Below are positions 1 to 64,000 of a stretch of 64,000 bases of DNA, one piece after another; the first letter of the stretch is position 1, and every line of letters begins with the position of its first letter. This stretch comes from Gemmatimonadaceae bacterium (GTDB lineage Bacteria > Gemmatimonadota > Gemmatimonadetes > Gemmatimonadales > Gemmatimonadaceae): NCBI GenBank assembly GCA_025934775.1, contig JAICWO010000003.1, forward strand, positions 1-64,000, in the 5' to 3' direction. The notes below the pieces were generated by a model that saw only the letters and a program-made list of their open reading frames with translations, made no database searches and was not told where the DNA came from. The translations under genes and the position numbers were made by a program.

Positions 1-537
1 ACGGGAGCGGACGCAACGACGAGCGCCGCCGCTCCCCCCGTGACGCTGTATGCGCCGACATCGATCGCGCCGTGGGGCCGGTCGCGGTGCAACGAGCGGC
101 GACGGCGCTGACGTGAGGCGGTGCGCACTGGCTCGAGCACCGCGCGTCAATGCACCGCCTGATGCGCTGTGCACAGTGGCCTCCCGAGGCAGACCGTCCG
201 ACGATCGACGCGTGTCGTCGCGCAGCCGAGCGTCGATTGATGTTCCTCGTGCACAGCCGAAGAACAAGGTGTGTTGAGGGGCCGGCGATGGTCGCGATCG
301 CGGCATAACGCCGATTAGACTGCGATATTATACGACTTACAATCACGAAACACGACTTACGTACGTCGCCTAATCTTCCAAGGAGAAGCCGCTCGCTGTG
401 CGCAACTACATGTCTGCTCTGTGCTTCCGCGGCGCACCTCACGTACTACTGTGGGAATTATGCGACATACGTACGTCGCATAATTCCTGGCCATGTCGCA
501 CACGGGCCGAGCACCGCTGACGAGACAATAGTGAGCC
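1..537. other. No confident gene; contains a long palindrome
   Basis: No convincing complete gene lies here. Frame 1 on the plus strand is open from base 1 to a TGA at 109-111 and could be the C-terminal tail of a gene cut by the window edge, but it has no recognisable domain. The 300-490 stretch is more AT-rich than its surroundings and carries a perfect 13-bp inverted repeat plus a degenerate copy of it about 100 bp upstream. The remainder shows nothing I can name. Confidence 0.5.
454..487. repeat. Perfect 13-bp inverted repeat, near-continuous palindrome
   Basis: The arms GGAATTATGCGAC (454-466) and GTCGCATAATTCC (475-487) are exact reverse complements, separated by the 8-nt centre ATACGTAC, which is itself almost palindromic. 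A degenerate relative of the right half, with the core TTACGTACGTCGCC, lies at about 356-370. No T-run follows, so it is not a typical intrinsic terminator. An operator for a dimeric regulator or a recombination site are both possible. Confidence 0.6.
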
Positions 538-1530
538 CTACCGCCCCGCCCGCCCCACCCGATCCCGCACCCCCAACCACTCCACCCCCTCCGGCACCCG
601 CTCGACGACCACCACCTCACACCCCGCCTCGTCGAACGCATGCAGCGCCGAGTAGAGTCGCTGCGCGTAAACCGCTGGATCCGCTGGAACGAGAACTAAT
701 ATAATAGAACGATCAATCGCGGTCGGCGCGGAGATCAGCAACGCCCCCACCCGCCGCCCCGCTGCGCGCTCGTCCGCCAGCACGCGCTCGACGTCGGCCG
801 GCTCGACGACCACGAGCCGCGCCCGCGGCGCGTAGTGCCGCTCCATCATCCCCGGCGACGCCCGCGCGACACCCTCCGCAGCGCCCGAGGCGATCGCGAT
901 CGGCCCCACGACCGCCTCGATTTCAGGAACTGTGATCGTCCCCGGCCGCAGCAGTGTCGGCATCGCGTGGCTCACGTCGATCACGGTTGACTCGATCCCC
1001 ACCGGCGTCGGCCCCGCGTCGATGATCAGATCCACACGCTCGCCGAGCGAGCCCTCCACGTGCGCACCGAGTGTCGGCGAGACCATCATCGACGGATTCG
1101 CGCTCGGCGCGGCGATCGGAATGCCGGCCGCCAGGAGCAGCGCGCGCGCGACCGGATGCGATGGCACACGCACACCCACCGTGTCGAGACCCGCGGTCAC
1201 CGCGTCGGGCACCTCGGCGCGCTTGGGCAGCACGAGAGTGATCGGTCCCGGCCAGAACGCCGTCGCGAGTCCCTCCGCACGATCGTTCCACTCGCGCACC
1301 ACGGATCGCGCGGCCGCCGCGTCGGATACGTGCACGATGAGCGGATTGTAACTCGGCCGCCCCTTGGCTTCGTAGATGCGCGCGACGGCCTCGGGGTCGA
1401 GCGCGTTGGCGCCAAGTCCGTACACAGTCTCCGTCGGGAACGCGACGAGACGTCCGGCGCGCAACAACTCAGCCGCGCGCTCGATGACCGCAGGGTCGGG
1501 CTCGAAAGGATCGACGTGCACGAGAGGCAT
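538..1530 (-). CDS. tsaC: L-threonylcarbamoyladenylate synthase (Sua5/YrdC family)
   Basis: 330 aa. The family makes threonylcarbamoyl-AMP from threonine, bicarbonate and ATP, the first step of the universal tRNA t6A37 modification in the cytoplasm. The YrdC domain spans roughly residues 10-205 and shows FPTETVYGLG (31-40), KGRPSYNPL (56-64) and APSAN (141-145), all signature nucleotide or threonine-binding segments. The extra C-terminal domain (about 215-330) makes this the long Sua5 form rather than short TsaC. The frame stays open to 1755, but the ATG at 1530 gives the usual N-terminus, so the longer frame is rejected. It is transcribed away from the protease operon on its right. Confidence 0.9.
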   Translation of the reverse strand: MPLVHVDPFEPDPAVIERAAELLRAGRLVAFPTETVYGLGANALDPEAVARIYEAKGRPSYNPLIVHVSDAAAARSVVREWNDRAEGLATAFWPGPITLVLPKRAEVPDAVTAGLDTVGVRVPSHPVARALLLAAGIPIAAPSANPSMMVSPTLGAHVEGSLGERVDLIIDAGPTPVGIESTVIDVSHAMPTLLRPGTITVPEIEAVVGPIAIASGAAEGVARASPGMMERHYAPRARLVVVEPADVERVLADERAAGRRVGALLISAPTAIDRSIILVLVPADPAVYAQRLYSALHAFDEAGCEVVVVERVPEGVEWLGVRDRVGRAGR

Positions 1531-2020
1531 ACGAAATGAAGCTAGCGCGAGTCGAGCCGCGCGGCTCGGAAGATGAGACAGACAATCGTCGAATCGAGGC
1601 TGCGCACCGGCGAGTGGAAATCCGATGTCGGCGAGGCGTACGCGTCGATGCTCGACATGAGCGATCTGGCACATCACCCGAAAGCGTGCCGTGGTGAGCC
1701 GGGACGAAGGCCGCGCGAGATGGACGATCGATCGTGAAAGTAGAGAGTCGACCATCCGAAGGCGAGCGTCACTGGAGCCGAGGGCAGCGCGCGGCCGTCT
1801 GAGACGAACGGCGACTGCGCCAACTCTCGACGCCCACCGCGCGAGCAGACACGAACCTCGCCGCAGCTCGTCGGCAGCGGCTCACGACGAATCGATCAGG
1901 GCCGCGTGCCGAGCTGACTCTGGGTTCACGCGACATTCACCACGATGGAGCGGATGTGCATCGGGCGGGAACGTGGACGCACCGGGTCGCGACACAGCTG
2001 CACCAAATCGCAACGAGCCC

Positions 2021-2068
2021 AGATCCCTCGACTCCCCTTCGCTTCGCTCAGGGTCGCTCGGGATGACA
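2021..2068. repeat. Imperfect palindromic REP-like intergenic element
   Basis: The element reads ATCCCTCGACT at the left and CGCTCGGGATGAC at the right, with CTTCGCTTCGCTCAGGG in the centre; outer ATCCC/GGGAT and inner CCCT/AGGG segments can pair. It lies outside genes, about 90 bp before the S41 protease start. No second copy was found in this window, so the repeat status is inferred from its palindromic form. Confidence 0.4.
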
Positions 2069-2123
2069 ATTGGGAAGGCATCGCGCCGTTCCCCCCGCGC
2101 CCTCTGCGACCTCCGCGGTAAAA

Positions 2124-2132
2124 TGCTATCTT
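2124..2132 (+). promoter_or_regulatory. Putative TGn-extended -10 promoter for the S41-pnuC-nadR operon
   Basis: TGC precedes TATCTT (2127-2132), giving an extended -10. The stretch TGCTATCTTCTCCG closely matches TGCTATACTCTCCG upstream of the ctp gene at 11544, with two differences in fourteen bases. It predicts transcription starting near 2139, about 20 nt before the start codon. Confidence 0.4.
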
Positions 2133-2156
2133 CTCCGCGCCCTCACCAACCGGAGC

Positions 2157-5100
2157 ATGCTCGTGTCGCCCTTCCTCACGTCACGCGCCGTCCCTCTCAT
2201 CGGCGCCGCGGTCATCGCGCTCGCGCCCGTGTCCAATACAGCCCCCCTCCCCGCGAAGCCGGCGCTCTCTGAGCCTTCGCTCTCCCCTGATCGCAAGGAG
2301 ATCGCGTTCGTCTCCGGCGGCGATATCTGGACGGTGCCCGCGACCGGCGGCGAAGCGCGGCTGCTCGTCGCGCACCCCGCGTACGATTCGCGCCCACTCT
2401 ACTCGCCCGACGGAACGCAGCTCGCGTTCATGTCCACGCGCACCGGCAACGGCGACATCTATGTACTCTCGCTCGCGACCGGCGCGCTGAGGCGCGTAAC
2501 GTTCGACGACGTCCCCGAGCAGCTCGACGCGTGGTCGCGCGACGGCAAGTGGCTCTACTTCTCGTCCGGCTCCAAGGACGTGAACGGGATGGACGACATC
2601 TGGCGTGTACGCGCCGAGGGCGGCACGCCGATGCAGGTCGCGGCCGACCGGTTCACGCAGGAGTACTGGAGCACGCCGTCGCCCGCCGATTCGAACACGA
2701 TCGCGATCACCGGTACCGGGCGCACGGTGACCGACTGGTGGCGGCACGGACACAGTCACATCGATGAGAGCCAGATCTGGCTCGTGCACTTTGGCGGTGC
2801 GGCGCCCACGTACGACGCGGTCACCGCCGACAGCGCGCGCGACGCGTGGCCCATGTGGAGCGGCGACGGCAAGACGCTCTACTACGTCTCCGACAAGAGC
2901 GGCGCCGACAATCTATGGTCGAAGATGCCGAACGGCGGCGCGCCGCGCGCGCTCACGTCGTTTCGCGACGGTAGAGTTCTCTGGCCACAAATCTCATATG
3001 ACGGACGACAGATCGTCTTCGAGCGGAACTTTGGCGTCTGGAGCTTCGATCCGGCAAGCGGCAAGGTCGCCGAGGTGCCGATCGCGCTCCGCGGCGCGAG
3101 CACCGCGCAGGGCACGACGCACGAGACGCTGACGACCGGCTTCCAGTGGCTCGCGCTCTCGCCCGACGGGAAGAAAGTCGCCTTCACGGCGCACGGCGAC
3201 GTGTTCGCCGCGTCGGCCAAGGACGGCGGCGAGGCGACGCGCATCACGACGACGCCCGAGCTCGAGGCGGAGCTCGCGTGGGCGCCGGACAGCCGGCGGA
3301 TCGTCTACGTCTCGGAGCGCGACGGTGCGTCGCATCTGTATCTCTACGATTTCGGCACGAGCACCGAGACGCGCCTCACCGACGGCCCGCTCAACGACGT
3401 CTCGCCGGTCTGGTCGCCCGATGGCAAGTCGCTCGCCTACATGCACGGCGACAAGCAGCTTCACGTGCTCGACGTCGCGACCAAGCAGGATCGCCAGCTC
3501 GCGACCGGCGAGCTCGATCGGCCGCCGTTCCTCCCCGACCACGCGATCGTCTGGTCGCCGGACGGCAAGTACGTCGCCTTCCTCACGCGCGGCTTCGATG
3601 GTTTCCAGAATCCTCGAGTCGTCTCGATCGACGGCGGCCCCGCGCGCCCGGTCTCGTTCCTCGCGAATTCGTTCGGCGGGACGATCGCCTGGAGTCCGGA
3701 CGGCACGTACCTCCTCTTCGACACCTCGCAGCGCACCGAGTCGCCGCAGGTCGCGCGCGTCGACCTCGTGCCGCGGACGCCGCGCTTCCGCGAGGATCAG
3801 TTCCGCGATCTGTTCAACCAGCCGACCCGCCCCGGTACGCCGGCGGAGCCGGGCACCGTCCCCGCGCCCCCGCGTCGCGACACGACCACCGTGCGCGCCG
3901 ATTCCAGCCGCGCCGCGCATCGCGCCGCGACGCGAATCGTCTTCGACGACATCCGCCGCCGCCTCTCCTTTCTTCCGATCGGCGTCGACGCGCGCTCGGT
4001 CGTGATCAGCCCGGACGGGAAGACCGCGCTCCTCACCGCGACCGCCGCGGGCGAGGCCAACCTCTACACCTTCTCCCTCGACGAGCTCTCCGCGCAGCGC
4101 CCGGTCGCGCGTCAGCTCACGTCCACGCCGGGCGGCAAGAGCCGGGCGCAGTGGTCGGCCGACGGCAAGGAAGTGTGGTATATAGAGAACGGTCGTATCA
4201 ATTCCATCAATGTCGAATCGCGGCAGGCGAAGCCGCTCAATGTCTCGGCGGAGCTGGACGTCGACTTCGCGACCGAGAAGATGGCGGTGTTCCACCAGAC
4301 ATGGCGCACCCTCGCCGACAACTTCTTCAATCCGACGATGAACGGCGTCGACTGGAACGCCGTCGAACGAGAGTACGCGCCGTACGCCGAGGGCGCGCAG
4401 AGCACCGAGGACCTGCGCCGCATCATGCGGCTCATGGTCGGAGAGCTCAACGCATCGCACTCGGGCGTGAACGGGCCATCGTTCTCGCCCCAGCCGAACG
4501 TCGGCAAGTTGGGTGTGACGTTCGATCGCGCGGCGTACGAGCGCGACGGCGCGCTGCGTGTGAGCGACGTGCTCGATCTGAGCCCGGCCCAGCTTTCGGG
4601 GATCAAGGCGGGCGACTATTTGCTGTCGGTCGACGGCGTGCGCATCACCCCGCGCATCAATCTCGATTCGCTCCTTCTCTATACGGCCGACAAGCGGGTC
4701 AGCGTCACGGTGAGCTCGGCTGCGAGCGGCGCGCCAGCGCGTGAGATCGCGATCCGTCCGGTGAATCTCGCCACGGAGCGTGGGCTCATTTACCGCGACT
4801 GGGTCGAGGGCCGCCGCGCGTACGTCGACAAGATCAGCGGCGGGAAGCTCGGCTACGTCCACATGCAGGACATGTCGGCGAACGCGCTCCAGCAGCTCTA
4901 CGTCGACCTCGACGTGCAGAACCGCGAGAAGGAGGGCGTGGTGATCGACATCCGCAACAACAACGGCGGGTTCGTGAATCCGTACGCGATCGACGTGCTC
5001 TCGCGCCGCGGCTATCTCCTCTTCACGCCGCGGGACTTCAATACGGCGCCCGGCCGCTCCACGGTCGGCCAGCGGTCGCTCGAGAAACCGACGGTGCTGG

Positions 5101-5435
5101 TGACGAACATGCACTCGCTCTCGGACGCCGAGGACTTCACGCAGGGGTACCGCGCCCTCGAGCTCGGGCCCGTGGTCGGCGAGCCGACGGCGGGTTGGAT
5201 CATCTTCACGTCGGACGTGGGGCTGCTCGACGGCACCTCGAGCGTGCGCATGCCGTTCGAGCGGATCACCGACGAGAACGGCAAGGACATGGAGATGCAT
5301 CCGCGTCCGGTCGACGTGCTCGTCAAGCGCCCGGTCGGCGAGAGCTACAGCGGCAGAGACTCGCAGCTCGACGCGGCGGTCGCCGAGCTCCTTAAGAGAA
5401 TTGGCACAACGAGCGGCGCGAGCGGCTCGAAGTGA
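2157..5435 (+). CDS. Tricorn-like S41 family peptidase with N-terminal TolB/PD40 beta-propeller
   Basis: About 1092 aa. The N-terminus (MLVSPFLTSRAVPLIGAAVI) looks like a secretion signal, so the protein probably works in the periplasm. Residues about 30-650 carry many PD40/WD40-like strands of the SPDG or SPDGK type. A PDZ-like domain lies near 780-830 and an S41 protease core near 890-1070. The segment MHSLSDAEDF (985-994) places the likely nucleophile at Ser989, in the position of the tricorn Ser-Asp-Gly-Glu motif. Domain order and length match bacterial tricorn homologues, which trim peptides. Start: ATG 2157 or GTG 2163; the GGAG at 2152-2155 is better spaced for the GTG. Its stop overlaps the pnuC start (GTGA). 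Confidence 0.85.
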   Translation: MLVSPFLTSRAVPLIGAAVIALAPVSNTAPLPAKPALSEPSLSPDRKEIAFVSGGDIWTVPATGGEARLLVAHPAYDSRPLYSPDGTQLAFMSTRTGNGDIYVLSLATGALRRVTFDDVPEQLDAWSRDGKWLYFSSGSKDVNGMDDIWRVRAEGGTPMQVAADRFTQEYWSTPSPADSNTIAITGTGRTVTDWWRHGHSHIDESQIWLVHFGGAAPTYDAVTADSARDAWPMWSGDGKTLYYVSDKSGADNLWSKMPNGGAPRALTSFRDGRVLWPQISYDGRQIVFERNFGVWSFDPASGKVAEVPIALRGASTAQGTTHETLTTGFQWLALSPDGKKVAFTAHGDVFAASAKDGGEATRITTTPELEAELAWAPDSRRIVYVSERDGASHLYLYDFGTSTETRLTDGPLNDVSPVWSPDGKSLAYMHGDKQLHVLDVATKQDRQLATGELDRPPFLPDHAIVWSPDGKYVAFLTRGFDGFQNPRVVSIDGGPARPVSFLANSFGGTIAWSPDGTYLLFDTSQRTESPQVARVDLVPRTPRFREDQFRDLFNQPTRPGTPAEPGTVPAPPRRDTTTVRADSSRAAHRAATRIVFDDIRRRLSFLPIGVDARSVVISPDGKTALLTATAAGEANLYTFSLDELSAQRPVARQLTSTPGGKSRAQWSADGKEVWYIENGRINSINVESRQAKPLNVSAELDVDFATEKMAVFHQTWRTLADNFFNPTMNGVDWNAVEREYAPYAEGAQSTEDLRRIMRLMVGELNASHSGVNGPSFSPQPNVGKLGVTFDRAAYERDGALRVSDVLDLSPAQLSGIKAGDYLLSVDGVRITPRINLDSLLLYTADKRVSVTVSSAASGAPAREIAIRPVNLATERGLIYRDWVEGRRAYVDKISGGKLGYVHMQDMSANALQQLYVDLDVQNREKEGVVIDIRNNNGGFVNPYAIDVLSRRGYLLFTPRDFNTAPGRSTVGQRSLEKPTVLVTNMHSLSDAEDFTQGYRALELGPVVGEPTAGWIIFTSDVGLLDGTSSVRMPFERITDENGKDMEMHPRPVDVLVKRPVGESYSGRDSQLDAAVAELLKRIGTTSGASGSK

Positions 5436-6037
5436 GCATTGCGCTGAATTGGGCGGCGTTCGAGTGGATCGCGGCGGTGATCACCGCGATCAGCGTCTAT
5501 CTCGCCGCCCGCGAGCACATCTGGAACTGGCCCACCGCGATTGTGAGCGTGGCGATGTACGCGATCGTGTACCTGCATTCCGGCTTCTACTCGGACGCCG
5601 GATTGCAGGTGGTGTACTTCGTCCTCTCGATCTACGGATGGTACGAGTGGCTGCACGGCGGCGCCGGGCACACGCAACTGCGGGTTTCGAAGGCGTCCCG
5701 ACGTACATGGCTCTGGTGCGCGGTCGTGGGCATCGCGTTCTGGTGGCTCGACGCGTCCGTGGCGCGCCGCTTCAACGGCGTCGCCTTTCCGTATATAGAC
5801 GCGGCGACGACGACGGTGAGTCTCGTGGCGCAATGGATGATGACGCGCAAGATCCTGGAGAACTGGGTGCTCTGGATCGCGGTCAATCTCGTCTACGTGC
5901 CGATGCTGCTCGTGAAGCATCTCGTGCCGACGGCAATCCTGTACACGGTGCTGTTGCTGCTGGCGGTGAAGGGGCTCGTGGATTGGTATAAGAGTTATCA
6001 AACATTGCCCGAGCTCTCGGCAGCGGTGCCGGCATGA
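5432..6037 (+). CDS. pnuC: Nicotinamide riboside/nicotinamide mononucleotide transporter PnuC
   Basis: 201 aa with about seven hydrophobic segments, the usual size and topology of PnuC, an inner-membrane facilitator for the NAD precursor nicotinamide riboside. Family features include the aromatic segment HIWNWPTAIVSV, the YGWYEW turn and a C-terminal WYKSY tail. The GTG start overlaps the upstream S41 stop by 4 nt and the stop overlaps the kinase ATG by 4 nt, so all three genes are translationally coupled. Pairing with a NadR-like kinase supports the substrate: imported riboside would be trapped by phosphorylation. Confidence 0.88.
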   Translation: MSIALNWAAFEWIAAVITAISVYLAAREHIWNWPTAIVSVAMYAIVYLHSGFYSDAGLQVVYFVLSIYGWYEWLHGGAGHTQLRVSKASRRTWLWCAVVGIAFWWLDASVARRFNGVAFPYIDAATTTVSLVAQWMMTRKILENWVLWIAVNLVYVPMLLVKHLVPTAILYTVLLLLAVKGLVDWYKSYQTLPELSAAVPA

Positions 6038-6555
6038 TCCGCGTCGTGCTCACCGGCTCCGAATCGACGGGGAAGTCGACGACCGCGGCGCGCCTGGCCG
6101 AGCACTACGCCGCGGAGCTCGTGCCGGAGTTTGTGCGAGACTACGCCGCGGCGCGCGGCGGCCTGATCGAGTTCTCCGACCATGGCCCGATCGCGCACGG
6201 CCAGATGGCGCTCGAGGACGAGCACATCGCGCGGGGCAATCGCATCGTGATCCAGGACACCGACCTGCTGAGCACGGTCGTCTACTGCGAGCACTATTTC
6301 GGGGCCTGTCCGCGGTGGATCCGCGACGCGGCCGCCGGGCGCCGCCCTGATTTGTATTTGCTCATGGACATCGATCTCCCCTGGATCGCCGACGGCGTCC
6401 GCGACCGCGGCCACATGCGCGAGGCGATGCAGCAGCTCTTCCACGACGCCGTCTTCGCGACCGGCGTACCCGTGTCGATCATCCGCGGCCAGGGCGACGA
6501 GCGCTTCGAGCGAGCCGTTGATGCGATCGACGAGCTGATGTTGGTCGAGGGGTGA
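6034..6555 (+). CDS. NadR-like AAA-type nicotinamide riboside kinase
   Basis: 173 aa, a single P-loop domain. The Walker A motif GSESTGKST is at residues 8-16, the form typical of the NadR kinase domain, and QDTDLLST resembles the second metal/nucleotide motif. The length matches stand-alone NadR kinase domains without the HTH or adenylyltransferase parts of full NadR. It would phosphorylate nicotinamide riboside to NMN in the cytoplasm. The start overlaps the pnuC stop by ATGA, which strengthens the assignment. It could in principle act on another nucleoside. Confidence 0.8.
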   Translation: MIRVVLTGSESTGKSTTAARLAEHYAAELVPEFVRDYAAARGGLIEFSDHGPIAHGQMALEDEHIARGNRIVIQDTDLLSTVVYCEHYFGACPRWIRDAAAGRRPDLYLLMDIDLPWIADGVRDRGHMREAMQQLFHDAVFATGVPVSIIRGQGDERFERAVDAIDELMLVEG

Positions 6556-7293
6556 GAGAACTGCAGGGGGCTACGAATCGCTCCGTTCAGTTCGGATCAT
6601 TCGCCAAGTTGGTCGAGGAGTGAGAGAACTGCAGGGGACTACGAATTATTCGAATGATCCGAATCAGGCGAATTTGCTCCGTGTGGGAGACGAATCCTCG
6701 CTCTGCGGCCGGAATGAACTTTGGGAACAGCCTCGGTTAGCCCCTCGACGCGTCCCGAGCGGCAGTACCCAAGAAAATCCGGGCTCGTTGCGCACAGTCC
6801 TCTCGCGCCAAGCATTCGTTCAATTCGGATCATTCGCAAAGTTGGTCGCGGGTGAGAGAACTGCAGGGGACTACGAATTGTTCGAATGATCCGAATTGAA
6901 CGAATTTGTTCGGTGGGGCGATGGAGCCGGTCGTCCCATCGGCTGGGATGAACACTTGGGAACACCCTCGGTCAGCCCCTCGACGCGTCCCGAGCGGCCG
7001 TACCCAAGAAGATCCCGGCTCGTTGCGAACAGCACTCTCGCGCCAAAGCATTCGTTCAATTCGGCTCATTCGTAAAATTCGTAGCCGAGCAGTTGCCTGG
7101 CTACGAATTCCGCGAATGACCCGAATTCGGCGAATTTGTAGGCATGAATTCTTGGGACCACGCCCGGTTGGCTAGATGTGGTATCCCGAGCGGCAGTCCC
7201 CAAGAAAATCCCGGCTCGTCGCGCACGGCACTCTCTCGCCAAGCATTCGTTCAATTCGGCTCATTCGCATAATTCGTAGCCGAGCAGTTGCCT
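6552..7293. repeat. Array of about 230-bp MITE-like repeat units with nonamer-phased inverted ends
   Basis: Three full units start at about 6621, 6853 and 7081, with 232 and 230 bp between equivalent points; the third is about 195 bp long. A first internally deleted unit lies at 6552-6620 and an 18-bp stub at 7276-7293. Each unit begins with CTACGAATT followed by CGAATNNNN repeated at 9-bp steps, and ends with the reverse complement (ATTCG at 9-bp steps, for example 6813-6838). The GC-rich core, containing CCTCGACGCGTCCCGAGCGG in units 1 and 2, is the most conserved part. No transposase is present. The short open frames across it vary between units and are not genes. Confidence 0.8.
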
Positions 7294-7300
7294 CGCGCCA

Positions 7301-8653
7301 TCAGACGACGACGCGCTCGAGATCCCTCCAGAACACCACACGTATTCTCATATACAAGAACACCGCGACCGGCGCGAGCATCAGGACGAAGCCCCACCAC
7401 AGCCCCGCCGCGCCGAGCGTGGTGTGAAACCCGAGCCACGCGCTCACCGGCACGCCCACGAGCCAGTACGACGCGAGCATCACGATCAGCGGCGCCGTCG
7501 TGTCGCCCGCGCCGCGCAACACGCCAGCGCCCACCGCCTGCGCGCCGTCAAAGACCTGGAACACGCCCGCGATCGGGATCAGGACTGATGCGAGCGCGAT
7601 CACCCGTGCATCGCCGCTGAACGATCGTGACAGCACGCCGGGCATCGACAGAAACACGATCGCGGTGATCGTCATGAATCCGACGCCGCAGAGATACGCG
7701 GCGCGCACCGCCTGCTTCGCGCGCGGCCTGTCGCCGGCGCCGATCGCGTGACCAACGCGCACCGCCGCCGCGCTGCCGACGCCCAGCGGCACCATGAACG
7801 TGAACGAGGCGAGCGTGATCGCGATCTGGTGCGCGGCCATCTCGATCGTGCCGAGCACGCCCATGAGCAGGCCGATCGCGCCGAACGCGCCCGCCTCGAG
7901 CGCCTGTTGTGCGCCGATCGGCGCGCCGATGCGGAGCATGCGCACGAGCGGGCGCCAGTCGAGCGACTCGCGGCGGAGCGGAACGAGATGTGGCCGCAGC
8001 TCGGGCCACGCGAGCGCGAGGAGCATCAGCGCCATCAGCCAGCGTGAGATCGCCGTCGCGATCGCGCTCCCGGCGACGCCGAGCGCCGGACTGCCGAGGT
8101 GGCCGTAGACGAAGACCCAGTTGAAGCCGGCGTTGGTGAGATTCGCCGCGAGCATCGTCCACACGATCGGTGCGACGCGGTGCATGGCCTGGAGACTCTG
8201 GCGCAGCACGACGAACGCGAGATAGGGCACGATCCCGAAGATGGAAATGCGCACGTACGCGGCGGCGTCGGGGATGATCTCAGCCGGCTGGTGAAACGCG
8301 CGCAGCAGGCCGGTCGCCGGCGCGAGCAGGAGCGCAGTCAGCACGCTCAAGCCGAGCGAGAGCACGAGGCCGCGCTGCATGGCGCGCGCGACGGCGCGCA
8401 TCTCGCCCGCGCCGGCGGCTTGCGCGACCAGAGGGTCGAGCGCCATCAACGTGCCCATGCTGAAGATGGACACATTAAAGAAGTATAAATTGCCGAGGGC
8501 GACGGCGGCGAGCACGGGCGCCGACACGCGCCCGACCATGAGCGTGTCGACCACACCCATCGCCTGGAAGCCGAGCTGCACGAGCACCACGGGGACGGCG
8601 AGGCCGACCGTGGCGCGCAGCTCGGAACGGTCACGGCTAGCTTTCAGAGTCAT
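7301..8653 (-). CDS. MATE family efflux transporter
   Basis: 450 aa with twelve predicted membrane segments in two related halves, the usual MATE/NorM design: a cation-coupled exporter of drugs or metabolites in the inner membrane. The N-terminal GLAVPVVLVQLGFQAMGVVD and following TLMVGR form a typical MATE entry sequence, and the second half repeats it near QQALEAGAFGAIGLLMG. The ATG at 8653 (or 8659) is preferred; the frame extends to 8902 but that part overlaps the opposite gene and has no membrane character. The CAT of this start codon overlaps the ATG of the divergent gene, leaving no intergenic promoter space. The substrate is unknown. Confidence 0.85.
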   Translation of the reverse strand: MTLKASRDRSELRATVGLAVPVVLVQLGFQAMGVVDTLMVGRVSAPVLAAVALGNLYFFNVSIFSMGTLMALDPLVAQAAGAGEMRAVARAMQRGLVLSLGLSVLTALLLAPATGLLRAFHQPAEIIPDAAAYVRISIFGIVPYLAFVVLRQSLQAMHRVAPIVWTMLAANLTNAGFNWVFVYGHLGSPALGVAGSAIATAISRWLMALMLLALAWPELRPHLVPLRRESLDWRPLVRMLRIGAPIGAQQALEAGAFGAIGLLMGVLGTIEMAAHQIAITLASFTFMVPLGVGSAAAVRVGHAIGAGDRPRAKQAVRAAYLCGVGFMTITAIVFLSMPGVLSRSFSGDARVIALASVLIPIAGVFQVFDGAQAVGAGVLRGAGDTTAPLIVMLASYWLVGVPVSAWLGFHTTLGAAGLWWGFVLMLAPVAVFLYMRIRVVFWRDLERVVV

Positions 8654-9950
8654 GCGCATCGTTCTGCTCGTCACGGTAGCGACCCTCGTGCTCGCGCGCG
8701 ACTCCAGCGCGCAAACCGGATTGGTCATGGCGCAGGCCGTGCCCGTGGTGACGCGCGCCGACCCCACCGCGACGCGCTCCGCGCTCACCGAGGGGTACGT
8801 GAGCCAGCCGGCCGTGATGGCGAACGGCGAATGGGGCTGGCTCCGCGGCATCGGCACGCTCAACCTCGAGGGGCTCACGATGGCGCGCGGCGAGTTGAGC
8901 ACCGGCGGCTACGGCGAAGGCTACGTCGATCGCCGCCACCCGCACACGTACATGCACGAGCTGCTGCTCGGTGCCGAGCACGCGATCGGCGGCGCGGACG
9001 TGTCGCTCTTCGCCGGCCGCGGCTTTGCGCCGTTCGGCAGCGACGACCCCATGGTCCGGCCGTTCGAGAAGTATCCGATCAACCATCACCTCGCGCAGAT
9101 CCTGGAGCGCACGGTCGCCGTTGCCGCCGTACGAGACGGTCCGGTGATCGGTGAATTCGGGACGTTCAACGGAGACGAGCCGGTGGGCCCCGGCGCGCCG
9201 CCATCGTACCGCCGGTTCGGCGATTCGTGGTCGGCGCGGCTCACCGCGCTGCCGCTCGACGGCGTCGATGTGAGCGGGAGCATCGCGCGCGTCGCGTCGC
9301 CCGAGCTACCGGCCGGGCACGGGCTCGATCAGAGCAAGGGCAGCGTCGTGGTGCGCTTCGATCGGACGAGCGCGAGCGACCGGCGATACGTGATGCTCGA
9401 GTGGGCGCGCACGGGCGAGCGTGATCACGGAATGCTCATTACATCATTGAGAAGTCTCCTCGGCGAGGCGGCCTATTGCCGCCGGGACATCGTCATCGCC
9501 GCGCGGATCGAGCAGACGGATCGCCCGGAAGAGGAGCCGCTGAGCAATCCGTTTCGCACGCCGCGGCCGTCGAGCGATCTCTCGAATCTCGGCGTCTCGC
9601 GCTGGACGACCGGTACGCTCTCGGTGGACGCGCCCGCGCTCGTCGCCGACTGGCTCTCGGGGCGGCCGTTCGTCGAGCTCGAACGGCTGTCCGTCGCGCC
9701 GGGCACGCCGGCCGGCATCTTCAACGCCAACGACCGCTACGGATCGAGTCACATGTGGATGCTTTCGGCGGGCGTGCGGCTGCACGCCGGGATGATGATG
9801 CACGACCGCATGGGCCGTTACGGCGCGGCCCTCCCGCCGCAGCCGGGAACTTCGATGCGCGGCATGGAGTCTCATGAAATGGGCGGCATGCCGGGGATGT
9901 CCGGAATGCCGATGAACAACTCGACTTCCTCCATGACATGCCGTTTGTGA
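8652..9950 (+). CDS. Exported protein of unknown function with Met/His-rich C-terminus
   Basis: 432 aa. The start MRIVLLVTVATLVLA followed by RDSSAQT is a signal peptide with a cleavage site near the Ala-Gln, so the longer open frame from 8379 is rejected. The body alternates polar and hydrophobic residues with many aromatic and Gly residues and may be a beta-barrel, but I recognise no named domain. The last 55 residues hold about 12 methionines and 3 histidines, including MMMHDRM and MGGMPGMSGMPM, as in copper or silver-binding proteins. It overlaps the next gene by 13 bp, which suggests a joint role. A metal link is an inference only. Confidence 0.7.
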   Translation: MRIVLLVTVATLVLARDSSAQTGLVMAQAVPVVTRADPTATRSALTEGYVSQPAVMANGEWGWLRGIGTLNLEGLTMARGELSTGGYGEGYVDRRHPHTYMHELLLGAEHAIGGADVSLFAGRGFAPFGSDDPMVRPFEKYPINHHLAQILERTVAVAAVRDGPVIGEFGTFNGDEPVGPGAPPSYRRFGDSWSARLTALPLDGVDVSGSIARVASPELPAGHGLDQSKGSVVVRFDRTSASDRRYVMLEWARTGERDHGMLITSLRSLLGEAAYCRRDIVIAARIEQTDRPEEEPLSNPFRTPRPSSDLSNLGVSRWTTGTLSVDAPALVADWLSGRPFVELERLSVAPGTPAGIFNANDRYGSSHMWMLSAGVRLHAGMMMHDRMGRYGAALPPQPGTSMRGMESHEMGGMPGMSGMPMNNSTSSMTCRL

Positions 9951-11176
9951 ATCGCGCGCGCTCGATCGCTTGGTTCTGCGCCGCATCCGTGATAGCCGCG
10001 TGCGGCAGCGATTCGTCCACCGGTCCGTCGAACGCCAACAAGTCGCCGTGTACCGGGGGAACGCGCACCGGCCCGCTGCAAACGCTCGGCTGTGGTCTCG
10101 ACACGACGCGATTCACGTCGGAGATCGCGGTGCACGGTACCACCGCGTACACGTCGACGTGGGGGACGCGCCGCGCGCGCGGCAACAAGATCAACATCTG
10201 GGACGTGAGCCAGAACGTGCCGTTGCTCGTCGATTCGCTGATCGTGCCGAACGCCAGCACGACCGGCGACGTCGCGGTGAGCGACGACGGCAAGCTGCTC
10301 GTCGTCGCGACGGAGTTCACCCTCGGCTCGATCGCCATCTACGATCTCGCCGATCCGCGCCACCCGAAGTTCATCAGCCAGTTCACGAACGATCAGACGA
10401 ATCCCGGCGTGCACACCGCGGAGATTGGCCGCGTGAACGGGACGCTGTATGCGTTTCTGTGCATCGACCCGCAGGGGAACAGCGTCCCCGCGCGGATCGT
10501 GATCGTGGACCTGAGCGACCCGGCGGCGCCGCGCCAGGTGTTCGTGAAGCAGATCGGCGCACCGTACGTGCACGACACGTTCTTGCGCGACGGGCTGCTC
10601 TTTCTCGCGCTCTGGAACGACGGCATGCAGATCTGGGATCTGGGCGGCGGCGGCACGGGCGGCTCACCGTCCGATCCACACGTGCTCGGGACGGTGAAGA
10701 CCGTCGGGGGCGAAGTGCACAACGTGTGGTGGTACCACGACGCGAGCGGCGCGAAGCGCTACGCCTTCGTGGGGCAGGAGGGGCCTGGGTCGGTTGGATC
10801 GAGCTCGTTCGGCGACATTCACGTCGTGGACGTGAGCGATCTGATGAATCCGCGTGAGGTGGCGTTCTATCACGTGGACGGAGCCGGAACGCACAACTTC
10901 TCCGTCGATGAGGCGAACGGTGTGTTGTACGCGGCCTACTACAACGGCGGCGTGCGTGCGATCGACGTGCGTGGCGACCTCGGCACGTGCGCGGCAAATC
11001 AACGCGAGGCGGCGAATCCTGGACGGTGCGATCTCCGTCTTATGGGAAAGGAGCTGGCGGTCGGCCTGCTCGATCAGCCGCGGACCGTGTACGTGTGGGG
11101 CGTGCAGTACGCGAACAACCGAGTGTACGCGTCGGATATGTTGAACGGGATCTGGACGCTCCAGCCGGCGAAGTAG
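9938..11176 (+). CDS. LVIVD-repeat beta-propeller lipoprotein
   Basis: 412 aa. A lipoprotein signal ends in IAAC with Cys22 followed by Gly-Ser-Asp, so the mature protein should be lipid-anchored. The body carries repeats of the LVIVD/choice-of-anchor type: KINIWDVSQ, IAIYDLADP, IVIVDLSDP, MQIWDLGG, IHVVDVSDL and VRAIDVRG, together enough blades for one propeller. Four cysteines near the ends (for example GGTRTGPLQTLGC and TCAANQREA) may form disulfides. It overlaps the upstream Met-rich protein by 13 bp and is probably co-translated with it. No catalytic motif is visible. Confidence 0.78.
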   Translation: MPFVNRARSIAWFCAASVIAACGSDSSTGPSNANKSPCTGGTRTGPLQTLGCGLDTTRFTSEIAVHGTTAYTSTWGTRRARGNKINIWDVSQNVPLLVDSLIVPNASTTGDVAVSDDGKLLVVATEFTLGSIAIYDLADPRHPKFISQFTNDQTNPGVHTAEIGRVNGTLYAFLCIDPQGNSVPARIVIVDLSDPAAPRQVFVKQIGAPYVHDTFLRDGLLFLALWNDGMQIWDLGGGGTGGSPSDPHVLGTVKTVGGEVHNVWWYHDASGAKRYAFVGQEGPGSVGSSSFGDIHVVDVSDLMNPREVAFYHVDGAGTHNFSVDEANGVLYAAYYNGGVRAIDVRGDLGTCAANQREAANPGRCDLRLMGKELAVGLLDQPRTVYVWGVQYANNRVYASDMLNGIWTLQPAK

Positions 11177-11260
11177 CGGATATTTGTTCGCCTTTCGTAA
11201 AGTTCGCGCCGACACTCGCTTAGAGCGTGACGCAAGTCGCTGGACCAGGCAGTTTTTTCG

Positions 11261-11289
11261 TTGACAACCCGGTCGCCGAATCGTAGAGT
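11261..11289 (+). promoter_or_regulatory. Putative sigma-70-type promoter (TTGACA-17-TAGAGT)
   Basis: A perfect -35 TTGACA (11261-11266) is followed after 17 bp by TAGAGT (11284-11289). It predicts a transcript starting near 11296, just before the small open frame at 11324 and upstream of the ctp protease. Confidence 0.45.
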
Positions 11290-11323
11290 GGCGACCGCGC
11301 GACACTCGCGAGGAGTGCTCCTC

Positions 11324-11671
11324 ATGGCAGGGTCAATCGAGCGGCTGCGCCGGTGGCTGCAGGTCCCGGTGGCGTCGATGTTCATGGCCGCGGCGGTCGT
11401 TGGTCCGACCGCCAAGGATCCGGTTCGCCGCGCGACCGGCTACGGCGGCGTGCTGCTGGTTCCGGGCAGAGCGCACGCGAGCGGCGCCGCGCGCGATCCG
11501 CTGCTCGATCTCAAGCGCGACGTACGCGCCGCGCGTGGTCGCGTGCTATACTCTCCGGGGCACGAACCGGCGGCGGCTGATACGCACGCCGTCCGTCCGA
11601 TGCATCGCGTCCCGTGCCCGCAGCGGTCGGTGGTCGAACGCCGCACCGACGCGGCGATGCACAACTCCTGA
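11324..11671 (+). CDS. Possible small protein of unknown function
   Basis: 115 aa. GAGGAG lies about 8 nt before the ATG and is part of the palindrome GAGGAGTGCTCCTC. Its first half has one hydrophobic stretch (VPVASMFMAAAVVG) and coding-like base use; the second half is rich in Arg and His, loses that look, and contains the putative ctp promoter. I recognise no family. It could be a short exported or leader protein, or an untranslated leader that happens to be open. The region between the LVIVD gene and ctp holds nothing else. Confidence 0.35.
   Translation: MAGSIERLRRWLQVPVASMFMAAAVVGPTAKDPVRRATGYGGVLLVPGRAHASGAARDPLLDLKRDVRAARGRVLYSPGHEPAAADTHAVRPMHRVPCPQRSVVERRTDAAMHNS
11544..11552 (+). 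promoter_or_regulatory. Putative extended -10 promoter of ctp
   Basis: TGC followed by TATACT (11547-11552) is an extended -10 element, embedded in TGCTATACTCTCCG, which resembles the element upstream of the S41 gene at 2124. A transcript from near 11559 would have a leader of about 140 nt before ctp. Confidence 0.45.
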
Positions 11672-11697
11672 TCGTCCTCACCTCTCGTCGCGCTTTC

Positions 11698-13278
11698 ATG
11701 CCTCGCTTGCGCACCGCGGCAGCGGCAACGCTGCTCGTCGTCCCGATCGTCGCGGGCGGCTTCCTGCTCCAGGAGCCGCCCGCTCGCGCCAATGCCCTCC
11801 TCTTCGACCAGGTCATGTCGCTGGTCAAGAACCAGTACGTCGACACGCTCCCCCCGGGCGCCACGTACGAGAAGGCCGCGAAGGGACTGGTCCGCGAGCT
11901 GAACGATCCGTACAGCGAGCTGCTCTCGCCCAAGCAATCAGAAGACTTTAATCGTTCCACCGACGGCCGCTACGGCGGGACCGGCATGGCGATCATCGAG
12001 CAGTCGCCCGGCGTGATCGTCGTGGACCGCGTCTTTCCGAACACGCCCGCGGAAGAAGCCGGCGTCGCCGAAGGCGATCGGATCGTGAAGGTCGACACGA
12101 CCTCCACGCTCACGCTTTCTTCGGCCAAGATCTCCGATCTGCTGCGCGGCGATCCGGGCACGAACGTCACGGTCACGTTCGCGCGCAACGGCGTCACGGA
12201 ACCGATCAAGGCCAAGTTCACGCGCCGCGTGATTCACGTTCCGGCCGTCGCCTACACCGCGATGCTCGGCGATCACGTTGGCTACATCCCACTGCAAACA
12301 TTCAACGAGAACACCGCGGACGAGGTCGCGAACGCGGTCGACAGTCTCGTCAAAGTCGGCGCGAAGGGACTCGTGCTCGACATGCGCGACAACGGCGGCG
12401 GCATCGTCGAGCAGGCGCTCGAGACGTCGAGCCTGTTCCTGCGCGAAGGCCAGCCGATCGTGAGCGTGCGGTCGCGCAACCAGCCCACCGAAGTGTCGCG
12501 GTCGAACGGGCGGCACCTTGCGCTGGCGATTCCGCTCGTCGTGCTCGTCGACGGCGGCTCGGCGTCGGCCACGGAGATCGTCGCCGGCTCGCTGCAGGAC
12601 CACGACCGTGCGCTCCTGGTCGGCACGACGTCATTCGGCAAAGGCCTCGTGCAGTCCCTGTATCAGCTCGACGGCGGCTACCAGCTCAAGCTCACCACGG
12701 GCAAGTGGTTCACGCCGAGCGGACGTTCGATCCACCGCGACCGCAAGCTGCTTCCCGATGGCGAGTTCGTCGTCGTGAAGCCGGACAGCGGCGCGGACAC
12801 GGTGCCGGCTCCCGTGTACGCGTCGGATGACGGCCGCAAGCTCTACGGCGGCGGCGGGATTCGTCCCGACGTCATCGTTCCGGACGACACGCTGTCGACG
12901 GCGGACCGCGACTTTCTGCGCGCGGCCGCGCCGAGCGCGCAGGCCGTGAACAATGTGCTGCAGGAATACTCGCTCGCACTCAAGGGCAGCGTGGGCCGCG
13001 ACTTCACGCCGCCGCCCGCGTGGGGCGCCGAGCTGATGCGCCGCATCGCCGCCGCCGGCGTGAAGCTCGATCCCAAGTACGACGCGACGGCGCGCGTCTT
13101 CCTCACGCACGATCTCGCACATCGCGTCGCGCGGCTCACCTTCGGCGACGGTGCGGCGAAAGCGCGCGAGCTCTCCGACGATCACCAGCTCGCGAAGGCG
13201 GTGGACCTGCTGTCGCACAGCACGACGCAGGCGCAACTGTTCGCTTCCGCGCCGCCGAACAACGCGAAGTCGCGCTAA
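11698..13278 (+). CDS. ctp: C-terminal processing peptidase (S41A, PDZ-containing)
   Basis: 526 aa. An N-terminal hydrophobic segment (about 8-24) exports or anchors it in the periplasm. A PDZ domain (about 95-170) has the carboxylate-binding YGGTGMAI loop, and the S41 core follows. The catalytic dyad is visible: Ser290 in GGSASATEIV and Lys315 in SFGKG, 25 residues apart as in E. coli Prc. It should cleave substrates with exposed nonpolar C-termini, such as envelope or lipoprotein precursors. The ATG at 11698 is chosen because the upstream frame extension lacks a signal sequence. Its stop overlaps the stop of the opposing membrane gene, and its terminator lies inside that gene. Confidence 0.9.
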   Translation: MPRLRTAAAATLLVVPIVAGGFLLQEPPARANALLFDQVMSLVKNQYVDTLPPGATYEKAAKGLVRELNDPYSELLSPKQSEDFNRSTDGRYGGTGMAIIEQSPGVIVVDRVFPNTPAEEAGVAEGDRIVKVDTTSTLTLSSAKISDLLRGDPGTNVTVTFARNGVTEPIKAKFTRRVIHVPAVAYTAMLGDHVGYIPLQTFNENTADEVANAVDSLVKVGAKGLVLDMRDNGGGIVEQALETSSLFLREGQPIVSVRSRNQPTEVSRSNGRHLALAIPLVVLVDGGSASATEIVAGSLQDHDRALLVGTTSFGKGLVQSLYQLDGGYQLKLTTGKWFTPSGRSIHRDRKLLPDGEFVVVKPDSGADTVPAPVYASDDGRKLYGGGGIRPDVIVPDDTLSTADRDFLRAAAPSAQAVNNVLQEYSLALKGSVGRDFTPPPAWGAELMRRIAAAGVKLDPKYDATARVFLTHDLAHRVARLTFGDGAAKARELSDDHQLAKAVDLLSHSTTQAQLFASAPPNNAKSR

Positions 13279-13559
13279 CGCGATTCCGAGCCGGCCGGCG
13301 CTTTCGCCGGCCGGTTTTTTTCGACGATCGCGAGCACGATCAGCACGAACGCGACCAGCCGCACGACGTACAAGTAGACGAGATTCTCGGAGCCGCTGTC
13401 GCGAAACATGGCGAGCAACAGACGCTGCGCGCACAGCAGCCAGAACGCCGCCGCGAAGAAGGCGAAGAACCGGTCGCGCGTGTCGCGCCAGAAGCGCAGA
13501 AAGAACAGTCCCGCCACCGCGTAGCCGGCGATGATCACGCCGGAGAGCACGTCGTTCAT
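13275..13559 (-). CDS. DUF5985 family small membrane protein
   Basis: 94 aa with three hydrophobic helices (about 4-20, 30-48 and 63-82) and a basic hydrophilic tail. It resembles its upstream neighbour in size and topology; both look like DUF5985, a family of unknown function. GGAGGTG lies just before the ATG at 13559. The start overlaps the upstream gene stop by 4 nt, so it is the third cistron of a regulator-membrane-membrane operon. The C-terminal codons contain the ctp terminator hairpin. Confidence 0.65.
   Translation of the reverse strand: MNDVLSGVIIAGYAVAGLFFLRFWRDTRDRFFAFFAAAFWLLCAQRLLLAMFRDSGSENLVYLYVVRLVAFVLIVLAIVEKNRPAKAPAGSESR
13291..13321 (+). terminator. Intrinsic terminator of ctp, embedded in the opposing gene
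   Basis: Stem CCGGCCGGCG (13291-13300) and CGCCGGCCGG (13305-13314), loop CTTT, followed by seven T. The orientation fits ctp. The same bases encode the last residues of the minus-strand DUF5985 protein. Confidence 0.85.
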
Positions 13560-13816
13560 TTCACCTCCCACACTAGGCCGTAGAGGAGGAGTGCGAGCGC
13601 GATGACCACCGGGATTGCACGCACCATCGACAGATCGATCGTGGGAAGCACCTCGATGTCGATGTACAACAGGACGTTGTTCACGCACAGGAACACGAAG
13701 CACAGCCCGCTCCAGAGGAGGAGCCGGAGCCGCGTGCGCGCGTAGCTCCGCAGCAGAAGCACGGCACAGGCGAGGCTCGTCAGCGCGCACAGGATGTAGA
13801 TGATTCGCGCGATCAT
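13556..13816 (-). CDS. DUF5985 family small membrane protein
   Basis: 86 aa, almost entirely hydrophobic, with three predicted helices. The motif LWSGLCFVFLCVNNVLLY resembles LRFWRDTRDRFFAFFAAAFW of the downstream paralogue: a loop, then an aromatic helix followed by an Asn or Gln pair. No enzymatic motif is present. It overlaps both neighbours by 4 nt, and the two membrane proteins probably form a hetero-oligomer. Function unknown. Confidence 0.65.
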   Translation of the reverse strand: MIARIIYILCALTSLACAVLLLRSYARTRLRLLLWSGLCFVFLCVNNVLLYIDIEVLPTIDLSMVRAIPVVIALALLLYGLVWEVK

Positions 13817-14211
13817 TTCTCAGTGCTCCTGCGCAGGCGGAAAGCGTCGGCGAACGCACGGACGTCGTCCGACGGAGCGGAGAAGATGACGCCGATGAGC
13901 GTGGTGCGGCGCTCGCGGTTGGCCCGCTCGAGCTCCGCGATCGCCCGGTCATTCGTCGGCGAAGAGCCTTCGTACCAGTAGAGCAGCGCCTCGTCGCCCG
14001 CGCGCGCCGAGAGCAATCCTTTCTCGGCGAAGTCAGCCAGACGGCGACTCGCCGACATCGGATCGATCCGGAGCTCGCGCGCGACCCGCACCGCCGACCA
14101 CTCCTTGGGGGTCGTCGTGTACAGCAGGAGCAGAACTTCCATCTGCTCCACGGATTGAATGTGCTCGCGGATGAACGCGCGCAACGGCTCCGAGATGCCC
14201 GGCGAAGTCAT
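13813..14211 (-). CDS. Winged-helix (MarR-like) DNA-binding protein
   Basis: 132 aa. The N-terminal two thirds read as a winged helix: a helix around SVEQMEVLLLLY, then WSAVRVARELRIDPMSASRRLADFAEKG as the helix-turn-helix and LLYWYEG as the wing. It probably regulates its own operon with the two DUF5985 membrane genes, to which it is coupled by ATGA overlaps. The frame continues upstream to 14913, but that part is the shadow of the opposite hydrolase. A TATATT lies 7 nt before the ATG at 14211 with no ribosome binding site between, suggesting a leaderless transcript. Ligand unknown. Confidence 0.65.
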   Translation of the reverse strand: MTSPGISEPLRAFIREHIQSVEQMEVLLLLYTTTPKEWSAVRVARELRIDPMSASRRLADFAEKGLLSARAGDEALLYWYEGSSPTNDRAIAELERANRERRTTLIGVIFSAPSDDVRAFADAFRLRRSTEK

Positions 14212-14262
14212 TGGGACCAATATAAAGAAATCCGAACGTCTCAGACACCGGTATCTTGAAGC

Positions 14263-14961
14263 GTGCCAACTGAATCCGGCGACGACCGTCGCGCGCCGCA
14301 CACGCACCATGTGCGGATCGAACGGACCGCGCGCTACTACACGCTCGGGGGCGATGGCCGCTGCGAGTCGGTGTGGGTGTTGCTGCACGGCTATGGCCAG
14401 CTCGCCGGCGAGTTCATTCGATACTTCGGCGATCTGGCGCGCGACGACCGGCTGCTCGTCGCGCCCGAGGCGTTGAATCGCTTCTATCTCGTGAGCCCCG
14501 CGAAGGCCCCGGCCTCGGAACGGCCCGTGGGCGCGACGTGGATGACGCGCGAAGATCGCGTGTCCGAGATCGGCGACTACGTGGAATACCTCGACGCGCT
14601 GTACGAGGAGATCGCGGGCAGACTGGTCGCCGGAGCGCCGGTCAACGTGATCGGATTCTCGCAGGGCGCGGCGACGGCGACGCGATGGGTGACACACGGC
14701 CGCACGCGCATCGCGCGGCTCGTGCTCTGGGGCGGCCTCGTTCCGCCGGACACGAATCTCGCGGCAGGGCACGGCGGTCTCCGACACGTTCCGCTCACGC
14801 TCGTGATCGGCATTCGCGACCACTACGTCGACGCCGCCGCGCTCACCGCGGAACGCGCACGGCTCGATGCCGCACGCGTGCCGTACGACGTCATCGAGTT
14901 CGACGGCGGGCACGCCGTGAGCCGCTCTGTGTTCCCGCGGCTCGTTGCCGAGTCGCGCTAG
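14263..14961 (+). CDS. Alpha/beta hydrolase (phospholipase/carboxylesterase family)
   Basis: 232 aa. Fold features in order: LLHGYGQ (oxyanion loop), the nucleophile elbow GFSQG, an Asp in IGIRDHYVD, and the catalytic His in GGHAVSR near the C-terminus. This is the layout of YpfH/esterase-type carboxylesterases. It is probably cytoplasmic, since no signal peptide is seen. The GTG start at 14263 lies 5 nt after TATCTT, so the transcript may be leaderless. The substrate cannot be told from sequence. Its stop overlaps the stop of the opposing S4 gene. Confidence 0.8.
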   Translation: MPTESGDDRRAPHTHHVRIERTARYYTLGGDGRCESVWVLLHGYGQLAGEFIRYFGDLARDDRLLVAPEALNRFYLVSPAKAPASERPVGATWMTREDRVSEIGDYVEYLDALYEEIAGRLVAGAPVNVIGFSQGAATATRWVTHGRTRIARLVLWGGLVPPDTNLAAGHGGLRHVPLTLVIGIRDHYVDAAALTAERARLDAARVPYDVIEFDGGHAVSRSVFPRLVAESR

Positions 14962-15362
14962 CGGCGCTTTCGGTCGATGAAGCGCGAGAGGTCGCGACGG
15001 TCCTTCTTCGTCGGCCGGCCTTTCTCTTCGTAGACGAATGTCGGGGGCGCCATCTTGAGCTGCGCGGAGAGCCGCTCGCGCGCTTCGATGCTCGCCGGCG
15101 TCTCCTCGTACAGCGTTTGCGCGACCGACGCCGGCCCGCGGCGCTCGCCGAGCGCGCGCACGATGAGCACGTGCTCGTAAGGCCCGACGCGCACACGCAC
15201 CTCGTCGCCGACCTTGACGGTCTTCGCCGGCTTGGCACGTTCTCCGTTTAGCTCGACCTTGCCGCCGGCAATCGCTTCGGTGGCGAGCGATCGGGTCTTA
15301 TAGAAGCGCGCCGCCCACAACCACTTGTCGATTCTCACGCGCTCGTCGTGCGCTTGATCCAT
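14958..15362 (-). CDS. hslR: S4-domain RNA-binding protein, Hsp15-like
   Basis: 134 aa. The S4 domain (about 10-70) begins RIDKWLWAARFYKTRSLA and contains GGKVELNGERAKPAKTV, the standard S4 signature of Hsp15, which recycles 50S subunits with a stalled nascent chain. The C-terminal tail is rich in Lys and Arg and ends KKDRRDLSRFIDRKRR, also Hsp15-like. The ATG at 15362 is used; an upstream ATG at 15395 would add eleven residues and overlap the divergent hydrolase start. Another ribosome-quality-control protein, arfB, lies at 32.2 kb. Confidence 0.82.
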   Translation of the reverse strand: MDQAHDERVRIDKWLWAARFYKTRSLATEAIAGGKVELNGERAKPAKTVKVGDEVRVRVGPYEHVLIVRALGERRGPASVAQTLYEETPASIEARERLSAQLKMAPPTFVYEEKGRPTKKDRRDLSRFIDRKRR

Positions 15363-15387
15363 CCCGGGCCCGTTAGATTTTCGTCCC

Positions 15388-16023
15388 GTGAACATTAGCG
15401 CGCTGCAAAACCACGTGCATCGCTACCTGCCGCCAAAGGATGGCGACGCGCGCACGCTTCTCCTTCTGCACGGCACGGGCGGCAATGAGAGCGATCTGCT
15501 TCCGTTGGCGCAGTTGCTCGCGCCGAACGCCGGCGTGCTCAGCCCGCGCGGGCGCGTGCTCGAGCGCGGAGCAGCGCGCTTCTTCGGGCGGCTCGCCGAG
15601 GGCGTGTTCGATCTGGACGACCTGAGACTTCGCACGCAGAACCTCATCGCGTTCGTCGACGCCGCGGCGGCCAAGTACGAGTTCGATCCCAACAGCGTGA
15701 TTGCGGTGGGACTGTCGAACGGCGCGAACATCGCCACGAGCGTGTTGCTCACGTCTCCAGACACGCTGTCGTGCGCGATTCTCTTTCGTCCGATGGTGCC
15801 GTTCGAGCCAAACGATCCGCCGCCGCTCAACGGCAAGCGGATTCTGATCGCGGCCGGCGAACGGGATGAGATGGTTCCACGCGCGCACCCGGAGCATCTC
15901 GCGGAGCTGCTGCGCGTGTGCGGCGCCGAGGTGACGCTGGTCTGGCAGCCTGGTGGCCACGGGTTGACGCGCGCCGACATCGACGCGGCGCACGACTGGT
16001 TGAAAGCCGGCGCGACTGCCTGA
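15388..16023 (+). CDS. Alpha/beta hydrolase (phospholipase/carboxylesterase-like)
   Basis: 211 aa. Motifs: LLLLHGTGGNESDLLPLA (oxyanion region), GLSNG (nucleophile elbow), AAGERDEMVP (acid loop) and QPGGHGL (catalytic His), in the order of small carboxylesterases and YtaP/dienelactone-like hydrolases. No signal peptide is visible. The GTG start at 15388 lies 8 nt after TAGATT, again suggesting a very short or absent leader. It is divergent from the Hsp15-like gene. The substrate is unknown. Confidence 0.8.
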   Translation: MNISALQNHVHRYLPPKDGDARTLLLLHGTGGNESDLLPLAQLLAPNAGVLSPRGRVLERGAARFFGRLAEGVFDLDDLRLRTQNLIAFVDAAAAKYEFDPNSVIAVGLSNGANIATSVLLTSPDTLSCAILFRPMVPFEPNDPPPLNGKRILIAAGERDEMVPRAHPEHLAELLRVCGAEVTLVWQPGGHGLTRADIDAAHDWLKAGATA

Positions 16024-16137
16024 GCTCGATAGCCGCACACAGCCGCACAAGGAAATCGTTGTGAAGCCGCCTGGGCGGTCCTCGATTTGCCTTTGCGCAG
16101 CCCAGCCGTGGCGTCAAACACAACGCGAGGAGGTCGC

Positions 16138-16554
16138 ATGCGGCGCGTCATCATCTTCTTGGTTGCCGCTGGTGCTATGGCCTGCGCCGGTGACTCGACG
16201 AGCCCGAACAATTCCGTGCTCGCCAATCCGACTGGCGTGTACTCACTCTCCACCGTCAACAGCCAGGCGCTCCCGTTCCTGCTTGGCCAGAACGACACCG
16301 CGTCGGCGCAGCTCACGTCGGGCGCGATCACGCTGCACAGCGACGGCTCGTTCCTGGATGTGCTGGACGTACAGGTGACGGTGCCGTCAGGAACGACGAC
16401 CCAGTCGGACACGCTCGCTGGGACGTTCGCGGTCCAGGGGAGCACGGTCACGTTCGTTCCGAACGACGGGAGCGGGAGCTACCTGGCGGCGATCGACGAC
16501 ACGTCGCTGGTCGAAGCGAATCCGGGCTACACGATCGTATATCGGAAGCGGTAG
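16138..16554 (+). CDS. Small lipoprotein of unknown function
   Basis: 138 aa. AGGAGG lies just before the ATG. The lipobox AMAC ends the signal sequence, followed by AGDSTSPN. The mature part is about 120 residues of beta-rich sequence with Thr/Ser-rich turns, ending TIVYRKR, like a small beta-sandwich. It resembles the pilus-locus lipoprotein at 40583 in signal, size and opening, so the two may belong to one expanded family. No function can be assigned. Confidence 0.7.
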   Translation: MRRVIIFLVAAGAMACAGDSTSPNNSVLANPTGVYSLSTVNSQALPFLLGQNDTASAQLTSGAITLHSDGSFLDVLDVQVTVPSGTTTQSDTLAGTFAVQGSTVTFVPNDGSGSYLAAIDDTSLVEANPGYTIVYRKR

Positions 16555-16642
16555 CCGGAGCGGCAGCCGGCAATTCTGAAGCGAGCGTAGCAGCGCGAGC
16601 CAGTTCCGAGGCCTTGCTTCCAGGGTAAGGGAGACGTAATTT

Positions 16643-16656
16643 ACTGACGCGTCAGT
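16643..16656. promoter_or_regulatory. Palindromic operator ACTGACGCGTCAGT
   Basis: A perfect 14-bp palindrome lies 21 bp before the tetR start codon. The AT-rich flanks TTT and TTAAATT extend partial symmetry. TGACGCGTCA-type sites are typical TetR-family operators, so the regulator probably represses its own efflux operon here. Confidence 0.7.
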
Positions 16657-16677
16657 TAAATTCCGTTTTCCCCTACG

Positions 16678-17352
16678 ATGGCCCACGCAATACACCAAGA
16701 ACCGCGCTGGCGGCGACTCCCTGAGGAGCGGCCGCGGCAGATCTTGAACGCCGCCCTCGCCGTGTTCGGCGAGCACGGCTTGGCTGCGTCGCGCCTGGAC
16801 GACATCGCGAAGCGGGCGGGGCTGTCGAAAGGCACGATCTACCTCTATTTCGCGAACAAGGAAGAGCTCTTCCGCGCCGTGGTCCAACACACGGTGATCA
16901 GCCAGATCGAGGTTGGCGAGCAGCTTGCGGCCTCGCCGACGGCGTCGGCCACCGAGACGCTCACCGAGTTCATGCGGAAGTACTGGGCGTTCATGCGCTC
17001 CGGCGAGTTCGCCCCGATCTTCCGCCTCGTCCACGCCGAGATCCTCGACTTCCCGGACCTCGCACGTTTCTACGCTGACGAAGTCGTCGCGCGCGGGCAC
17101 CGGCTGATCACGTCGATCATCGCCCGCGGCATCGAGACGGGCGAATTCCGCGACATCGACCCCGCGGTCGCGGCGCGCATGCTGAACGCGGAGTTCATCA
17201 TGCACGGCCTGTGGTGCACGCACCCCGAGTACTTCCAGGCGGTCGCCAAGAAGTCTGATGAGCAAATTCTGAACGAATTGATGCACTTCTACCTTTACGC
17301 CTTACGGCCCGGCGCGCCGGATACCACCCGGCCGCCGGGCATGCACTCATGA
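16678..17352 (+). CDS. TetR/AcrR family transcriptional regulator
   Basis: 224 aa. The N-terminal HTH (about 18-65) contains RQILNAALAVFGEHGLAASR and IAKRAGLSKGTIYLYFANKE, the standard TetR DNA-binding signature. The larger C-terminal ligand domain (about 70-210) has the helical pattern of AcrR-type efflux regulators. Its stop overlaps the start of the outer membrane efflux gene (ATGA), and a perfect palindrome stands just upstream of its start, so it most likely represses the tolC-hlyD-emrB operon and is released by an exported compound. Confidence 0.9.
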   Translation: MAHAIHQEPRWRRLPEERPRQILNAALAVFGEHGLAASRLDDIAKRAGLSKGTIYLYFANKEELFRAVVQHTVISQIEVGEQLAASPTASATETLTEFMRKYWAFMRSGEFAPIFRLVHAEILDFPDLARFYADEVVARGHRLITSIIARGIETGEFRDIDPAVAARMLNAEFIMHGLWCTHPEYFQAVAKKSDEQILNELMHFYLYALRPGAPDTTRPPGMHS

Positions 17353-18725
17353 CGAATCCCACATCACTCAAGATCCTTCGCATCGGCGCGATGCTGTCCG
17401 TGCTCGCGGCGCTGCTCGCGTTCGCGGTGCGCGCGGCCGAAGCGCAGGAGCCCGCGCCGCAGCGCCTCTCGCTCGCCGAGGCGGCGCGACTGGCCGCGGC
17501 GCAGACCGCCGGCGTGCAGAGCGCCCAGGCGCAGGTGCAGGCCGCGCAGGCGCGCGTCACGCAATCGCGTGCGGCGCTGCTGCCGCAGGTCGAGGCCGTT
17601 CCGAACTGGACCGACCACACCATCAACAGCGCGAGCTTCGGCTTCAACTTTCCGGCGCAGCCCGGGCAGCCGCCGCTGCTCAATCCCAACGGGCAGATCA
17701 TCGGCCCGGTGAAGCTCTACGACTTTCGCGCGCAGGCGTCGCAAACGCTCTTCGACGCCGGCGCCGCGCTGCGTGTAAAGGCGGCGCGGGCGAACGTGAC
17801 CGCGGCCAACGCGCAGGTCTCCACGGCGGCGGAAGCCGCGGCGAACACGGCGGCCAACGCGTACGTCCGCGCGCTGCATGGCGGCGCGGTCGTCGAGGCG
17901 CGGCTCGCCGACTCCTCACTCGCGGCCGACCTGCTGCGCATCGCGCAGGAGCAGCTCTCCGCGGGCGTCGGCGTGGCGCTCGACGTGACGCGCGCGCAGT
18001 CGCAGCTCGCGACGATTCACGCGCAGCTCATCGGCGCGCGCAACGATCGGGATCGTTCGATGCTCGATCTCCGCCGCGCGCTGAACATTCCGCTCGATCA
18101 GCCGCTCGTGCTCACCGATTCGCTCACCGCGCTCGCGCTGCCGCTGCCCGGCAACGAGCAAGCCGCGGTGGACACGGCGCTCATGAACCGGCCGGACGTT
18201 CGCGCATCCGACGCGCAGCTCGCGGCCGCGGAGCAGCAGATCGCGGCGATTCGCGCGACGCGGCTTCCCACGGTCAGCCTGTTCGGCAACGACGGGCCCA
18301 CCGGGCTCACGTTCGCGCATCTGCTCAACACGTACACGTACGGCGTGCAGGTGAACTGGCCGGTGTTCGAGGGCGGCCGCCGCACGGGCCAGACGCAGGA
18401 GCAGGAAGCGCTGGCGCGCGACATCGAGATCCGGCGCCGCGATCTGCGGCAGCAGGTCGGGCTCGACGTGCGGAGCGCGATGCTCGACATCGCCTCGGCG
18501 CAGGAGCAGGTGGGCGCGGCGCAGGAGCGCGAGCGCCTGGCCGAGCAGGAAGTGACGCAGGCGCGCGACCGGTTCCGGGCGGGCGTCGCGGGGAACGCGG
18601 ACGTGATCACGGCGTCGCTCTCGCTGAACAGCGCGCGGACCGCGGTCGTCGACGCGCTCTCGGCGCTCCAGGCCGCGCGCGTGTCACTGGCGCGGGCCGA
18701 AGGCACCGTATCACAGCTTCATTAA
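17349..18725 (+). CDS. TolC family outer membrane efflux protein
   Basis: 458 aa. A signal peptide ends near AEAQE. The mature protein has two OEP repeats of long Ala/Gln-rich coiled-coil helices (AAQTAGVQSAQAQVQAAQAR and the related helix near DIASAQEQVGAAQERE), the pattern of TolC channel proteins. The conserved NRPDVRASDAQLAAAE segment marks the second repeat. It should supply the outer membrane duct for the adjacent HlyD-type adaptor and DHA2 transporter. The start overlaps the tetR stop by 4 nt. Confidence 0.88.
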   Translation: MTNPTSLKILRIGAMLSVLAALLAFAVRAAEAQEPAPQRLSLAEAARLAAAQTAGVQSAQAQVQAAQARVTQSRAALLPQVEAVPNWTDHTINSASFGFNFPAQPGQPPLLNPNGQIIGPVKLYDFRAQASQTLFDAGAALRVKAARANVTAANAQVSTAAEAAANTAANAYVRALHGGAVVEARLADSSLAADLLRIAQEQLSAGVGVALDVTRAQSQLATIHAQLIGARNDRDRSMLDLRRALNIPLDQPLVLTDSLTALALPLPGNEQAAVDTALMNRPDVRASDAQLAAAEQQIAAIRATRLPTVSLFGNDGPTGLTFAHLLNTYTYGVQVNWPVFEGGRRTGQTQEQEALARDIEIRRRDLRQQVGLDVRSAMLDIASAQEQVGAAQERERLAEQEVTQARDRFRAGVAGNADVITASLSLNSARTAVVDALSALQAARVSLARAEGTVSQLH

Positions 18726-18754
18726 TATAATTTCATAACACTGGTCTCCCGATC

Positions 18755-19882
18755 ATGGCAACCGCAATCAAGCAAGACGCCGACGCGCGCGAGCTTCCCG
18801 GCGCGGCCCCCGAGCCGCCGTCCGGCAATCGCCGGCGAATCGTGCTTCCCATCGTCATCGTGCTCGTGCTGCTCGGCGGGCTCTGGGCGTTCAAGCAGTG
18901 GAGCTACGGACGCGGCCACGAGTCGACCGACGACGCCGCGGTGGACGGCCATCTCGTGCCCGTGCTCGCGAAGGTGAGCGGCTACGTGCAGGCCGTCACC
19001 GTCAGCGACAACGATCACGTGAGGCCGGAGTCGCTGCTCGTGCAGGTCGACGCGTCGGAGTATCGCGTGAGGCTCGCGCAGGCGGAGGCCGATCTCGCCG
19101 CGGCGCGCGCGTCGGCTGGCGGTAACGGTGCGGGCGGCCAGGCGCAGGCGGCGGTGCAGCAGGCCACCGGACAGCAGGCCTCGCTGACGGCGCAGATCGC
19201 GGCGGCTCGCGCCAACGCGACCAAGGCGCATCAGGATCTCGCGCGCATGGAAGACTTGGCGGCCAAGCAAGTCGTGTCGAAGATGCAGCTCGACGCGGCG
19301 CGCGCGGCGGCGACGTCCGCGGACGCGAATCTCAACGCGGTGGAGCGGCAGGCGTCGGCGGCGGGCGGCACGGTGGCGAGCGCGCAGGCCGGCGTTCGTC
19401 TGGCCGATGCGCGCCTCGCCGGTGCGCAGGCGGCGCGCGACAACGCGGCGCTTCAGCTCAGTTACACGCGCGTGGTCGCGCCGGCGGGCGGCATCGTCTC
19501 GCGCAAGCAGGTCGAGCCGGGCCAGCTCGTGCAGGCCGGGCAGCCGCTGCTCACGATCGTGACCGACACCGGCGTGTTCGTGACGGCCAACTTCAAGGAG
19601 ACGCAGCTCGGGGACATTCGTGTCGGGCAGGCGGTCGAGATCGACGTCGACGCGTACGGCGGCGCGACGGCGCTCGGCTGCGTGGAGAGCGTGAGCGCGG
19701 CGACGGGTTCGAAGTTCGCGCTCCTCCCACCGGACAACGCGACGGGCAACTTCACCAAGGTCGTGCAGCGTGTGCCTGTGCGCATCAAGGTGAAGCAGGG
19801 GCTCGGCAACGATCGTCCGCTGCGCCCGGGCATGTCCGTGACGGCGCACATCGACACGAAGACTCCCGCCGGAAAGTGCTGA
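18755..19882 (+). CDS. HlyD/EmrA family membrane fusion protein
   Basis: 375 aa. A short cytoplasmic N-terminus, one membrane helix (about 27-46), then the EmrA-like entry STDDAAVDGHLVPVLAKVSG and YV, the lipoyl half-motifs, an Ala/Gln-rich coiled coil (about 110-235) and a beta-barrel domain with VFVTANFKETQLGDIRVGQ. It should bridge the inner membrane MFS pump and the TolC-like channel. The last base of its stop codon is directly followed by the GTG of the transporter. Confidence 0.88.
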   Translation: MATAIKQDADARELPGAAPEPPSGNRRRIVLPIVIVLVLLGGLWAFKQWSYGRGHESTDDAAVDGHLVPVLAKVSGYVQAVTVSDNDHVRPESLLVQVDASEYRVRLAQAEADLAAARASAGGNGAGGQAQAAVQQATGQQASLTAQIAAARANATKAHQDLARMEDLAAKQVVSKMQLDAARAAATSADANLNAVERQASAAGGTVASAQAGVRLADARLAGAQAARDNAALQLSYTRVVAPAGGIVSRKQVEPGQLVQAGQPLLTIVTDTGVFVTANFKETQLGDIRVGQAVEIDVDAYGGATALGCVESVSAATGSKFALLPPDNATGNFTKVVQRVPVRIKVKQGLGNDRPLRPGMSVTAHIDTKTPAGKC

Positions 19883-21508
19883 GTGGCGACCGACGGCGCG
19901 ACACTCTCGGCCGGTCCTCGCGGCACGGCGCGGTTCGTCTACGCGCCGCCGGCGGCCGAGCCGGCGGAAGACAAGTATAAATACAAATATTTCATTGCCA
20001 TCGCGGTCACGCTCGCCGCGGTGCTGGAGCTCATCGACACGTCGATCGTGAACGTGGCCATTCCCCACATGATGGGGAATCTCGGCGCCACGCTCGACGA
20101 GATCTCGTGGGTGTCGACGGGCTACATCATCGCGAACGTCATCGTGATTCCGATGAGCGGCTGGCTCTCGGCGTACTTCGGCCGCAAGCGCTATCTCACC
20201 GGCTCGATCCTGCTCTTCGTCGCCGCGTCGTTCCTCTGCGGCGCGTCGCGATCGCTCGAGGCGCTCGTGCTCTGGCGCGTGGTGCAGGGCGTGGGCGGCG
20301 GTGCGCTTCTGTCGACGGCGCAGACGACGCTGTTCGAGTCGTTCCCGCCGGAGGAGATCGGCATCGGCCAGGCGATGTTCGGCGTGGGCGTGATGGTCGG
20401 CCCGACGATCGGCCCGACGCTCGGCGGCTGGATCGTGGACAACTACAACTGGCCCTGGATCTTCTACATCAACGTGCCGCTCGGCATTCTCGCCGCGATC
20501 ATGGTCGCGACGTACGTGCACGACGCGGCGCACCAGGAGCGCGCCGAGAAGATCGACTTCCTGGGATTCATCCTGCTCGCGACGGGCGTCGGCTCGTTGC
20601 AGTGGATGCTCGAGAAGGGCGAGCGCTACGACTGGTTCGATTCGCGTTTCATCACGGGGCTCGCCGTGGTGTCGGCGGTGTCGTTCATCTGGCTGCTGTG
20701 GCACGAGCTCACGACCGACGAGCCGATCATCAACTTCCGCGTGCTCAAGAGCCGGCAGCTCACCGCGGGCGTGCTGATCGCGTCGCTGCTCGGGCTCGCG
20801 CTCTTCGGCTCGATCTTCGTGCTGCCGGTCTTTTTACAGAACTTGCATGGGCTGACGGCGAACCAGACGGGGCTCGTGATCCTGCCCGGCGCGCTCGCCT
20901 CGGCGTTCACGATGATGTGGGTGGGGAAGAACGCGAACCGCCTCGACGCGCGCGCGACGGTGACGGTCGGCGCGGCGCTCTTCTTCGCGTCGATGTGGCT
21001 GCTCGCCCGGATGACGCTCGCGAGTGGCCCGGACGAGACGTTCTGGCCGCTCATTCTGCGCGGCGTTGGACTGGGACTCATCTTCGTGCCGCTCACCAAC
21101 GCGACGATGGCCGACCTCCGGCTCAAGGATCTGGCGCAGGGCACGGGGATGTTCAACCTGACGCGCCAGCTCGGCGGCTCGCTCGGCATCGCGATCATGG
21201 CGACGCTGCTCACGCGCTTCACGTCGCAGAAGAAAGCGTTGCTCGCCGAGCACGTGACGACGATGGATCCGCTGTCGCTGGGCCGATTGGGTCAGATCAC
21301 GCAAGGACTCATCGCGCGTGGCGTGAATCCGCTGCTCGCGAAGCAGGAAGCGCTCGGGATGCTCGACCGCCAGATCGGCGCCCAGGCGAGCGTGCTCGCG
21401 TTCTCGCGGATCTACATTCTGAGCGGCGTGATCCTACTCGGCTCGCTGCCGCTGCTCTTTCTGTTCAAGACCGGGAAGGGGAGAGGGGCGGGCGGGTTTG
21501 CGCATTGA
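19883..21508 (+). CDS. DHA2 family MFS multidrug exporter (EmrB/QacA type)
   Basis: 541 aa with fourteen predicted membrane helices, the DHA2 topology. The first helix carries ELIDTSIVNVAIPHMMGNLG (motif D1 with its acidic residue) and a later loop has YFGRKR (motif A). Helix 5 shows the VGGGALLST and GPTIGPTLGGWIVDN region (motif C) typical of antiporters. With the TolC-like and HlyD-like proteins it would form a tripartite EmrAB-TolC-like pump spanning both membranes. GTG start, no gap to the upstream gene. The substrate is unknown. Confidence 0.9.
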   Translation: MATDGATLSAGPRGTARFVYAPPAAEPAEDKYKYKYFIAIAVTLAAVLELIDTSIVNVAIPHMMGNLGATLDEISWVSTGYIIANVIVIPMSGWLSAYFGRKRYLTGSILLFVAASFLCGASRSLEALVLWRVVQGVGGGALLSTAQTTLFESFPPEEIGIGQAMFGVGVMVGPTIGPTLGGWIVDNYNWPWIFYINVPLGILAAIMVATYVHDAAHQERAEKIDFLGFILLATGVGSLQWMLEKGERYDWFDSRFITGLAVVSAVSFIWLLWHELTTDEPIINFRVLKSRQLTAGVLIASLLGLALFGSIFVLPVFLQNLHGLTANQTGLVILPGALASAFTMMWVGKNANRLDARATVTVGAALFFASMWLLARMTLASGPDETFWPLILRGVGLGLIFVPLTNATMADLRLKDLAQGTGMFNLTRQLGGSLGIAIMATLLTRFTSQKKALLAEHVTTMDPLSLGRLGQITQGLIARGVNPLLAKQEALGMLDRQIGAQASVLAFSRIYILSGVILLGSLPLLFLFKTGKGRGAGGFAH

Positions 21509-21515
21509 GAACGGC

Positions 21516-21681
<166 letters not shown>

Positions 21682-21685
<4 letters not shown>

Positions 21686-22788
21686 AAATCATACCCCCTC
21701 CCCCGCGCCGCCACTGGCCACGATGTCTCCACGACGTCCCCACGGAGGCCGGCGATCACGTCGTTCAAGTGCACGACGATGCACACGTGGTTCGGGACAA
21801 TGCGCACCTTGTCACCGACGGCCGGACGCCACGAGGTCGATGAGAGATCCAGAATACCATGTTCCTCGGACATGCTCTTGACGACGACGTCGGGCCGGTC
21901 CAGGAGCGAGCCGAATCCGTCGGCGGAGTCGGTGCCGCGCATCGGCTCGCGGCCGAGGGCTTTGGTGCCGGCGTCGACGACGGCCTGGCCGGGAACGGCG
22001 GTACTCACGACCGTCGCGAGCACGGTGAACGCGCAGTCCTCCCACGCGCACGCGCCGATCGCGGCGGTGGTGCGGTCGTTGTAGACGTACGTGCCGGGGC
22101 GAAACTCCGTCACGCCGGACAGCTCGTGCGTGTGCCAGAGCGTCGGCGTCGAGCCGCCGCTCACGACGGCGGGATGAAGGCCGGCGGCGTCGAACGCATC
22201 GATCGCCGCGCGGAGCGAAGTGTCGAGCGCGTCGAGCTTGGTCTGCTGCTGATCGACGGACTCGCGGACGTGGCCCGGGTAGAACGCGATGCCCGCGAAC
22301 TCGAGCGGCGGCCGCTCGCGCACGGCGCGCGCGAGTGCGATCGCCTCGTCGAGCGTGGGCGTGCCGACGCGGTGCATGCCGAGGTCGAGCTCGACGTAGA
22401 CGCCGATCGGCCGGTCGGCGGTACGCGCCGCCGCGGCGATGTCGTCGATCGCGCGCAGGGAGTCGAGCGCAACGGTGAGCTTGGTCGCGCTTGGGAGCGC
22501 AGCGAGGCGGCTCGCGCGCGCCGAGCCAACCGGCGGATAGGCGACGAGCACGTCGCTGCACACCTCGCTCATCAACTCGGCCTCGAACGGCGTGGCGCAC
22601 GTCACGCCCACGGCGCCGCGCTTCAACTGCTCGGCGGCGATGCGCGGCGACTTGTGCGTCTTGATGTGCGGCCGGAGCGCGAGACCGTGTGTGGTTGCGT
22701 ACGCCGCCGCGCGGTCGAGATTTCGGGCGAGCCGGTCGAGGTCGACGACAGGGATCGGGGTCTCGAGCTCGGCGATCGTGTGCGACAT
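21682..22788 (-). CDS. D-threonine aldolase/D-serine dehydratase-like PLP enzyme
   Basis: 368 aa. An alanine-racemase-type N-terminal barrel has LRPHIKTHK, where Lys43 is the expected PLP lysine, and the C-terminal beta domain ends with VPNHVCIVVH, whose His-x-Cys pair is the zinc or divalent metal site of the DSD1/D-threonine aldolase family. These enzymes cleave D-beta-hydroxy amino acids, or dehydrate D-serine to pyruvate and ammonia through 2-aminoacrylate. The ATG at 22788 gives the normal N-terminus. It is divergent from ridA with only 33 bp between, which favours an enamine-forming reaction. The exact substrate is open. Confidence 0.8.
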
Positions 22789-22821
22789 GCTGGGCGGAAC
22801 CTTCGAAAGTGGAGATCCTAA

Positions 22822-23223
22822 ATGAAACAGGGCGAGCGGCAGTGGCAACCGATTCTGCTCGGCGGCGAAGTGCCGCCGCCGGTCGGCGCGTACTCACCCG
22901 CCGTGCGCGCGGGCGGATTCGTTTTCGTCTCGGGTCAGGTCCCTCGCAATCCCGTGACGGGCGAGCTGGTCGGCGAAGACATCGAATCGCAAACGCGGCA
23001 GGTGATCGCGAACGTGCAGCGCGCTCTCGAGGCCGCCGGCGCCACGCTGTCGGACGTGGTGTCGGTCGTGGTCTACCTCTCCGACATCGACGACTGGGGC
23101 CGGTTCAACACCGCCTATCGTGAAGTGATGCCGCAGCCGTACCCGACGAGGACGGCGGTCGGGGCGAATCTGAGAGGGATTCTGGTGGAGGTGGCGGCGG
23201 TGGCGTACGTCGGCGAACGATGA
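22822..23223 (+). CDS. ridA: RidA family enamine/imine deaminase
   Basis: 133 aa, the typical single-domain RidA length. Conserved parts: PVGAYSPAVRAGGFVFVSGQ, the middle FNTAYREVMPQPYPTRTAVG with the likely substrate-binding Arg, and the end LRGILVEVAAVAYV. RidA hydrolyses reactive 2-aminoacrylate and related imines released by PLP enzymes, protecting other PLP enzymes. It shares a 33-bp divergent spacer with the D-amino-acid lyase gene, a natural producer of such intermediates. GGAG lies before the ATG. Confidence 0.88.
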   Translation: MKQGERQWQPILLGGEVPPPVGAYSPAVRAGGFVFVSGQVPRNPVTGELVGEDIESQTRQVIANVQRALEAAGATLSDVVSVVVYLSDIDDWGRFNTAYREVMPQPYPTRTAVGANLRGILVEVAAVAYVGER

Positions 23224-23246
23224 CCCAGATATGAGTGTTGCGCGCT

Positions 23247-23357
23247 GGTCGCTGTCGTTGTGCGTGATCCGTCCTGCGTCTTCCGTCATTCCGAGAAGAG
23301 CGTCGATTTACGGAACAACGGCCGACGGATAACTCGCAACGCACAACGACAGCGACC
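23247..23357. repeat. Inverted repeat with perfect 19-bp arms and heptad phasing
   Basis: The arm GGTCGCTGTCGTTGTGCGT (23247-23265) is exactly complementary to 23339-23357, and imperfect pairing continues inward (ATCCGTC at both sides). Inner bases fall into 7-bp units such as TGCGTGA, TCCGTCC, TGCGTCT, TCCGTCA, so it belongs with the heptad family. It lies between ridA and the spy-like gene. Confidence 0.8.
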
Positions 23358-23466
23358 GGACGAGATAGTCTCCGCGTCTTGCTTTCATCCGGACTTAACA
23401 TCACCCCTCCTCCCACCGTCTACCAGATTGTACGCAAGCTCAATCTGTGACCATTGGAGGAGTCTC

Positions 23467-24012
23467 ATGATTCATATTCGTTCGACGCTCGTTGCGGCGC
23501 TGCTCGTGTTCGGTGGCGCGGCCGTCGCGTCGGCTCAGCAGAGCACGCCGGCGCCGACGCCGGCTCCGCAGGCACAGCACGTGAAGCGCGGTCAGCATGC
23601 GCGCCATCAGCGGGGGATATTCGCGCGCAAGGCGCGTCGCCGGTTGTTCAAGGGCATTACGCTCAGTGACGCAGAGAAGGCGAATCTCAAGTCGGTTCGC
23701 GCGAAGTATGCGCCGCAGATGAAGGCGCTCCGCGAGCAGCTCAAGCCGCAGCTCGAGGCGGCGCGTGATGCGCGCCAGCACGGCGATACCGCGGCGCTCA
23801 AGTCGATGTGGAGCAAGTCCGCGACGCAGCGCACGCAGATCAAGCAGTTGCTCGAGTCCGAGCGGAACGACGTGCGTGGTGCACTGACGCCGGCGAACCA
23901 GGCGAAGTTCGACGCCAATGTGAAGGCCGTCGAGCAGCGGGCCGCCGCGCGCGCGAAGGGTTGGAAGAAGGGCGGCCGCAAGGCGGCTGGTCAGGCAGGC
24001 CCCCGCGCGTAA
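23467..24012 (+). CDS. Spy/CpxP-like periplasmic protein
   Basis: 181 aa. A signal peptide (MIHIRSTLVAALLVFGGAAV then ASAQQ) leads to a Pro/Ala linker and a Lys/Arg-rich helical body. Segments ITLSDAEKANLKSVRAKYAP and LTPANQAKFDANVKAVEQR are LTxxQ-like motifs in tandem, as in Spy and CpxP chaperones and metal-responsive relatives. It is highly basic and ends in a KGWKKGGRKAAGQ tail. GGAGG lies before the ATG. A chaperone role is inferred from the motif; it could instead be an unrelated small helical protein. Confidence 0.65.
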   Translation: MIHIRSTLVAALLVFGGAAVASAQQSTPAPTPAPQAQHVKRGQHARHQRGIFARKARRRLFKGITLSDAEKANLKSVRAKYAPQMKALREQLKPQLEAARDARQHGDTAALKSMWSKSATQRTQIKQLLESERNDVRGALTPANQAKFDANVKAVEQRAAARAKGWKKGGRKAAGQAGPRA

Positions 24013-24082
24013 GCGCGGCACCGACGCGGTGTGAGTGCGGGCGTGCGGGTGGGCACGACCCCTCCACCGTGATCGGGTCGAG

Positions 24083-24115
24083 AACGGTCCGGAGCAGCTT
24101 CTGCTTCGGGCCGTT
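24083..24115 (+). terminator. Strong hairpin, probable terminator of the spy-like gene
   Basis: AACGGTCCGGAGCAG (24083-24097) pairs over all 15 positions (two G-U pairs) with CTGCTTCGGGCCGTT (24101-24115) around a 3-nt loop. The downstream GTCGTTTCC is only weakly T-rich. Confidence 0.6.
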
Positions 24116-24190
24116 GTCGTTTCCCTGACTGGACGCACGGCCGAGTCCGGCCCATGTTAGGCAGCCCATTTCACCCCTCGAGCTGCCTCA

Positions 24191-25486
24191 ATGCAGCCTG
24201 CTGCTCTCACCTTTTCCGTCCTGTCGTTTCTCGGCGTCGCCGCGCAGCTCGCCGGGGCGCTGCTGCTCGTCAGCCTGTTCCTGATGATGCGCCGGTTTGT
24301 CCTGCGGCGGCCGTATTTCAGCGCGTGGACGGCGGCGTGGGCCGCGTTCGCCGCGGCGATTGGGGCGCTGGTGATCCGGTACATCCTCGTGCCGGACATG
24401 GTGGGCTTCGCTCCACCCGAAAGCCATCCGGCCGTGCGAGTCCTGTATTTCATCTATCAGATGTGCAAGGGACTCGGCTTCGTGTTCTTCCTGCGCGGCA
24501 CGTTGATGTACGTCGCCGGAACCACGGCCGGCTTTCTCGCGACGCGCAAGCTGTGGGCGGGCGCGGCGCTCTTCGCGATCGCGTCCACGCTCGCGTCGCG
24601 CAACGGCTTGAACGAGATGGTCGTCTGGCAGAGCGCGATCGCCGTGCCGGCGCTCGGCTACTGCGCCTCGGCGCTGCTCTGGCTGCCGCGGCCGCGTCGC
24701 ACGGTCGGCAGCATGGCGACGGGCGCGTGCTTCGCCTGCCTCGCGCTCCTCTGGCTCGGATATGCCGGCGCCTTCGCGCTCACCGTGCGCTCCGCTGGAA
24801 CGCACACCGGCGGCGTGCCGAGCCACATCGTGAACTTCAATTCGTACTTCGACCTCACGTTCAATCTTCTCCTGGGCTACGCGATGCTTCTCGTGCTCAT
24901 GGAGGACAACAAGCGCGAGATCGACGATGCGCAGGCGGAGCTGCGGGTGACGCACGATCAGCTCCGGCGCGCGGCGCTGTACGATTCGCTCACCGACTCG
25001 CTCAACCGGCACGCGTTCGCGGAGGGCGTCGGTCTCGAGATGGTGCGCGCGACGTTCGGAACCGTCGTGTTGGCGGATCTCGACAACCTGAAGCTCGTCA
25101 ACGACCACTTCGGCCATTCGGCGGGCGACCGAATTCTGCGGCGCTGCGCCGACGTCATTCGTGCGACGCTGCGCCCATACGACAAGCTCTATCGCTGGGG
25201 CGGCGATGAGTTTCTCCTCATCGTTCCGTCGGCGCACGCGACCGACGTGATCGAGCGGTTGCAGGCCGCGCTCGACGATGCCGCGCATGTCGAGATCCAA
25301 GGCGTCGGCGACCCGATCCCGCTCCAGGTGAGCCTCGGCGCGGCGGATTTCGCGAGCTCGGAAGAGCTTTCGTTCGCGATCGAGCGCGCCGATCGTGCGA
25401 TGTATCTGGAAAAAGGGCGCCGCAAGTCCGATCCGCGCTCCGGCATCCCGAGCATCACGCCGACCTCCGTCGCGGCAATTCGTTGA
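24191..25486 (+). CDS. Membrane-bound diguanylate cyclase (GGDEF)
   Basis: 431 aa. The N-terminal half has about six membrane helices (to about residue 240) with no named sensor domain. The C-terminal GGDEF domain (about 265-410) is intact: substrate region ADLDNLKLVNDHFGHSAGD and the active GGDEF at 337-341. RPYD at 328-331, five residues before it, is a good inhibitory I-site for product feedback. It should make cyclic di-GMP in the cytoplasm. No EAL domain is present. The nearby type IV pilus cluster is a plausible target of c-di-GMP, but there is no direct link. Confidence 0.9.
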   Translation: MQPAALTFSVLSFLGVAAQLAGALLLVSLFLMMRRFVLRRPYFSAWTAAWAAFAAAIGALVIRYILVPDMVGFAPPESHPAVRVLYFIYQMCKGLGFVFFLRGTLMYVAGTTAGFLATRKLWAGAALFAIASTLASRNGLNEMVVWQSAIAVPALGYCASALLWLPRPRRTVGSMATGACFACLALLWLGYAGAFALTVRSAGTHTGGVPSHIVNFNSYFDLTFNLLLGYAMLLVLMEDNKREIDDAQAELRVTHDQLRRAALYDSLTDSLNRHAFAEGVGLEMVRATFGTVVLADLDNLKLVNDHFGHSAGDRILRRCADVIRATLRPYDKLYRWGGDEFLLIVPSAHATDVIERLQAALDDAAHVEIQGVGDPIPLQVSLGAADFASSEELSFAIERADRAMYLEKGRRKSDPRSGIPSITPTSVAAIR

Positions 25487-25562
25487 TCGCCTAGACCCGC
25501 CGCACCCGTCGCGGTGCGAACGGTTCCGCACGGCGGTACGGAATCTGAACGATTCAATCCCA

Positions 25563-27857
25563 ATGACGCCCTCGAGCATACTGTGCGCGCTGACGTTCGC
25601 GCTCGCCGCGTGCGGTCCCTCGCGCGATGCGGGCGCCGCGGGCGAGGTTCGCAGCATGGGCGGCGATCTCGCGGCGGCGATCGCCGCCAACGACGAGCTC
25701 GCGGAGGCGCAGGCGGACATCGATCGCGGGCATCCATGGCGCGCAACGCAGCTCCTCGCGCCGGTGCTGTCGAATCCGCAGCGGCGCACGCCGGCCGCAC
25801 TGATCGTCGCGGCGCGTGCCGCGGCCGGATGGAGCGGATGGCCTGAAGTGGAACGGCTGCTCGCGTCACAGACCTGGGTCGACGCGCAATACGAGGGCGA
25901 AGGACGCGAGCTGCTCACGCGCGCCGCGCTCGAACGAGACGAGGACACGCTCGCACTGCGCGAGGCGGGCCAGGCACTCGCGTCCGCTCACTCGTCGAGC
26001 GCGCGTGCGCGGCGGCTCGTGTTCCTGGCGCGTGCGCTCGAGCGCAACAACCTGTTCGACAGCGCCGCGGTCACGTATCAACGCGCCGCGGGCGCGCTGC
26101 CGAGCGTGCGCGATTGGCTGATGCTGCGCGTCGCCGGCAACGAGTCCGATTCCGCGAAGCGCGCCAACGATCTCCGCTCCGTCGCGCTCGCGGCGGCGAA
26201 GCCGCGCGTGCGCTGGACGGATGCGCAGGCGCGTGAGCGATTTTCCGACGCGCTCGGCGCCGCCGCGGAGTACGCGTCGCTCGGCGCGCTCCCAACCGCG
26301 TTTCGTCTGCGGCTGTCGGTCGCACCGGACAGCGCGACGCGGAACGGCATCAAATCGGAGATCCTCGCGTTCATTCAGCATCACAGCGGAACCGCCGACG
26401 CGAAGTCGTCGGTCGAGGTGCTCGACAAAGCGTTCACCTCGCTCACTCCGGCCGAAGAGCTGATTGTCGCGCGCGGCATCGCCGCCGTCGGACCATCGAC
26501 GCGAGTGGTGACGGCGTTTCAACGCGCCGCGACGCAGCCCGCGTCGCTCACGCCGAGCGACCGCCTGCTCTTTGGCGAGGCACTCGGCAAAGTGGGACGA
26601 GCTCGGGACGCCGATGCGCAGTTCGACGCGATCGCGGGACCGCTCGCCGCGCAGGCGGCGTACGACAAAGCGCGGCTCGCGATGAACGCGAGCGCGGCGA
26701 ACGCGATCCCGATACTGCACGACATCGTCACGCGCTTTCCCAGTGACACCGCGGCCGCGTCATCGGCGCTGTATCTCCTGGCCGATCTCACGACCGACCA
26801 GGGCGACGATGCGCAGGCGCGACGCTGGTTCGCGCAGCTCTATCACGACTATCCAACGAGTGTGCGCGCGCCGAGCGCTCGCTTTCGCGCGGCGATCATC
26901 GCGCTCGCGGCGAACGACTCGCGAACCGCAGCGCGTGAGCTCGATTCGCTCGACGCCGTACTGCCGAGGTCTGATGAAGCGACCGCCGCGCGCTACTGGG
27001 CTGGCCGCGCGTGGTCGGACGCGGGTGACAAGACCGCGGCGGCCGCTCGCTGGCGCGAGGTCGTCGCAGGACAGCCGGCATCCTACTACTCGATGCTCAG
27101 CGCGCGCCGACTCGGCGAGCCGCCGTGGTCGCCAACGCCGGCCGCTGATTCATTTCCGCGCATCGCCCCGGTGGAGAACACGATCGCGCGTATCGATTTG
27201 CTCGAGCGCCTGGGGATGGACGTCGAGGCGCGGTTCGAGGCGGAAGCGCTCGAGACATCGGCGGCGCAATCACCCGACCGGCTGCTCGCGACGGCTCACG
27301 CGTTCCTGCTCCACGGCCAGGCATCGCGCGCGATCCGGCTCGCGCAGAAGCTCATCGACGGCGGCGCTCATGATGCGCGCGCGTACCGTCTCTATTTCCC
27401 GATGCTCGATCAGGATGAGCTGACGCGCGATGCCAAGGCGCACGATCTCGATCCGGCGCTCGTGGCGGGGTTGATCCGGCAGGAATCGTCGTTCAATCCG
27501 CACGCGCAATCGCCGGCGAACGCGCGCGGATTGATGCAGGTCTTGCCGTCCGTCGGCGCGGAGGTCGCTCGCGGTCTACGCTTTCCGGTCTGGGATCCGT
27601 CGCTGCTCTTCGACGCCGACGCAAATCTGGAGCTCGGCACGGCCCATCTGGCGAGCTCGGTTAGCGAGTATCACGACATCGCGCGCGTGCTCGCCGCGTA
27701 CAACGCCGGCGGCGCGCGGGTGACGCGCTGGGTCAAGAAGCCCGGCACCGACGACCCGGAGCTGTTCGCCGAGCGGATCCCGTTCACGGAGACGCGCGAC
27801 TATGTGCGTGTCGTGCAGCGGAATGGGCAGATGTATAGCAGGCTATATAAGTGGTGA
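25563..27857 (+). CDS. Slt70-like lytic transglycosylase lipoprotein
   Basis: 764 aa. The lipobox LAAC directs it to a membrane, facing the periplasm. A long helical superhelix of TPR-like repeats (about 40-600) is followed by the SLT catalytic domain (about 620-764). The catalytic Glu641 is in IRQESSFNP, followed by RGLMQVLPS and AYNAG, the three SLT motifs. The architecture matches Slt70, a soluble murein lyase, but lipid-anchored. It cleaves glycan strands, leaving 1,6-anhydro-MurNAc. The ATG at 25563 is chosen because the frame before it overlaps the GGDEF gene and lacks a signal. Confidence 0.9.
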   Translation: MTPSSILCALTFALAACGPSRDAGAAGEVRSMGGDLAAAIAANDELAEAQADIDRGHPWRATQLLAPVLSNPQRRTPAALIVAARAAAGWSGWPEVERLLASQTWVDAQYEGEGRELLTRAALERDEDTLALREAGQALASAHSSSARARRLVFLARALERNNLFDSAAVTYQRAAGALPSVRDWLMLRVAGNESDSAKRANDLRSVALAAAKPRVRWTDAQARERFSDALGAAAEYASLGALPTAFRLRLSVAPDSATRNGIKSEILAFIQHHSGTADAKSSVEVLDKAFTSLTPAEELIVARGIAAVGPSTRVVTAFQRAATQPASLTPSDRLLFGEALGKVGRARDADAQFDAIAGPLAAQAAYDKARLAMNASAANAIPILHDIVTRFPSDTAAASSALYLLADLTTDQGDDAQARRWFAQLYHDYPTSVRAPSARFRAAIIALAANDSRTAARELDSLDAVLPRSDEATAARYWAGRAWSDAGDKTAAAARWREVVAGQPASYYSMLSARRLGEPPWSPTPAADSFPRIAPVENTIARIDLLERLGMDVEARFEAEALETSAAQSPDRLLATAHAFLLHGQASRAIRLAQKLIDGGAHDARAYRLYFPMLDQDELTRDAKAHDLDPALVAGLIRQESSFNPHAQSPANARGLMQVLPSVGAEVARGLRFPVWDPSLLFDADANLELGTAHLASSVSEYHDIARVLAAYNAGGARVTRWVKKPGTDDPELFAERIPFTETRDYVRVVQRNGQMYSRLYKW

Positions 27858-27868
27858 AGGTGGTGGGG

Positions 27869-27902
27869 CGGAGAGTGGAGAGTGGAGGGTGGAGAGTGGA
27901 GG
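27869..27902. repeat. Heptanucleotide repeat (GGAGAGT)n
   Basis: Five 7-bp units at 27870-27904: GGAGAGT, GGAGAGT, GGAGGGT, GGAGAGT, GGAGGCA. It lies between the slt stop and the terminator. Same unit as the repeats in aroC and between hslU and argF. Confidence 0.85.
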
Positions 27903-27910
27903 CAAAAACA

Positions 27911-27939
27911 AAAGGCGCCCCGCTGTGCGAGGCGCCTTT
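27911..27939. terminator. Bidirectional intrinsic terminator
   Basis: AAAGGCGCC (27911-27919) pairs with GGCGCCTTT (27931-27939). An A-rich run precedes it and TTT ends it, so it can terminate both the slt gene and the converging large minus-strand gene. Confidence 0.75.
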
Positions 27940-28003
27940 ACAGTTCCTTGAAATTTAATACTTAGTTACGAATATCCGGGGACTCTTCTCCAACCTCCGC
28001 CGT

Positions 28004-31000
28004 TCACCATCCCGGCGCCAACTGGAATCCCCACACCCAGTTCTTTCGCGGACGCTGGAACGGGTGCGCGGCGTAGGCTTCCATGATCGCGTAGCCCATC
28101 AGGTTGAAGCGGAACGTCACGCCCGTGCTGAACACCGGGATGCGATCCGTACACGGATAGTAGGCCTGCAGGCGCGCGAGCGTCGAGTTGTTCACCGAAT
28201 TGGCACATGACGCGGGGATGTTGTCGGCTTCCGTCGCGATCTTGAAATCCGGTGCCTGTTCGTTCGTGTACGACACGCCGGCGTCGAAGAATGGCGCAAC
28301 TTCCGTCGGCAGATACGGGAAGTTGATCAGGCCAAAGCCCTCCGTACCGAAGAGCGGGATGCGGATCTCGGCGTTCACCACGGCGACCTTGCTGCCGAAC
28401 AGCCGCTCGAACGCGGGGCAGTGCGCGATCGCCTGCGCCGTCGTCCCCGCCGCGCCGCATTCGTCGCTCGTGAACGAACCGTAGCCGTAGCCGCGGATGA
28501 GCGTCTCGTCACCGAGATAGAACGGATACGTCGCGAGCGTGTCCTCCGCTCCGCTGCCGTAGCGGCCGAGCGACATGCCGCGGAACGCCAGCGTGAACGG
28601 ACGCATGAAGAAGTACTTGCGGAAGTCCGCGATTCCGAGCTGATAGTTCACCGAGCCGAACGTCGGCGTGTACTGCAGGCGATAGCGCTCGCCCTGCACC
28701 GGCGAGGTGAAGGCCGCGAACGAGTTGTCGCCGACGAGCGCCGCCGACGGGCCGGCGTACCAGATTGGTTTGTAGCCGAGGTTCCCTCGATCCGACGATT
28801 GCTCTTGGATGAAGTTGCCGGCGGCGTCGTAGATGTCCTGCAACACCTGCGTATCGAACGAGAGGTGCGTGACGCTCGCCGACAACTCGAGACGTCGTGT
28901 TTGCGAGAACGGATACTGCGCGATCAGCGACGCATCGTCGACGTAGATGCGCTGCAATACCTGATTCACGATCGCGAAGTCTTGTGCATTGTTGCCAGAA
29001 CCCACCACGGTGTCGGACACGAACACGCCGCCCGTCAGATACGGGATGTGCTCGACGCCCATACCATAGTTCCATCGGCTGCGCATGTTGTAGTACTGCA
29101 GCGCGCCGCCAATGTCCTTCACCGTACCGTTCGCTTGAATTGCGGCGAAGATCTGACGGTCGCTGAGCTGATCGCCGAAGATCATCGAGACGCCGCCCGC
29201 GACGCCGGTGCCGAACGGGCCGCCGGCGACGACGCCGATGTTCGGCTGCCCGATCGCGTCGAGCGAGAACGACGAGTGGTACGGCCGCACCTCGAAGTCG
29301 TTGCCAGACGGTAGCCCGGTCGTGGCGTCCGCGAGATAGCCCATCACGAGACTGTGCGCCACGTCGGGCGGCGGGAGCTGCTCGCCCTCGGCCACCGTCG
29401 CCGCGGTCACCGGCTCTCCGACCATCTGCGACGGATCGAACGCACGAACCTCGTTCCCCTGATTGAGGAAGACATCGAACAGCATGCGCCCCGTGCCGCG
29501 CGCGACGGAGATCGCCGGCGACTCGGTCGTGATTCCGCTCACGCCGGTAGCGATGTGCGTCAGCCGGTACACCTGGCTGGTCGCCAGATCGAGACGGTAG
29601 ATGTCGGCGAAGCCGTCCTGATCGGAGATGAAGTACAGGTCCTTGCCGTCGGGCGAGAATTGCGGATTGATGTGCTTCCCCTGCGCGAACGGCGAGAAGA
29701 CTTTGATCTGGCCGCTGGCGATGTCGTACGTCGCGAGCTGCAGCGGCGAGAACTTGAGCGTGTTGAAATCGGTCTGCGGCCCGCGGTCGGTCGAGAACGC
29801 GAGCGTCTTGCCGTCCGGCGACCACGTCGGCTGAATGTCGCCGTACTTGTCGTTGGTCAGCTGCTTGAGCGTGCCCGATTGCAGATCCAGTAAATAGAGA
29901 TCGCTGATTCCGCCGGCCATGCCGGAGAGCGCGAGCGTGCGCCCGTCGGGCGACCACGAGACGCTGCTCACCGCGCCGATGCCGGGCAGCTTGATGCGCC
30001 GCTCGATGTTCGTGGATTCCGTGTTCAGGATCGCGATCTCGTTGTCGCCCTCGGCGTACACGATGAACGCGAACTGCTTGTCGTCGGGTGAGAAGTCGCC
30101 GGCGGAGTTGATGGAGCTCAATGCGTCGAAGTGCGGATCGCTCGCCGGGCTCGCCAGCTTCTTGATGATCTTGCCCGTGTGCGCGTCGCCCAGGTACAGG
30201 TCCATCGTGAACAGGCTGCGGCTCGAGAAGAACGCGAAGTACTTCCCGTCCGGGCTGATCACCGGCGAGATGTTCTCGTCGAGCGTGCGGTGCAGCGTCA
30301 CCAGCGGGCTGCCGGTGCTGTCCGGGTGCGTCCGCGCGGCGAGCTGCGGCAGGTACATCGCCCGGTTCGCCGCCGCCCAATCCTTGGAGAGCGAATCCTG
30401 GTTCTCGCCGAGCACGCGGACGAGCGCCGCGTCCCAGCCCAGGCGGAGCGCGCTGCGGTACACGTCGACCACCGCGCGATCGCCCCATCGCCCGCCCACG
30501 TACGCCCACAACGCCTGGCCATACCGGTACGGGAAGTAGGTCGGATCGTTCGTGAGCTGCTTGATCGTCGGGAAGCGGTTCCGCTGCACGGCGTCGCGCA
30601 TCCACATCGCCGTGAGCGGATCGTCGCGGCCGAGCGAGAAGTACTCGGCCATGCCCTCGATCAGCCAGAGCGGCAGCGCGTCGAGCCGCATCAAGCCGCC
30701 GCCGGGCGTGCCTTCAGCAATATTGTATTGGAAAACGTGTACGAGCTCGTGGCCGAGGACGTGGTTGTTGTCCCAGTACACGCCCGTGAACGGCATGATC
30801 ACGCGCGTGCGGTTGGACTCCGTCACGCCGCCCGTTTCCTCGGTGAGCTGCTCGCCGACGACGTTCGTCTGCTCGAAGTCCGGCTGATCGGCGTAGAAGA
30901 TCAGCGACTTGCGGTCGAACGCGTGTCGGAACGTGTCCGAGTGCCGCGCATACCATCGCTCGGCCATCCGCGCCGCGTCGTGCACCGTCGTCGACTCGGC

Positions 31001-31168
31001 GGGATAGAAGAAGTTGTCGAAGTGCTCCGACCGGAGAATGCGCCAGGGAAAGGTCTGATACTGGACCTTGTTGCGCCCGAAATACTCCTGGGCACCGGCC
31101 GTGGTAAACGCGGTGAGCGCAGCAAGCGGCAGAGCGATCGCCGCGATGCGCAGACGGAGTCGGATCAT
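28004..31168 (-). CDS. Peptidase MA-like metalloprotease fused to TolB propeller and outer membrane beta-barrel
   Basis: 1054 aa. A signal peptide ends near TAGAQ. Residues about 30-270 form a gluzincin-type peptidase domain with HELVH, flanked by an Asn-rich stretch before and a downstream Glu in LIEGMAEYF, the zinc ligands of peptidase MA families. Residues about 310-620 carry TolB/PD40 strands (SPDGKYFAF, WSPDGRTLAL, FSPDGKDLYF). The C-terminal 400 residues alternate strands and end in an aromatic residue (GFQLAPGW), like an Omp85/surface-antigen barrel. It should sit in the outer membrane with the peptidase and propeller in the periplasm. Function unknown; an envelope quality-control role is a guess. 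Confidence 0.75.
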   Translation of the reverse strand: MIRLRLRIAAIALPLAALTAFTTAGAQEYFGRNKVQYQTFPWRILRSEHFDNFFYPAESTTVHDAARMAERWYARHSDTFRHAFDRKSLIFYADQPDFEQTNVVGEQLTEETGGVTESNRTRVIMPFTGVYWDNNHVLGHELVHVFQYNIAEGTPGGGLMRLDALPLWLIEGMAEYFSLGRDDPLTAMWMRDAVQRNRFPTIKQLTNDPTYFPYRYGQALWAYVGGRWGDRAVVDVYRSALRLGWDAALVRVLGENQDSLSKDWAAANRAMYLPQLAARTHPDSTGSPLVTLHRTLDENISPVISPDGKYFAFFSSRSLFTMDLYLGDAHTGKIIKKLASPASDPHFDALSSINSAGDFSPDDKQFAFIVYAEGDNEIAILNTESTNIERRIKLPGIGAVSSVSWSPDGRTLALSGMAGGISDLYLLDLQSGTLKQLTNDKYGDIQPTWSPDGKTLAFSTDRGPQTDFNTLKFSPLQLATYDIASGQIKVFSPFAQGKHINPQFSPDGKDLYFISDQDGFADIYRLDLATSQVYRLTHIATGVSGITTESPAISVARGTGRMLFDVFLNQGNEVRAFDPSQMVGEPVTAATVAEGEQLPPPDVAHSLVMGYLADATTGLPSGNDFEVRPYHSSFSLDAIGQPNIGVVAGGPFGTGVAGGVSMIFGDQLSDRQIFAAIQANGTVKDIGGALQYYNMRSRWNYGMGVEHIPYLTGGVFVSDTVVGSGNNAQDFAIVNQVLQRIYVDDASLIAQYPFSQTRRLELSASVTHLSFDTQVLQDIYDAAGNFIQEQSSDRGNLGYKPIWYAGPSAALVGDNSFAAFTSPVQGERYRLQYTPTFGSVNYQLGIADFRKYFFMRPFTLAFRGMSLGRYGSGAEDTLATYPFYLGDETLIRGYGYGSFTSDECGAAGTTAQAIAHCPAFERLFGSKVAVVNAEIRIPLFGTEGFGLINFPYLPTEVAPFFDAGVSYTNEQAPDFKIATEADNIPASCANSVNNSTLARLQAYYPCTDRIPVFSTGVTFRFNLMGYAIMEAYAAHPFQRPRKNWVWGFQLAPGW

Positions 31169-31521
31169 GTAATGCCCCGCGGACGTGCCGCAGCAAAGAG
31201 TCGTTCCGGACGTCGAGCAGTCGATCCGCACTGGGTCCGGCCCGCAAGCGGGGCGGGGCAAACGCTGTGCCCAGTCTGATCGGTGTTCTGCATCCGCCGA
31301 GGGCGCCGCCGTGCCGCCACGGATCATCCCCGGGTGCTGCTCTACCTACAACAATGACTCGTGGACCCGTAGGTCCCGTCAAGGTCCCGCTCGCCTCGAA
31401 TGTGATCGCATGCAACCACCTGCGACCGCAAGCACCGGCCGACACGACGCCGGAGCGCTCGGTCCCTGCTTGACTGACACCCGAGCGCGAGTCCTCCCTC
31501 AGTAGTACTTTGTGCCCGCCT
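31169..31521. other. Intergenic region between divergent genes
   Basis: About 350 bp that must contain the promoters of the minus-strand protease-barrel gene and the plus-strand TPR gene. A short CCCGC/GCGGG hairpin stands near 31240. I see no tRNA, riboswitch or repeat here, and no clear consensus promoter. Confidence 0.4.
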
Positions 31522-32214
31522 ATGATTCCCCCGGTCCGGCCCGATCCGCCCGAGTACAAGCCCACGCTCTTCGATCGGCATGGGCCGCTCGCGGGCGAGT
31601 ACGTCCGCGCGGCGTCGTACTCCACGCTCGCCGGCGCGATCACGTTCATCGCCGCGATGCTGCTCACCCGCGGCGGCGGATCGTTCTCGACGTTGTTCAT
31701 CATGGTGGGCGGCGCCATCGCTGTTGCCCTGGGCGCCTTTGCGCTCACCCTCGGCATCTCGCACGCCGCGGGGCGCACGTACCAGCACCTGATGATGGAC
31801 GGCTCCGCGACGCCCTACGAGGAGCAGCACTCCTATCAGCAAGCGTTGGTCATGCAGGGGAAGCTCGACCAAGCGCTGGAGTCGTTCGAGGCCATCGTCG
31901 TCGAGCAGCCGAGCGCCGTGAGCGCGAGAATCAAGGCCGCAGAGTTGTACGCGCGCGACAAAGGAAACGCGCAGCGCGCCGCGGAATTGTTTCGCGAGGT
32001 GCAGTGGATCAATTCGGCCACAGCAGGGCAGGTGATCTACGCGACGCACCGGCTGGTCGACCTGCTCACCGGACCGCTCGACGACCCCGGCCGCGCCGTG
32101 GTCGAGCTTCGCCGCCTGATCGAGCGCTTTCCCGGGAATCCGGCGGTCGAGCGATCGCGCGACGCGCTGAGAGTTCTCAAGGCGCGGCTGCACGCGACGG
32201 AGCCGAACGCCTAG
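31522..32214 (+). CDS. Membrane-anchored TPR protein
   Basis: 230 aa. Two adjoining membrane helices (about 33-50 and 56-75) are followed by a helical domain with tetratricopeptide-like pairs: EEQHSYQQALVMQGKLDQAL, then ESFEAIVVEQPSAVSARIKA and RAVVELRRLIERFPGNPAV. The helical part probably faces the cytoplasm or periplasm as a scaffold. The ATG at 31522 is chosen over a TTG at 31510. The stop overlaps that of the opposing arfB gene. No specific partner can be named. Confidence 0.65.
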   Translation: MIPPVRPDPPEYKPTLFDRHGPLAGEYVRAASYSTLAGAITFIAAMLLTRGGGSFSTLFIMVGGAIAVALGAFALTLGISHAAGRTYQHLMMDGSATPYEEQHSYQQALVMQGKLDQALESFEAIVVEQPSAVSARIKAAELYARDKGNAQRAAELFREVQWINSATAGQVIYATHRLVDLLTGPLDDPGRAVVELRRLIERFPGNPAVERSRDALRVLKARLHATEPNA

Positions 32215-32642
32215 TCTGGCTCCACGCGACGCTCGCGCTTCTTCTCGGAGCGCCGCTTTTTCTCCGAGAGCCGGCGCTCTTTCGATGCGGCGGTTGGACG
32301 GGTGGCGCGTCGCTTTTTCGGGATCGTGAGCGCCTGACGCACGAGCACCGCGAGCCGCTCCTCCGCGGCGATTCGATTTTGCTGCTGGCTGCGACGGTCG
32401 CTCGCGACGATCCGGAGGCGCCCCTCGGCGTCGAGCCGCGATCCGAGCTTGTGGCGCAGCCGCTCGACTTGCTCGGGGCTAAGTACATCTGAGGCCGCGA
32501 GATCCCACAGTAGCTCGATCCGCGTCGACGAGGTGTTGACGTGCTGCCCACCCGGACCGCCGGAGCGGCTCGCCCTGAACTCCAACTCGGATTTTGGGAT
32601 GGACAACGCCGGCGTGACCGTGAGGCTGCCCGAATCAGACAT
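32211..32642 (-). CDS. arfB: Alternative ribosome-rescue factor ArfB (YaeJ)
   Basis: 143 aa. The release-factor GGQ domain has SGGPGGQHVN near residue 30, which hydrolyses peptidyl-tRNA, followed by the conserved STRIELLWDL. The C-terminal tail is very basic (KKRRATRPTAASKERR and onward), the part that enters the empty mRNA channel of stalled ribosomes. Length and architecture match ArfB, not a class I release factor. The ATG at 32642 fits the family start. It rescues non-stop ribosomes without tmRNA. Confidence 0.92.
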   Translation of the reverse strand: MSDSGSLTVTPALSIPKSELEFRASRSGGPGGQHVNTSSTRIELLWDLAASDVLSPEQVERLRHKLGSRLDAEGRLRIVASDRRSQQQNRIAAEERLAVLVRQALTIPKKRRATRPTAASKERRLSEKKRRSEKKRERRVEPD

Positions 32643-32756
32643 GTCGTTCTCTCGTCGCCTGTAACCCGAGTCTCCCGGGATCGTCCAAATACGGTATAGC
32701 AGATTGCAACACTTCGCGACCCACCGAACTTCTCGCAGTTTGCAACGCCACCATAA

Positions 32757-34442
32757 GTGCGACTCGCTTCCCGCCCGTCAAATCCAGTCGTCCTGAAGGC
32801 AATTCTCGACCCGCGACGCCTGCTGCGATGGGTATTCATCGGGCGGCTCTGCGTGGCGAGCGCGATCTTCATCGCCGCCGTCGGAAGTTGGTCCGACGCC
32901 GACGCGACGAAGACGCTGATCGCGTCGCTCGCCTTCGCGCTGTCGACGGTCTTCACGGTGATCTCCGCCGGCTACGCGGAAATATACCGGCGGCGGACCG
33001 GCCCAACCTTCATGTACTTGCAGGCGGTGTTCGACCTGCTGCTCGTCACGGCCGTGGTGCACGTGACGAACGGCAGCAACTCACCGTTCTCGGCGATCTA
33101 CATCCTCGTCATCGCGACGACGTCGCTCCTCGTGCCGGCGGGCGGCGGACTGCTGATCGCGGCACTCGGCATCGTGATGTACTTCGCCGACGTCGTCGTC
33201 TTTCTCCGGTCAGGACCGGTGGAACCGGGCGTCTGGCTGCAGCTCAGCGTCATCGCCGTCGTCGCCCTGGGCATTCGGTATTTGAGCTCTCAGCTTCGAG
33301 CCAGCGGTGAGGGCAAGGCGCTCCTCGTCGCGGAGCTCGAGCAGACGCGACTTCAGGCGGAAGACATCCTGCGCAACATCCGGAGCGGCGTCGTCACGAT
33401 CGACGCCGACGGTCGCCTCGTCTATGCGAACCCGATGGCGGAGCACCTGCTCGGCATCGATCTCGTGGACCGCATCGGCGAGCACATGCTCGACGAGATC
33501 GCCGCCGTGGCGCCGGAGCTCGCGAGCGCGGTGGAGCGGGCGGTGATGTCCAAGGTGCGCACCACGCGTGGTGAAGGCATCGTCTCGACGGTTGCTAAGC
33601 GATTTCCCGTCGGCGTGACCACAACCTATATGGAGCCGGATGAGACGATCGGCTCGCGCACGGCGACCGCGATCTTCCAGGACATCTCCGATCAAAAGCG
33701 TCTCGAGTCGCTCCGGCTCCGCGCCGAGCGCCTCGAGGGAATCGCCGAGTTGAGCGCGTCGCTTGCGCACGAGATCAAGAATCCGCTGGCGTCCATTCGA
33801 AGCGCGGTCGAGCAGATCTCGCGGATGCCGCACATCAACGACGATCAGAAGACACTCGGGCTCCTCGTCATGCGCGAATCGGACCGGCTGTCTCGGCTGC
33901 TCTCCGAGTTCCTCGACTTCGCGCGCGTGCGCGTGGCGCGGACGGATCGTATCGACCTCGGGACGGTGGTGCAGGGCGCCGTCGGCCTCGCGGCGGCGCA
34001 CCCGGATCGAGACGCGAGCGTGCGCGTCTCTTGCCTCCTGCCCGACGGTGAAACGATCACGGTCGAGGGCGACGAGGACTTGCTGCATCGCGCGGTGTTC
34101 AACCTCGCGCTCAACGCCGTGCAGGCCTCGCCGCCGCAGGGAGAGGTGCGCGTGGAGGTGGCGCGCGCCGCCGAGCCGCTGCCCGTCGGGCTGCCGTTCG
34201 ACGGCGACGCGGTGTCGTTCCGCGTAATCGACGGCGGTCCGGGCATTCCGAACGAGATCCGCGACCGGATGTTCGACCCTTTCTTCACGACGAAGCCCAA
34301 TGGCAGCGGACTGGGACTCGCCGTGGTGCACCGCGCCATCGAGGCGCATCGCGGCGTGGTGTTCGTGGACAGCGGCACCCGCGGCACCCGCTTCACCGTG
34401 ATTCTCCCCCGATCGCAACCGACCGCGAGGAGTGTTTCCTGA
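32757..34442 (+). CDS. pilS: Sensor histidine kinase PilS
   Basis: 561 aa. Six membrane helices fill residues about 25-175, as in PilS; a PAS domain (about 195-310) follows, then the HisKA dimerisation helix with the phospho-acceptor His338 in SLAHEIKNPL, and the HATPase domain with N, G1 and G2 boxes (NLALNAVQ, DGGPGIP, GSGLGLAVVH). PilS phosphorylates PilR to control pilin transcription. The GTG start at 32757 is used; the next gene starts on the last base of its stop codon. The pilA gene 6 kb downstream is the likely target. Confidence 0.88.
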   Translation: MRLASRPSNPVVLKAILDPRRLLRWVFIGRLCVASAIFIAAVGSWSDADATKTLIASLAFALSTVFTVISAGYAEIYRRRTGPTFMYLQAVFDLLLVTAVVHVTNGSNSPFSAIYILVIATTSLLVPAGGGLLIAALGIVMYFADVVVFLRSGPVEPGVWLQLSVIAVVALGIRYLSSQLRASGEGKALLVAELEQTRLQAEDILRNIRSGVVTIDADGRLVYANPMAEHLLGIDLVDRIGEHMLDEIAAVAPELASAVERAVMSKVRTTRGEGIVSTVAKRFPVGVTTTYMEPDETIGSRTATAIFQDISDQKRLESLRLRAERLEGIAELSASLAHEIKNPLASIRSAVEQISRMPHINDDQKTLGLLVMRESDRLSRLLSEFLDFARVRVARTDRIDLGTVVQGAVGLAAAHPDRDASVRVSCLLPDGETITVEGDEDLLHRAVFNLALNAVQASPPQGEVRVEVARAAEPLPVGLPFDGDAVSFRVIDGGPGIPNEIRDRMFDPFFTTKPNGSGLGLAVVHRAIEAHRGVVFVDSGTRGTRFTVILPRSQPTARSVS

Positions 34443-35815
34443 TGGAGACCGCGTACAAGCCCAGTGTGCTCGTCGTGGACGACGAGACGGGCATTCTCGA
34501 TTCGCTGAACATCCTCCTGCGCAACGAAGGCTTCTCGCCGCAGTTGGCGCACGGCGGCAAAGCCGGCCTCGATCGTATTGGCGAGATGAGCCCCGACATC
34601 GTGCTCACGGACATTCGGATGCCGAACGTGTCGGGCGTGGAGATTCTCGCCGCGGCGCGCCAGAGCGATCCGGACGTGCCCGTGATCCTGATGACCGCCC
34701 AGGCCACGCTGCAGTCGGCGATGGCGGCGGTGAACGAGGGCGCGTTCTACTACATCCAGAAGCCGTTCCGCAACGACGAATTGGTGGCGATCCTCAAGCG
34801 CGCCGCCGAGCATCGCAAGCTGCGCGTCGAAAACAAATCGCTCAAGCAGGCGATTCGGCGGCACGAGCATCAAGGCATATCCCGTCCAGTCGGCAACGCC
34901 AAGCCGTGGCTCGAGGTGCTCCGCCTCGTCGAGACGGTCGCGCCGACGGATTCCACGGTGCTCATCCAGGGCGAGTCGGGAACGGGCAAGGAAGTCGTGG
35001 CGCGCTACATCCACGAGCTCTCATCGCGCGTCGACGGCCCGTTCCTCTCGATCAACTGCGGCGCGCTCCCCGAGTCGCTGCTCGAGAGCGAGCTGTTCGG
35101 CCACGTGAAGGGCTCGTTCACCGGCGCGGTGCGCGACAAGCTGGGCCTCTTCGGCGCGTCGTCCAAGGGCACGTTCTTCCTCGACGAGATCGGCGAGACG
35201 ACGCCGGCGACGCAGGTGAAGCTGCTCCGCGCGCTCCAGCATCGCGAGGTGATTCCCGTCGGCTCGACGGAGGCGGTGGCCGTCGATACGCGGGTCGTCG
35301 CGGCGACGAACCGCGATCTGGACGAGGAGATCCGCGCCGGAAATTTCCGGAGCGATCTGTACTATCGGCTCAACGTGATCGCGGTGCACCTGCCGCCGCT
35401 CCGCCAGCGCCGCGACGACATCCCGCTGCTCGCCGCGCACTTTCTCGCCCGGCTCGGCGCCGCGCGGAACGAGGCACCCAAACGGTTGAGCGACGCCGCG
35501 CTCGAGGCATGCCTCGACTACACTTGGCCGGGCAACGTCCGTGAGTTAGAGAATGCTCTTGAGCGTTCTGTCATTTTGACGACCAGCGACGAGATCCCGG
35601 TATCCGCGTTGCCCGACCGCGTGACGGAGCGGCGCGCCGAGGCGCTCGTGTCGACCCGTACCCCGCCGAACCCGACGCTCGAGGCGGTCGAGCGCGCGTA
35701 CATCATGTGGGTGCTCCAGAGCGAGAACGGCAACAAGTCGCGCGCGGCCGAAGTCCTGGGTATCGACCCGTCGACGCTCTACCGCAAGCTCTCGCGGTAC
35801 GGACTCGAGGCGTGA
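34442..35815 (+). CDS. pilR: Sigma-54-dependent response regulator PilR
   Basis: 457 aa. The receiver domain has phospho-acceptor Asp57 (LTDIRMPN) and Lys107; the AAA+ domain (about 145-370) has Walker A GESGTGKE (177-184) and the sigma-54 contact loop as GSFTGA (224-229), one residue off the usual GAFTGA; a Fis-type HTH ends the protein (AAEVLGIDPSTLYRKLSRYG). It activates sigma-54 promoters when phosphorylated by PilS. It is coupled to pilS, and its stop overlaps the following GT gene start (GTGA). A candidate sigma-54 promoter before pilA supports the PilR name. Confidence 0.9.
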   Translation: METAYKPSVLVVDDETGILDSLNILLRNEGFSPQLAHGGKAGLDRIGEMSPDIVLTDIRMPNVSGVEILAAARQSDPDVPVILMTAQATLQSAMAAVNEGAFYYIQKPFRNDELVAILKRAAEHRKLRVENKSLKQAIRRHEHQGISRPVGNAKPWLEVLRLVETVAPTDSTVLIQGESGTGKEVVARYIHELSSRVDGPFLSINCGALPESLLESELFGHVKGSFTGAVRDKLGLFGASSKGTFFLDEIGETTPATQVKLLRALQHREVIPVGSTEAVAVDTRVVAATNRDLDEEIRAGNFRSDLYYRLNVIAVHLPPLRQRRDDIPLLAAHFLARLGAARNEAPKRLSDAALEACLDYTWPGNVRELENALERSVILTTSDEIPVSALPDRVTERRAEALVSTRTPPNPTLEAVERAYIMWVLQSENGNKSRAAEVLGIDPSTLYRKLSRYGLEA

Positions 35816-37386
35816 CGCGTACGGTGGCCGCGGCATGGCATGCAGTCGAACGGCGTCCGGCGCTCGTCGCGGCCGCCGTCGCGGCGGGCGTGCTCGCGAT
35901 CGCGCTCGCCGCGATCGATACGCTGCCGGTCGGCGTCGTGCACGACGACGGGATGTACGTGGTGCTCGCGAAGTCCATCGCCACAGGCCACGGCTATCGC
36001 TGGCTGCATCTGCCCGGCGCGCCCGCGGCCACGCACTTCCCGCCCGGCTACCCGCTGCTGCTCGCGCTGGTCTGGTGGGTGCTGCCGGCGTTTCCCGCGA
36101 ACGTGATTGCGTTCAAGGCGCTCAACGCGGTGCTGCTCGCGGTCGCCGCGTGCGCGCTCGTGCTGCTCGCGCACCAGCGCTTCGAGTTCACGGTCGCCTG
36201 GTCCGCGTGCGCGGCCGCGATCGGCTGCGCGAGTGTGCCGTCGCTCGTATTGAGCTCCCTCGTCATGTCGGAGACGCTGTTCCTCGCGCTCGTCGTGCTC
36301 ACGCTGCTCGTCGCCGAGCAGGTGAACGACGCGGCTCGGTCCGTACCGCGCGCGACTGCGCTCGGCGTGCTCGCCGCGGTGGTGGTGCTCGTTCGCACCC
36401 ACGGCATCGCGCTCGCCGCGGCGATTGCGATCGCGCTCTTCCTCCGCGGCCGCATGCGCGCGCTCGCCGCGTTCGCGATCGTCTTCGCGATCGGCATCGC
36501 GCCGTGGGAGATCTGGGAGACGCTGCATGCCGCGTCCGTCCCGCTCGCGGTCCGCGGTGACTACGGCAGCTACAGCGGTTGGCTCGCGCACGGCTTCGCG
36601 ACGAATGGACTCGGCTTGGCGTCGAGAACACTCGCGCGCACGACGACGGAGATATTCGCCGCGCTCACGGCGCTGGTTGGCGCCGGGCTCCCCGGCGTCG
36701 CGCGACTCGTCAGCGGCGCCAGCGTGCTCGCGCTCGCGATTCTCGGAGGCGTTCGTGCGTGGGCGAGTGCCCGTGTGACCGTGGCGTTCATCGGATTGTA
36801 CATGGCCATAGTCCTTCTATGGCCTTTCACGCCGGCGCGCTTTCTCTGGGCCGTCTGGCCGCTGATCGTGCTGCTCGCGATGCGCGGCGCGCGCGCGATT
36901 CTCGAATGGAATCCCTCGCGGCCGGCGTGGCGCGTATCGCGCGGGCTTGCCGTCGCGTGTGCGCTCGCGACGGTCGTAGGCTACGCCACATACACGGCGC
37001 GCGGATATCGCGGGCGCTGGTGGTCGAGTATTCCGCGACAGATGGCGTTCGCGGTGCGGCCGCTCGTGCAGTGGACGTCGCAGCACACGCGCCCGGGCGA
37101 CGTCGTCGCGTCGAACGCCGAGCTGCTCGTGTATCTCTACGCGGACCGTGCCTCGGTGCCCGCGACGGCCCTCTCGGTCAACGACTACTTCCATGCGCCG
37201 AGCGCGTCGGCCAGCGCGGCGGCGCTCCGTGACATTTTGCGCGCGTATCACGTCGATGCGGTGGCGATCGTGGCCAACGACTCGCTCGCCGCGGCGGCGC
37301 GTGCGATGGCGGCGATGCGTCCGCCGCAGCTCGTCTTGCGCGATTCCATTCCGAACGGCTTGATCCTCACCTCCGCTCTCCGATGA
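35812..37386 (+). CDS. GT39/ArnT-like membrane glycosyltransferase
   Basis: 524 aa with about 11-12 membrane helices in the N-terminal 390 residues and a soluble C-terminal part. The first extracytoplasmic loop has VVHDDGMYVVLAKS, holding the conserved acidic pair of GT-C (PMT/ArnT/GT39) enzymes, and the later THFPPGYPLL is a GT-C loop typical of the family. Such enzymes transfer a sugar from a polyprenyl-phosphate donor in the periplasm. GTG start at 35812 coupled to pilR. With the GT2 and TMTC-like genes it may form a protein-glycosylation set; the acceptor is unknown. Confidence 0.72.
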   Translation: MTRTVAAAWHAVERRPALVAAAVAAGVLAIALAAIDTLPVGVVHDDGMYVVLAKSIATGHGYRWLHLPGAPAATHFPPGYPLLLALVWWVLPAFPANVIAFKALNAVLLAVAACALVLLAHQRFEFTVAWSACAAAIGCASVPSLVLSSLVMSETLFLALVVLTLLVAEQVNDAARSVPRATALGVLAAVVVLVRTHGIALAAAIAIALFLRGRMRALAAFAIVFAIGIAPWEIWETLHAASVPLAVRGDYGSYSGWLAHGFATNGLGLASRTLARTTTEIFAALTALVGAGLPGVARLVSGASVLALAILGGVRAWASARVTVAFIGLYMAIVLLWPFTPARFLWAVWPLIVLLAMRGARAILEWNPSRPAWRVSRGLAVACALATVVGYATYTARGYRGRWWSSIPRQMAFAVRPLVQWTSQHTRPGDVVASNAELLVYLYADRASVPATALSVNDYFHAPSASASAAALRDILRAYHVDAVAIVANDSLAAAARAMAAMRPPQLVLRDSIPNGLILTSALR

Positions 37387-38165
37387 CCGACCACGTGCCG
37401 CCCTCCGCGTCGCAGACGCCGTTGACGCGCACCTCACACATGCGCGCGCGCACGCCGCTCGATCCCGCGACGGTGCGCCTGTCCGTGCTCATGCCCGTGT
37501 ACAACGAGCGCGAGACGATCGACATCATCGTCGACCAGGTGCGCGCGACGCCCGTGGCGAAGGAGATCATCTGCGTCGACGACCATTCGACCGACGGGAC
37601 GCAGCAGGTGCTCGAGCAGCTCCTCGAGCAGGGAAGAATCGACAAGTTGTATCGCCATCCCGAGAACCGCGGCAAAGGCGCCGCGACGCGCCAAGCGCTC
37701 GAGATGTCGAGCGGCGACGTCGTGATCGTGCAGGACGCCGATCTCGAGTACGACCCCACCGACTGGCCGACGCTCCTCGAGCCGATCCTCGACGGCCGCG
37801 CCGACGCGTGCTTCGGCTCGCGATTCCTCGGCGGCCCGCACCGCGTCCTGTACTACTGGCATTCCGTCGGCAATCGCGCACTGACGACCTATAGCAATAT
37901 GCTCACGAACCTCAACCTCACCGACATGGAGACGTGCTACAAGGCGATCCGCGGCGACCTCGCGCGCTCGCTCTTGCCCAAGCTCACGTCGCAGCGGTTC
38001 GGGTTCGAGCCGGAGATCACGGCGCGCCTCGCGCACGCCGACGCACGCATCTTCGAGGTGCCGATCAGCTACTCCGGCCGCACGTACGCCGAGGGCAAGA
38101 AGATCAACTGGCGCGACGGCGTCGCCGCCTTCTGGCACATCACCAAGTACAATCTGTTCGGATGA
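37383..38165 (+). CDS. GT2 family glycosyltransferase (polyprenyl-phosphate sugar synthase-like)
   Basis: 260 aa. A GT-A fold with SVLMPVYNERETIDIIV (nucleotide-sugar strand), VDDHSTDGT, and QDADLEYDP as the metal-binding DxD. It resembles dolichyl-phosphate mannose synthase (DPM1) and ArnC-like enzymes but lacks the C-terminal membrane helices, so it is probably peripheral. It would load a sugar onto a lipid phosphate carrier on the cytoplasmic side, providing the donor for the GT-C genes on either side. The start overlaps the upstream stop, and its stop overlaps the next ATG, both by 4 nt. Confidence 0.85.
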   Translation: MTDHVPPSASQTPLTRTSHMRARTPLDPATVRLSVLMPVYNERETIDIIVDQVRATPVAKEIICVDDHSTDGTQQVLEQLLEQGRIDKLYRHPENRGKGAATRQALEMSSGDVVIVQDADLEYDPTDWPTLLEPILDGRADACFGSRFLGGPHRVLYYWHSVGNRALTTYSNMLTNLNLTDMETCYKAIRGDLARSLLPKLTSQRFGFEPEITARLAHADARIFEVPISYSGRTYAEGKKINWRDGVAAFWHITKYNLFG

Positions 38166-39940
38166 GTAATCTCTGGCGTCGCTACTCCGGGCTCGCGATC
38201 GCGCTGCTCGCGCTCGCATCGTCGGGCGTGAGCATCGTGAACTGGTTCACGTACGACGATCGGTACGTGATCGAGCTGAACCCGACGATGGCACAAGGCC
38301 TCCGCCATCTCTGGCGCGTTTTCGCCGAACCGTACTGGCCGAGGCTGTACGGCGGCGACGGCTACCGGCCGCTCACGATCTTCGCGTTCCGCCTCGAGGA
38401 GGTGCTCGGCCACGGGATTCCGATGCCGTTCCACGCGGTGAACATCCTCCTCTACGCGATCGTGTCGGTGCTGGTCTTCGCGCTCGCCAAGCGAATCCTT
38501 CCGTTCTGGGCGGCATGGGTCGTCGCGGCGTGCTTCGCCGTGCATCCCGTGCACGTGGAGGCGGTCGCGAACGTCGTTGGACAATCGGAGCTGTGGGTCG
38601 CGCTCTTCACGCTGCCGGCGATCACGCTGTATCTGCGCGACCGCATGCAAGGAAGGCTGGAGGGCCGCACGATCGCGGCGATTCTCGCCCTCTACGCGGC
38701 GGCGTGCTTCTCCAAAGAGCACGGGATCGTGCTCCCGGCGATTCTCGCCGCGGCCGAGCTGCTGTTCGTCCGCGATCACGGATCGATTCGCGCCCGGGCG
38801 CGCGCGCTGCGGCCGTTCTATCTCGCGCTCGCGGGTTTCGCGATCGCGTTCGTCGCGGTGCGGGCCGCGGTGCTCACCGACCACGGCCTCGGCGGCTTCG
38901 CGCCGTTCACGCCATTCAGCTCGCTGCACATCTCCGCGCGCGATCGCATTCTCACCGCGGTCACCGTCGTGCCGCAGTGGGTGCGGCTGCTGCTCTGGCC
39001 CGCGCACCTCGCCTCCGAGTGGGGACCGCCGGGGATCGAGATCGCGCAGGGCTTTAGCATTTCACAAATTCCCGGCGCGTTGCTCCTCGTCGCGGTGCTC
39101 GGCCTGGGGATCGCGCTCTGGCGCACCCGCCCGGTGATCAGCTTTGGCATCGCGGTGCTCGTCGCCGCGCTCCTGCCGTCGAGCAATTTCATTCTGCCGG
39201 CGGGCATCGTGCTCGCCGAGCGGACGCTGTTCCTGCCGAGTGTGGGCGCGATGATCGTGGTCGGTGGGATCCTGGAGTGGATCGCCGACGCGGCGCGCGC
39301 GAACGGTTCGGACATGGCGCGCGTCGCGCGACTCGCCGCGGTCGCCTGCGCGGTCGTGTTGATCGCCGGCGCCGCCAAGAGCTGGACTCGGAGCACCGTG
39401 TGGCGCGACAACGACACGCTCTTCGCGAACACGATTCGCGACGTGCCCGATTCGTACCGCGCGCATTACATGTATGGCGCGTGGTTGTTCGAGCGGAAGC
39501 AGAAGCGGCTCGCCGAGGCGCAGTATCTTCGGGCGCTCGCGCTGTTTCCGTACGATCCGAATCTCTCATTCAACCTTGCGGAACAGTATCGGATCACCGG
39601 CATCTGCAAGGCTGCTGTGCCGCTCTATAAATGGACGTATGACGTGGACCCCGAATTCCCGATGGGCCACACCGAGTACTCATGGTGTCTGCTCAACCTG
39701 GGTCGCTACGCCGAAGCGAAGCGCCAGGCGCTCCTGGCGGTGGGTGCGGGCGGTGAGCTTCCGCGGCTTCGCGGAATGATCCATTCCGCCGATTCGGCCA
39801 TGGTTGCCGATGCTCGGAAGGGGATCGGCCGGTCCGTGGCGCTGGCTGGCACGCCTAGCAATCTGCCAGAGTCCGTGCAAAAGACGGCAGAAACCCCCCG
39901 GGGTGCCGCCGGCGCGCCGCTTCACAAACCGTTGCAGTAG
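38162..39940 (+). CDS. TMTC-like membrane O-mannosyltransferase with TPR tail
   Basis: 592 aa. About ten membrane helices (to about residue 415) contain the acidic first loop FTYDDRYVI and the HPVHVEAVANVVGQSELW motif of the DUF1736/TMTC family. A periplasmic C-terminal helical tail has TPR-like pairs (YMYGAWLFERKQKRLAEAQY, TEYSWCLLNLGRYAEAKRQA). TMTC proteins transfer mannose to proteins. The ATG at 38162 overlaps the GT2 stop. It is followed directly by the pilA promoter region, so pilin or another secreted protein is a plausible acceptor. The final 50 residues are low in recognisable order. Confidence 0.75.
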   Translation: MSNLWRRYSGLAIALLALASSGVSIVNWFTYDDRYVIELNPTMAQGLRHLWRVFAEPYWPRLYGGDGYRPLTIFAFRLEEVLGHGIPMPFHAVNILLYAIVSVLVFALAKRILPFWAAWVVAACFAVHPVHVEAVANVVGQSELWVALFTLPAITLYLRDRMQGRLEGRTIAAILALYAAACFSKEHGIVLPAILAAAELLFVRDHGSIRARARALRPFYLALAGFAIAFVAVRAAVLTDHGLGGFAPFTPFSSLHISARDRILTAVTVVPQWVRLLLWPAHLASEWGPPGIEIAQGFSISQIPGALLLVAVLGLGIALWRTRPVISFGIAVLVAALLPSSNFILPAGIVLAERTLFLPSVGAMIVVGGILEWIADAARANGSDMARVARLAAVACAVVLIAGAAKSWTRSTVWRDNDTLFANTIRDVPDSYRAHYMYGAWLFERKQKRLAEAQYLRALALFPYDPNLSFNLAEQYRITGICKAAVPLYKWTYDVDPEFPMGHTEYSWCLLNLGRYAEAKRQALLAVGAGGELPRLRGMIHSADSAMVADARKGIGRSVALAGTPSNLPESVQKTAETPRGAAGAPLHKPLQ

Positions 39941-39967
39941 AAGCACTTGTCACGGTACTGCCCGCCA

Positions 39968-39983
39968 CGGCCCGGCCGTTGCC
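39968..39983 (+). promoter_or_regulatory. Candidate sigma-54 promoter of pilA
   Basis: CGGCCCG, four bases, TTGCC matches the consensus TGGCACG-N4-TTGCW in 9 of 12 positions with the GG (-24) and GC (-12) at the right distance. It lies 66 bp before the pilA start. PilR, encoded 4 kb upstream, is a sigma-54 activator. Confidence 0.45.
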
Positions 39984-40048
39984 TTTCCCCTCGTCGTCGT
40001 ACCCTGTCCACCCTAGGGCCCCACACCCTCTTTCCTGGGAAAGAACAC

Positions 40049-40429
40049 ATGCTCAAACTGCGCAAGGGTTTCACGCTGATCGAGCTTCTGATCGTCGTCG
40101 TGATCATCGGCATCCTGGCCGCGATCGCGATCCCGAAGTTCGCGAACACGAAGTCGAAGGCGTACATCACGGCCATGAAGTCGGATCTTCGTAACCTCGT
40201 CACGGCCGAAGAGGCGTACTTCTCCGACAGCTCGTCGTACACCACGAACACGGGCCTCCTGAAGTTCCAGAGCTCGACGGGCGTGAACTCGCCGGCGATC
40301 ACGACCTACGCGGGCGCCTGGTCCGCCACGGTCACGCACACGCAGCTCACCGGCCAGTCGTGCGGCATCGGCGTGAACACGACCAACCCGCTCGGCACGG
40401 GCAACGACGGCGAGCCGGTTTGTAAGTAA
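40049..40429 (+). CDS. pilA: Type IV pilin PilA
   Basis: 126 aa, a short type IVa-style pilin. The leader is MLKLRKG, cut by prepilin peptidase after Gly7; the mature protein begins FTLIELLIVVVIIGILAAIA with Glu at position 5. The globular part (about 90 aa) ends in a disulfide candidate between Cys near 108 and the penultimate Cys. The ATG at 40049 follows GGGAAAG at good spacing; the longer frame from 39947 is rejected. It is followed by a very strong terminator, as expected for an abundant transcript. It is the main subunit of the pilus built by the downstream genes. Confidence 0.95.
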   Translation: MLKLRKGFTLIELLIVVVIIGILAAIAIPKFANTKSKAYITAMKSDLRNLVTAEEAYFSDSSSYTTNTGLLKFQSSTGVNSPAITTYAGAWSATVTHTQLTGQSCGIGVNTTNPLGTGNDGEPVCK

Positions 40430-40444
40430 GCGTTCGTCAGTCAA

Positions 40445-40486
40445 CAACGAGCCCGGTGGCCTTCGCCACCGGGCTCGTTGTTTTTT
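40445..40486 (+). terminator. Strong intrinsic terminator after pilA
   Basis: CAACGAGCCCGGTGGC (40445-40460) pairs perfectly over 16 bp with 40465-40480 around the loop CTTC, followed by six T (40481-40486). Confidence 0.95.
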
Positions 40487-40582
40487 GGGCTGGAATGTTT
40501 CGAGCCGGCACGTGATTGTTCAGGCACAGGAAACTTTGATGCCGGCGACCGCCTGCCGCACCGCCATCCTTTTGGAGAATTC

Positions 40583-40954
40583 ATGCGCCGACTGCTCATC
40601 TTCGCCGCCATCGCCACCGTCTTCGGATGCGGCGGCGACAGCGTTCTCGGGCCGGTGCAGACGGTCGATGGCGAATGGACCGGCACGCAGAGCGGCTACA
40701 ACATGTCGCTCAACATGAGCCAGTCGGACTCGATCGTGACCGGCACCGCCGCGATCGTCGGCGTCGCCGGCGCGCTCCAAGGCTCGATCAATGGCGTGTT
40801 CAAGTACCCGAATCTCTCGATCACGATCAACGTCGACCAGTTCGAGCCGGTCGTGTACACGGGGACTATGTCGCAGGTCCAGGCGAAGATCCAAGGGCAC
40901 CTCGACGGCTCCGGGTTCACCAACACCGAGATCGACGTCGCTCGACACAATTAG
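40583..40954 (+). CDS. Small lipoprotein in the pilus locus
   Basis: 123 aa. GGAG precedes the ATG. The signal ends in FGCGGDS, a lipobox-like site (FGC) with Cys at 16. The mature part is beta-rich (VDGEWTGTQSGYNMSLNMSQ, with a repeated alternation of polar and hydrophobic residues) and resembles a small lipocalin-like or beta-sandwich fold. It is similar in size and layout to the lipoprotein at 16138. The region before pilV suggests a pilus-associated role, but no motif proves it. Confidence 0.6.
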   Translation: MRRLLIFAAIATVFGCGGDSVLGPVQTVDGEWTGTQSGYNMSLNMSQSDSIVTGTAAIVGVAGALQGSINGVFKYPNLSITINVDQFEPVVYTGTMSQVQAKIQGHLDGSGFTNTEIDVARHN

Positions 40955-41033
40955 GTGGTAGAGCCGGACGCGCGCCCGCGCAATGCGGCGCGCGTACGCG
41001 CAACGCGGTGATGCCACACCGACCGCCGGGCCG

Positions 41034-41423
41034 ATGTACCATCGGCTCGTGCGAAAACACTCATATCGCCGCCCCCGTCCGGGTCGCCGCCGCGGCTTCA
41101 CACTCGTCGAGCTCCTCGTCGCGGTCGTACTGATCGACATCGGCGTATTGGCGCTGGTCGCCGAGAGCGCGGTGCTCGTGCGCAAGCGCAACGAGCTGAC
41201 CGCGCGGGCGGTGGCCGCGCGCCTGGCGAGCGATCGCGTCCAGACGCTCGCGGCATTCCGGTGTACGCCGGCTGCCGGCGCGCAGACCGATCCTCCTGGT
41301 GTGCGCGAGACGTGGAGCGTGTCGCCCGTGTCGAATCGCGTGCGCGAAGTGCGCGACAGCGTCGCGTTCGACGCCGGCGGCACCACGCACGCCGTCGTTC
41401 TCCGCACGCGGCTCTCATGCTGA
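41034..41423 (+). CDS. Minor prepilin, PilV-like
   Basis: 129 aa. A long basic leader (MYHRLVRKHSYRRPRPGRRR then Gly21) ends at the prepilin peptidase site, followed by FTLVELLVAVVLIDIGVLAL with Glu at mature position 5. The C-terminal half is short and polar. Leader length varies between start choices; ATG 41034 is used, with GTG 41049 as an alternative. It overlaps the next prepilin by 7 nt. It would join the pilus tip or initiation complex. Confidence 0.75.
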   Translation: MYHRLVRKHSYRRPRPGRRRGFTLVELLVAVVLIDIGVLALVAESAVLVRKRNELTARAVAARLASDRVQTLAAFRCTPAAGAQTDPPGVRETWSVSPVSNRVREVRDSVAFDAGGTTHAVVLRTRLSC

Positions 41424-42328
41424 CGCGCCGCGGCGCCACACTCATCGAGCTCATGATCGCACTCGGCGTCGCGAGCGTGGTGCTCGGCATCGTTGCATCA
41501 ATCAGCGTCCGCGAGCAGCGCGTCTTTGGAGATCTCGCCAACCAGGCGGCGGTGACCGGACAGCTTCGCGAGGCGGCGGCGGTGCTGCCGACGGATCTGC
41601 GCGCGATTTCGCCGGGCGCGGGGGATATCGCGGCCGGCGAGGCGCGCGACACGTCGCTGCAACTTCGCGGGACGATCGCGAGCGGCATTATCTGCGACAC
41701 GAGCGCCGGCGGCATCGTGCTGCCTCCAGCGGGAACTGGCGCGAACGCGTTCGCGAGCGGCACGTCGGCGATTCAAGCAGGCGACACCGTCTGGCTCTTT
41801 ACGCCGACACCGACGGACGAGATGTGGGCCCCGTATCGCGTGTCGTCGGTCGCGAGCGGGGCGCCATCCCAGTGCGCGTCCGCTGGACCGGTGCTCGACG
41901 CGGCCACGCGCACCCATTCGCGCACCGTGCTCACGCTCGCGAACCCGCCCTCGAGCACTGCGGCCGCGGTCGGCCTTCCGGTGCGCATCACGCGTCCGCT
42001 GCGCTACAGCTTGTATCGCGCGTCGGACGGCGCGTGGTACGTCGGCGAGCGCGATTGGAACGCGAGCACCCAGCGCTTCAACACGATTCAGCCGCTCGCC
42101 GGACCAATGCTGTCCGCGTCGCGCGGCGGGCTTGCATTTCAATACTTCGATTCACTCGGAACCCAGCTCGCCGCGCCAGTCGCGAATCCCGCCGGCGTCG
42201 CGATGATCCGCATCGTGCTCCGCGGCGAGACCCGTGACGCGGCGCGCGCGCTCGCGGTGGCGAAAGACATCGGCAAACCGACGACGGATTCCACAGCGAT
42301 GTCGCTCCTGCTCCACAATCGACGGTGA
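41417..42328 (+). CDS. Minor prepilin, PilW-like
   Basis: 303 aa. A short leader MLTRRG is cut before ATLIELMIALGVASVVLGI, with Glu at mature position 5. The large beta-rich C-terminal region with a late RITRPLRYSLYRASDGAWYV segment resembles PilW-type minor pilins. The start overlaps the PilV-like stop (ATGCTGA). The leading region of the longer frame from 41261 is rejected. Confidence 0.75.
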   Translation: MLTRRGATLIELMIALGVASVVLGIVASISVREQRVFGDLANQAAVTGQLREAAAVLPTDLRAISPGAGDIAAGEARDTSLQLRGTIASGIICDTSAGGIVLPPAGTGANAFASGTSAIQAGDTVWLFTPTPTDEMWAPYRVSSVASGAPSQCASAGPVLDAATRTHSRTVLTLANPPSSTAAAVGLPVRITRPLRYSLYRASDGAWYVGERDWNASTQRFNTIQPLAGPMLSASRGGLAFQYFDSLGTQLAAPVANPAGVAMIRIVLRGETRDAARALAVAKDIGKPTTDSTAMSLLLHNRR

Positions 42329-42335
42329 CGTTCCA

Positions 42336-43271
42336 TTGAGACGCGGCGTGGCTATTCTGGCGGCGCTGGCGCTGCTCAGTCTCACCGCGCTGCTCATCGC
42401 GGGCGCATTCGCGTCGTTGACACTCTCACAGCGCAGCACGCGCGGTGCTCGCGCCGACGAACTGCTCGTGGCGAGCGCGGACTACGCGCTCAACACCGTG
42501 CTGGCGTCACCGGCGCAGTACGGACTCAGCGAGCTCGCGTACGGCGCGTCGTCCACGTTCAGCATCCCCGTACCTGGGCCGGATCCGATTGGCGTCGCGG
42601 TCGCGGCCACGCGGCTCGGCGCCGGAACGCTCTGGCTCACCGCGGACGCATCGCTCGTTCGCGGCGACTCGGCGCATCGGCGCGTGAATCTCGTCGCGCG
42701 ATTCATCAGCGTTGGCGCGCTCCCGGGTGCACCGATCGAAGCGCGCGGCAACGTTCGGCTCGCGCACGGCATCACGTTCAGCTCCGACAGCGAGACTGAT
42801 CCGGACTGCGCCGCGGTCGCGGCGACTGTGATCGTCGGCCCGGGCGCGTCGGTCGCCAACCCTGACAGCATCGCAACCCGCGCTGACTCCACCGCCGCGG
42901 ACTCGGCAAGCTACTATCTCACCGCGTCGCAACTCGCGGCGCTGGATTCCGCCGGCGTGATCCACGTCCGCGGCGACACGACCATTTCCGGCGGGAGTCT
43001 GGACGGCGTGATGCTCGTGGACGGCGCGCTCGCCATCACCGGAAGCTGGATCGTGCGCGGGCTCGTCGTGGTTCGTGGCGCGGTTAACGCGGCGACCGGG
43101 ACGTTAACAGTGTCCGGCGCGATCATGTCGTTCGCGCCGCGCTCCGACACGCTGGCGATCGACATTGGCGCGGGCGCGATCACCTGGTCGCCGTGCACCG
43201 TGCAGCGCGCGCTTCGCCGCGCGCTCGGCGTTCGGCCCGTGCGCCTCCGAAGCTGGGCGGAGCTCTTCTAA
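42336..43271 (+). CDS. Minor prepilin-like protein, PilX/GspK-like
   Basis: 311 aa. MRRGVAILAALALLSLTALL is a prepilin-type N-terminus cut after Gly4, but mature position 5 is Ala, not Glu; loss of Glu5 is typical of PilX/GspK tip subunits. The rest is beta-rich, with a short parallel-helix-like stretch (HVRGDTTISGGSLDGVMLVD). The start is TTG 42336 (7 nt after the previous stop), with GTG 42348 as an alternative. It completes a three-gene minor pilin set. Confidence 0.65.
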   Translation: MRRGVAILAALALLSLTALLIAGAFASLTLSQRSTRGARADELLVASADYALNTVLASPAQYGLSELAYGASSTFSIPVPGPDPIGVAVAATRLGAGTLWLTADASLVRGDSAHRRVNLVARFISVGALPGAPIEARGNVRLAHGITFSSDSETDPDCAAVAATVIVGPGASVANPDSIATRADSTAADSASYYLTASQLAALDSAGVIHVRGDTTISGGSLDGVMLVDGALAITGSWIVRGLVVVRGAVNAATGTLTVSGAIMSFAPRSDTLAIDIGAGAITWSPCTVQRALRRALGVRPVRLRSWAELF

Positions 43272-43504
43272 AGCTTGTGATCAGTGTCACTTCCGTCGGT
43301 CCATGTTACCTGCTGCCGAGTCGGTCGTGTTCGGTGGGACAAGGGTAAGTGTGACCGACGCGAGGTCACCCGCCCAGCAGCATGGCGGTCGTTACGCGGA
43401 CACAATGACGGGTGCGGGATTGCCGGTGGCGCATGCGCGCCGTCGCGCTCCGTGCTCCAGTGTCCGCGCTCCGCCGTCCGTAACGTCCACCGGTTTGCCG
43501 TACC

Positions 43505-44545
43505 ATGGCCCTATTTGGTCGGAATAAGACAACCGTCGGCTTGGACATCGGCTCTGGATTGATCAAAGTCGCGGTGATCGATCACTCCAAGCGCGAGCCC
43601 GAGCTCGTGCGCGTGACCGTCACGCCGTTGCTCGCCGACGCGATCGTCGAGGGCGAGGTCATGGACCCCGGCATCGTGGCGGAAGCCATTCAGACCGCGC
43701 TCGCGAGCGCCGAGGTCAAGTCGAAGGATGTCGTGACCGCCGTCGGCGGCCGCGACGTGATCATAAAGAAGATTCAAATCGAGCGCGTGAAGGAGCAGCA
43801 GGCGCGCGAGTTGATGCGATGGGAGGCCGAGCAGCACGTGCCGTTCGACATGGAGTCGGTGGAGCTGGACTTCCAGATCCTCGACCCGGACGGCAGCGGT
43901 CCCGAGATGAACGTGCTCCTCGTTGCCGCCAAGCGAGAGCTCGTCGAATCGAAGGTGCGCGTCCTCACCGACGCCGGCCTCGATCCGGTCATCGTCGACG
44001 TGGAGTCGTTCGCGCTGCACAACGCGTTCGAGGTGAACCACCCCGACGCCATGCGCGGCGTCGTCGGCCTGCTCAACATCGGCCACGACGTCACGAACAT
44101 CAACATTCTCGATGACGGTGTGCCGCTGCTCACGCGCGATCTCACCGTGGGCACGCGCCGGTTTCGTGAAGACCTGCAGCGCGAGCGCGGCCTGAGCGCC
44201 GACGACGCGCAGCAGCTCGTGCAGGGCTTCGATCGGTCGCCGCATCTCGAGTCGGTGATCGAGACGCGCGGTGAAGAGATCGCGGTCGGCATCGAGCGCG
44301 CGACCGCGTTCCTCGAGCAGAACTCGCGCGGCGGTCACGTGCGCGCGATTTACACGTGCGGCGGCGGCTCGCGCATCCCGGGACTCAACGAGATGCTCGC
44401 GAACCGGCTGCGCGTCACCGTGCAGCAGGCTAACCCGCTGGCAAACTTGAAGGTACGTGACGGCGCGCTCGCATCGCTCGTCACAGACGAGATCGCTCCA
44501 CTGTTGATGTTGCCGATCGGGTTGGCGCTCCGGCAGGTGGCGTGA
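43505..44545 (+). CDS. pilM: Type IV pilus assembly protein PilM
   Basis: 346 aa. An actin-like ATPase fold: GLDIGSGLIKVAVID (phosphate 1), NIGHDVTNINILDDG (phosphate 2) and YTCGGGSRIPGLNEML (adenosine). PilM is a cytoplasmic protein that binds the PilN N-terminal peptide and links the inner membrane PilN/O complex to the motor. It begins the pilM-N-O-P-Q set; 233 bp separate it from the prepilin genes, which may contain a separate promoter. The ATG at 43505 gives the usual start MALFGRNKTT. Confidence 0.95.
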   Translation: MALFGRNKTTVGLDIGSGLIKVAVIDHSKREPELVRVTVTPLLADAIVEGEVMDPGIVAEAIQTALASAEVKSKDVVTAVGGRDVIIKKIQIERVKEQQARELMRWEAEQHVPFDMESVELDFQILDPDGSGPEMNVLLVAAKRELVESKVRVLTDAGLDPVIVDVESFALHNAFEVNHPDAMRGVVGLLNIGHDVTNINILDDGVPLLTRDLTVGTRRFREDLQRERGLSADDAQQLVQGFDRSPHLESVIETRGEEIAVGIERATAFLEQNSRGGHVRAIYTCGGGSRIPGLNEMLANRLRVTVQQANPLANLKVRDGALASLVTDEIAPLLMLPIGLALRQVA

Positions 44546-44588
44546 GCATGCCGCACTCGATTGGCGCATTGCCGTTTCCCGTCGCGCG

Positions 44589-45341
44589 ATGATCGAAATC
44601 AATCTTCTGCCTGGATCAGGCAACAAGAAAGCGTCGCGGCGTCAGGCCGTCGATTTCGGCGCGCTCACCGCGGGCCTGTCCGGCCGGTTCAAGGACAAGT
44701 TCCTCGTCGCCGCGATCGTCGGTGTGGTCGTCGCGCTCGGCGCGGTCGGCTACCTGTACGAGTCGCAGCAGCGCCTCGCGTCGTCGCTCGACGATCGCGT
44801 GACGACCGCCGTGAGCGACTCCACGCGCTATGCGAATTTCCTCAAGGCCCGCTACAAGGCCCAGGCCGTGCGCGATACGCTCCTGCGCCAGGTCAACATC
44901 ATTCGCAGCATCGATCAGGATCGCTACGTCTGGCCGCACATCATGGATGAGGTGAGCCGCGCGCTGCCGCAGTACACGTGGCTCACCGTCATGTCGTACG
45001 CCGGCACGCCGCAGGGCTCGACGAACGTCGTCGCGCTTCCGAAATCGCCGACCGACACGAGCGCCAAGGCGAAGAAGAAGCCGCCGAAGCGTCTCGACAC
45101 CGACGTGCCGCTCGATCCGATCACCGTGCGGCTCCTCGGGCAGACCGTCGACATCCAGGCGCTCACGCGCTTCATGAAAGATCTCGAAGCATCGCCGTTC
45201 CTGTCAAACGTCGCGCTCGATCACTCCGAGCCCGCGATCGTCGGCGGCAAGGAAGTCGTGCAGTTCCAGCTCACCATGGCGTACAGCCGGCCCGACACGC
45301 TCCTGCTGCATCGCGTGCCACTCAGCTTGTCGGTGAGGTAA
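44589..45341 (+). CDS. pilN: Type IV pilus assembly protein PilN
   Basis: 250 aa. The N-terminal MIEINLLPG is the conserved PilM-binding peptide INLLP. After a short linker, one membrane helix (about 37-57) is followed by a coiled-coil and a ferredoxin-like periplasmic domain. The middle has a Lys-rich loop (KAKKKPPKR). It pairs with PilO in the inner membrane. The gap to pilM is 43 nt. Confidence 0.93.
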   Translation: MIEINLLPGSGNKKASRRQAVDFGALTAGLSGRFKDKFLVAAIVGVVVALGAVGYLYESQQRLASSLDDRVTTAVSDSTRYANFLKARYKAQAVRDTLLRQVNIIRSIDQDRYVWPHIMDEVSRALPQYTWLTVMSYAGTPQGSTNVVALPKSPTDTSAKAKKKPPKRLDTDVPLDPITVRLLGQTVDIQALTRFMKDLEASPFLSNVALDHSEPAIVGGKEVVQFQLTMAYSRPDTLLLHRVPLSLSVR

Positions 45342-45343
45342 CC

Positions 45344-45961
45344 ATGGCGCTCCTTCCCCAGAACCCGCGCGATCAGAAGCTCATCGTCGTCGCCGTCCTG
45401 GCCATCGGCCTCGCCGGCGTGTACCAGCAGCTCGTCTGGACGCCCAAGAGCCAGGAGCTGCACACCATTCAGGCGCATCTCGATACGCTCGACTCGCTGA
45501 ACAAGCAGGCGAAGATGCAGGTCGCGCAGGGCACGGCGACCAAGATGAAGCAGGAAGCCGACGCGTACTCGCAGGAGCTCTCGGTGCTGCGCGGCCTCGT
45601 GCCGACGCAGAACGAAGTCCCCGGCATGCTCGACATGATCTCCAACGCGGCGCGCCGCGCCGGTCTCGAGTTTGCCGACGTCGCCCCGGACGGAGTCGTC
45701 GAGGGCGACCAATTTGATACATATCGATACAAAATGGGCGTCACCGGCCCGTATCATAAAGTCGCCGACTTCCTCGCCAACGTCGGCTCGCTCCCGCGCA
45801 TCATCGAGCCGATCAACGTCTCGCTCTCGCCCACGACGCGTCAGTCCACCGAAGTCAAAGCGCGCGCGAACGAGCAGCTGCTCGACGTGAAGTTCGGTGT
45901 GCAGACGTACGTCGCGCACGCCGAGACGAAGCCGAGCGGCGGCAAGGCGGGCCAGCCATGA
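45344..45961 (+). CDS. pilO: Type IV pilus assembly protein PilO
   Basis: 205 aa. One N-terminal membrane helix (about 13-29), a coiled-coil (IQAHLDTLDSLNKQAKMQVA), and a ferredoxin-like periplasmic domain with GLEFADVAPDGVVEGDQFD. The fold, size and order are those of PilO, which dimerises with PilN. The ATG at 45344 stands 2 nt after the pilN stop; its stop overlaps the pilP start. Confidence 0.92.
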   Translation: MALLPQNPRDQKLIVVAVLAIGLAGVYQQLVWTPKSQELHTIQAHLDTLDSLNKQAKMQVAQGTATKMKQEADAYSQELSVLRGLVPTQNEVPGMLDMISNAARRAGLEFADVAPDGVVEGDQFDTYRYKMGVTGPYHKVADFLANVGSLPRIIEPINVSLSPTTRQSTEVKARANEQLLDVKFGVQTYVAHAETKPSGGKAGQP

Positions 45962-46557
45962 TGCGTGCTCTGATCGCCGCGGCGGCGCTCGGCTTTGCCG
46001 CGCATAGCGCGTCGGCGCAGGCCCCGCTCTCCAGAACGAAGGCGGCCGCGAACAAGGCGAAAAGCGCCGAGAACACGCACGTCGCCAACGAGCAGAAGGT
46101 CGAGCAGCAGGCGACCAAGCCGGCGGCGAAAGCGCCGGCGAAAGCCGCGGCCAAGCCGGCGGCGAAAGGCGGGAAGCAGCAGCCCGGCACCAAGCTCGAG
46201 CTGCCGAGCGACACCACGCCGTCGCACGTCACGATCATGCGCGAGGTCTTCGACTACGAGTCGGGCGGCCGTCGCGATCCGTTCGTCTCGCTGCTCAACA
46301 CCAGCGAGCTGCGCCCGGGGATCGGTGATCTCCGACTCACGGGCATCTTGTACGACCAGTCCGGCCGCCACTCCGTCGCGACGCTGCGCGATAACGGCAC
46401 CAACGCGCTCTATCGGGTCTCCGTGGGCAGCACGCTCGGCCGCATGCACGTCGCGGCGATCCGCCTCAAGACCGTCGTGTTCAGCATCGACGAATTCGGC
46501 ACCACCCGCCAGGACTCTCTCATCCTCGGCGACACCACCAAAGCGAGGGCCAGATGA
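45958..46557 (+). CDS. pilP: Type IV pilus assembly protein PilP
   Basis: 199 aa. A signal peptide ends near ASAQA; no lipobox is present, unlike many PilP proteins. A Lys/Ala-rich disordered linker (about 28-78) leads to the PilP beta-sandwich with YESGGRRDPFVSLL and LRLTGILYDQSGRHSVATLR. PilP links the PilNO complex to the PilQ secretin. It overlaps pilO and pilQ, each by 4 nt. Confidence 0.88.
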   Translation: MMRALIAAAALGFAAHSASAQAPLSRTKAAANKAKSAENTHVANEQKVEQQATKPAAKAPAKAAAKPAAKGGKQQPGTKLELPSDTTPSHVTIMREVFDYESGGRRDPFVSLLNTSELRPGIGDLRLTGILYDQSGRHSVATLRDNGTNALYRVSVGSTLGRMHVAAIRLKTVVFSIDEFGTTRQDSLILGDTTKARAR

Positions 46558-48527
46558 GCTCACTCCGGACGCTTGCATCGACGCTGTTCGTGGCGTTCGG
46601 CGCGATCGGAGGCCTTTCCACGGCAGCAACCGCGCTTCCGACTCCGACCGACGCGACCGTCACCGGCCTGCGTGTGGTCTCGCTCACCGGACGCGCGGAC
46701 GTGGTCATCTCCGTCAGTGGCGCGGTCACGTACAAGCACTTCACCCTCAGCAGGCCGGACAAGATCGTCGTCGACATCGACGGCGCGACGCTCGGCCTTC
46801 CGCAGGGCAACTCGTATGACGGCGTGGCACGCGGCGGCATCACGCGCATCCGTTATTCACAGTTCACGAGATCCACGGTCCGCGTGGTGCTCACGCTCGA
46901 CGCGGCGCATCCGTACACCGTGCAGAAGGAAGACGGCGACCTGCGCGTGAGCGTCGAAGGCGCGACGGCCAAGTTCGCACCGTGGTCGGCTGGCGAGGCG
47001 CACGCGGAGTCGCTCGCGCTCGTCACGCCTGATGCGGTCGAGCCGGAGTCGAAACCCGCAGCCGTCGTCGCACCGGCCAAGCAGGAGAAGTCGCCGACGC
47101 ACATGGAGCGCAAGGAGTTCATGCCCTCCGAGGTGCAGCAGGTGCCGACGATCACCGTGAGTTGGGATCACGCGCCGATCGAGGACGTGCTCGCGATGTT
47201 CTCGAACTTCACCGGCCGCACGATTCTGCCGTCGAAGAACGTGACCGGAACGGTCACGGCGAACATCATCAATCAGCCATGGGACGTGGCGCTCAAGGCT
47301 GTGATGAACGCGAACGGCTACGACGTCACCGTCGATCAGAACGGCGTGATCATCGTCGACACCTTCGAGGCGATCGCGGCGCGTCAATCGACCATTCCAC
47401 TCTCGACGCAGACGATCCGCCTGAACTACGCGCGCGCCGTTTCCGTCTCGCCAATGGTGAAGGAACGCCTCTCGCGCGCTTGTCCGCAGACGACGACGGT
47501 GAGCGGCGGGGCGGTGAGCCAGCCGATTCCGGGCGCGCCCACCGCGCAGGCCGCGCCGACCCCGACAACGGTGTCGACGGTCGAGAGCTTGTCCTGCCCG
47601 CAGCGCGGCACGGTGACGGCGGACTCGATCACGAACAGCATCAGCATCACCGATGTGCCGAGCAACATTCCGCAGCTCGTGCAGTACGCGCGGAGCCTCG
47701 ACCTGCGCCAGCCGCAGGTCAGCATCAAGGCGAAGATCATCCTCGTCGACCGCTCGACGCTCGAGGGGCTGGGCCTTCGCTACGACCTCGGCACGCAGAA
47801 TCAGTTCTTCAACGACATCGTCCCGCGCCTCGACTCGACCGGCAAGCCGCGCACGGATGCCGGCCAGATCCTGCTCGGCGGCAACACGCTGTCGGCGATC
47901 GCGAACGCGACGCAGCGCATTCCCGGTGCGGCGCTGCAGCTCGTGTACTCGACGGCGATGGGCAACTTCAATTTCACGACGTTCCTCGAGGCGCTGCAGA
48001 CCAACACGCTGCTCGACGTGCAAGCCGAGCCGCAGGCGAGCGTGTTGAACAATCGCACGGCCAATCTCACCGCGGGCACGCAGGTCCCGGTGCGTGTGAT
48101 CGACGCCGGCGCGGGCGGCAACAACACGTCGAACTTCCCGCGCGCCACGGTGCAGTTCCAGCAGACGGGCGTGATCCTCACCGTGACGCCGCAGATCACA
48201 GCGAACCGCCAGGTCCAGATGCAGGTGCACGTCGAGAACTCTGATGTGCAGTTCGAGGCGAACGACGTCGGCGCCGTCTTCCCGACACAGAAGGTGGACG
48301 AAACGGTTCTCGTCGCTGATGGCGAGACGGCGGTCGCGGGCGGCCTCACGCAGACGACGGTGTCGTACTCGCGGTCCGGCCTCCCGGTGCTGATGGATCT
48401 CCCGATCATCGGCCGTCTCTTCGGTGTGACGAATCGCACGGAAACCAAGCGCGATCTGTTGATTCTCATCACGCCGCACATCATCGACGAAGGGCAAATC
48501 GCGCCCGACCCGACGAACCAGCCGTGA
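46554..48527 (+). CDS. pilQ: Type IV pilus secretin PilQ
   Basis: 657 aa. A signal peptide, an AMIN domain (about 30-130, DVVISVSGAVTYKHFTLSRP), a linker, secretin N-domains (TITVSWDHAPIEDVLAMFSN), and the secretin core with VPVRVIDAGAGG and GVILTVTPQIT, ending in the ring-forming LPIIGRLFG and LITPHII. It forms the outer membrane pilus pore. One AMIN domain only, as in short PilQ forms. Two Cys in the middle (SRACPQTTT and SLSCPQRGT) might form a disulfide. Confidence 0.95.
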   Translation: MSSLRTLASTLFVAFGAIGGLSTAATALPTPTDATVTGLRVVSLTGRADVVISVSGAVTYKHFTLSRPDKIVVDIDGATLGLPQGNSYDGVARGGITRIRYSQFTRSTVRVVLTLDAAHPYTVQKEDGDLRVSVEGATAKFAPWSAGEAHAESLALVTPDAVEPESKPAAVVAPAKQEKSPTHMERKEFMPSEVQQVPTITVSWDHAPIEDVLAMFSNFTGRTILPSKNVTGTVTANIINQPWDVALKAVMNANGYDVTVDQNGVIIVDTFEAIAARQSTIPLSTQTIRLNYARAVSVSPMVKERLSRACPQTTTVSGGAVSQPIPGAPTAQAAPTPTTVSTVESLSCPQRGTVTADSITNSISITDVPSNIPQLVQYARSLDLRQPQVSIKAKIILVDRSTLEGLGLRYDLGTQNQFFNDIVPRLDSTGKPRTDAGQILLGGNTLSAIANATQRIPGAALQLVYSTAMGNFNFTTFLEALQTNTLLDVQAEPQASVLNNRTANLTAGTQVPVRVIDAGAGGNNTSNFPRATVQFQQTGVILTVTPQITANRQVQMQVHVENSDVQFEANDVGAVFPTQKVDETVLVADGETAVAGGLTQTTVSYSRSGLPVLMDLPIIGRLFGVTNRTETKRDLLILITPHIIDEGQIAPDPTNQP

Positions 48528-48548
48528 TCGCGGCTCCGGAGTGATATC

Positions 48549-51092
48549 ATGCGTTCCGTTCTCACACGGTTGACCGCGCTGGCGGCGGGCATGCTGATCG
48601 TCGCGAGTTGCGACACGGCGATGCCCACCTCCGGCAGCACGTTTCCGACGTCCGGGTCCTCCGGCACGTCGTCATCGACGTCGAATGGCAACAAGCCGAC
48701 GATCGCGATCGATTCGCCGCTCGTCGGGACGCTGATCAACGTCGGCGACTCGGTGCTCGTCACCGTGCATCTGCACGACAGCAAGGCGCTCACGTCCGCG
48801 AGCATGGTTGGCGTGACGGAGAAGGGCAGTGTCGACCTCGGCACGTTCACGCAGACCGTGCGCTACGGCGAGGTCGACGTCCCGAGTGATAAGGGCTCGT
48901 TCCGCCCCGGTCTTCGCGACACGGTGATCCGCCGCTATCTGCAGCCGCTCAACGTCGCCGACACGACACTCGACAGCCTGATCGTCATCGTCATCGCGCG
49001 CGATTCCATCGGCCTCGCCGATACGGCGCAGACGCGGATCAACATCGTCGCCGGCCCCAAGGTGAGCATCGCGACGCCGACGAACGGCGACAGCATTCCC
49101 GCCGGCGTTGGTCTCTCGATCGCGGCTCGCGCGCAGTCGGACGTCGGCGTGGGACGCATCGACGTGCGCGTGCGCGGTGAGTCCAACTGGCCGACGCAGT
49201 TCGACACCACGATCACACAAGTCTATACCGGAAATCCACGCGACATCACGTTCAACACCGTCGCGCGGATTCCAATCAACGCGCCGCTCCGCGGCCGCTT
49301 GACGATCACCGCGACCGCCGTCGACGTGAATCGACAGCCGGGCGCATCGTCGCCCGTCGTGGTGTTCGTGCGCGCGTCGTCCGCGGCACAGCCGCGCGTC
49401 ACGCAGGTCGTCGCGCCCAAGAGCGAGTATCTCGATTCCGTCACGGTGAGCGCGACGGGGGATGCGATCGCGAAGCTTGGCCTCATCATTCGCGACAGCG
49501 TCGGCGCGATCATTCAGCAGGACACGCTCAATCTGAACCCGCCGTTCAACGCGAACGTGCAGGCGAACATCGGGCTCGGTCTTCCGTCCACGCAGCAGGG
49601 CCGCAAGCTTGGCATCACGGCGTTCGCGGTCGACCAGGCGGGTCGCGTCGGCTATGCCGTCGCGGCGAATCATCCCGCCGCGGAAGGCGACATCAACAAT
49701 GCGCTCATCGATTCGACGCTGATCGTCTACGGACGCACGTATCAGCTTCCGCAGTCCGGCAACATCGGCGACCTCGCCGTCGATCAGACGCGCGGCAACG
49801 TCTTCCTCTCGAACACCGATTTCAACCTGCTCGACGTCTGGCAGAACACGAAGCGGGGGTTCACGTCGGGCACGATCTCCGTCGGTTCGCTGCCGTGGGG
49901 CCTCTTCGTCTCGAACAATCCCGACACGCTCCTCGTCGCGAACTCCGGCGGCACGAACATCAGCCGCGTGTTCATCGGCAGCACGGATGTGGCGCAGATG
50001 CACGAGGATCTCGCCAACCGCATCCTCACGCGAAACACGTACGTGTACGTCGTCACGGTGCAGAAGGACGACAACACCGGGAAGATTCGACTCTCGGCTG
50101 AAGGTCCGATCAGCTACTCCGATCGTCCGCAGTACCTCGTCCAGTCGAAGGGCGGACGCATCTTCTACTCGACGCGTCCCACGACGGCGAATCCCGCGGG
50201 CACGATCCGCTGGCTCGATCCGTCGCTGCCGGTACCCGATCCGCGGCAGATCTGGCAGTACGGCACGTTCCTCAAGACCACGACGCAGCAGTACGCGCTG
50301 TTCAACGTCGACTCGATCGCGATCGGCGCCACGCTGCCGTCGTCGCTCGCGTCCGATACGCTGTTCATCTGGGATCACCCGTATGGCCAGAAGACCGGCG
50401 TCGTCGCGGTGTTCGACACGATTCCGGTGAACGCGCTCGCGGAAGCCGTCGCGGGCGGCAGTGATGCGGAGATGGTGCTGCGCCTGGACGTGACCACGCT
50501 GCCGCTCACCGATACGACGTTCGCCTCCGCGAGCGGCGATCGCAGTTGGATCGCGTTCGGTGAAGCGCATACCACGGGCGTCGGCCGCGTGATCATGGTC
50601 GCCGACTCGACCGGCGTGGTGCCGAACTTCTTCTCGCCGCTCGTCACGATCTCCGATCTCACTGACAACGCATCGGAACGCGTCTTCGGCATCGCGCAGG
50701 ACAAGAGGGGATTGATCGTCGGCGCGCACGGCGCACAGACGTACTTCTCGGCGGTTGACGATCCGTTCCACCTGCGCTTGCAGGGCAAGTACGATTCGCC
50801 CGACGACGGCGCCGGTCTCGCGTTCCACCCGAACGCCGACGGCATTCTCACGTCACAGTCCGCACGCGTGGCCTTCGCGGCCGAAGCCTCGGGCTCGATC
50901 GACGCGATCGACATCGCCTACTACATCAATCGCGGCCACTACCTGTTGAAGAATCCGATCTACGGCCCGCTGCGCGCGAGCCTGCCGATGCCGGGCGATC
51001 CATCAGGCGTGATTCTCAAGCTCTTCGCATTGAGCAAGCAAGGCTTGGTGGTGATCGATCTGACGCAGGCGGACTTGAAGCCGGGACCGTGA
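48549..51092 (+). CDS. Large lipoprotein with Ig-like and propeller-like regions
   Basis: 847 aa. The lipobox IVASC anchors it. A Ser/Gly/Thr linker (about 22-45) leads to Ig-like beta domains (about 45-360), then repeats resembling a beta-propeller (GNIGDLAVDQTRGNVFLSNT, then similar WG-type strands) to the end. No catalytic motif is seen. The gene follows pilQ by 21 bp, so it may be co-transcribed with the pilus operon and act as an outer membrane or surface partner; this is inference from position. Confidence 0.7.
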   Translation: MRSVLTRLTALAAGMLIVASCDTAMPTSGSTFPTSGSSGTSSSTSNGNKPTIAIDSPLVGTLINVGDSVLVTVHLHDSKALTSASMVGVTEKGSVDLGTFTQTVRYGEVDVPSDKGSFRPGLRDTVIRRYLQPLNVADTTLDSLIVIVIARDSIGLADTAQTRINIVAGPKVSIATPTNGDSIPAGVGLSIAARAQSDVGVGRIDVRVRGESNWPTQFDTTITQVYTGNPRDITFNTVARIPINAPLRGRLTITATAVDVNRQPGASSPVVVFVRASSAAQPRVTQVVAPKSEYLDSVTVSATGDAIAKLGLIIRDSVGAIIQQDTLNLNPPFNANVQANIGLGLPSTQQGRKLGITAFAVDQAGRVGYAVAANHPAAEGDINNALIDSTLIVYGRTYQLPQSGNIGDLAVDQTRGNVFLSNTDFNLLDVWQNTKRGFTSGTISVGSLPWGLFVSNNPDTLLVANSGGTNISRVFIGSTDVAQMHEDLANRILTRNTYVYVVTVQKDDNTGKIRLSAEGPISYSDRPQYLVQSKGGRIFYSTRPTTANPAGTIRWLDPSLPVPDPRQIWQYGTFLKTTTQQYALFNVDSIAIGATLPSSLASDTLFIWDHPYGQKTGVVAVFDTIPVNALAEAVAGGSDAEMVLRLDVTTLPLTDTTFASASGDRSWIAFGEAHTTGVGRVIMVADSTGVVPNFFSPLVTISDLTDNASERVFGIAQDKRGLIVGAHGAQTYFSAVDDPFHLRLQGKYDSPDDGAGLAFHPNADGILTSQSARVAFAAEASGSIDAIDIAYYINRGHYLLKNPIYGPLRASLPMPGDPSGVILKLFALSKQGLVVIDLTQADLKPGP

Positions 51093-51095
51093 GTG

Positions 51096-51131
51096 CACAC
51101 GAAGCGCCGCCTTTCGGCGGCGCTTCGTGTG
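51096..51131 (+). terminator. Perfect 16-bp hairpin after the pilus operon
   Basis: CACACGAAGCGCCGCC (51096-51111), loop TTTC, then its exact complement (51116-51131). No T-run follows, so termination by it alone is uncertain. Confidence 0.6.
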
Positions 51132-51133
51132 AT

Positions 51134-51366
51134 GTAGGGTGCTCGCGCTGCGCGCTCGTGGTATGGCCGGCGCGCAGGGCGCGCCTGTAGGGTTGCTTCG
51201 GCGGCTTCGCCGCCTCGCTGATGTGCGGCCTTCGGCCGTGTCACGGCGTGACGCAGTCCCGCTGCCGAAGGCAGCCCACTGCAGCGCGAGCCCGGTACGG
51301 GCCCGACGCGACCCTACAGGCGGCGCAGCCGCCGACCCTACAGCGAGCGCCGCGAGCGACCCTACT
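51134..51366. repeat. GTAGGGT-boxed GC-rich palindrome cluster
   Basis: GTAGGGT occurs in the left part (51134-51140 and near 51190) and its complement ACCCTAC in the right part (near 51311, 51337 and 51360). The boxes are separated by GC-rich mini-palindromes such as GGCGGCTTCGCCGCC and GGCGGCGCAGCCGCC. The whole stretch is a roughly symmetric inverted array between the 847-aa lipoprotein and aroC. Confidence 0.7.
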
Positions 51367-51378
51367 ATTTTTCGCGCC

Positions 51379-52635
51379 ATGTCCATCCTCCGTTTCACAA
51401 CAGCGGGCGAATCCCACGGTCCCGCCCTCGTCAGCATTCTCGAAGGCATGATCGCCGGCCTCCCGCTCCTGGCCGACGACGTCAACACCGAGCTCGCCCG
51501 CCGGCAGCAAGGCTACGGCCGCGGGCGCCGCATGCAAATCGAGAAGGACGCGATCGAATTCCTCTCCGGCGTGCGCGCCGGCCAGACCCTCGGCGCGCCA
51601 ATCGCGATGCTCATGCACAACCGCGATTGGAAGAACTGGCAGGAGATCATGGACCCCGCGCCGAGCAAGGCGGAGAGTGGAGAGGAGAGAATGGAGAGTG
51701 GAGATGCCGCGCTCTCCACTCTCCACTCTCCACCCTCCACTCTCCGTAAACGCGCCGTCACGCGCGTCCGTCCCGGACACGCCGACCTCACCGGCATTCT
51801 CAAATACGACCGCGACGATGCACGGGACATTCTCGAGCGTGCCTCCGCGCGCGAGACCACGGCGCGCGTCGCCGCGGCCGCGATCTGTAAGCGTTTGCTA
51901 AACGAGTTCGGCGTGCGCATCGGGAGCCACCTCGTGCACCTCGGCGGCATCGACGCCGCGCGGCCGGAGACCATGCCCGAGGACCTCAACGCGGCGAGCG
52001 ACGCATCGCCGCTCCGCACACTCGACAAGGGCGCCGAGCAGCGGATGATCGCCTACATCGACGAGATCAAGCGCGCCGGCAACACGCTCGGCGGAATCTG
52101 CGAGGTCGTCGCCGACGGTCTGCCCGTGGGATTGGGATCGCACGTGTCGTGGGATCGAAAGCTCGACGGGCGCATCGGCGCGGCGATCATGTCGATTCCC
52201 GCGGTGAAAGGCGTCGAGATCGGAATGGGCTTTCAGGCGTCGCGTGTCACGGGCGCCGACGTGCACGATGAGATTGAACCGGCGCACGGCCGCACGCTCA
52301 CCGGTAACGTGCGCCGCAAGACCAACCGCGCGGGCGGGCTCGAGGGCGGGATGACGACCGGTGAGCCGCTCGTCGTGCGGGTGGCCATGAAACCCATCAG
52401 CACGCTCATGCGTCCGCTGGGAACAGTGGACGTCGCGACCGGCGAATCGGCGGCAGCGGTCGCCGAGCGCAGCGATGTGACCGCGGTGCCCGCGATGGGA
52501 GTGATTGCCGAGGCGATGGTCGCGTTCGTGCTCGCGGATGCGTTCCTCGAGAAGTTCGGCGGTGACTCGCTCGGCGAGACCAAACGGAATTATGACGCCT
52601 ACCTTTCGCACGTCGCATCCCGGCTCGGCGGCTGA
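51379..52635 (+). CDS. aroC: Chorismate synthase, with an in-frame repeat insertion
   Basis: 418 aa; most family members are about 360-400. Family motifs: TTAGESHGPAL at the start, GYGRGRRMQIEKD, GHADLTGILKY and ERASARETTARVA, all part of the FMN/EPSP site. It makes chorismate from EPSP. Between EIMDPAP and RAVTRVRPGHAD lies about 28 extra residues (about 96-124), encoded by a heptad inverted repeat (51671-51746). The frame stays open and the flanking motifs are intact, so the enzyme is probably active with an added surface loop. The ATG at 51379 is chosen. Its end overlaps aroK by 44 nt. Confidence 0.92.
   Translation: MSILRFTTAGESHGPALVSILEGMIAGLPLLADDVNTELARRQQGYGRGRRMQIEKDAIEFLSGVRAGQTLGAPIAMLMHNRDWKNWQEIMDPAPSKAESGEERMESGDAALSTLHSPPSTLRKRAVTRVRPGHADLTGILKYDRDDARDILERASARETTARVAAAAICKRLLNEFGVRIGSHLVHLGGIDAARPETMPEDLNAASDASPLRTLDKGAEQRMIAYIDEIKRAGNTLGGICEVVADGLPVGLGSHVSWDRKLDGRIGAAIMSIPAVKGVEIGMGFQASRVTGADVHDEIEPAHGRTLTGNVRRKTNRAGGLEGGMTTGEPLVVRVAMKPISTLMRPLGTVDVATGESAAAVAERSDVTAVPAMGVIAEAMVAFVLADAFLEKFGGDSLGETKRNYDAYLSHVASRLGG
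51671..51746. repeat. Heptad inverted repeat inside aroC
   Basis: The left arm has GGAGAGT-type 7-bp units (51672-51704), and the right arm CTCTCCA units (51712-51746), complementary with few mismatches around a 6-nt centre. It encodes an extra loop of chorismate synthase. Confidence 0.9.
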
Positions 52636-53155
52636 CCCGTCCAAGCCACACACCATCCTCGTCGGCCTTCCGGGTTCCGGAAAGACCACGATTGGCGAGG
52701 CGGCGGCCAAGCAATTGGGGCGCACGTTTCTCGATCTCGATCTCGAGATCGAGCGCCGCGAGGGGCGGTCGATCGGGCAGATCTTCGCCGAAAAAGGCGA
52801 GCCCTACTTTCGAAAGAAGGAGCGCGACCTGACCGAGGAGCTGACGCTGGTCGGCAACATGATCGTGGCGCCCGGCGGCGGCTGGATCTCGAACGCGGAA
52901 AACGTGGCGCTCGTGCGGCCCCCTGGACGGCTTATATACCTTAAAGTGCGTCCGGAGACGGCGCTCAAGCGACTCGGTCCCATGCGCATGATGAGACCGC
53001 TCCTCACGCGGCCTGATCCGCTTGGAGAGATCAAGCGACTGTTTTCGGCACGGCAGGCCGCGTACGAGTCCGCCGACTCCGTTATAGACACGGAACTCTA
53101 TGATCTGCAACGGGTTATACAGAAAGTGACGGAGCTTGCTTCGGCGGCTGGCTAG
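52592..53155 (+). CDS. aroK: Shikimate kinase
   Basis: 187 aa. Walker A GLPGSGKT (25-32), the shikimate-binding DLDLEIERREG (48-58), and the Gly-rich APGGGW (94-99) that also binds shikimate. The lid region has MRMMRPLLTRPDPL with the catalytic Arg. It phosphorylates shikimate at O3, upstream of the aroC reaction in the same pathway. The ATG at 52592 lies inside the end of aroC (44-nt overlap); a short non-conserved N-terminal extension of about 18 residues precedes the P-loop strand, so a later start is possible. Confidence 0.92.
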   Translation: MTPTFRTSHPGSAADPSKPHTILVGLPGSGKTTIGEAAAKQLGRTFLDLDLEIERREGRSIGQIFAEKGEPYFRKKERDLTEELTLVGNMIVAPGGGWISNAENVALVRPPGRLIYLKVRPETALKRLGPMRMMRPLLTRPDPLGEIKRLFSARQAAYESADSVIDTELYDLQRVIQKVTELASAAG

Positions 53156-53302
53156 AAATGCGTTAGGTTCTTCGCGGAGCGGAAGGCCTTCGCGATCATT
53201 CCAACAAGCGGCAATCGTTCGATACGACAGGGCGAGGATCGATGCCACACGCATCGCCATTCCTCCCCTTCTTGCTTTCAGACCCGTCCGAGCGTCTGAG
53301 AT

Positions 53303-53548
53303 ATGGATTCTATGACTTTTCGCGTATTGGGCCCGCACGAGCGGGGGCGTTTCGCACCCGAGGCGTGGGGGCATCTGCTGGCATTGAGCGGCGCCGGGGT
53401 GCTGAACCCGGCGGAGCTCGAGCACATCATTGAACGGGCACTTTTGCAGATCGATGGACGCATCGCCCTCGATGACCTCCGCTCTCTCATGGAAGGCGCG
53501 GGGTACATCGAGCAGAGCGACGGCGATCAACATCAGACGGTACACTGA
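53303..53548 (+). CDS. smg: Smg/DUF494-like protein
   Basis: 81 aa, a short form of the Smg (DUF494) family. Recognisable parts: FRVLGPHERGRFAPEAWGHL near the start and LNPAELEHIIERALLQIDG followed by ALDDLRSLM. Its function is unknown. It sits 2 nt before topA, as smg does in many bacteria, and that position is the best support for the call. The start could be Met1 or Met4. Confidence 0.7.
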   Translation: MDSMTFRVLGPHERGRFAPEAWGHLLALSGAGVLNPAELEHIIERALLQIDGRIALDDLRSLMEGAGYIEQSDGDQHQTVH

Positions 53549-53550
53549 GC

Positions 53551-56013
53551 ATGGCGACTCGAAAGACGGGCACCACCGCCAAGCGCGCCGCGACCAAGAA
53601 GTCCGCGGCGAAAACGAAAGCGGTGACCAAGGCGACTGCCCGGCGTGGGCGCGCCAAGGTTGCCGAAGAGGTCGCGGCGTACGAACCCGATACGACGCCG
53701 GGCGGCAGCTCGCTCGTCATCGTCGAGTCGCCCGCCAAGGCGAAGACGATCGGCAAGTACCTCGGCCGCGGCTATCGCGTTCGCGCGACGGTCGGCCACA
53801 TCATGGACCTGCCGGAGAAGAAGCTCGGCATCGACGTGGACAACGGCTTCACGCCGGATCTCGTGCCGATCCCGGGGAAGGAGAAGACCATCGCGGACCT
53901 CAAGAGCGCCGCGAAGGAGAGCCGCGAAGTCCTGATCGCGACCGACCCTGACCGCGAGGGCGAGGCCATCGCCGCGCACGTGGCGACACAGATCAGCCCC
54001 AAGCGCGGTCCGCTCACCGTCCCGATCAAGCGCGTGCTCTTTCACGAGATCACGAAGGACGCCGTGCAGCGCGCGATCCTGAACGCGGGCACGATCGACA
54101 GCAAGAAGGTCGAGGCGCAGCAAGCGCGGCGCGTGCTCGATCGCCTCGTGGGCTACAAGGCCTCGCCCGTCCTTTGGAAGACTGTAAAGAAAGGACTCTC
54201 AGCGGGCCGCGTACAGACGGTGGCGCTGCGGCTCATCGTCGAGCGCGAGCGCGAGATCCGCGCGTTCAAGCCGGTCGAATACTGGTCGGTCGAGGCGCTG
54301 CTGGAGAAGGACAACCAGCAGTTCACGGCCAAGCTGCACCACATCGACGGCAAGAAGGCCGAGATCCCCAATCAGGCCGAAGCGGATCGCATCCTCAACG
54401 ATCTGAAAGGCCGCAAGACGTTCGACGTCACAGAGGTCAAGCGCCGCGAGCGGCGGAAGAACCCGTCGGCGCCGTTCACCACGTCGACGCTCCAGCAGGA
54501 GGGGGCGAAGAAGCTGTCGTTCGGCTCCAAGCGCACCATGCGCGTCGCGCAGGATCTGTACGAGGGCATAGAGCTGGGCAACGAGGGCGCGGTCGGCCTC
54601 ATCACGTACATGCGTACGGACTCCACCCGCGTCGCGGAGAGTGCGGCGGGGCAGGCGCGCGAGTATCTGCGCACGCTGTTCGGCGAGGAGTTCGTGTGCA
54701 AGACGCCGCAGCTCTACGGCGACGGTAAATCAAAGAATACTCAAGACGCGCACGAGGCGATCCGGCCCACGGATCCCACGCGCCGCCCGGACGAGGTGAA
54801 GAAGTTCCTCTCCGCCGACCAGTTCAAGCTCTATCAGCTCGTCTGGCAGCGCTTCATGGCGTCGCAGATGGCGCCCGCGGTGTTCGACACGACCACCGTG
54901 GACTTCGACATTCCGTCCAACGTCCAGCCGGACATCGGCCGCCGGAGCTATCTGTTCCGCGCCACGGGCTCCATCGTGAAGTTCCAGGGCTTCCTCGTGC
55001 TCTATCGCGAAGCGCGCGAAGAGGGCGACAGCAAGGCGCTCGAGGACGAGCAGGCGTTGCCAGTGATCGAGGTCGGGGAGCGCGTGCCGTGCAAGGGGAT
55101 CACGCCGAACCAGCACTTCACCGAGCCGCCGCCGCGCTTCTCCGAGGCGAGCCTCGTCAAGGAGCTCGAGCGGCTCGGCATCGGTAGACCGTCTACCTAT
55201 GCGTCGATCATCTCCGTGCTCGCCGACCGGCGGTACGTGGAGCTCAACCAGCGCCGCTTCTTCCCGACCGAGCTTGGCGAGTCGGTCGAGAAAGTCATGG
55301 TGAAGCAGTTCCCCGACATCTTCAACGTGGGCTTCACGTCGGAGATGGAGGAGGAGCTCGACAAGGTGGAGGACGGCGACCTTGGCTGGCAGAAGGTGCT
55401 CAAGAATTTCTGGGCGCCATTCAACTTGCGGCTCTCCAAGGTCGACGCCGGCTCGCTGATCGCCGAAGCGTACGATCTCTCGCAGATCGCGGAGCTGCGC
55501 TGCCCGGATTGCGGCGGCAAGCTGGAGCCGCGCGGCGGCTTCTTCGGTCCGTTCCTCGCCTGCGAGAACCACCCGAAGACGTGCAAGTACACGCGGCCGA
55601 TCAAGGGCGAGAAGGCGAAGCCCGTGATGACCGAGTACATGTGCCACCTGTGCGGCGCGCCGATGGTGATTCGGCAGGGACGGAGCGGCCAGTTCCTCGG
55701 CTGCAGCACCTTCCCCAAATGCCGCGGCACGCGCTCCATGCCGACGGGCGTGTTCTGCCCCAAAGATGGCGGCGAGCTGGTCGAGCGCCGGTCGCGCAAA
55801 CGTGGCACGGCGTTCTACGCCTGCTCCAACGAGGACTGCGACTTCGTCGCCTGGAACAAGCCCGTCGCCGAGAAATGCCCGGAGTGCGGCTACGTCGGCG
55901 CCGAGATGAAGTTCACCAAGGCGCGCGGCGACTTTAGAAAATGCTTAAAGTGCGGCAACGAGTGGGACGCGCCAAAGCCCGATGAAGCGGCTGAGGAGGC
56001 GCTGGCGGGTTAA
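53551..56013 (+). CDS. topA: DNA topoisomerase I
   Basis: 820 aa. A Lys/Ala-rich N-terminal tail (about 1-45), the Toprim domain with SLVIVESPAKAKTIGKYLG and DPDREGEAI, and the catalytic Tyr353 in GLITYMRTDSTR. It relaxes negative supercoils. At the C-terminus four zinc-ribbon-like modules follow: CPDCGGKL, CHLCGAPM, CPKDGGEL and CPECGYVG; the third lacks one of its four Cys (CPKDG), and may not bind zinc. GGAG-like sequence is weak before the ATG. The stop overlaps the opposing RCC1 gene stop. Confidence 0.96.
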   Translation: MATRKTGTTAKRAATKKSAAKTKAVTKATARRGRAKVAEEVAAYEPDTTPGGSSLVIVESPAKAKTIGKYLGRGYRVRATVGHIMDLPEKKLGIDVDNGFTPDLVPIPGKEKTIADLKSAAKESREVLIATDPDREGEAIAAHVATQISPKRGPLTVPIKRVLFHEITKDAVQRAILNAGTIDSKKVEAQQARRVLDRLVGYKASPVLWKTVKKGLSAGRVQTVALRLIVEREREIRAFKPVEYWSVEALLEKDNQQFTAKLHHIDGKKAEIPNQAEADRILNDLKGRKTFDVTEVKRRERRKNPSAPFTTSTLQQEGAKKLSFGSKRTMRVAQDLYEGIELGNEGAVGLITYMRTDSTRVAESAAGQAREYLRTLFGEEFVCKTPQLYGDGKSKNTQDAHEAIRPTDPTRRPDEVKKFLSADQFKLYQLVWQRFMASQMAPAVFDTTTVDFDIPSNVQPDIGRRSYLFRATGSIVKFQGFLVLYREAREEGDSKALEDEQALPVIEVGERVPCKGITPNQHFTEPPPRFSEASLVKELERLGIGRPSTYASIISVLADRRYVELNQRRFFPTELGESVEKVMVKQFPDIFNVGFTSEMEEELDKVEDGDLGWQKVLKNFWAPFNLRLSKVDAGSLIAEAYDLSQIAELRCPDCGGKLEPRGGFFGPFLACENHPKTCKYTRPIKGEKAKPVMTEYMCHLCGAPMVIRQGRSGQFLGCSTFPKCRGTRSMPTGVFCPKDGGELVERRSRKRGTAFYACSNEDCDFVAWNKPVAEKCPECGYVGAEMKFTKARGDFRKCLKCGNEWDAPKPDEAAEEALAG

Positions 56014-57248
56014 GGAAAGCGCAACCCGCCGAGCACCGTCACGGGAATCGATTGATTGAAACCCGTGCCGTCCCCCAGCTCGCCGTCCTCGTTGTCGCCC
56101 CAGCACCACATCTGTCCCGTGCGGGCGAGCGCGCACGTATGATCGAGACCGGCATCGAGAGCGATCACGCTCGAGACGCCGTTCACTTTGATCGGCGTGT
56201 GCGCGCACGCGTGCAGCACTGAATCCGTGCCGCCCGTCACGCCGGGCGGCCGATACGGGACGCAGTCGTCCGTGGTGCTCGCGGTGGCGCTCCCGAGCTG
56301 CCCGATGGAGTTGAAGCCCCAGCAGTACACGTCGCCGCTCGACGTGATGCCGCACGTGTGGCCGAAGATCGAGTTCACCCGGCTCGCCCGGACCGTCGCG
56401 AAGCTCTGCGTGGTGAGAACGGGCGTCGGCGTGAGGCGGCGGGTCGTGGTGCCGTCGCCGAGCTGGCCGGCGAAGTTGGCGCCCCAGCAGAGGGTCTGGC
56501 CCGTCGTCGCGACGGCGCACTGATGAATCGAGCCGCCGGCGAGCGCGTGAAACTTGAGGCTCGTCGCGACGGCGCGCGGCGTGGTGGACGAGATCGTGTC
56601 GCCCGTCCCGAGCTCGCCGTAGGTGTTGTCGCCCCAGCAGTACGCGGATCCGGCCGATGTCAGACCGCAGGCGTGCCAGAAGCCAAGGCTGATCGTTGTG
56701 AACGTGAGTCCGCCCGCGACCGGCACGGGAGTGGGATGCGGGAGCGAGTCACCCGCGCCGACCTGTCCGCGGCCATTCTCGCCCCAGCAGTACGCGCGTC
56801 CACCGGCGTCCGCGCCGCACGCGAACTTCCGTCCCACCGCAATCGATACGAGCCGCGCCGACGATGAGACGGGCGTCGGATAATACGAGAAGCTCGACCC
56901 GACGCCAGGCCGCGTCGGATCGTCGCCCCAGCACCAGGGCGCGCCGTCGGACGTGATCGCGCAGATCGACACGTTGCCCGCGGCGAGCGACACGAAGTGG
57001 TGACCGCCGGCCGTGGGCACCGGGGCGAGCGACTCGTTCAACGTGGAGTCACCGTGCTCGCCGTCGAGATTGTCGCCCCAGCAGTACGGGGCGCCGGCGT
57101 CCGTCAACGCGCAGGTGAAACGCTCGCCCGCCGCGAGCGACGCCGTCGCATCGACGGCGGTCGAGCCGCCCGGCGCCGTGTTCCGGCTGGAATCGCAGGC
57201 GGCGAGCGCGAAAAACGAGACGAGCAGCACGGCGTGTCGAGCTTGCAT
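56010..57248 (-). CDS. RCC1-repeat lipoprotein
   Basis: 412 aa. The lipobox LAAC ends the signal. About seven RCC1/ATS1 repeats follow, with the WCWG or YCWGDN signature (YCWGDNLDGEHGD, WCWGDDPTRPGVG, YCWGDNTYGELGTGD, LCWGANFAGQLGDG, YCWGFNSIGQLGSA, WCWGDNEDGELGDG), so a seven-bladed propeller. The repeated Cys before Trp is of the type that pairs with a Cys in TCA or ICA of the same blade. No partner can be inferred. It is the convergent neighbour of topA, and divergent from trmFO by 213 bp. Confidence 0.85.
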   Translation of the reverse strand: MQARHAVLLVSFFALAACDSSRNTAPGGSTAVDATASLAAGERFTCALTDAGAPYCWGDNLDGEHGDSTLNESLAPVPTAGGHHFVSLAAGNVSICAITSDGAPWCWGDDPTRPGVGSSFSYYPTPVSSSARLVSIAVGRKFACGADAGGRAYCWGENGRGQVGAGDSLPHPTPVPVAGGLTFTTISLGFWHACGLTSAGSAYCWGDNTYGELGTGDTISSTTPRAVATSLKFHALAGGSIHQCAVATTGQTLCWGANFAGQLGDGTTTRRLTPTPVLTTQSFATVRASRVNSIFGHTCGITSSGDVYCWGFNSIGQLGSATASTTDDCVPYRPPGVTGGTDSVLHACAHTPIKVNGVSSVIALDAGLDHTCALARTGQMWCWGDNEDGELGDGTGFNQSIPVTVLGGLRFP

Positions 57249-57461
57249 TCATCCTCCGACCGGCGAGCGAACGGTGAGGGTGCCTGTCGCGGTGTGCTGC
57301 CCGAGCCGCGTTTTAGGTGTTGCTCATCATGATTTCGAAAAAGCCGCCACAACCATATACCAACTCACCCCGATCAAGCTTTGGTCACTCGATTCGGTTC
57401 CGGTCGTTGCTTGGGCGCTGACGCATTTTCCCCCGAGCGGACCGGTCGTTACGTTGGGGGC

Positions 57462-58820
57462 GTGTCCATTTCGCCCTCCTCTCCGATTCGCGTCGTCGGC
57501 GGCGGCCTCGCCGGCAGCGAGGCCGCCTGGCAGCTCGCCGAGCGGGGGCACCGCGTCGTGCTGCACGAGATGCGGCCCATGCGCCCGACGCCCGCTCACA
57601 AGACCGAGAAGCTGGCCGAGCTCGTCTGCTCGAACACGTTCAAGAGCACCGAAACGAGCAACGCGCACGGGCTGCTCAAAGCCGAGATGCGGCTGCTCGG
57701 GTCGATGGTGCTCGAGTGCGCGGACGCCGCGCGCGTGCCAGGCGGAAGCGCCCTCACGGTGGATCGCGAGCTCTTTTCCAGCGCGGTGCACGACCGGGTC
57801 GCGTCGCACCCGAACATCACGATCGAGCGCGGCGAAGTGACCGAGCTGCCGCGCCCCGGCATCATCGCCACGGGCCCGCTGACGTCCGACGCGTTGACGC
57901 GAAAAATTCAGGAGCGGCTCGGCGCCGAATCACTGGCGTTCTACGACGCGATCGCGCCGATCATCGCCGGCGACTCGATCGATTTCGACATCGCGTTTCG
58001 CGCGTCGCGCTACGGCAAGGAAACCATGGCCGGCGCGGGCGACGAGGGCGCATACGTCAATTGCCCATTCACGCGCGAGCAGTACGAGGCGTTTCTCTCG
58101 GCACTCTCGGCGGCCGACCAGTACGCCGGGCAGACGTTCGACCCGATTCCGTACTTCGAGGGCTGCATGCCGGTGGAGGAGATGGCGAAGCGCGGGCGTG
58201 ACACGCTGCGCTTCGGGCCGATGAAACCGGTGGGGCTCATCGACCCGCGCACCGGCCGGCAGGCGTTCGCGATCGCTCAGCTCCGGATGGAGGATCGTGA
58301 CGGCCGGATGTGGAATCTCGTCGGATTCCAGACGCGCATGCGGACCGGCGAGCAGCAGAAGGTGCTGCGGATGATCCCGGGGCTGGAGCACGCCGAGTTC
58401 CTGCGATTCGGCTCGATTCACCGGAACTCATATATCAATGCTCCAATGTCGCTCTCGTCGACGCTCGCGCTCCGCGACGAGCCGATGACGGTGTTCGCCG
58501 GGCAGCTCACCGGAGTCGAAGGCTACACCGAGAGCACGGCGACGGGTCTGCTCGCGGGCATCAACCTGTCGCGGCTGCTGAGCGGCGAGGACGCGATCGT
58601 GCCGCCGCCCACGACCATGTTCGGTGCGCTCTATCGTTATTTGCGCGAGGCGGATCCAAAGCACTTTCAGCCGATGAACGCGAACTTCGGGCTGCTCGAC
58701 GAGCTGCCGGGGCGCGTGAAGGACAAGAAGCAGAAGCGCGAGCAGCTCGCGGCGCGCGCGCTCGACGACATGACGAGCTGGCGCGACGCGATGCGGCTCG
58801 AGGCTGTCGCGCGTGGCTGA
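57462..58820 (+). CDS. trmFO: Folate-dependent tRNA (m5U54) methyltransferase TrmFO
   Basis: 452 aa. The FAD-binding motif RVVGGGLAGSEAAW opens the protein; HKTEKLAELVCSNTFKS is the TrmFO-specific segment with the catalytic Cys; EGCMPVEEMAKRG and GQLTGVEGYTES are family signatures. It uses methylene-tetrahydrofolate and FADH2 to methylate U54 of tRNA. The GTG at 57462 follows GGGGG and is preferred to the longer frame from 57381. In this and many other genomes trmFO lies between topA and xerC. Its stop is 8 nt inside the xerC start. Confidence 0.95.
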   Translation: MSISPSSPIRVVGGGLAGSEAAWQLAERGHRVVLHEMRPMRPTPAHKTEKLAELVCSNTFKSTETSNAHGLLKAEMRLLGSMVLECADAARVPGGSALTVDRELFSSAVHDRVASHPNITIERGEVTELPRPGIIATGPLTSDALTRKIQERLGAESLAFYDAIAPIIAGDSIDFDIAFRASRYGKETMAGAGDEGAYVNCPFTREQYEAFLSALSAADQYAGQTFDPIPYFEGCMPVEEMAKRGRDTLRFGPMKPVGLIDPRTGRQAFAIAQLRMEDRDGRMWNLVGFQTRMRTGEQQKVLRMIPGLEHAEFLRFGSIHRNSYINAPMSLSSTLALRDEPMTVFAGQLTGVEGYTESTATGLLAGINLSRLLSGEDAIVPPPTTMFGALYRYLREADPKHFQPMNANFGLLDELPGRVKDKKQKREQLAARALDDMTSWRDAMRLEAVARG

Positions 58821-59760
58821 CACCGGCCCGGCGACCGCGCCGCTGCCCAACGAGGTCGCCGACTACCTCGAGCATCTCGCCAAGGAGCGCGACATGTCGC
58901 CGAACACCGTTCGCGCGTACGGCCGCGATCTCGGCGAGTTCGTCGCGTATCTCAACCGGCATTACGGCGGAGCGTCCTGGAGTTGGCAGGGCGTCGACCG
59001 GCTCGCGATGCGGGGCTTCCTCGGCCAGCTCGCGAAGCGCGGGCTCGCGAAGCGATCGATGGCCCGCACGCTATCCGCGGTGCGCAGCTTCTATCGCTAT
59101 CTGCATCGCAACGAAATCGTCGACGCCAATCCGGCGCGCGCGGTCGGTGCGCCGCGCCTCGAGAAGCATCTCCCCGGCTATCTCGATCGCGCGCAGATCG
59201 ATCTGCTCTTTCAGGCGGCCGAAGCACGAGCCATGGAAGGCAGCTTCGTGGACGTTCGCAATCTCGCGATCCTCGAGCTGTTCTACTCCACCGGGATGCG
59301 TCTCTCCGAGCTGCAGGGACTCAACCGCGGTGATCTGGACATGATCACGCAGCAGGTCAAAGTCCGCGGCAAGGGGAGAAAGGAGCGGATCATCCCGGTC
59401 GGCGATCACGCCGTGCGGGCGCTGCGCAATTACGAAGCGAAGCGCGACGAGCTGCTGCGCGGGCTCGCCACTCGCGCCGATCGCATGGCGATGTTTCTCG
59501 CGAAAACGGGGAAGCGGATCGGCGTGCGCGCGGTGCAGAAAGCCGTGACCAGATTTCTCGACCAGATCGACGAGGACGCGGGGCTCACCGTACATTCGCT
59601 GCGGCACAGCTTCGCGACGCATCTGCTCGATGCGGGCGCCGACCTGCGCGCGGTGCAGGAGCTCCTCGGCCACGCCTCGATCTCGACGACGCAGATCTAC
59701 ACGCACACGAGCGTCGAGCGACTCAAGCAGGTCTATCAAAAGGCGCATCCGCGAGCGTAG
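58813..59760 (+). CDS. xerC: Tyrosine recombinase XerC
   Basis: 315 aa. The N-terminal SAM-like domain (about 12-100) and the catalytic domain hold the full set: Arg163 (GMRLSEL), Lys187 (RGKGRKER), His261 and Arg264 (HSLRH), His287 (LGHASISTT) and the nucleophile Tyr296 (QIYTHTS). It resolves chromosome dimers at dif with XerD. The GTG start overlaps trmFO by 8 nt. It lies just upstream of hslVU, as in many bacteria. Confidence 0.92.
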   Translation: MADTGPATAPLPNEVADYLEHLAKERDMSPNTVRAYGRDLGEFVAYLNRHYGGASWSWQGVDRLAMRGFLGQLAKRGLAKRSMARTLSAVRSFYRYLHRNEIVDANPARAVGAPRLEKHLPGYLDRAQIDLLFQAAEARAMEGSFVDVRNLAILELFYSTGMRLSELQGLNRGDLDMITQQVKVRGKGRKERIIPVGDHAVRALRNYEAKRDELLRGLATRADRMAMFLAKTGKRIGVRAVQKAVTRFLDQIDEDAGLTVHSLRHSFATHLLDAGADLRAVQELLGHASISTTQIYTHTSVERLKQVYQKAHPRA

Positions 59761-59814
59761 CGGCCACGGCTCGAATCGTGCCGTCATGGCAGAGGTCCAA
59801 TCCCTGATTCCAGC

Positions 59815-60165
59815 ATGCGCATCGAGCTCGTTCCGCTGATCTTCGGCATCATCGTCGGCCTCGTGGGGTTGGGGCTGGTCGTCGACGCGTGGACGCCGGA
59901 TGAGATCATCGTAAAGCGCGAGCGCCGTCGTCGGCCTCGAGTGGAGCGGCACCGCGGCGGCGAGGCGGCGATCGGGCTTGGCGTGCTCTGCATGGGCGCC
60001 GCCTTCATCGGCCGCGACACGTGGAACGGATCCGTGATCGCCGTGATCGCGGGAAGCGTGCTGTTGCTGTACGGCGCGCTGCTCAACTGGCACTACCTCG
60101 GAAACGCGATCACCCATCGCGGTGCGCTGCGCCGGCGCGGCGACTCCGCGCGCGCAGAGCGCTGA
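59815..60165 (+). CDS. Small membrane protein of unknown function
   Basis: 116 aa. Three predicted membrane helices (about 5-24, 52-68 and 74-92) separated by a basic, Arg-rich loop (KRERRRRPRVERHRGG) and ended by a basic tail. No family is recognised. It is in the same direction as xerC and hslV with 54 and 73 bp gaps. It may be an orphan conserved in this lineage. Confidence 0.6.
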   Translation: MRIELVPLIFGIIVGLVGLGLVVDAWTPDEIIVKRERRRRPRVERHRGGEAAIGLGVLCMGAAFIGRDTWNGSVIAVIAGSVLLLYGALLNWHYLGNAITHRGALRRRGDSARAER

Positions 60166-60238
60166 GCCACGGCGCAGCCTCGAGCAGCCCTCGGGTTCGT
60201 GCATCCCCGCCCGTTCCCGTTCGGGCTAGCTTTGATGC

Positions 60239-60787
60239 ATGTCCAATCCACTCCCTCGCATGCGCGCGACGACTATTCTGGCGGTCCGCCGAAACGGCAA
60301 GGTCGCGATCGGCGGCGACGGCCAGGTCACGGTCGGCGAGACCGTCATGAAGTCGCACGCGCAGAAAGTCCGGGTGCTGCACGGCGGAAAGATCGTCACG
60401 GGCTTCGCCGGCGCCGCGGCGGATGCGATGACGCTCTTCGACAAGTTCGAGGAGAAGCTGGTGCGCTATCCCGGCAACCTCGCGCGGGCCGCCGTGGAGC
60501 TCGCCAAGGAGTGGCGCAGCGACCGCGTGCTGCGGCGGCTCGAGGCGCTGCTGATCGTCGCCGACAAGGAGCACGGATTCATCGTGTCCGGGACGGGCGA
60601 GCTGATCGAGCCCGACGACGGCATCCTCGCGATCGGCTCCGGCGGGTCGTACGCGCTGGCCGCGGCGCGCGCCCTGATCGACGCGACCACGCTCGAGGCG
60701 CCGGAGATCGTCACGCGCGCGATGCACATCGCGGGCGAGATCTGCATTTATACGAATACTAATATAACAGTTTTAGAAACGACTTAA
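60239..60787 (+). CDS. hslV: ATP-dependent protease subunit HslV
   Basis: 182 aa. The mature N-terminal Thr is likely Thr11 in [11 protein letters not shown], after a 10-residue propeptide; most HslV have a shorter one. Conserved [18 protein letters not shown] and [14 protein letters not shown] are present. It forms the proteolytic dodecamer fed by HslU. The ATG at 60239 is used, but a later Met8 would also work. A 100-bp heptad inverted repeat separates it from hslU. Confidence 0.95.
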
Positions 60788-60790
60788 CGT

Positions 60791-60885
60791 TGGTCGTCCG
60801 CGGTCCGCGGTCCCGTCGTTCAGCGGCGCGAGCTGCATGACGCCGTTGCACCGCGGACCGCGAACGACGGACCACGGGCCACTAT
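60791..60885. repeat. Heptad inverted repeat between hslV and hslU
   Basis: The left part has 7-bp units (GTCCGCG twice, then GTCCCGT), while the right part has the complement (CGCGGAC, CGCGAACGACGGACCACGG); both arms share CGTCGTTC/GAACGACG. It fills almost the whole 100-bp spacer, 2 nt before the hslU start codon. Confidence 0.8.
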
Positions 60886-60887
60886 TC

Positions 60888-62354
60888 ATGTCCTCCAATC
60901 GTACGCAGCAGGCGCTGGCCAAGCTGGCCGACCTCACGCCGCGCCAGATCGCCGCCGAGCTCGATCGGTACATCGTCGGCCAGGCCGAGGCGAAGAAGGC
61001 CGTCGCCATCGCGCTTCGCAACCGGTGGCGCCGCCAGCGCGCGCCGGAAGCGATTCGCGAAGAGATCTCGCCGAACAACATCATCCTCATCGGCCCGACG
61101 GGGGTGGGGAAGACCGAGATCGCGCGGCGGCTCGCCAAGCTCGCGGGCGCGCCGTTCATCAAGGTCGAAGCCTCCAAGTTCACCGAGGTCGGCTACGTCG
61201 GCCGCGACGTGGAGTCGATGGTGCGCGACCTCGTCGAGAGCGCGATCGACATGGTGCGGAGCGAGCGCGAATCCGAGGTGGAAGATCTCGCGCACGAGCG
61301 CGTCGACGAGCGACTCCTGGATCTGCTGCTGCCGCCGCCCGCCGCCGCCGAGAAGCCGGCCCCGGAGCCGGTCGCGAAGCTATCGTCTGACGACGCGCTC
61401 GGCGTCTTTCTCGTCTCCGGCTCCGGCTCGGTGACGAAGGAAGCGGCGCCCGACCCGGCGCAGGAGCGCTACAAGCGCACGCGCGACAAGCTGCGCCAGC
61501 TCTTGATCGACGGCCAGCTCGAGGATCGCGAGGTGGAGGTCGAAGTCACGCCGGCGAGCGTGCCGATGTTCGACGTGCTCGCCTCACAGGGCGCGCCCGA
61601 AGGCATGGACAACATCTCCGACATGCTCAAGGAGATGCTTCCCAAGCGAAAGAAGAAACGCACGGTCAAAGTCTCCGAGGCGCGGCGGATTCTCTTCGAG
61701 CAGGAGATCGAGAAGCTGATCGATCTGGAGGACGTCACCGCCGATGCGCTCGAGCGCGTCGAGCGGCTCGGCATCATCTTCCTCGACGAGATCGACAAGA
61801 TCGCCGGGGAGCGCTCGCAGCACGGCGGCCCGGACGTCTCTCGCGAAGGCGTGCAGCGCGACCTGCTCCCGATCGTCGAAGGCTCGAACGTGCAGACCAA
61901 GTACGGCATGGTGAAGACGGACCACGTGCTGTTCGTGGCCGCCGGCGCGTTTCACGTGTCGAAGCCGAGCGATCTCATTCCGGAGCTCCAGGGCCGGTTT
62001 CCGATTCGCGTCGAGCTGAAGGCGCTCACCGAACAGGATTTCATCCGCATCATGACGGAGCCCGAGAACGCGCTCACCAAGCAGTACGCCGCGCTCGTCG
62101 AGGCGGACGGCGCGTCGCTCACGTTCACCGAAGACGGAATCGCTGAGATCGCGCGGATCGCCGCGCTGGTCAACGAGCGCATGGAGAACATCGGTGCGCG
62201 CCGGCTGCACACGGTGATGACGACGCTGCTCGAGGACGTGTTGTTCGATCTCCCCGACCGCGGCACCACGGCGATCAGGATCGACGCCGCCGCCGTCCGC
62301 GACCGTCTCAAGGCGATCGTGGAGGACGAGGACCTGCGGAAGTACATTCTGTAA
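60888..62354 (+). CDS. hslU: ATP-dependent protease ATPase subunit HslU
   Basis: 488 aa. Walker A GPTGVGKT (69-76), Walker B IIFLDEIDKIA (from about 296), the pore-loop region FTEVGYVGRD, and the C-terminal RKYIL that docks in HslV. The intermediate domain (about 115-265) holds the long variable stretch APAPEPV-type low-complexity insert and KRKKKRTVKVSEARR. It unfolds substrates for HslV. The ATG at 60888 lies 2 nt after the heptad repeat and has no clear Shine-Dalgarno. Confidence 0.95.
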   Translation: MSSNRTQQALAKLADLTPRQIAAELDRYIVGQAEAKKAVAIALRNRWRRQRAPEAIREEISPNNIILIGPTGVGKTEIARRLAKLAGAPFIKVEASKFTEVGYVGRDVESMVRDLVESAIDMVRSERESEVEDLAHERVDERLLDLLLPPPAAAEKPAPEPVAKLSSDDALGVFLVSGSGSVTKEAAPDPAQERYKRTRDKLRQLLIDGQLEDREVEVEVTPASVPMFDVLASQGAPEGMDNISDMLKEMLPKRKKKRTVKVSEARRILFEQEIEKLIDLEDVTADALERVERLGIIFLDEIDKIAGERSQHGGPDVSREGVQRDLLPIVEGSNVQTKYGMVKTDHVLFVAAGAFHVSKPSDLIPELQGRFPIRVELKALTEQDFIRIMTEPENALTKQYAALVEADGASLTFTEDGIAEIARIAALVNERMENIGARRLHTVMTTLLEDVLFDLPDRGTTAIRIDAAAVRDRLKAIVEDEDLRKYIL

Positions 62355-62363
62355 GTGCTGAGA

Positions 62364-62443
62364 GGGGAGAGTGGAGAGAAGAGAGTGGCGGCGCGCGTCG
62401 CCCGCTCTCTCCTCTCCACTCTCGACTCTCGACTCTCCAATCT
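62364..62443. repeat. Heptad inverted repeat between hslU and argF
   Basis: GGGGAGA, GTGGAGA, GAAGAGA (62364-62384) and, after a GC-rich centre, CCTCTCC, ACTCTCG, ACTCTCG, ACTCTCC, AATCTCC (to 62443). Arms are complementary with mismatches. It fills the 96-bp spacer, 7 nt before the argF ATG. Confidence 0.88.
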
Positions 62444-62450
62444 CCATCAC

Positions 62451-63359
62451 ATGCCCACCAACTTCCTCGCCATCCCCGACTTCTCGCGCGACGAGCTGGA
62501 ATCGCTCTTCGAGCTTGCGGAGCGCATGCGCGACGGCACGTACGACAAGAAGCCGCTCGCGGGCAAGTCGCTCGCGATGATTTTCATGAAAGCGTCGACG
62601 CGCACCCGCGTCTCGTTCGAGGTCGGAACGTACCAGCTCGGCGGACATGCGCTCTTCCTCTCGCCGCGCGACGTGCAGCTCGGGCGCGGCGAGCCGATCG
62701 CCGATACGGCGCGCGTGCTCTCGCGGTACGTGGATGGCATCATGATTCGCACGTTCGCGCATCACGACATCGAAGAGCTCGCGAAGTACTCCGACGTGCC
62801 GGTGATCAACGGTCTCACCGACATGCTCCATCCCTGTCAGATCCTCGCCGATCTGCTCACGGTGCGCCAACATCTCGGCGACGTCACGAAGCAGAAGTAC
62901 GCGTGGATCGGCGACGGGAACAACATGGCGAATTCGTGGATCAACGCCGCGTACCGCTTTGGCTTCGATCTCACCATCGCGTGCCCGCAGGGCTACGAGC
63001 CGGCGGATCACCTGCTCGAGCGCGCGCAGAAGGTCGCGAAGGTGCGGATCGTGCGCGATCCGATGGAAGCGGTGGCCGGCGCCACGGTGGTGAACACCGA
63101 CGTCTGGGCGTCGATGGGGCAGGAGCAGGAGCAGAAGGACCGCGAGCGCGCGTTCGCCGGCTACACCGTGAGTCCGGCCCTCATGAAGCGCGCGGACAAG
63201 GACGCGATCTTCCTCCATTGCCTGCCGGCGCATCGCGGCGAGGAAGTGCTCGATGAAGTGATCGAAGGGCCGCAGAGCAAAGTGTGGGACGAAGCCGAGA
63301 ATCGCTTGCACATCCAGAAGGCGATCATGGCCGTGCTGATCGGCGGTGAGACGCTGTGA
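62451..63359 (+). CDS. argF: Ornithine carbamoyltransferase
   Basis: 302 aa. Carbamoyl phosphate site STRTR (49-53), HPCQ in NGLTDMLHPCQILADLL, and the ornithine-site HCLPAHRG (256-263) are intact. It makes citrulline from ornithine and carbamoyl phosphate in arginine synthesis. The ATG at 62451 is chosen; the frame before it runs through a heptad repeat. The argF stop overlaps the start of the peroxiredoxin gene (GTGA), so the two are coupled. Confidence 0.95.
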   Translation: MPTNFLAIPDFSRDELESLFELAERMRDGTYDKKPLAGKSLAMIFMKASTRTRVSFEVGTYQLGGHALFLSPRDVQLGRGEPIADTARVLSRYVDGIMIRTFAHHDIEELAKYSDVPVINGLTDMLHPCQILADLLTVRQHLGDVTKQKYAWIGDGNNMANSWINAAYRFGFDLTIACPQGYEPADHLLERAQKVAKVRIVRDPMEAVAGATVVNTDVWASMGQEQEQKDRERAFAGYTVSPALMKRADKDAIFLHCLPAHRGEEVLDEVIEGPQSKVWDEAENRLHIQKAIMAVLIGGETL

Positions 63360-63823
63360 TTCCCAAAGTCGGCAAAAAGGCGCCCGACTTCACCGGGCTC
63401 ACCGATGCGAACACGCCGATCACGCTCTCCGAGCTGCGCGGCCACAACGTGGTGTTGTTCTTCTATCCGAAGGACGATACCCCCGGGTGAACCATCGAGG
63501 CGGTCTCGTTTCGAGACGCCTTCCCTCGGTTCGAGGGACTCGATGTGAAAGTCATCGGCGTGAGCCCGGACACCTGGCGCAAGCACCGCAACTTCAAGAA
63601 GAAGTACGAGCTTCCGATGACGCTGATCGCGGACACCGATCACGCGATCGCGGACGCGTACGGCGTATGGGTCGAGAAGGTGTTCTGGGGTCGCAAGTAC
63701 TGGGGCAACGCGCGTACCACGTTCGTGATTGACGGGCGCGGCAAGATCGTGCACGTGTTCACGGACGTCGATCCCAACGGACACGGGGGCGAAGTCGCGA
63801 AAGTCGTCGCCGCGATGAAATAG
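63356..63823 (+). CDS. bcp: Selenocysteine-containing thioredoxin-dependent peroxiredoxin (Bcp/PrxQ), UGA read-through
   Basis: 155 residues when UGA (63488-63490) is read as selenocysteine. Frame from GTG 63356: MIPKVGKKAPDF, VVLFFYPKDDTPG, Sec45, TIEAVSFRD, VIGVSPDTWRKH, NARTTFVIDGRGKIVHVF. Sec45 takes the exact place of the peroxidatic Cys45 of E. coli Bcp (PxxxTxxC). The Arg of NARTTF, the other catalytic residue, is kept. The usual resolving Cys five residues on is Val50, and no Cys is encoded, so it is a 1-Sec enzyme. A hairpin follows the UGA directly. Read as a stop, the UGA would leave a 44-residue fragment and an open frame from 63545. Reduces peroxides with thioredoxin or another thiol. 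Confidence 0.82.
63491..63530 (+). promoter_or_regulatory. Putative bacterial SECIS element
   Basis: Directly after the UGA, GTCTC (63503-63507) pairs with GAGAC (63513-63517) around the apical GTTTC, and CGAGG (63496-63500) pairs with CCTCG (63524-63528) as an outer stem. The apical loop lies about 18-22 nt from the UGA, with a G then U at its start. That fits the place and loop expected for SelB-binding bacterial SECIS elements. Confidence 0.65.
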
Positions 63824-63855
63824 CGGCATGGAGGGTGCACGACTCGGCCGGCACT

Positions 63856-64000
63856 ATGGCTGATGCACCCGACAAAAATCGTGAGAGCGAAGTTCCGCTC
63901 GAGAAGAAGCTCGAGGATCTCTACAAGCTCATCGACGGCGTCGACGTGGCCTTGCTGACCACGCGGCGCCACGATGGGAGCCTGATCTCGCGCCCGATGC
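63856..64000 (+). CDS. Pyridoxamine 5'-phosphate oxidase-family protein, partial
   Basis: The first 48 residues only; the gene runs off the window. After a charged N-terminus (MADAPDKNRESEVPLEKKLE) the sequence LYKLIDGVDVALLTTRRHDG and SLISRPM matches the start of the general stress protein 26/PNPOx-like split-barrel family, flavin or F420-binding. It starts 32 bp after the peroxiredoxin stop. Confidence 0.65.
   Translation, partial: MADAPDKNRESEVPLEKKLEDLYKLIDGVDVALLTTRRHDGSLISRPM

Follow-up and report, generated by a model that had tools for sequence, protein, structure and literature searches.

Between the stop codons of two convergent genes, a NadR-like AAA_28 ATPase gene upstream (6034-6555, forward strand) and a MATE-type transporter gene downstream (7301-8902, reverse strand; named from reading its sequence), lies an array of short inverted elements whose arms repeat every nine nucleotides. 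The window, by which we mean the whole 64,000-nucleotide stretch of Gemmatimonadaceae DNA analysed here, contains this 9-nt-phased triple motif in the array and nowhere else. The array comprises three full units (6639-7279), each with 9-nt-phased CGAAT arms enclosing a conserved core, and one deleted copy. Left arms begin CTACGAATT and carry CGAAT each 9 nt, while right arms are their complement; the CTACGAATTNNNCGAATNNNNCGAATNNNNCGAAT arms are found at 6639, 6871 and 7101 on the forward strand, with complements at 6814, 7050 and 7245. Autocorrelation peaks at lag 9 in all six arms (z 2.7-5.2), and the CTACG of the left end is paired with the CGTAG of the right end inside the stem.

Read along the forward strand, unit 1 consists of a left arm (6639-6676), a core (6702-6792) and a right arm that lacks the terminal CGTAG (6811-6846); unit 2 has its left arm at 6871-6908, its core at 6936-7027 and a right arm ending AATTCGTAG at 7047-7084; and unit 3 runs from a left arm at 7101-7138 through a core whose left half is degenerate (7132-7223, the model match overlapping the arm end) to a right arm at 7242-7279, again ending AATTCGTAG. 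The first copy, unit 0 (6571-6607), is an internal deletion as originally predicted, its 5' end CTACGAAT being fused to part of the 3' arm; like unit 1 it is missing the right-hand terminal CGTAG and runs straight into another copy of the NadR 3' flank. The last copy had been taken for a stub, yet 7101-7279 is a complete arm-core-arm unit, with only another copy of the right flank CCGAGCAGTTGCCT behind it (at 7085 and 7280), and the core that is conserved elsewhere, at ~90 nt, exceeds in length the motif quoted in the original prediction.

The junctions between units preserve a record of how the array formed. The native NadR 3' end and flank (6540-6570, forward strand) recurs at 6608-6638 and 6840-6870, and a second copy of the right flank CCGAGCAGTTGCCT (7280-7293) separates unit 2 from unit 3 (7085-7098). 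These flank copies at the junctions, two from the NadR side and one from the right, show that the array grew by tandem duplication, most simply through one insertion followed by duplication in place and not through repeated insertion. Misassembly, the artefact that might have produced such an array, is an unlikely origin, since the units are not identical and other contigs hold related copies. Elsewhere in the window, short repeats of GGAGAGTGGAGAG type form imperfect palindromes with no gene inside (51671-51746 and 62360-62430), which resemble the 7-nt arms of the four-helix-bundle genes described below.

Dispersed copies, folding and empty sites

The phased arm pattern has 17 matches in the whole genome and its reversed control has none, placing the 9-bp-phased inverted ends far above chance. 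The ~90-nt core (TTGGGAAC...CTCGG...TCCCGAGCGGCAGT.CCCAAGAAAATCCCGGCTCGTT) is found again on several contigs, enclosed at three loci (L005, L008 and L038) by arms whose sequence differs considerably. Searched with a covariance model of the core, 12 of the family's 118 genomes gave copies: all six of the genus, and others from three further genera. One relative, G042, has about 25 such places, and the copies there form nested hairpins of ~300 nt. The search that had been proposed for arm ends and core found both dispersed in the genome. Among inverted-repeat pairs more generally, 59 scored at least 40 in a 1.11 Mb sample (stretches from three contigs of this genome) against none in shuffles. 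Plasmid and phage collections searched with the array gave no match. No description of such elements was found in the open-access literature, a search outside which most subscription journals fall and which is therefore weak evidence of novelty. Numerous REP-like palindromes, TCATCCCGAGCG...GAGTCGAGGGATCTGGGCTCGTTGC, also occur (G000:C20:41590, 80295, 101666 and 258785; C47:9824, 14640 and 394293), and their ends coincide with those of the window-unit core. With its ends (CGCTCGGGAT, GGCTCGTTGC) common to a separate, numerous genomic repeat of this REP-like kind, the core may be a captured hairpin.

Unit 2 is predicted to fold at -110 kcal/mol (z -7.4). Across 16 copies from G042, 95% of pair cells are paired, compared to 34-46% when the pairing is slid, and compensatory double changes, G-U pairs among them, occur at 25 of 87 pairs (shuffled mean 12.2, sd 2.1). 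The array may or may not encode structured RNAs, as had been suggested: covariation shows the hairpin to be conserved, but a long palindrome folds equally well on either strand or as DNA, and a search of Rfam 15 with the window locus and seven related loci found nothing at gathering score, only sub-threshold miRNA-like hairpins on both strands.

At the orthologous NadR/MATE junction the array is absent from two relatives, the interval measuring 842 bp here against 78 bp in G064, and 822 bp here against 58 bp in G083. A third relative, G014, carries at this junction (C23 near 36461-36688, L133) a different phased hairpin, ATCTGACAACGTCTGACAGCATCTGA..., which gives the junction the look of an insertion hot spot. 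These relatives are ~70-77% identical, and their empty sites too diverged to read exact insertion ends or target-site duplications; within a syntenic 20-kb block the gaps vary across all relatives, so some element loci there are uninformative.

Coding partners and the period of the arms

A partner with matching ends, as it had been proposed to look for, exists in the same genome, but it carries a lone GxxExxY gene for a PD-(D/E)XK nuclease instead of a transposase. At C40:75155-75618 the single ORF is a GxxExxY gene (TIGR04256 113 bits, cut-off 35; PF13366 118 bits) flanked by window-type CGAAT arms, to which the arms of the window units are 87% identical over 38 nt (E 2.4e-8). Another arm family (TTGGATTG...GCGGACGCGGACT) encloses both a GxxExxY copy (C20:13317-13857) and the core-bearing non-coding copies L005 and L008. 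Across the genus, arms matching core elements were found at 10 of 20 GxxExxY loci; the corresponding figures were 1 of 28 for four-helix-bundle loci and 12 of 300 for random pieces. The remaining ten GxxExxY loci have no arm match to any core element. The arms of one GxxExxY locus in G042 are common to 16 core elements of that genome. Coding and non-coding members have arms in common and not the core, and similarity among repeats of one motif may overstate descent, being possibly in part convergence. Four-helix-bundle arms have short non-coding inverted partners of their own, at roughly three to four places per gene (four genes, 1.11 Mb). Coding members also vary in presence: a GxxExxY element at C20:303 kb, with arms CTACGGACC.../...GGTTCGTAG, has no counterpart at the equivalent position in G042 (99 bp vs 640) or in G014 (185 vs 730).

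A GxxExxY pseudogene with two in-frame TAG codons (G000:C39:25334-25645, L237) suggests that the genes undergo turnover, and at L025:1499-1933 the last codons and TAG stop of the GxxExxY ORF are supplied by the arm itself (...AATTCGTAG). At G000:C47:332721-333656 (L172:12721-13656), 37-bp arms of phased CCGTGTTCC units, 95% identical, surround one ORF that reads as an endonuclease/exonuclease/phosphatase-type (EEP-like) hydrolase, a possible third cargo. A four-helix-bundle gene at G000:C7:39798-40773 (L015) has inverted arms of more than 200 nt with repeats spaced ~17 nt, and these arms recur without the gene at C20:155 kb, C20:318 kb and C6:106 kb. PF05635, the four-helix-bundle (S23/IVP) family, has seven matches in the genome, none of them inside the array.

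The period of the arms follows the cargo gene. The comparison was restricted to loci with clear inverted arms, the GxxExxY flanks being taken from the genus genomes and from 55 loci of an 85,000-species scan that spanned Gemmatimonadota, Chloroflexi, Bacteroidota, Luteimonas, Marinimicrobia and Desulfobacterales. The best lag was 9 or 10 nt (or double) at 25 GxxExxY loci and 7 nt (or multiples) at one, whereas it was 7 nt (or multiples) at 27 four-helix-bundle loci and 9 or 10 nt at one (Fisher p=6e-13, duplicates removed). The median difference between z9 and z7 was +3.1 for GxxExxY and -4.4 for four-helix-bundle arms, and shuffled arms fell into the 9/10 class in ~27% of cases and the 7 class in ~18%. 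GxxExxY arms across the sampled phyla are variants of one unit (CNGAT, CGAAT, CACGGAT, CACAGAT), and the window arms, with period 9, agree with those around GxxExxY genes (9-10) and not with the 7-nt class. The four-helix-bundle loci (S23/IVP, PF05635) were drawn from the genus and from its phylum, a single phylum in all, so that the claim across phyla is made by the GxxExxY side and by a published Coxiella 23S intervening sequence (IVS) with a 28-bp terminal stem and an S23p ORF whose start codon is preceded by GACAGAT heptamers in tandem (PMC4990558). As those heptamers stand beside an S23p gene, they lend the 7-nt side independent support.

The GxxExxY protein itself is probably an active nuclease, a view that draws on its modelled fold and conserved residues. 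The model, built from 34 sequences, has a PD-(D/E)XK core (pLDDT 92), and in those sequences D73 and E83 are invariant and K85 is conserved in at least 90%. Among solved structures the model's closest counterpart is SSO0001 (4ic1; Foldseek E 1.7e-4; Z 9.3 and rmsd 4.6 over 104 residues), which we take to be a Cas4; restriction nucleases and archaeal Holliday-junction resolvases (Hjc) rank lower, with Z values that may mean only a common arrangement. The open-access literature yielded neither a function nor a mobile-element role for the family (NCBIfam TIGR04256, Pfam PF13366 PDDEXK_3).

A candidate mechanism and its rivals

Our preferred reading, held with moderate confidence, is that the array is made up of non-coding, non-autonomous representatives of a small mobile-element family partnered with GxxExxY nuclease elements, and that it is probably a hitchhiker within a class of mini mobile DNA that has received little study. 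That the units are non-autonomous was among the original suggestions, and it draws support from the dispersed copies, the inverted arms, the absence at the orthologous site and the coding partner with the same arms. Under the proposed plan, two long 9-nt-phased repeat arms would surround an internal payload, which in coding members is one GxxExxY PD-(D/E)XK nuclease gene and in non-coding members the conserved ~90-nt core hairpin. The nuclease may bind the phased repeats, or a hairpin or cruciform extruded from them, and cut the element or its target, thereby moving coding and non-coding copies with compatible arms; mobilisation by the GxxExxY nuclease is what we infer. One non-coding element would then have entered between the convergent NadR-like and MATE genes before being duplicated in tandem. 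The arm sequences change fast while period and base-pairing are retained, and recognition of the repeat unit or of the folded hairpin by the nuclease would explain why period and pairing are kept as the arm sequence drifts.

A selfish hairpin acting at the level of RNA, in the manner of the 23S rRNA IVS, is an unlikely explanation. Such a transcript would be cleaved by RNase III, or would protect or terminate 3' ends, and would spread via RNA or persist as a harmless passenger at gene ends. The very stable folds and the covariation with G-U pairs are as it predicts, the window copy does sit between two stop codons of convergent genes, and the Coxiella IVS combines stem, S23p ORF and heptamers on the same plan (PMC4990558). 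The elements, however, are intergenic and not within rRNA, and have no Rfam match at gathering score. In a sample, convergent placement was counted in 10 of 37 cases against 70 of 402 gaps, an enrichment too weak to claim and one that depends on a crude gene caller. An RNA-level origin would not, moreover, account for the association with a nuclease whose fold is one that mostly cuts DNA.

We consider it improbable that the units are ordinary MITEs whose parent, a classical DDE or Y1 transposon, has since been lost or sits in a part of the genome outside the assembly. Non-coding copies with inverted arms, dispersed through the genome and absent in relatives, would be expected of MITEs; against this, arms of unrelated sequence surround one core, unlike the fixed ends recognised by a transposase, and a genome-wide search directed at Y1 rather than DDE found no Y1_Tnp (RAYT) match in this genome, which is 99% complete, nor in four of five relatives, E. 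coli and four other controls being positive. Little credence is likewise given to passive hairpins, that is, palindromes that replication slippage and template switching enlarge and keep symmetrical at gene ends with no mobile element involved. Such processes do yield short repeats in phase and make both arms change in concert, and the different phased hairpin at the orthologous junction of G014 is compatible with them, but they do not account for an identical arm type and core at many unlinked loci, or for coding partners with matching arms, and slippage predicts no period that tracks the cargo gene across phyla. Movement of GTAG-tagged REP or REPIN elements by a RAYT transposase is highly improbable, and this identity was rejected: CTACG/CGTAG occurs in the ends of these palindromic, extragenic elements, but it is paired within the stem, whereas REPs are defined by a GTAG/CGTC tag, unpaired, at one end (PMC3733652), and RAYT-type Y1 transposases are absent from the genome.

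We also offer a broader proposal, tentatively and leaning slightly towards doubt. Minimal mobile elements that lack a classical transposase may form a distinct, widespread class, each comprising one small protein between palindromic arms whose period is set by that protein (9-10 nt for GxxExxY, 7 nt for the S23-type four-helix bundle) and each accompanied by swarms of non-coding hairpin satellites, the 23S rRNA IVS being those of the second branch that reside in rRNA. Many bacterial genomes hold multiple copies of GxxExxY and S23/four-helix-bundle genes, which have no assigned function; by tracking the cargo family, the period provides a concrete and testable role for them, that of small selfish elements, together with a candidate substrate. 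Were the proposal true, the spread of 23S intervening sequences, an old question, would become directly testable, and the phased hairpin repeats in intergenic regions of these genomes would be explained.

Relation to known systems

Several known systems share parts of this plan. REP/REPIN elements and their RAYT are alike in being palindromic extragenic repeats, clustered and near gene ends, and differ in arms that are here several times longer, in addition to the paired tag and missing RAYT. Cyanobacterial STRRs are heptanucleotide, short phased intergenic repeats; the window arms are likewise short phased intergenic repeats, with a period of 9 nt instead of 7. Bacterial MITEs, like the window units, are short and non-coding, with terminal inverted repeats, dispersed copies and partner copies bearing the same ends. 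The arms of the window units, however, are fast-changing phased repeats in place of fixed terminal repeats, and the elements with the same ends carry a nuclease gene instead of a transposase, Y1 being the type searched for genome-wide and absent. The 23S rRNA IVS of Coxiella and Leptospira offer a long terminal stem, one small ORF, a selfish habit and short phased repeats beside the ORF, but reside in 23S rRNA helices and pair S23p with 7-nt repeats; the array, lying between two protein-coding genes with period 9, is not itself such an IVS, and its elements are intergenic, non-coding and GxxExxY-partnered. The GxxExxY family (TIGR04256, PF13366) is connected with the window units through its gene, which is borne by coding elements with matching arms.
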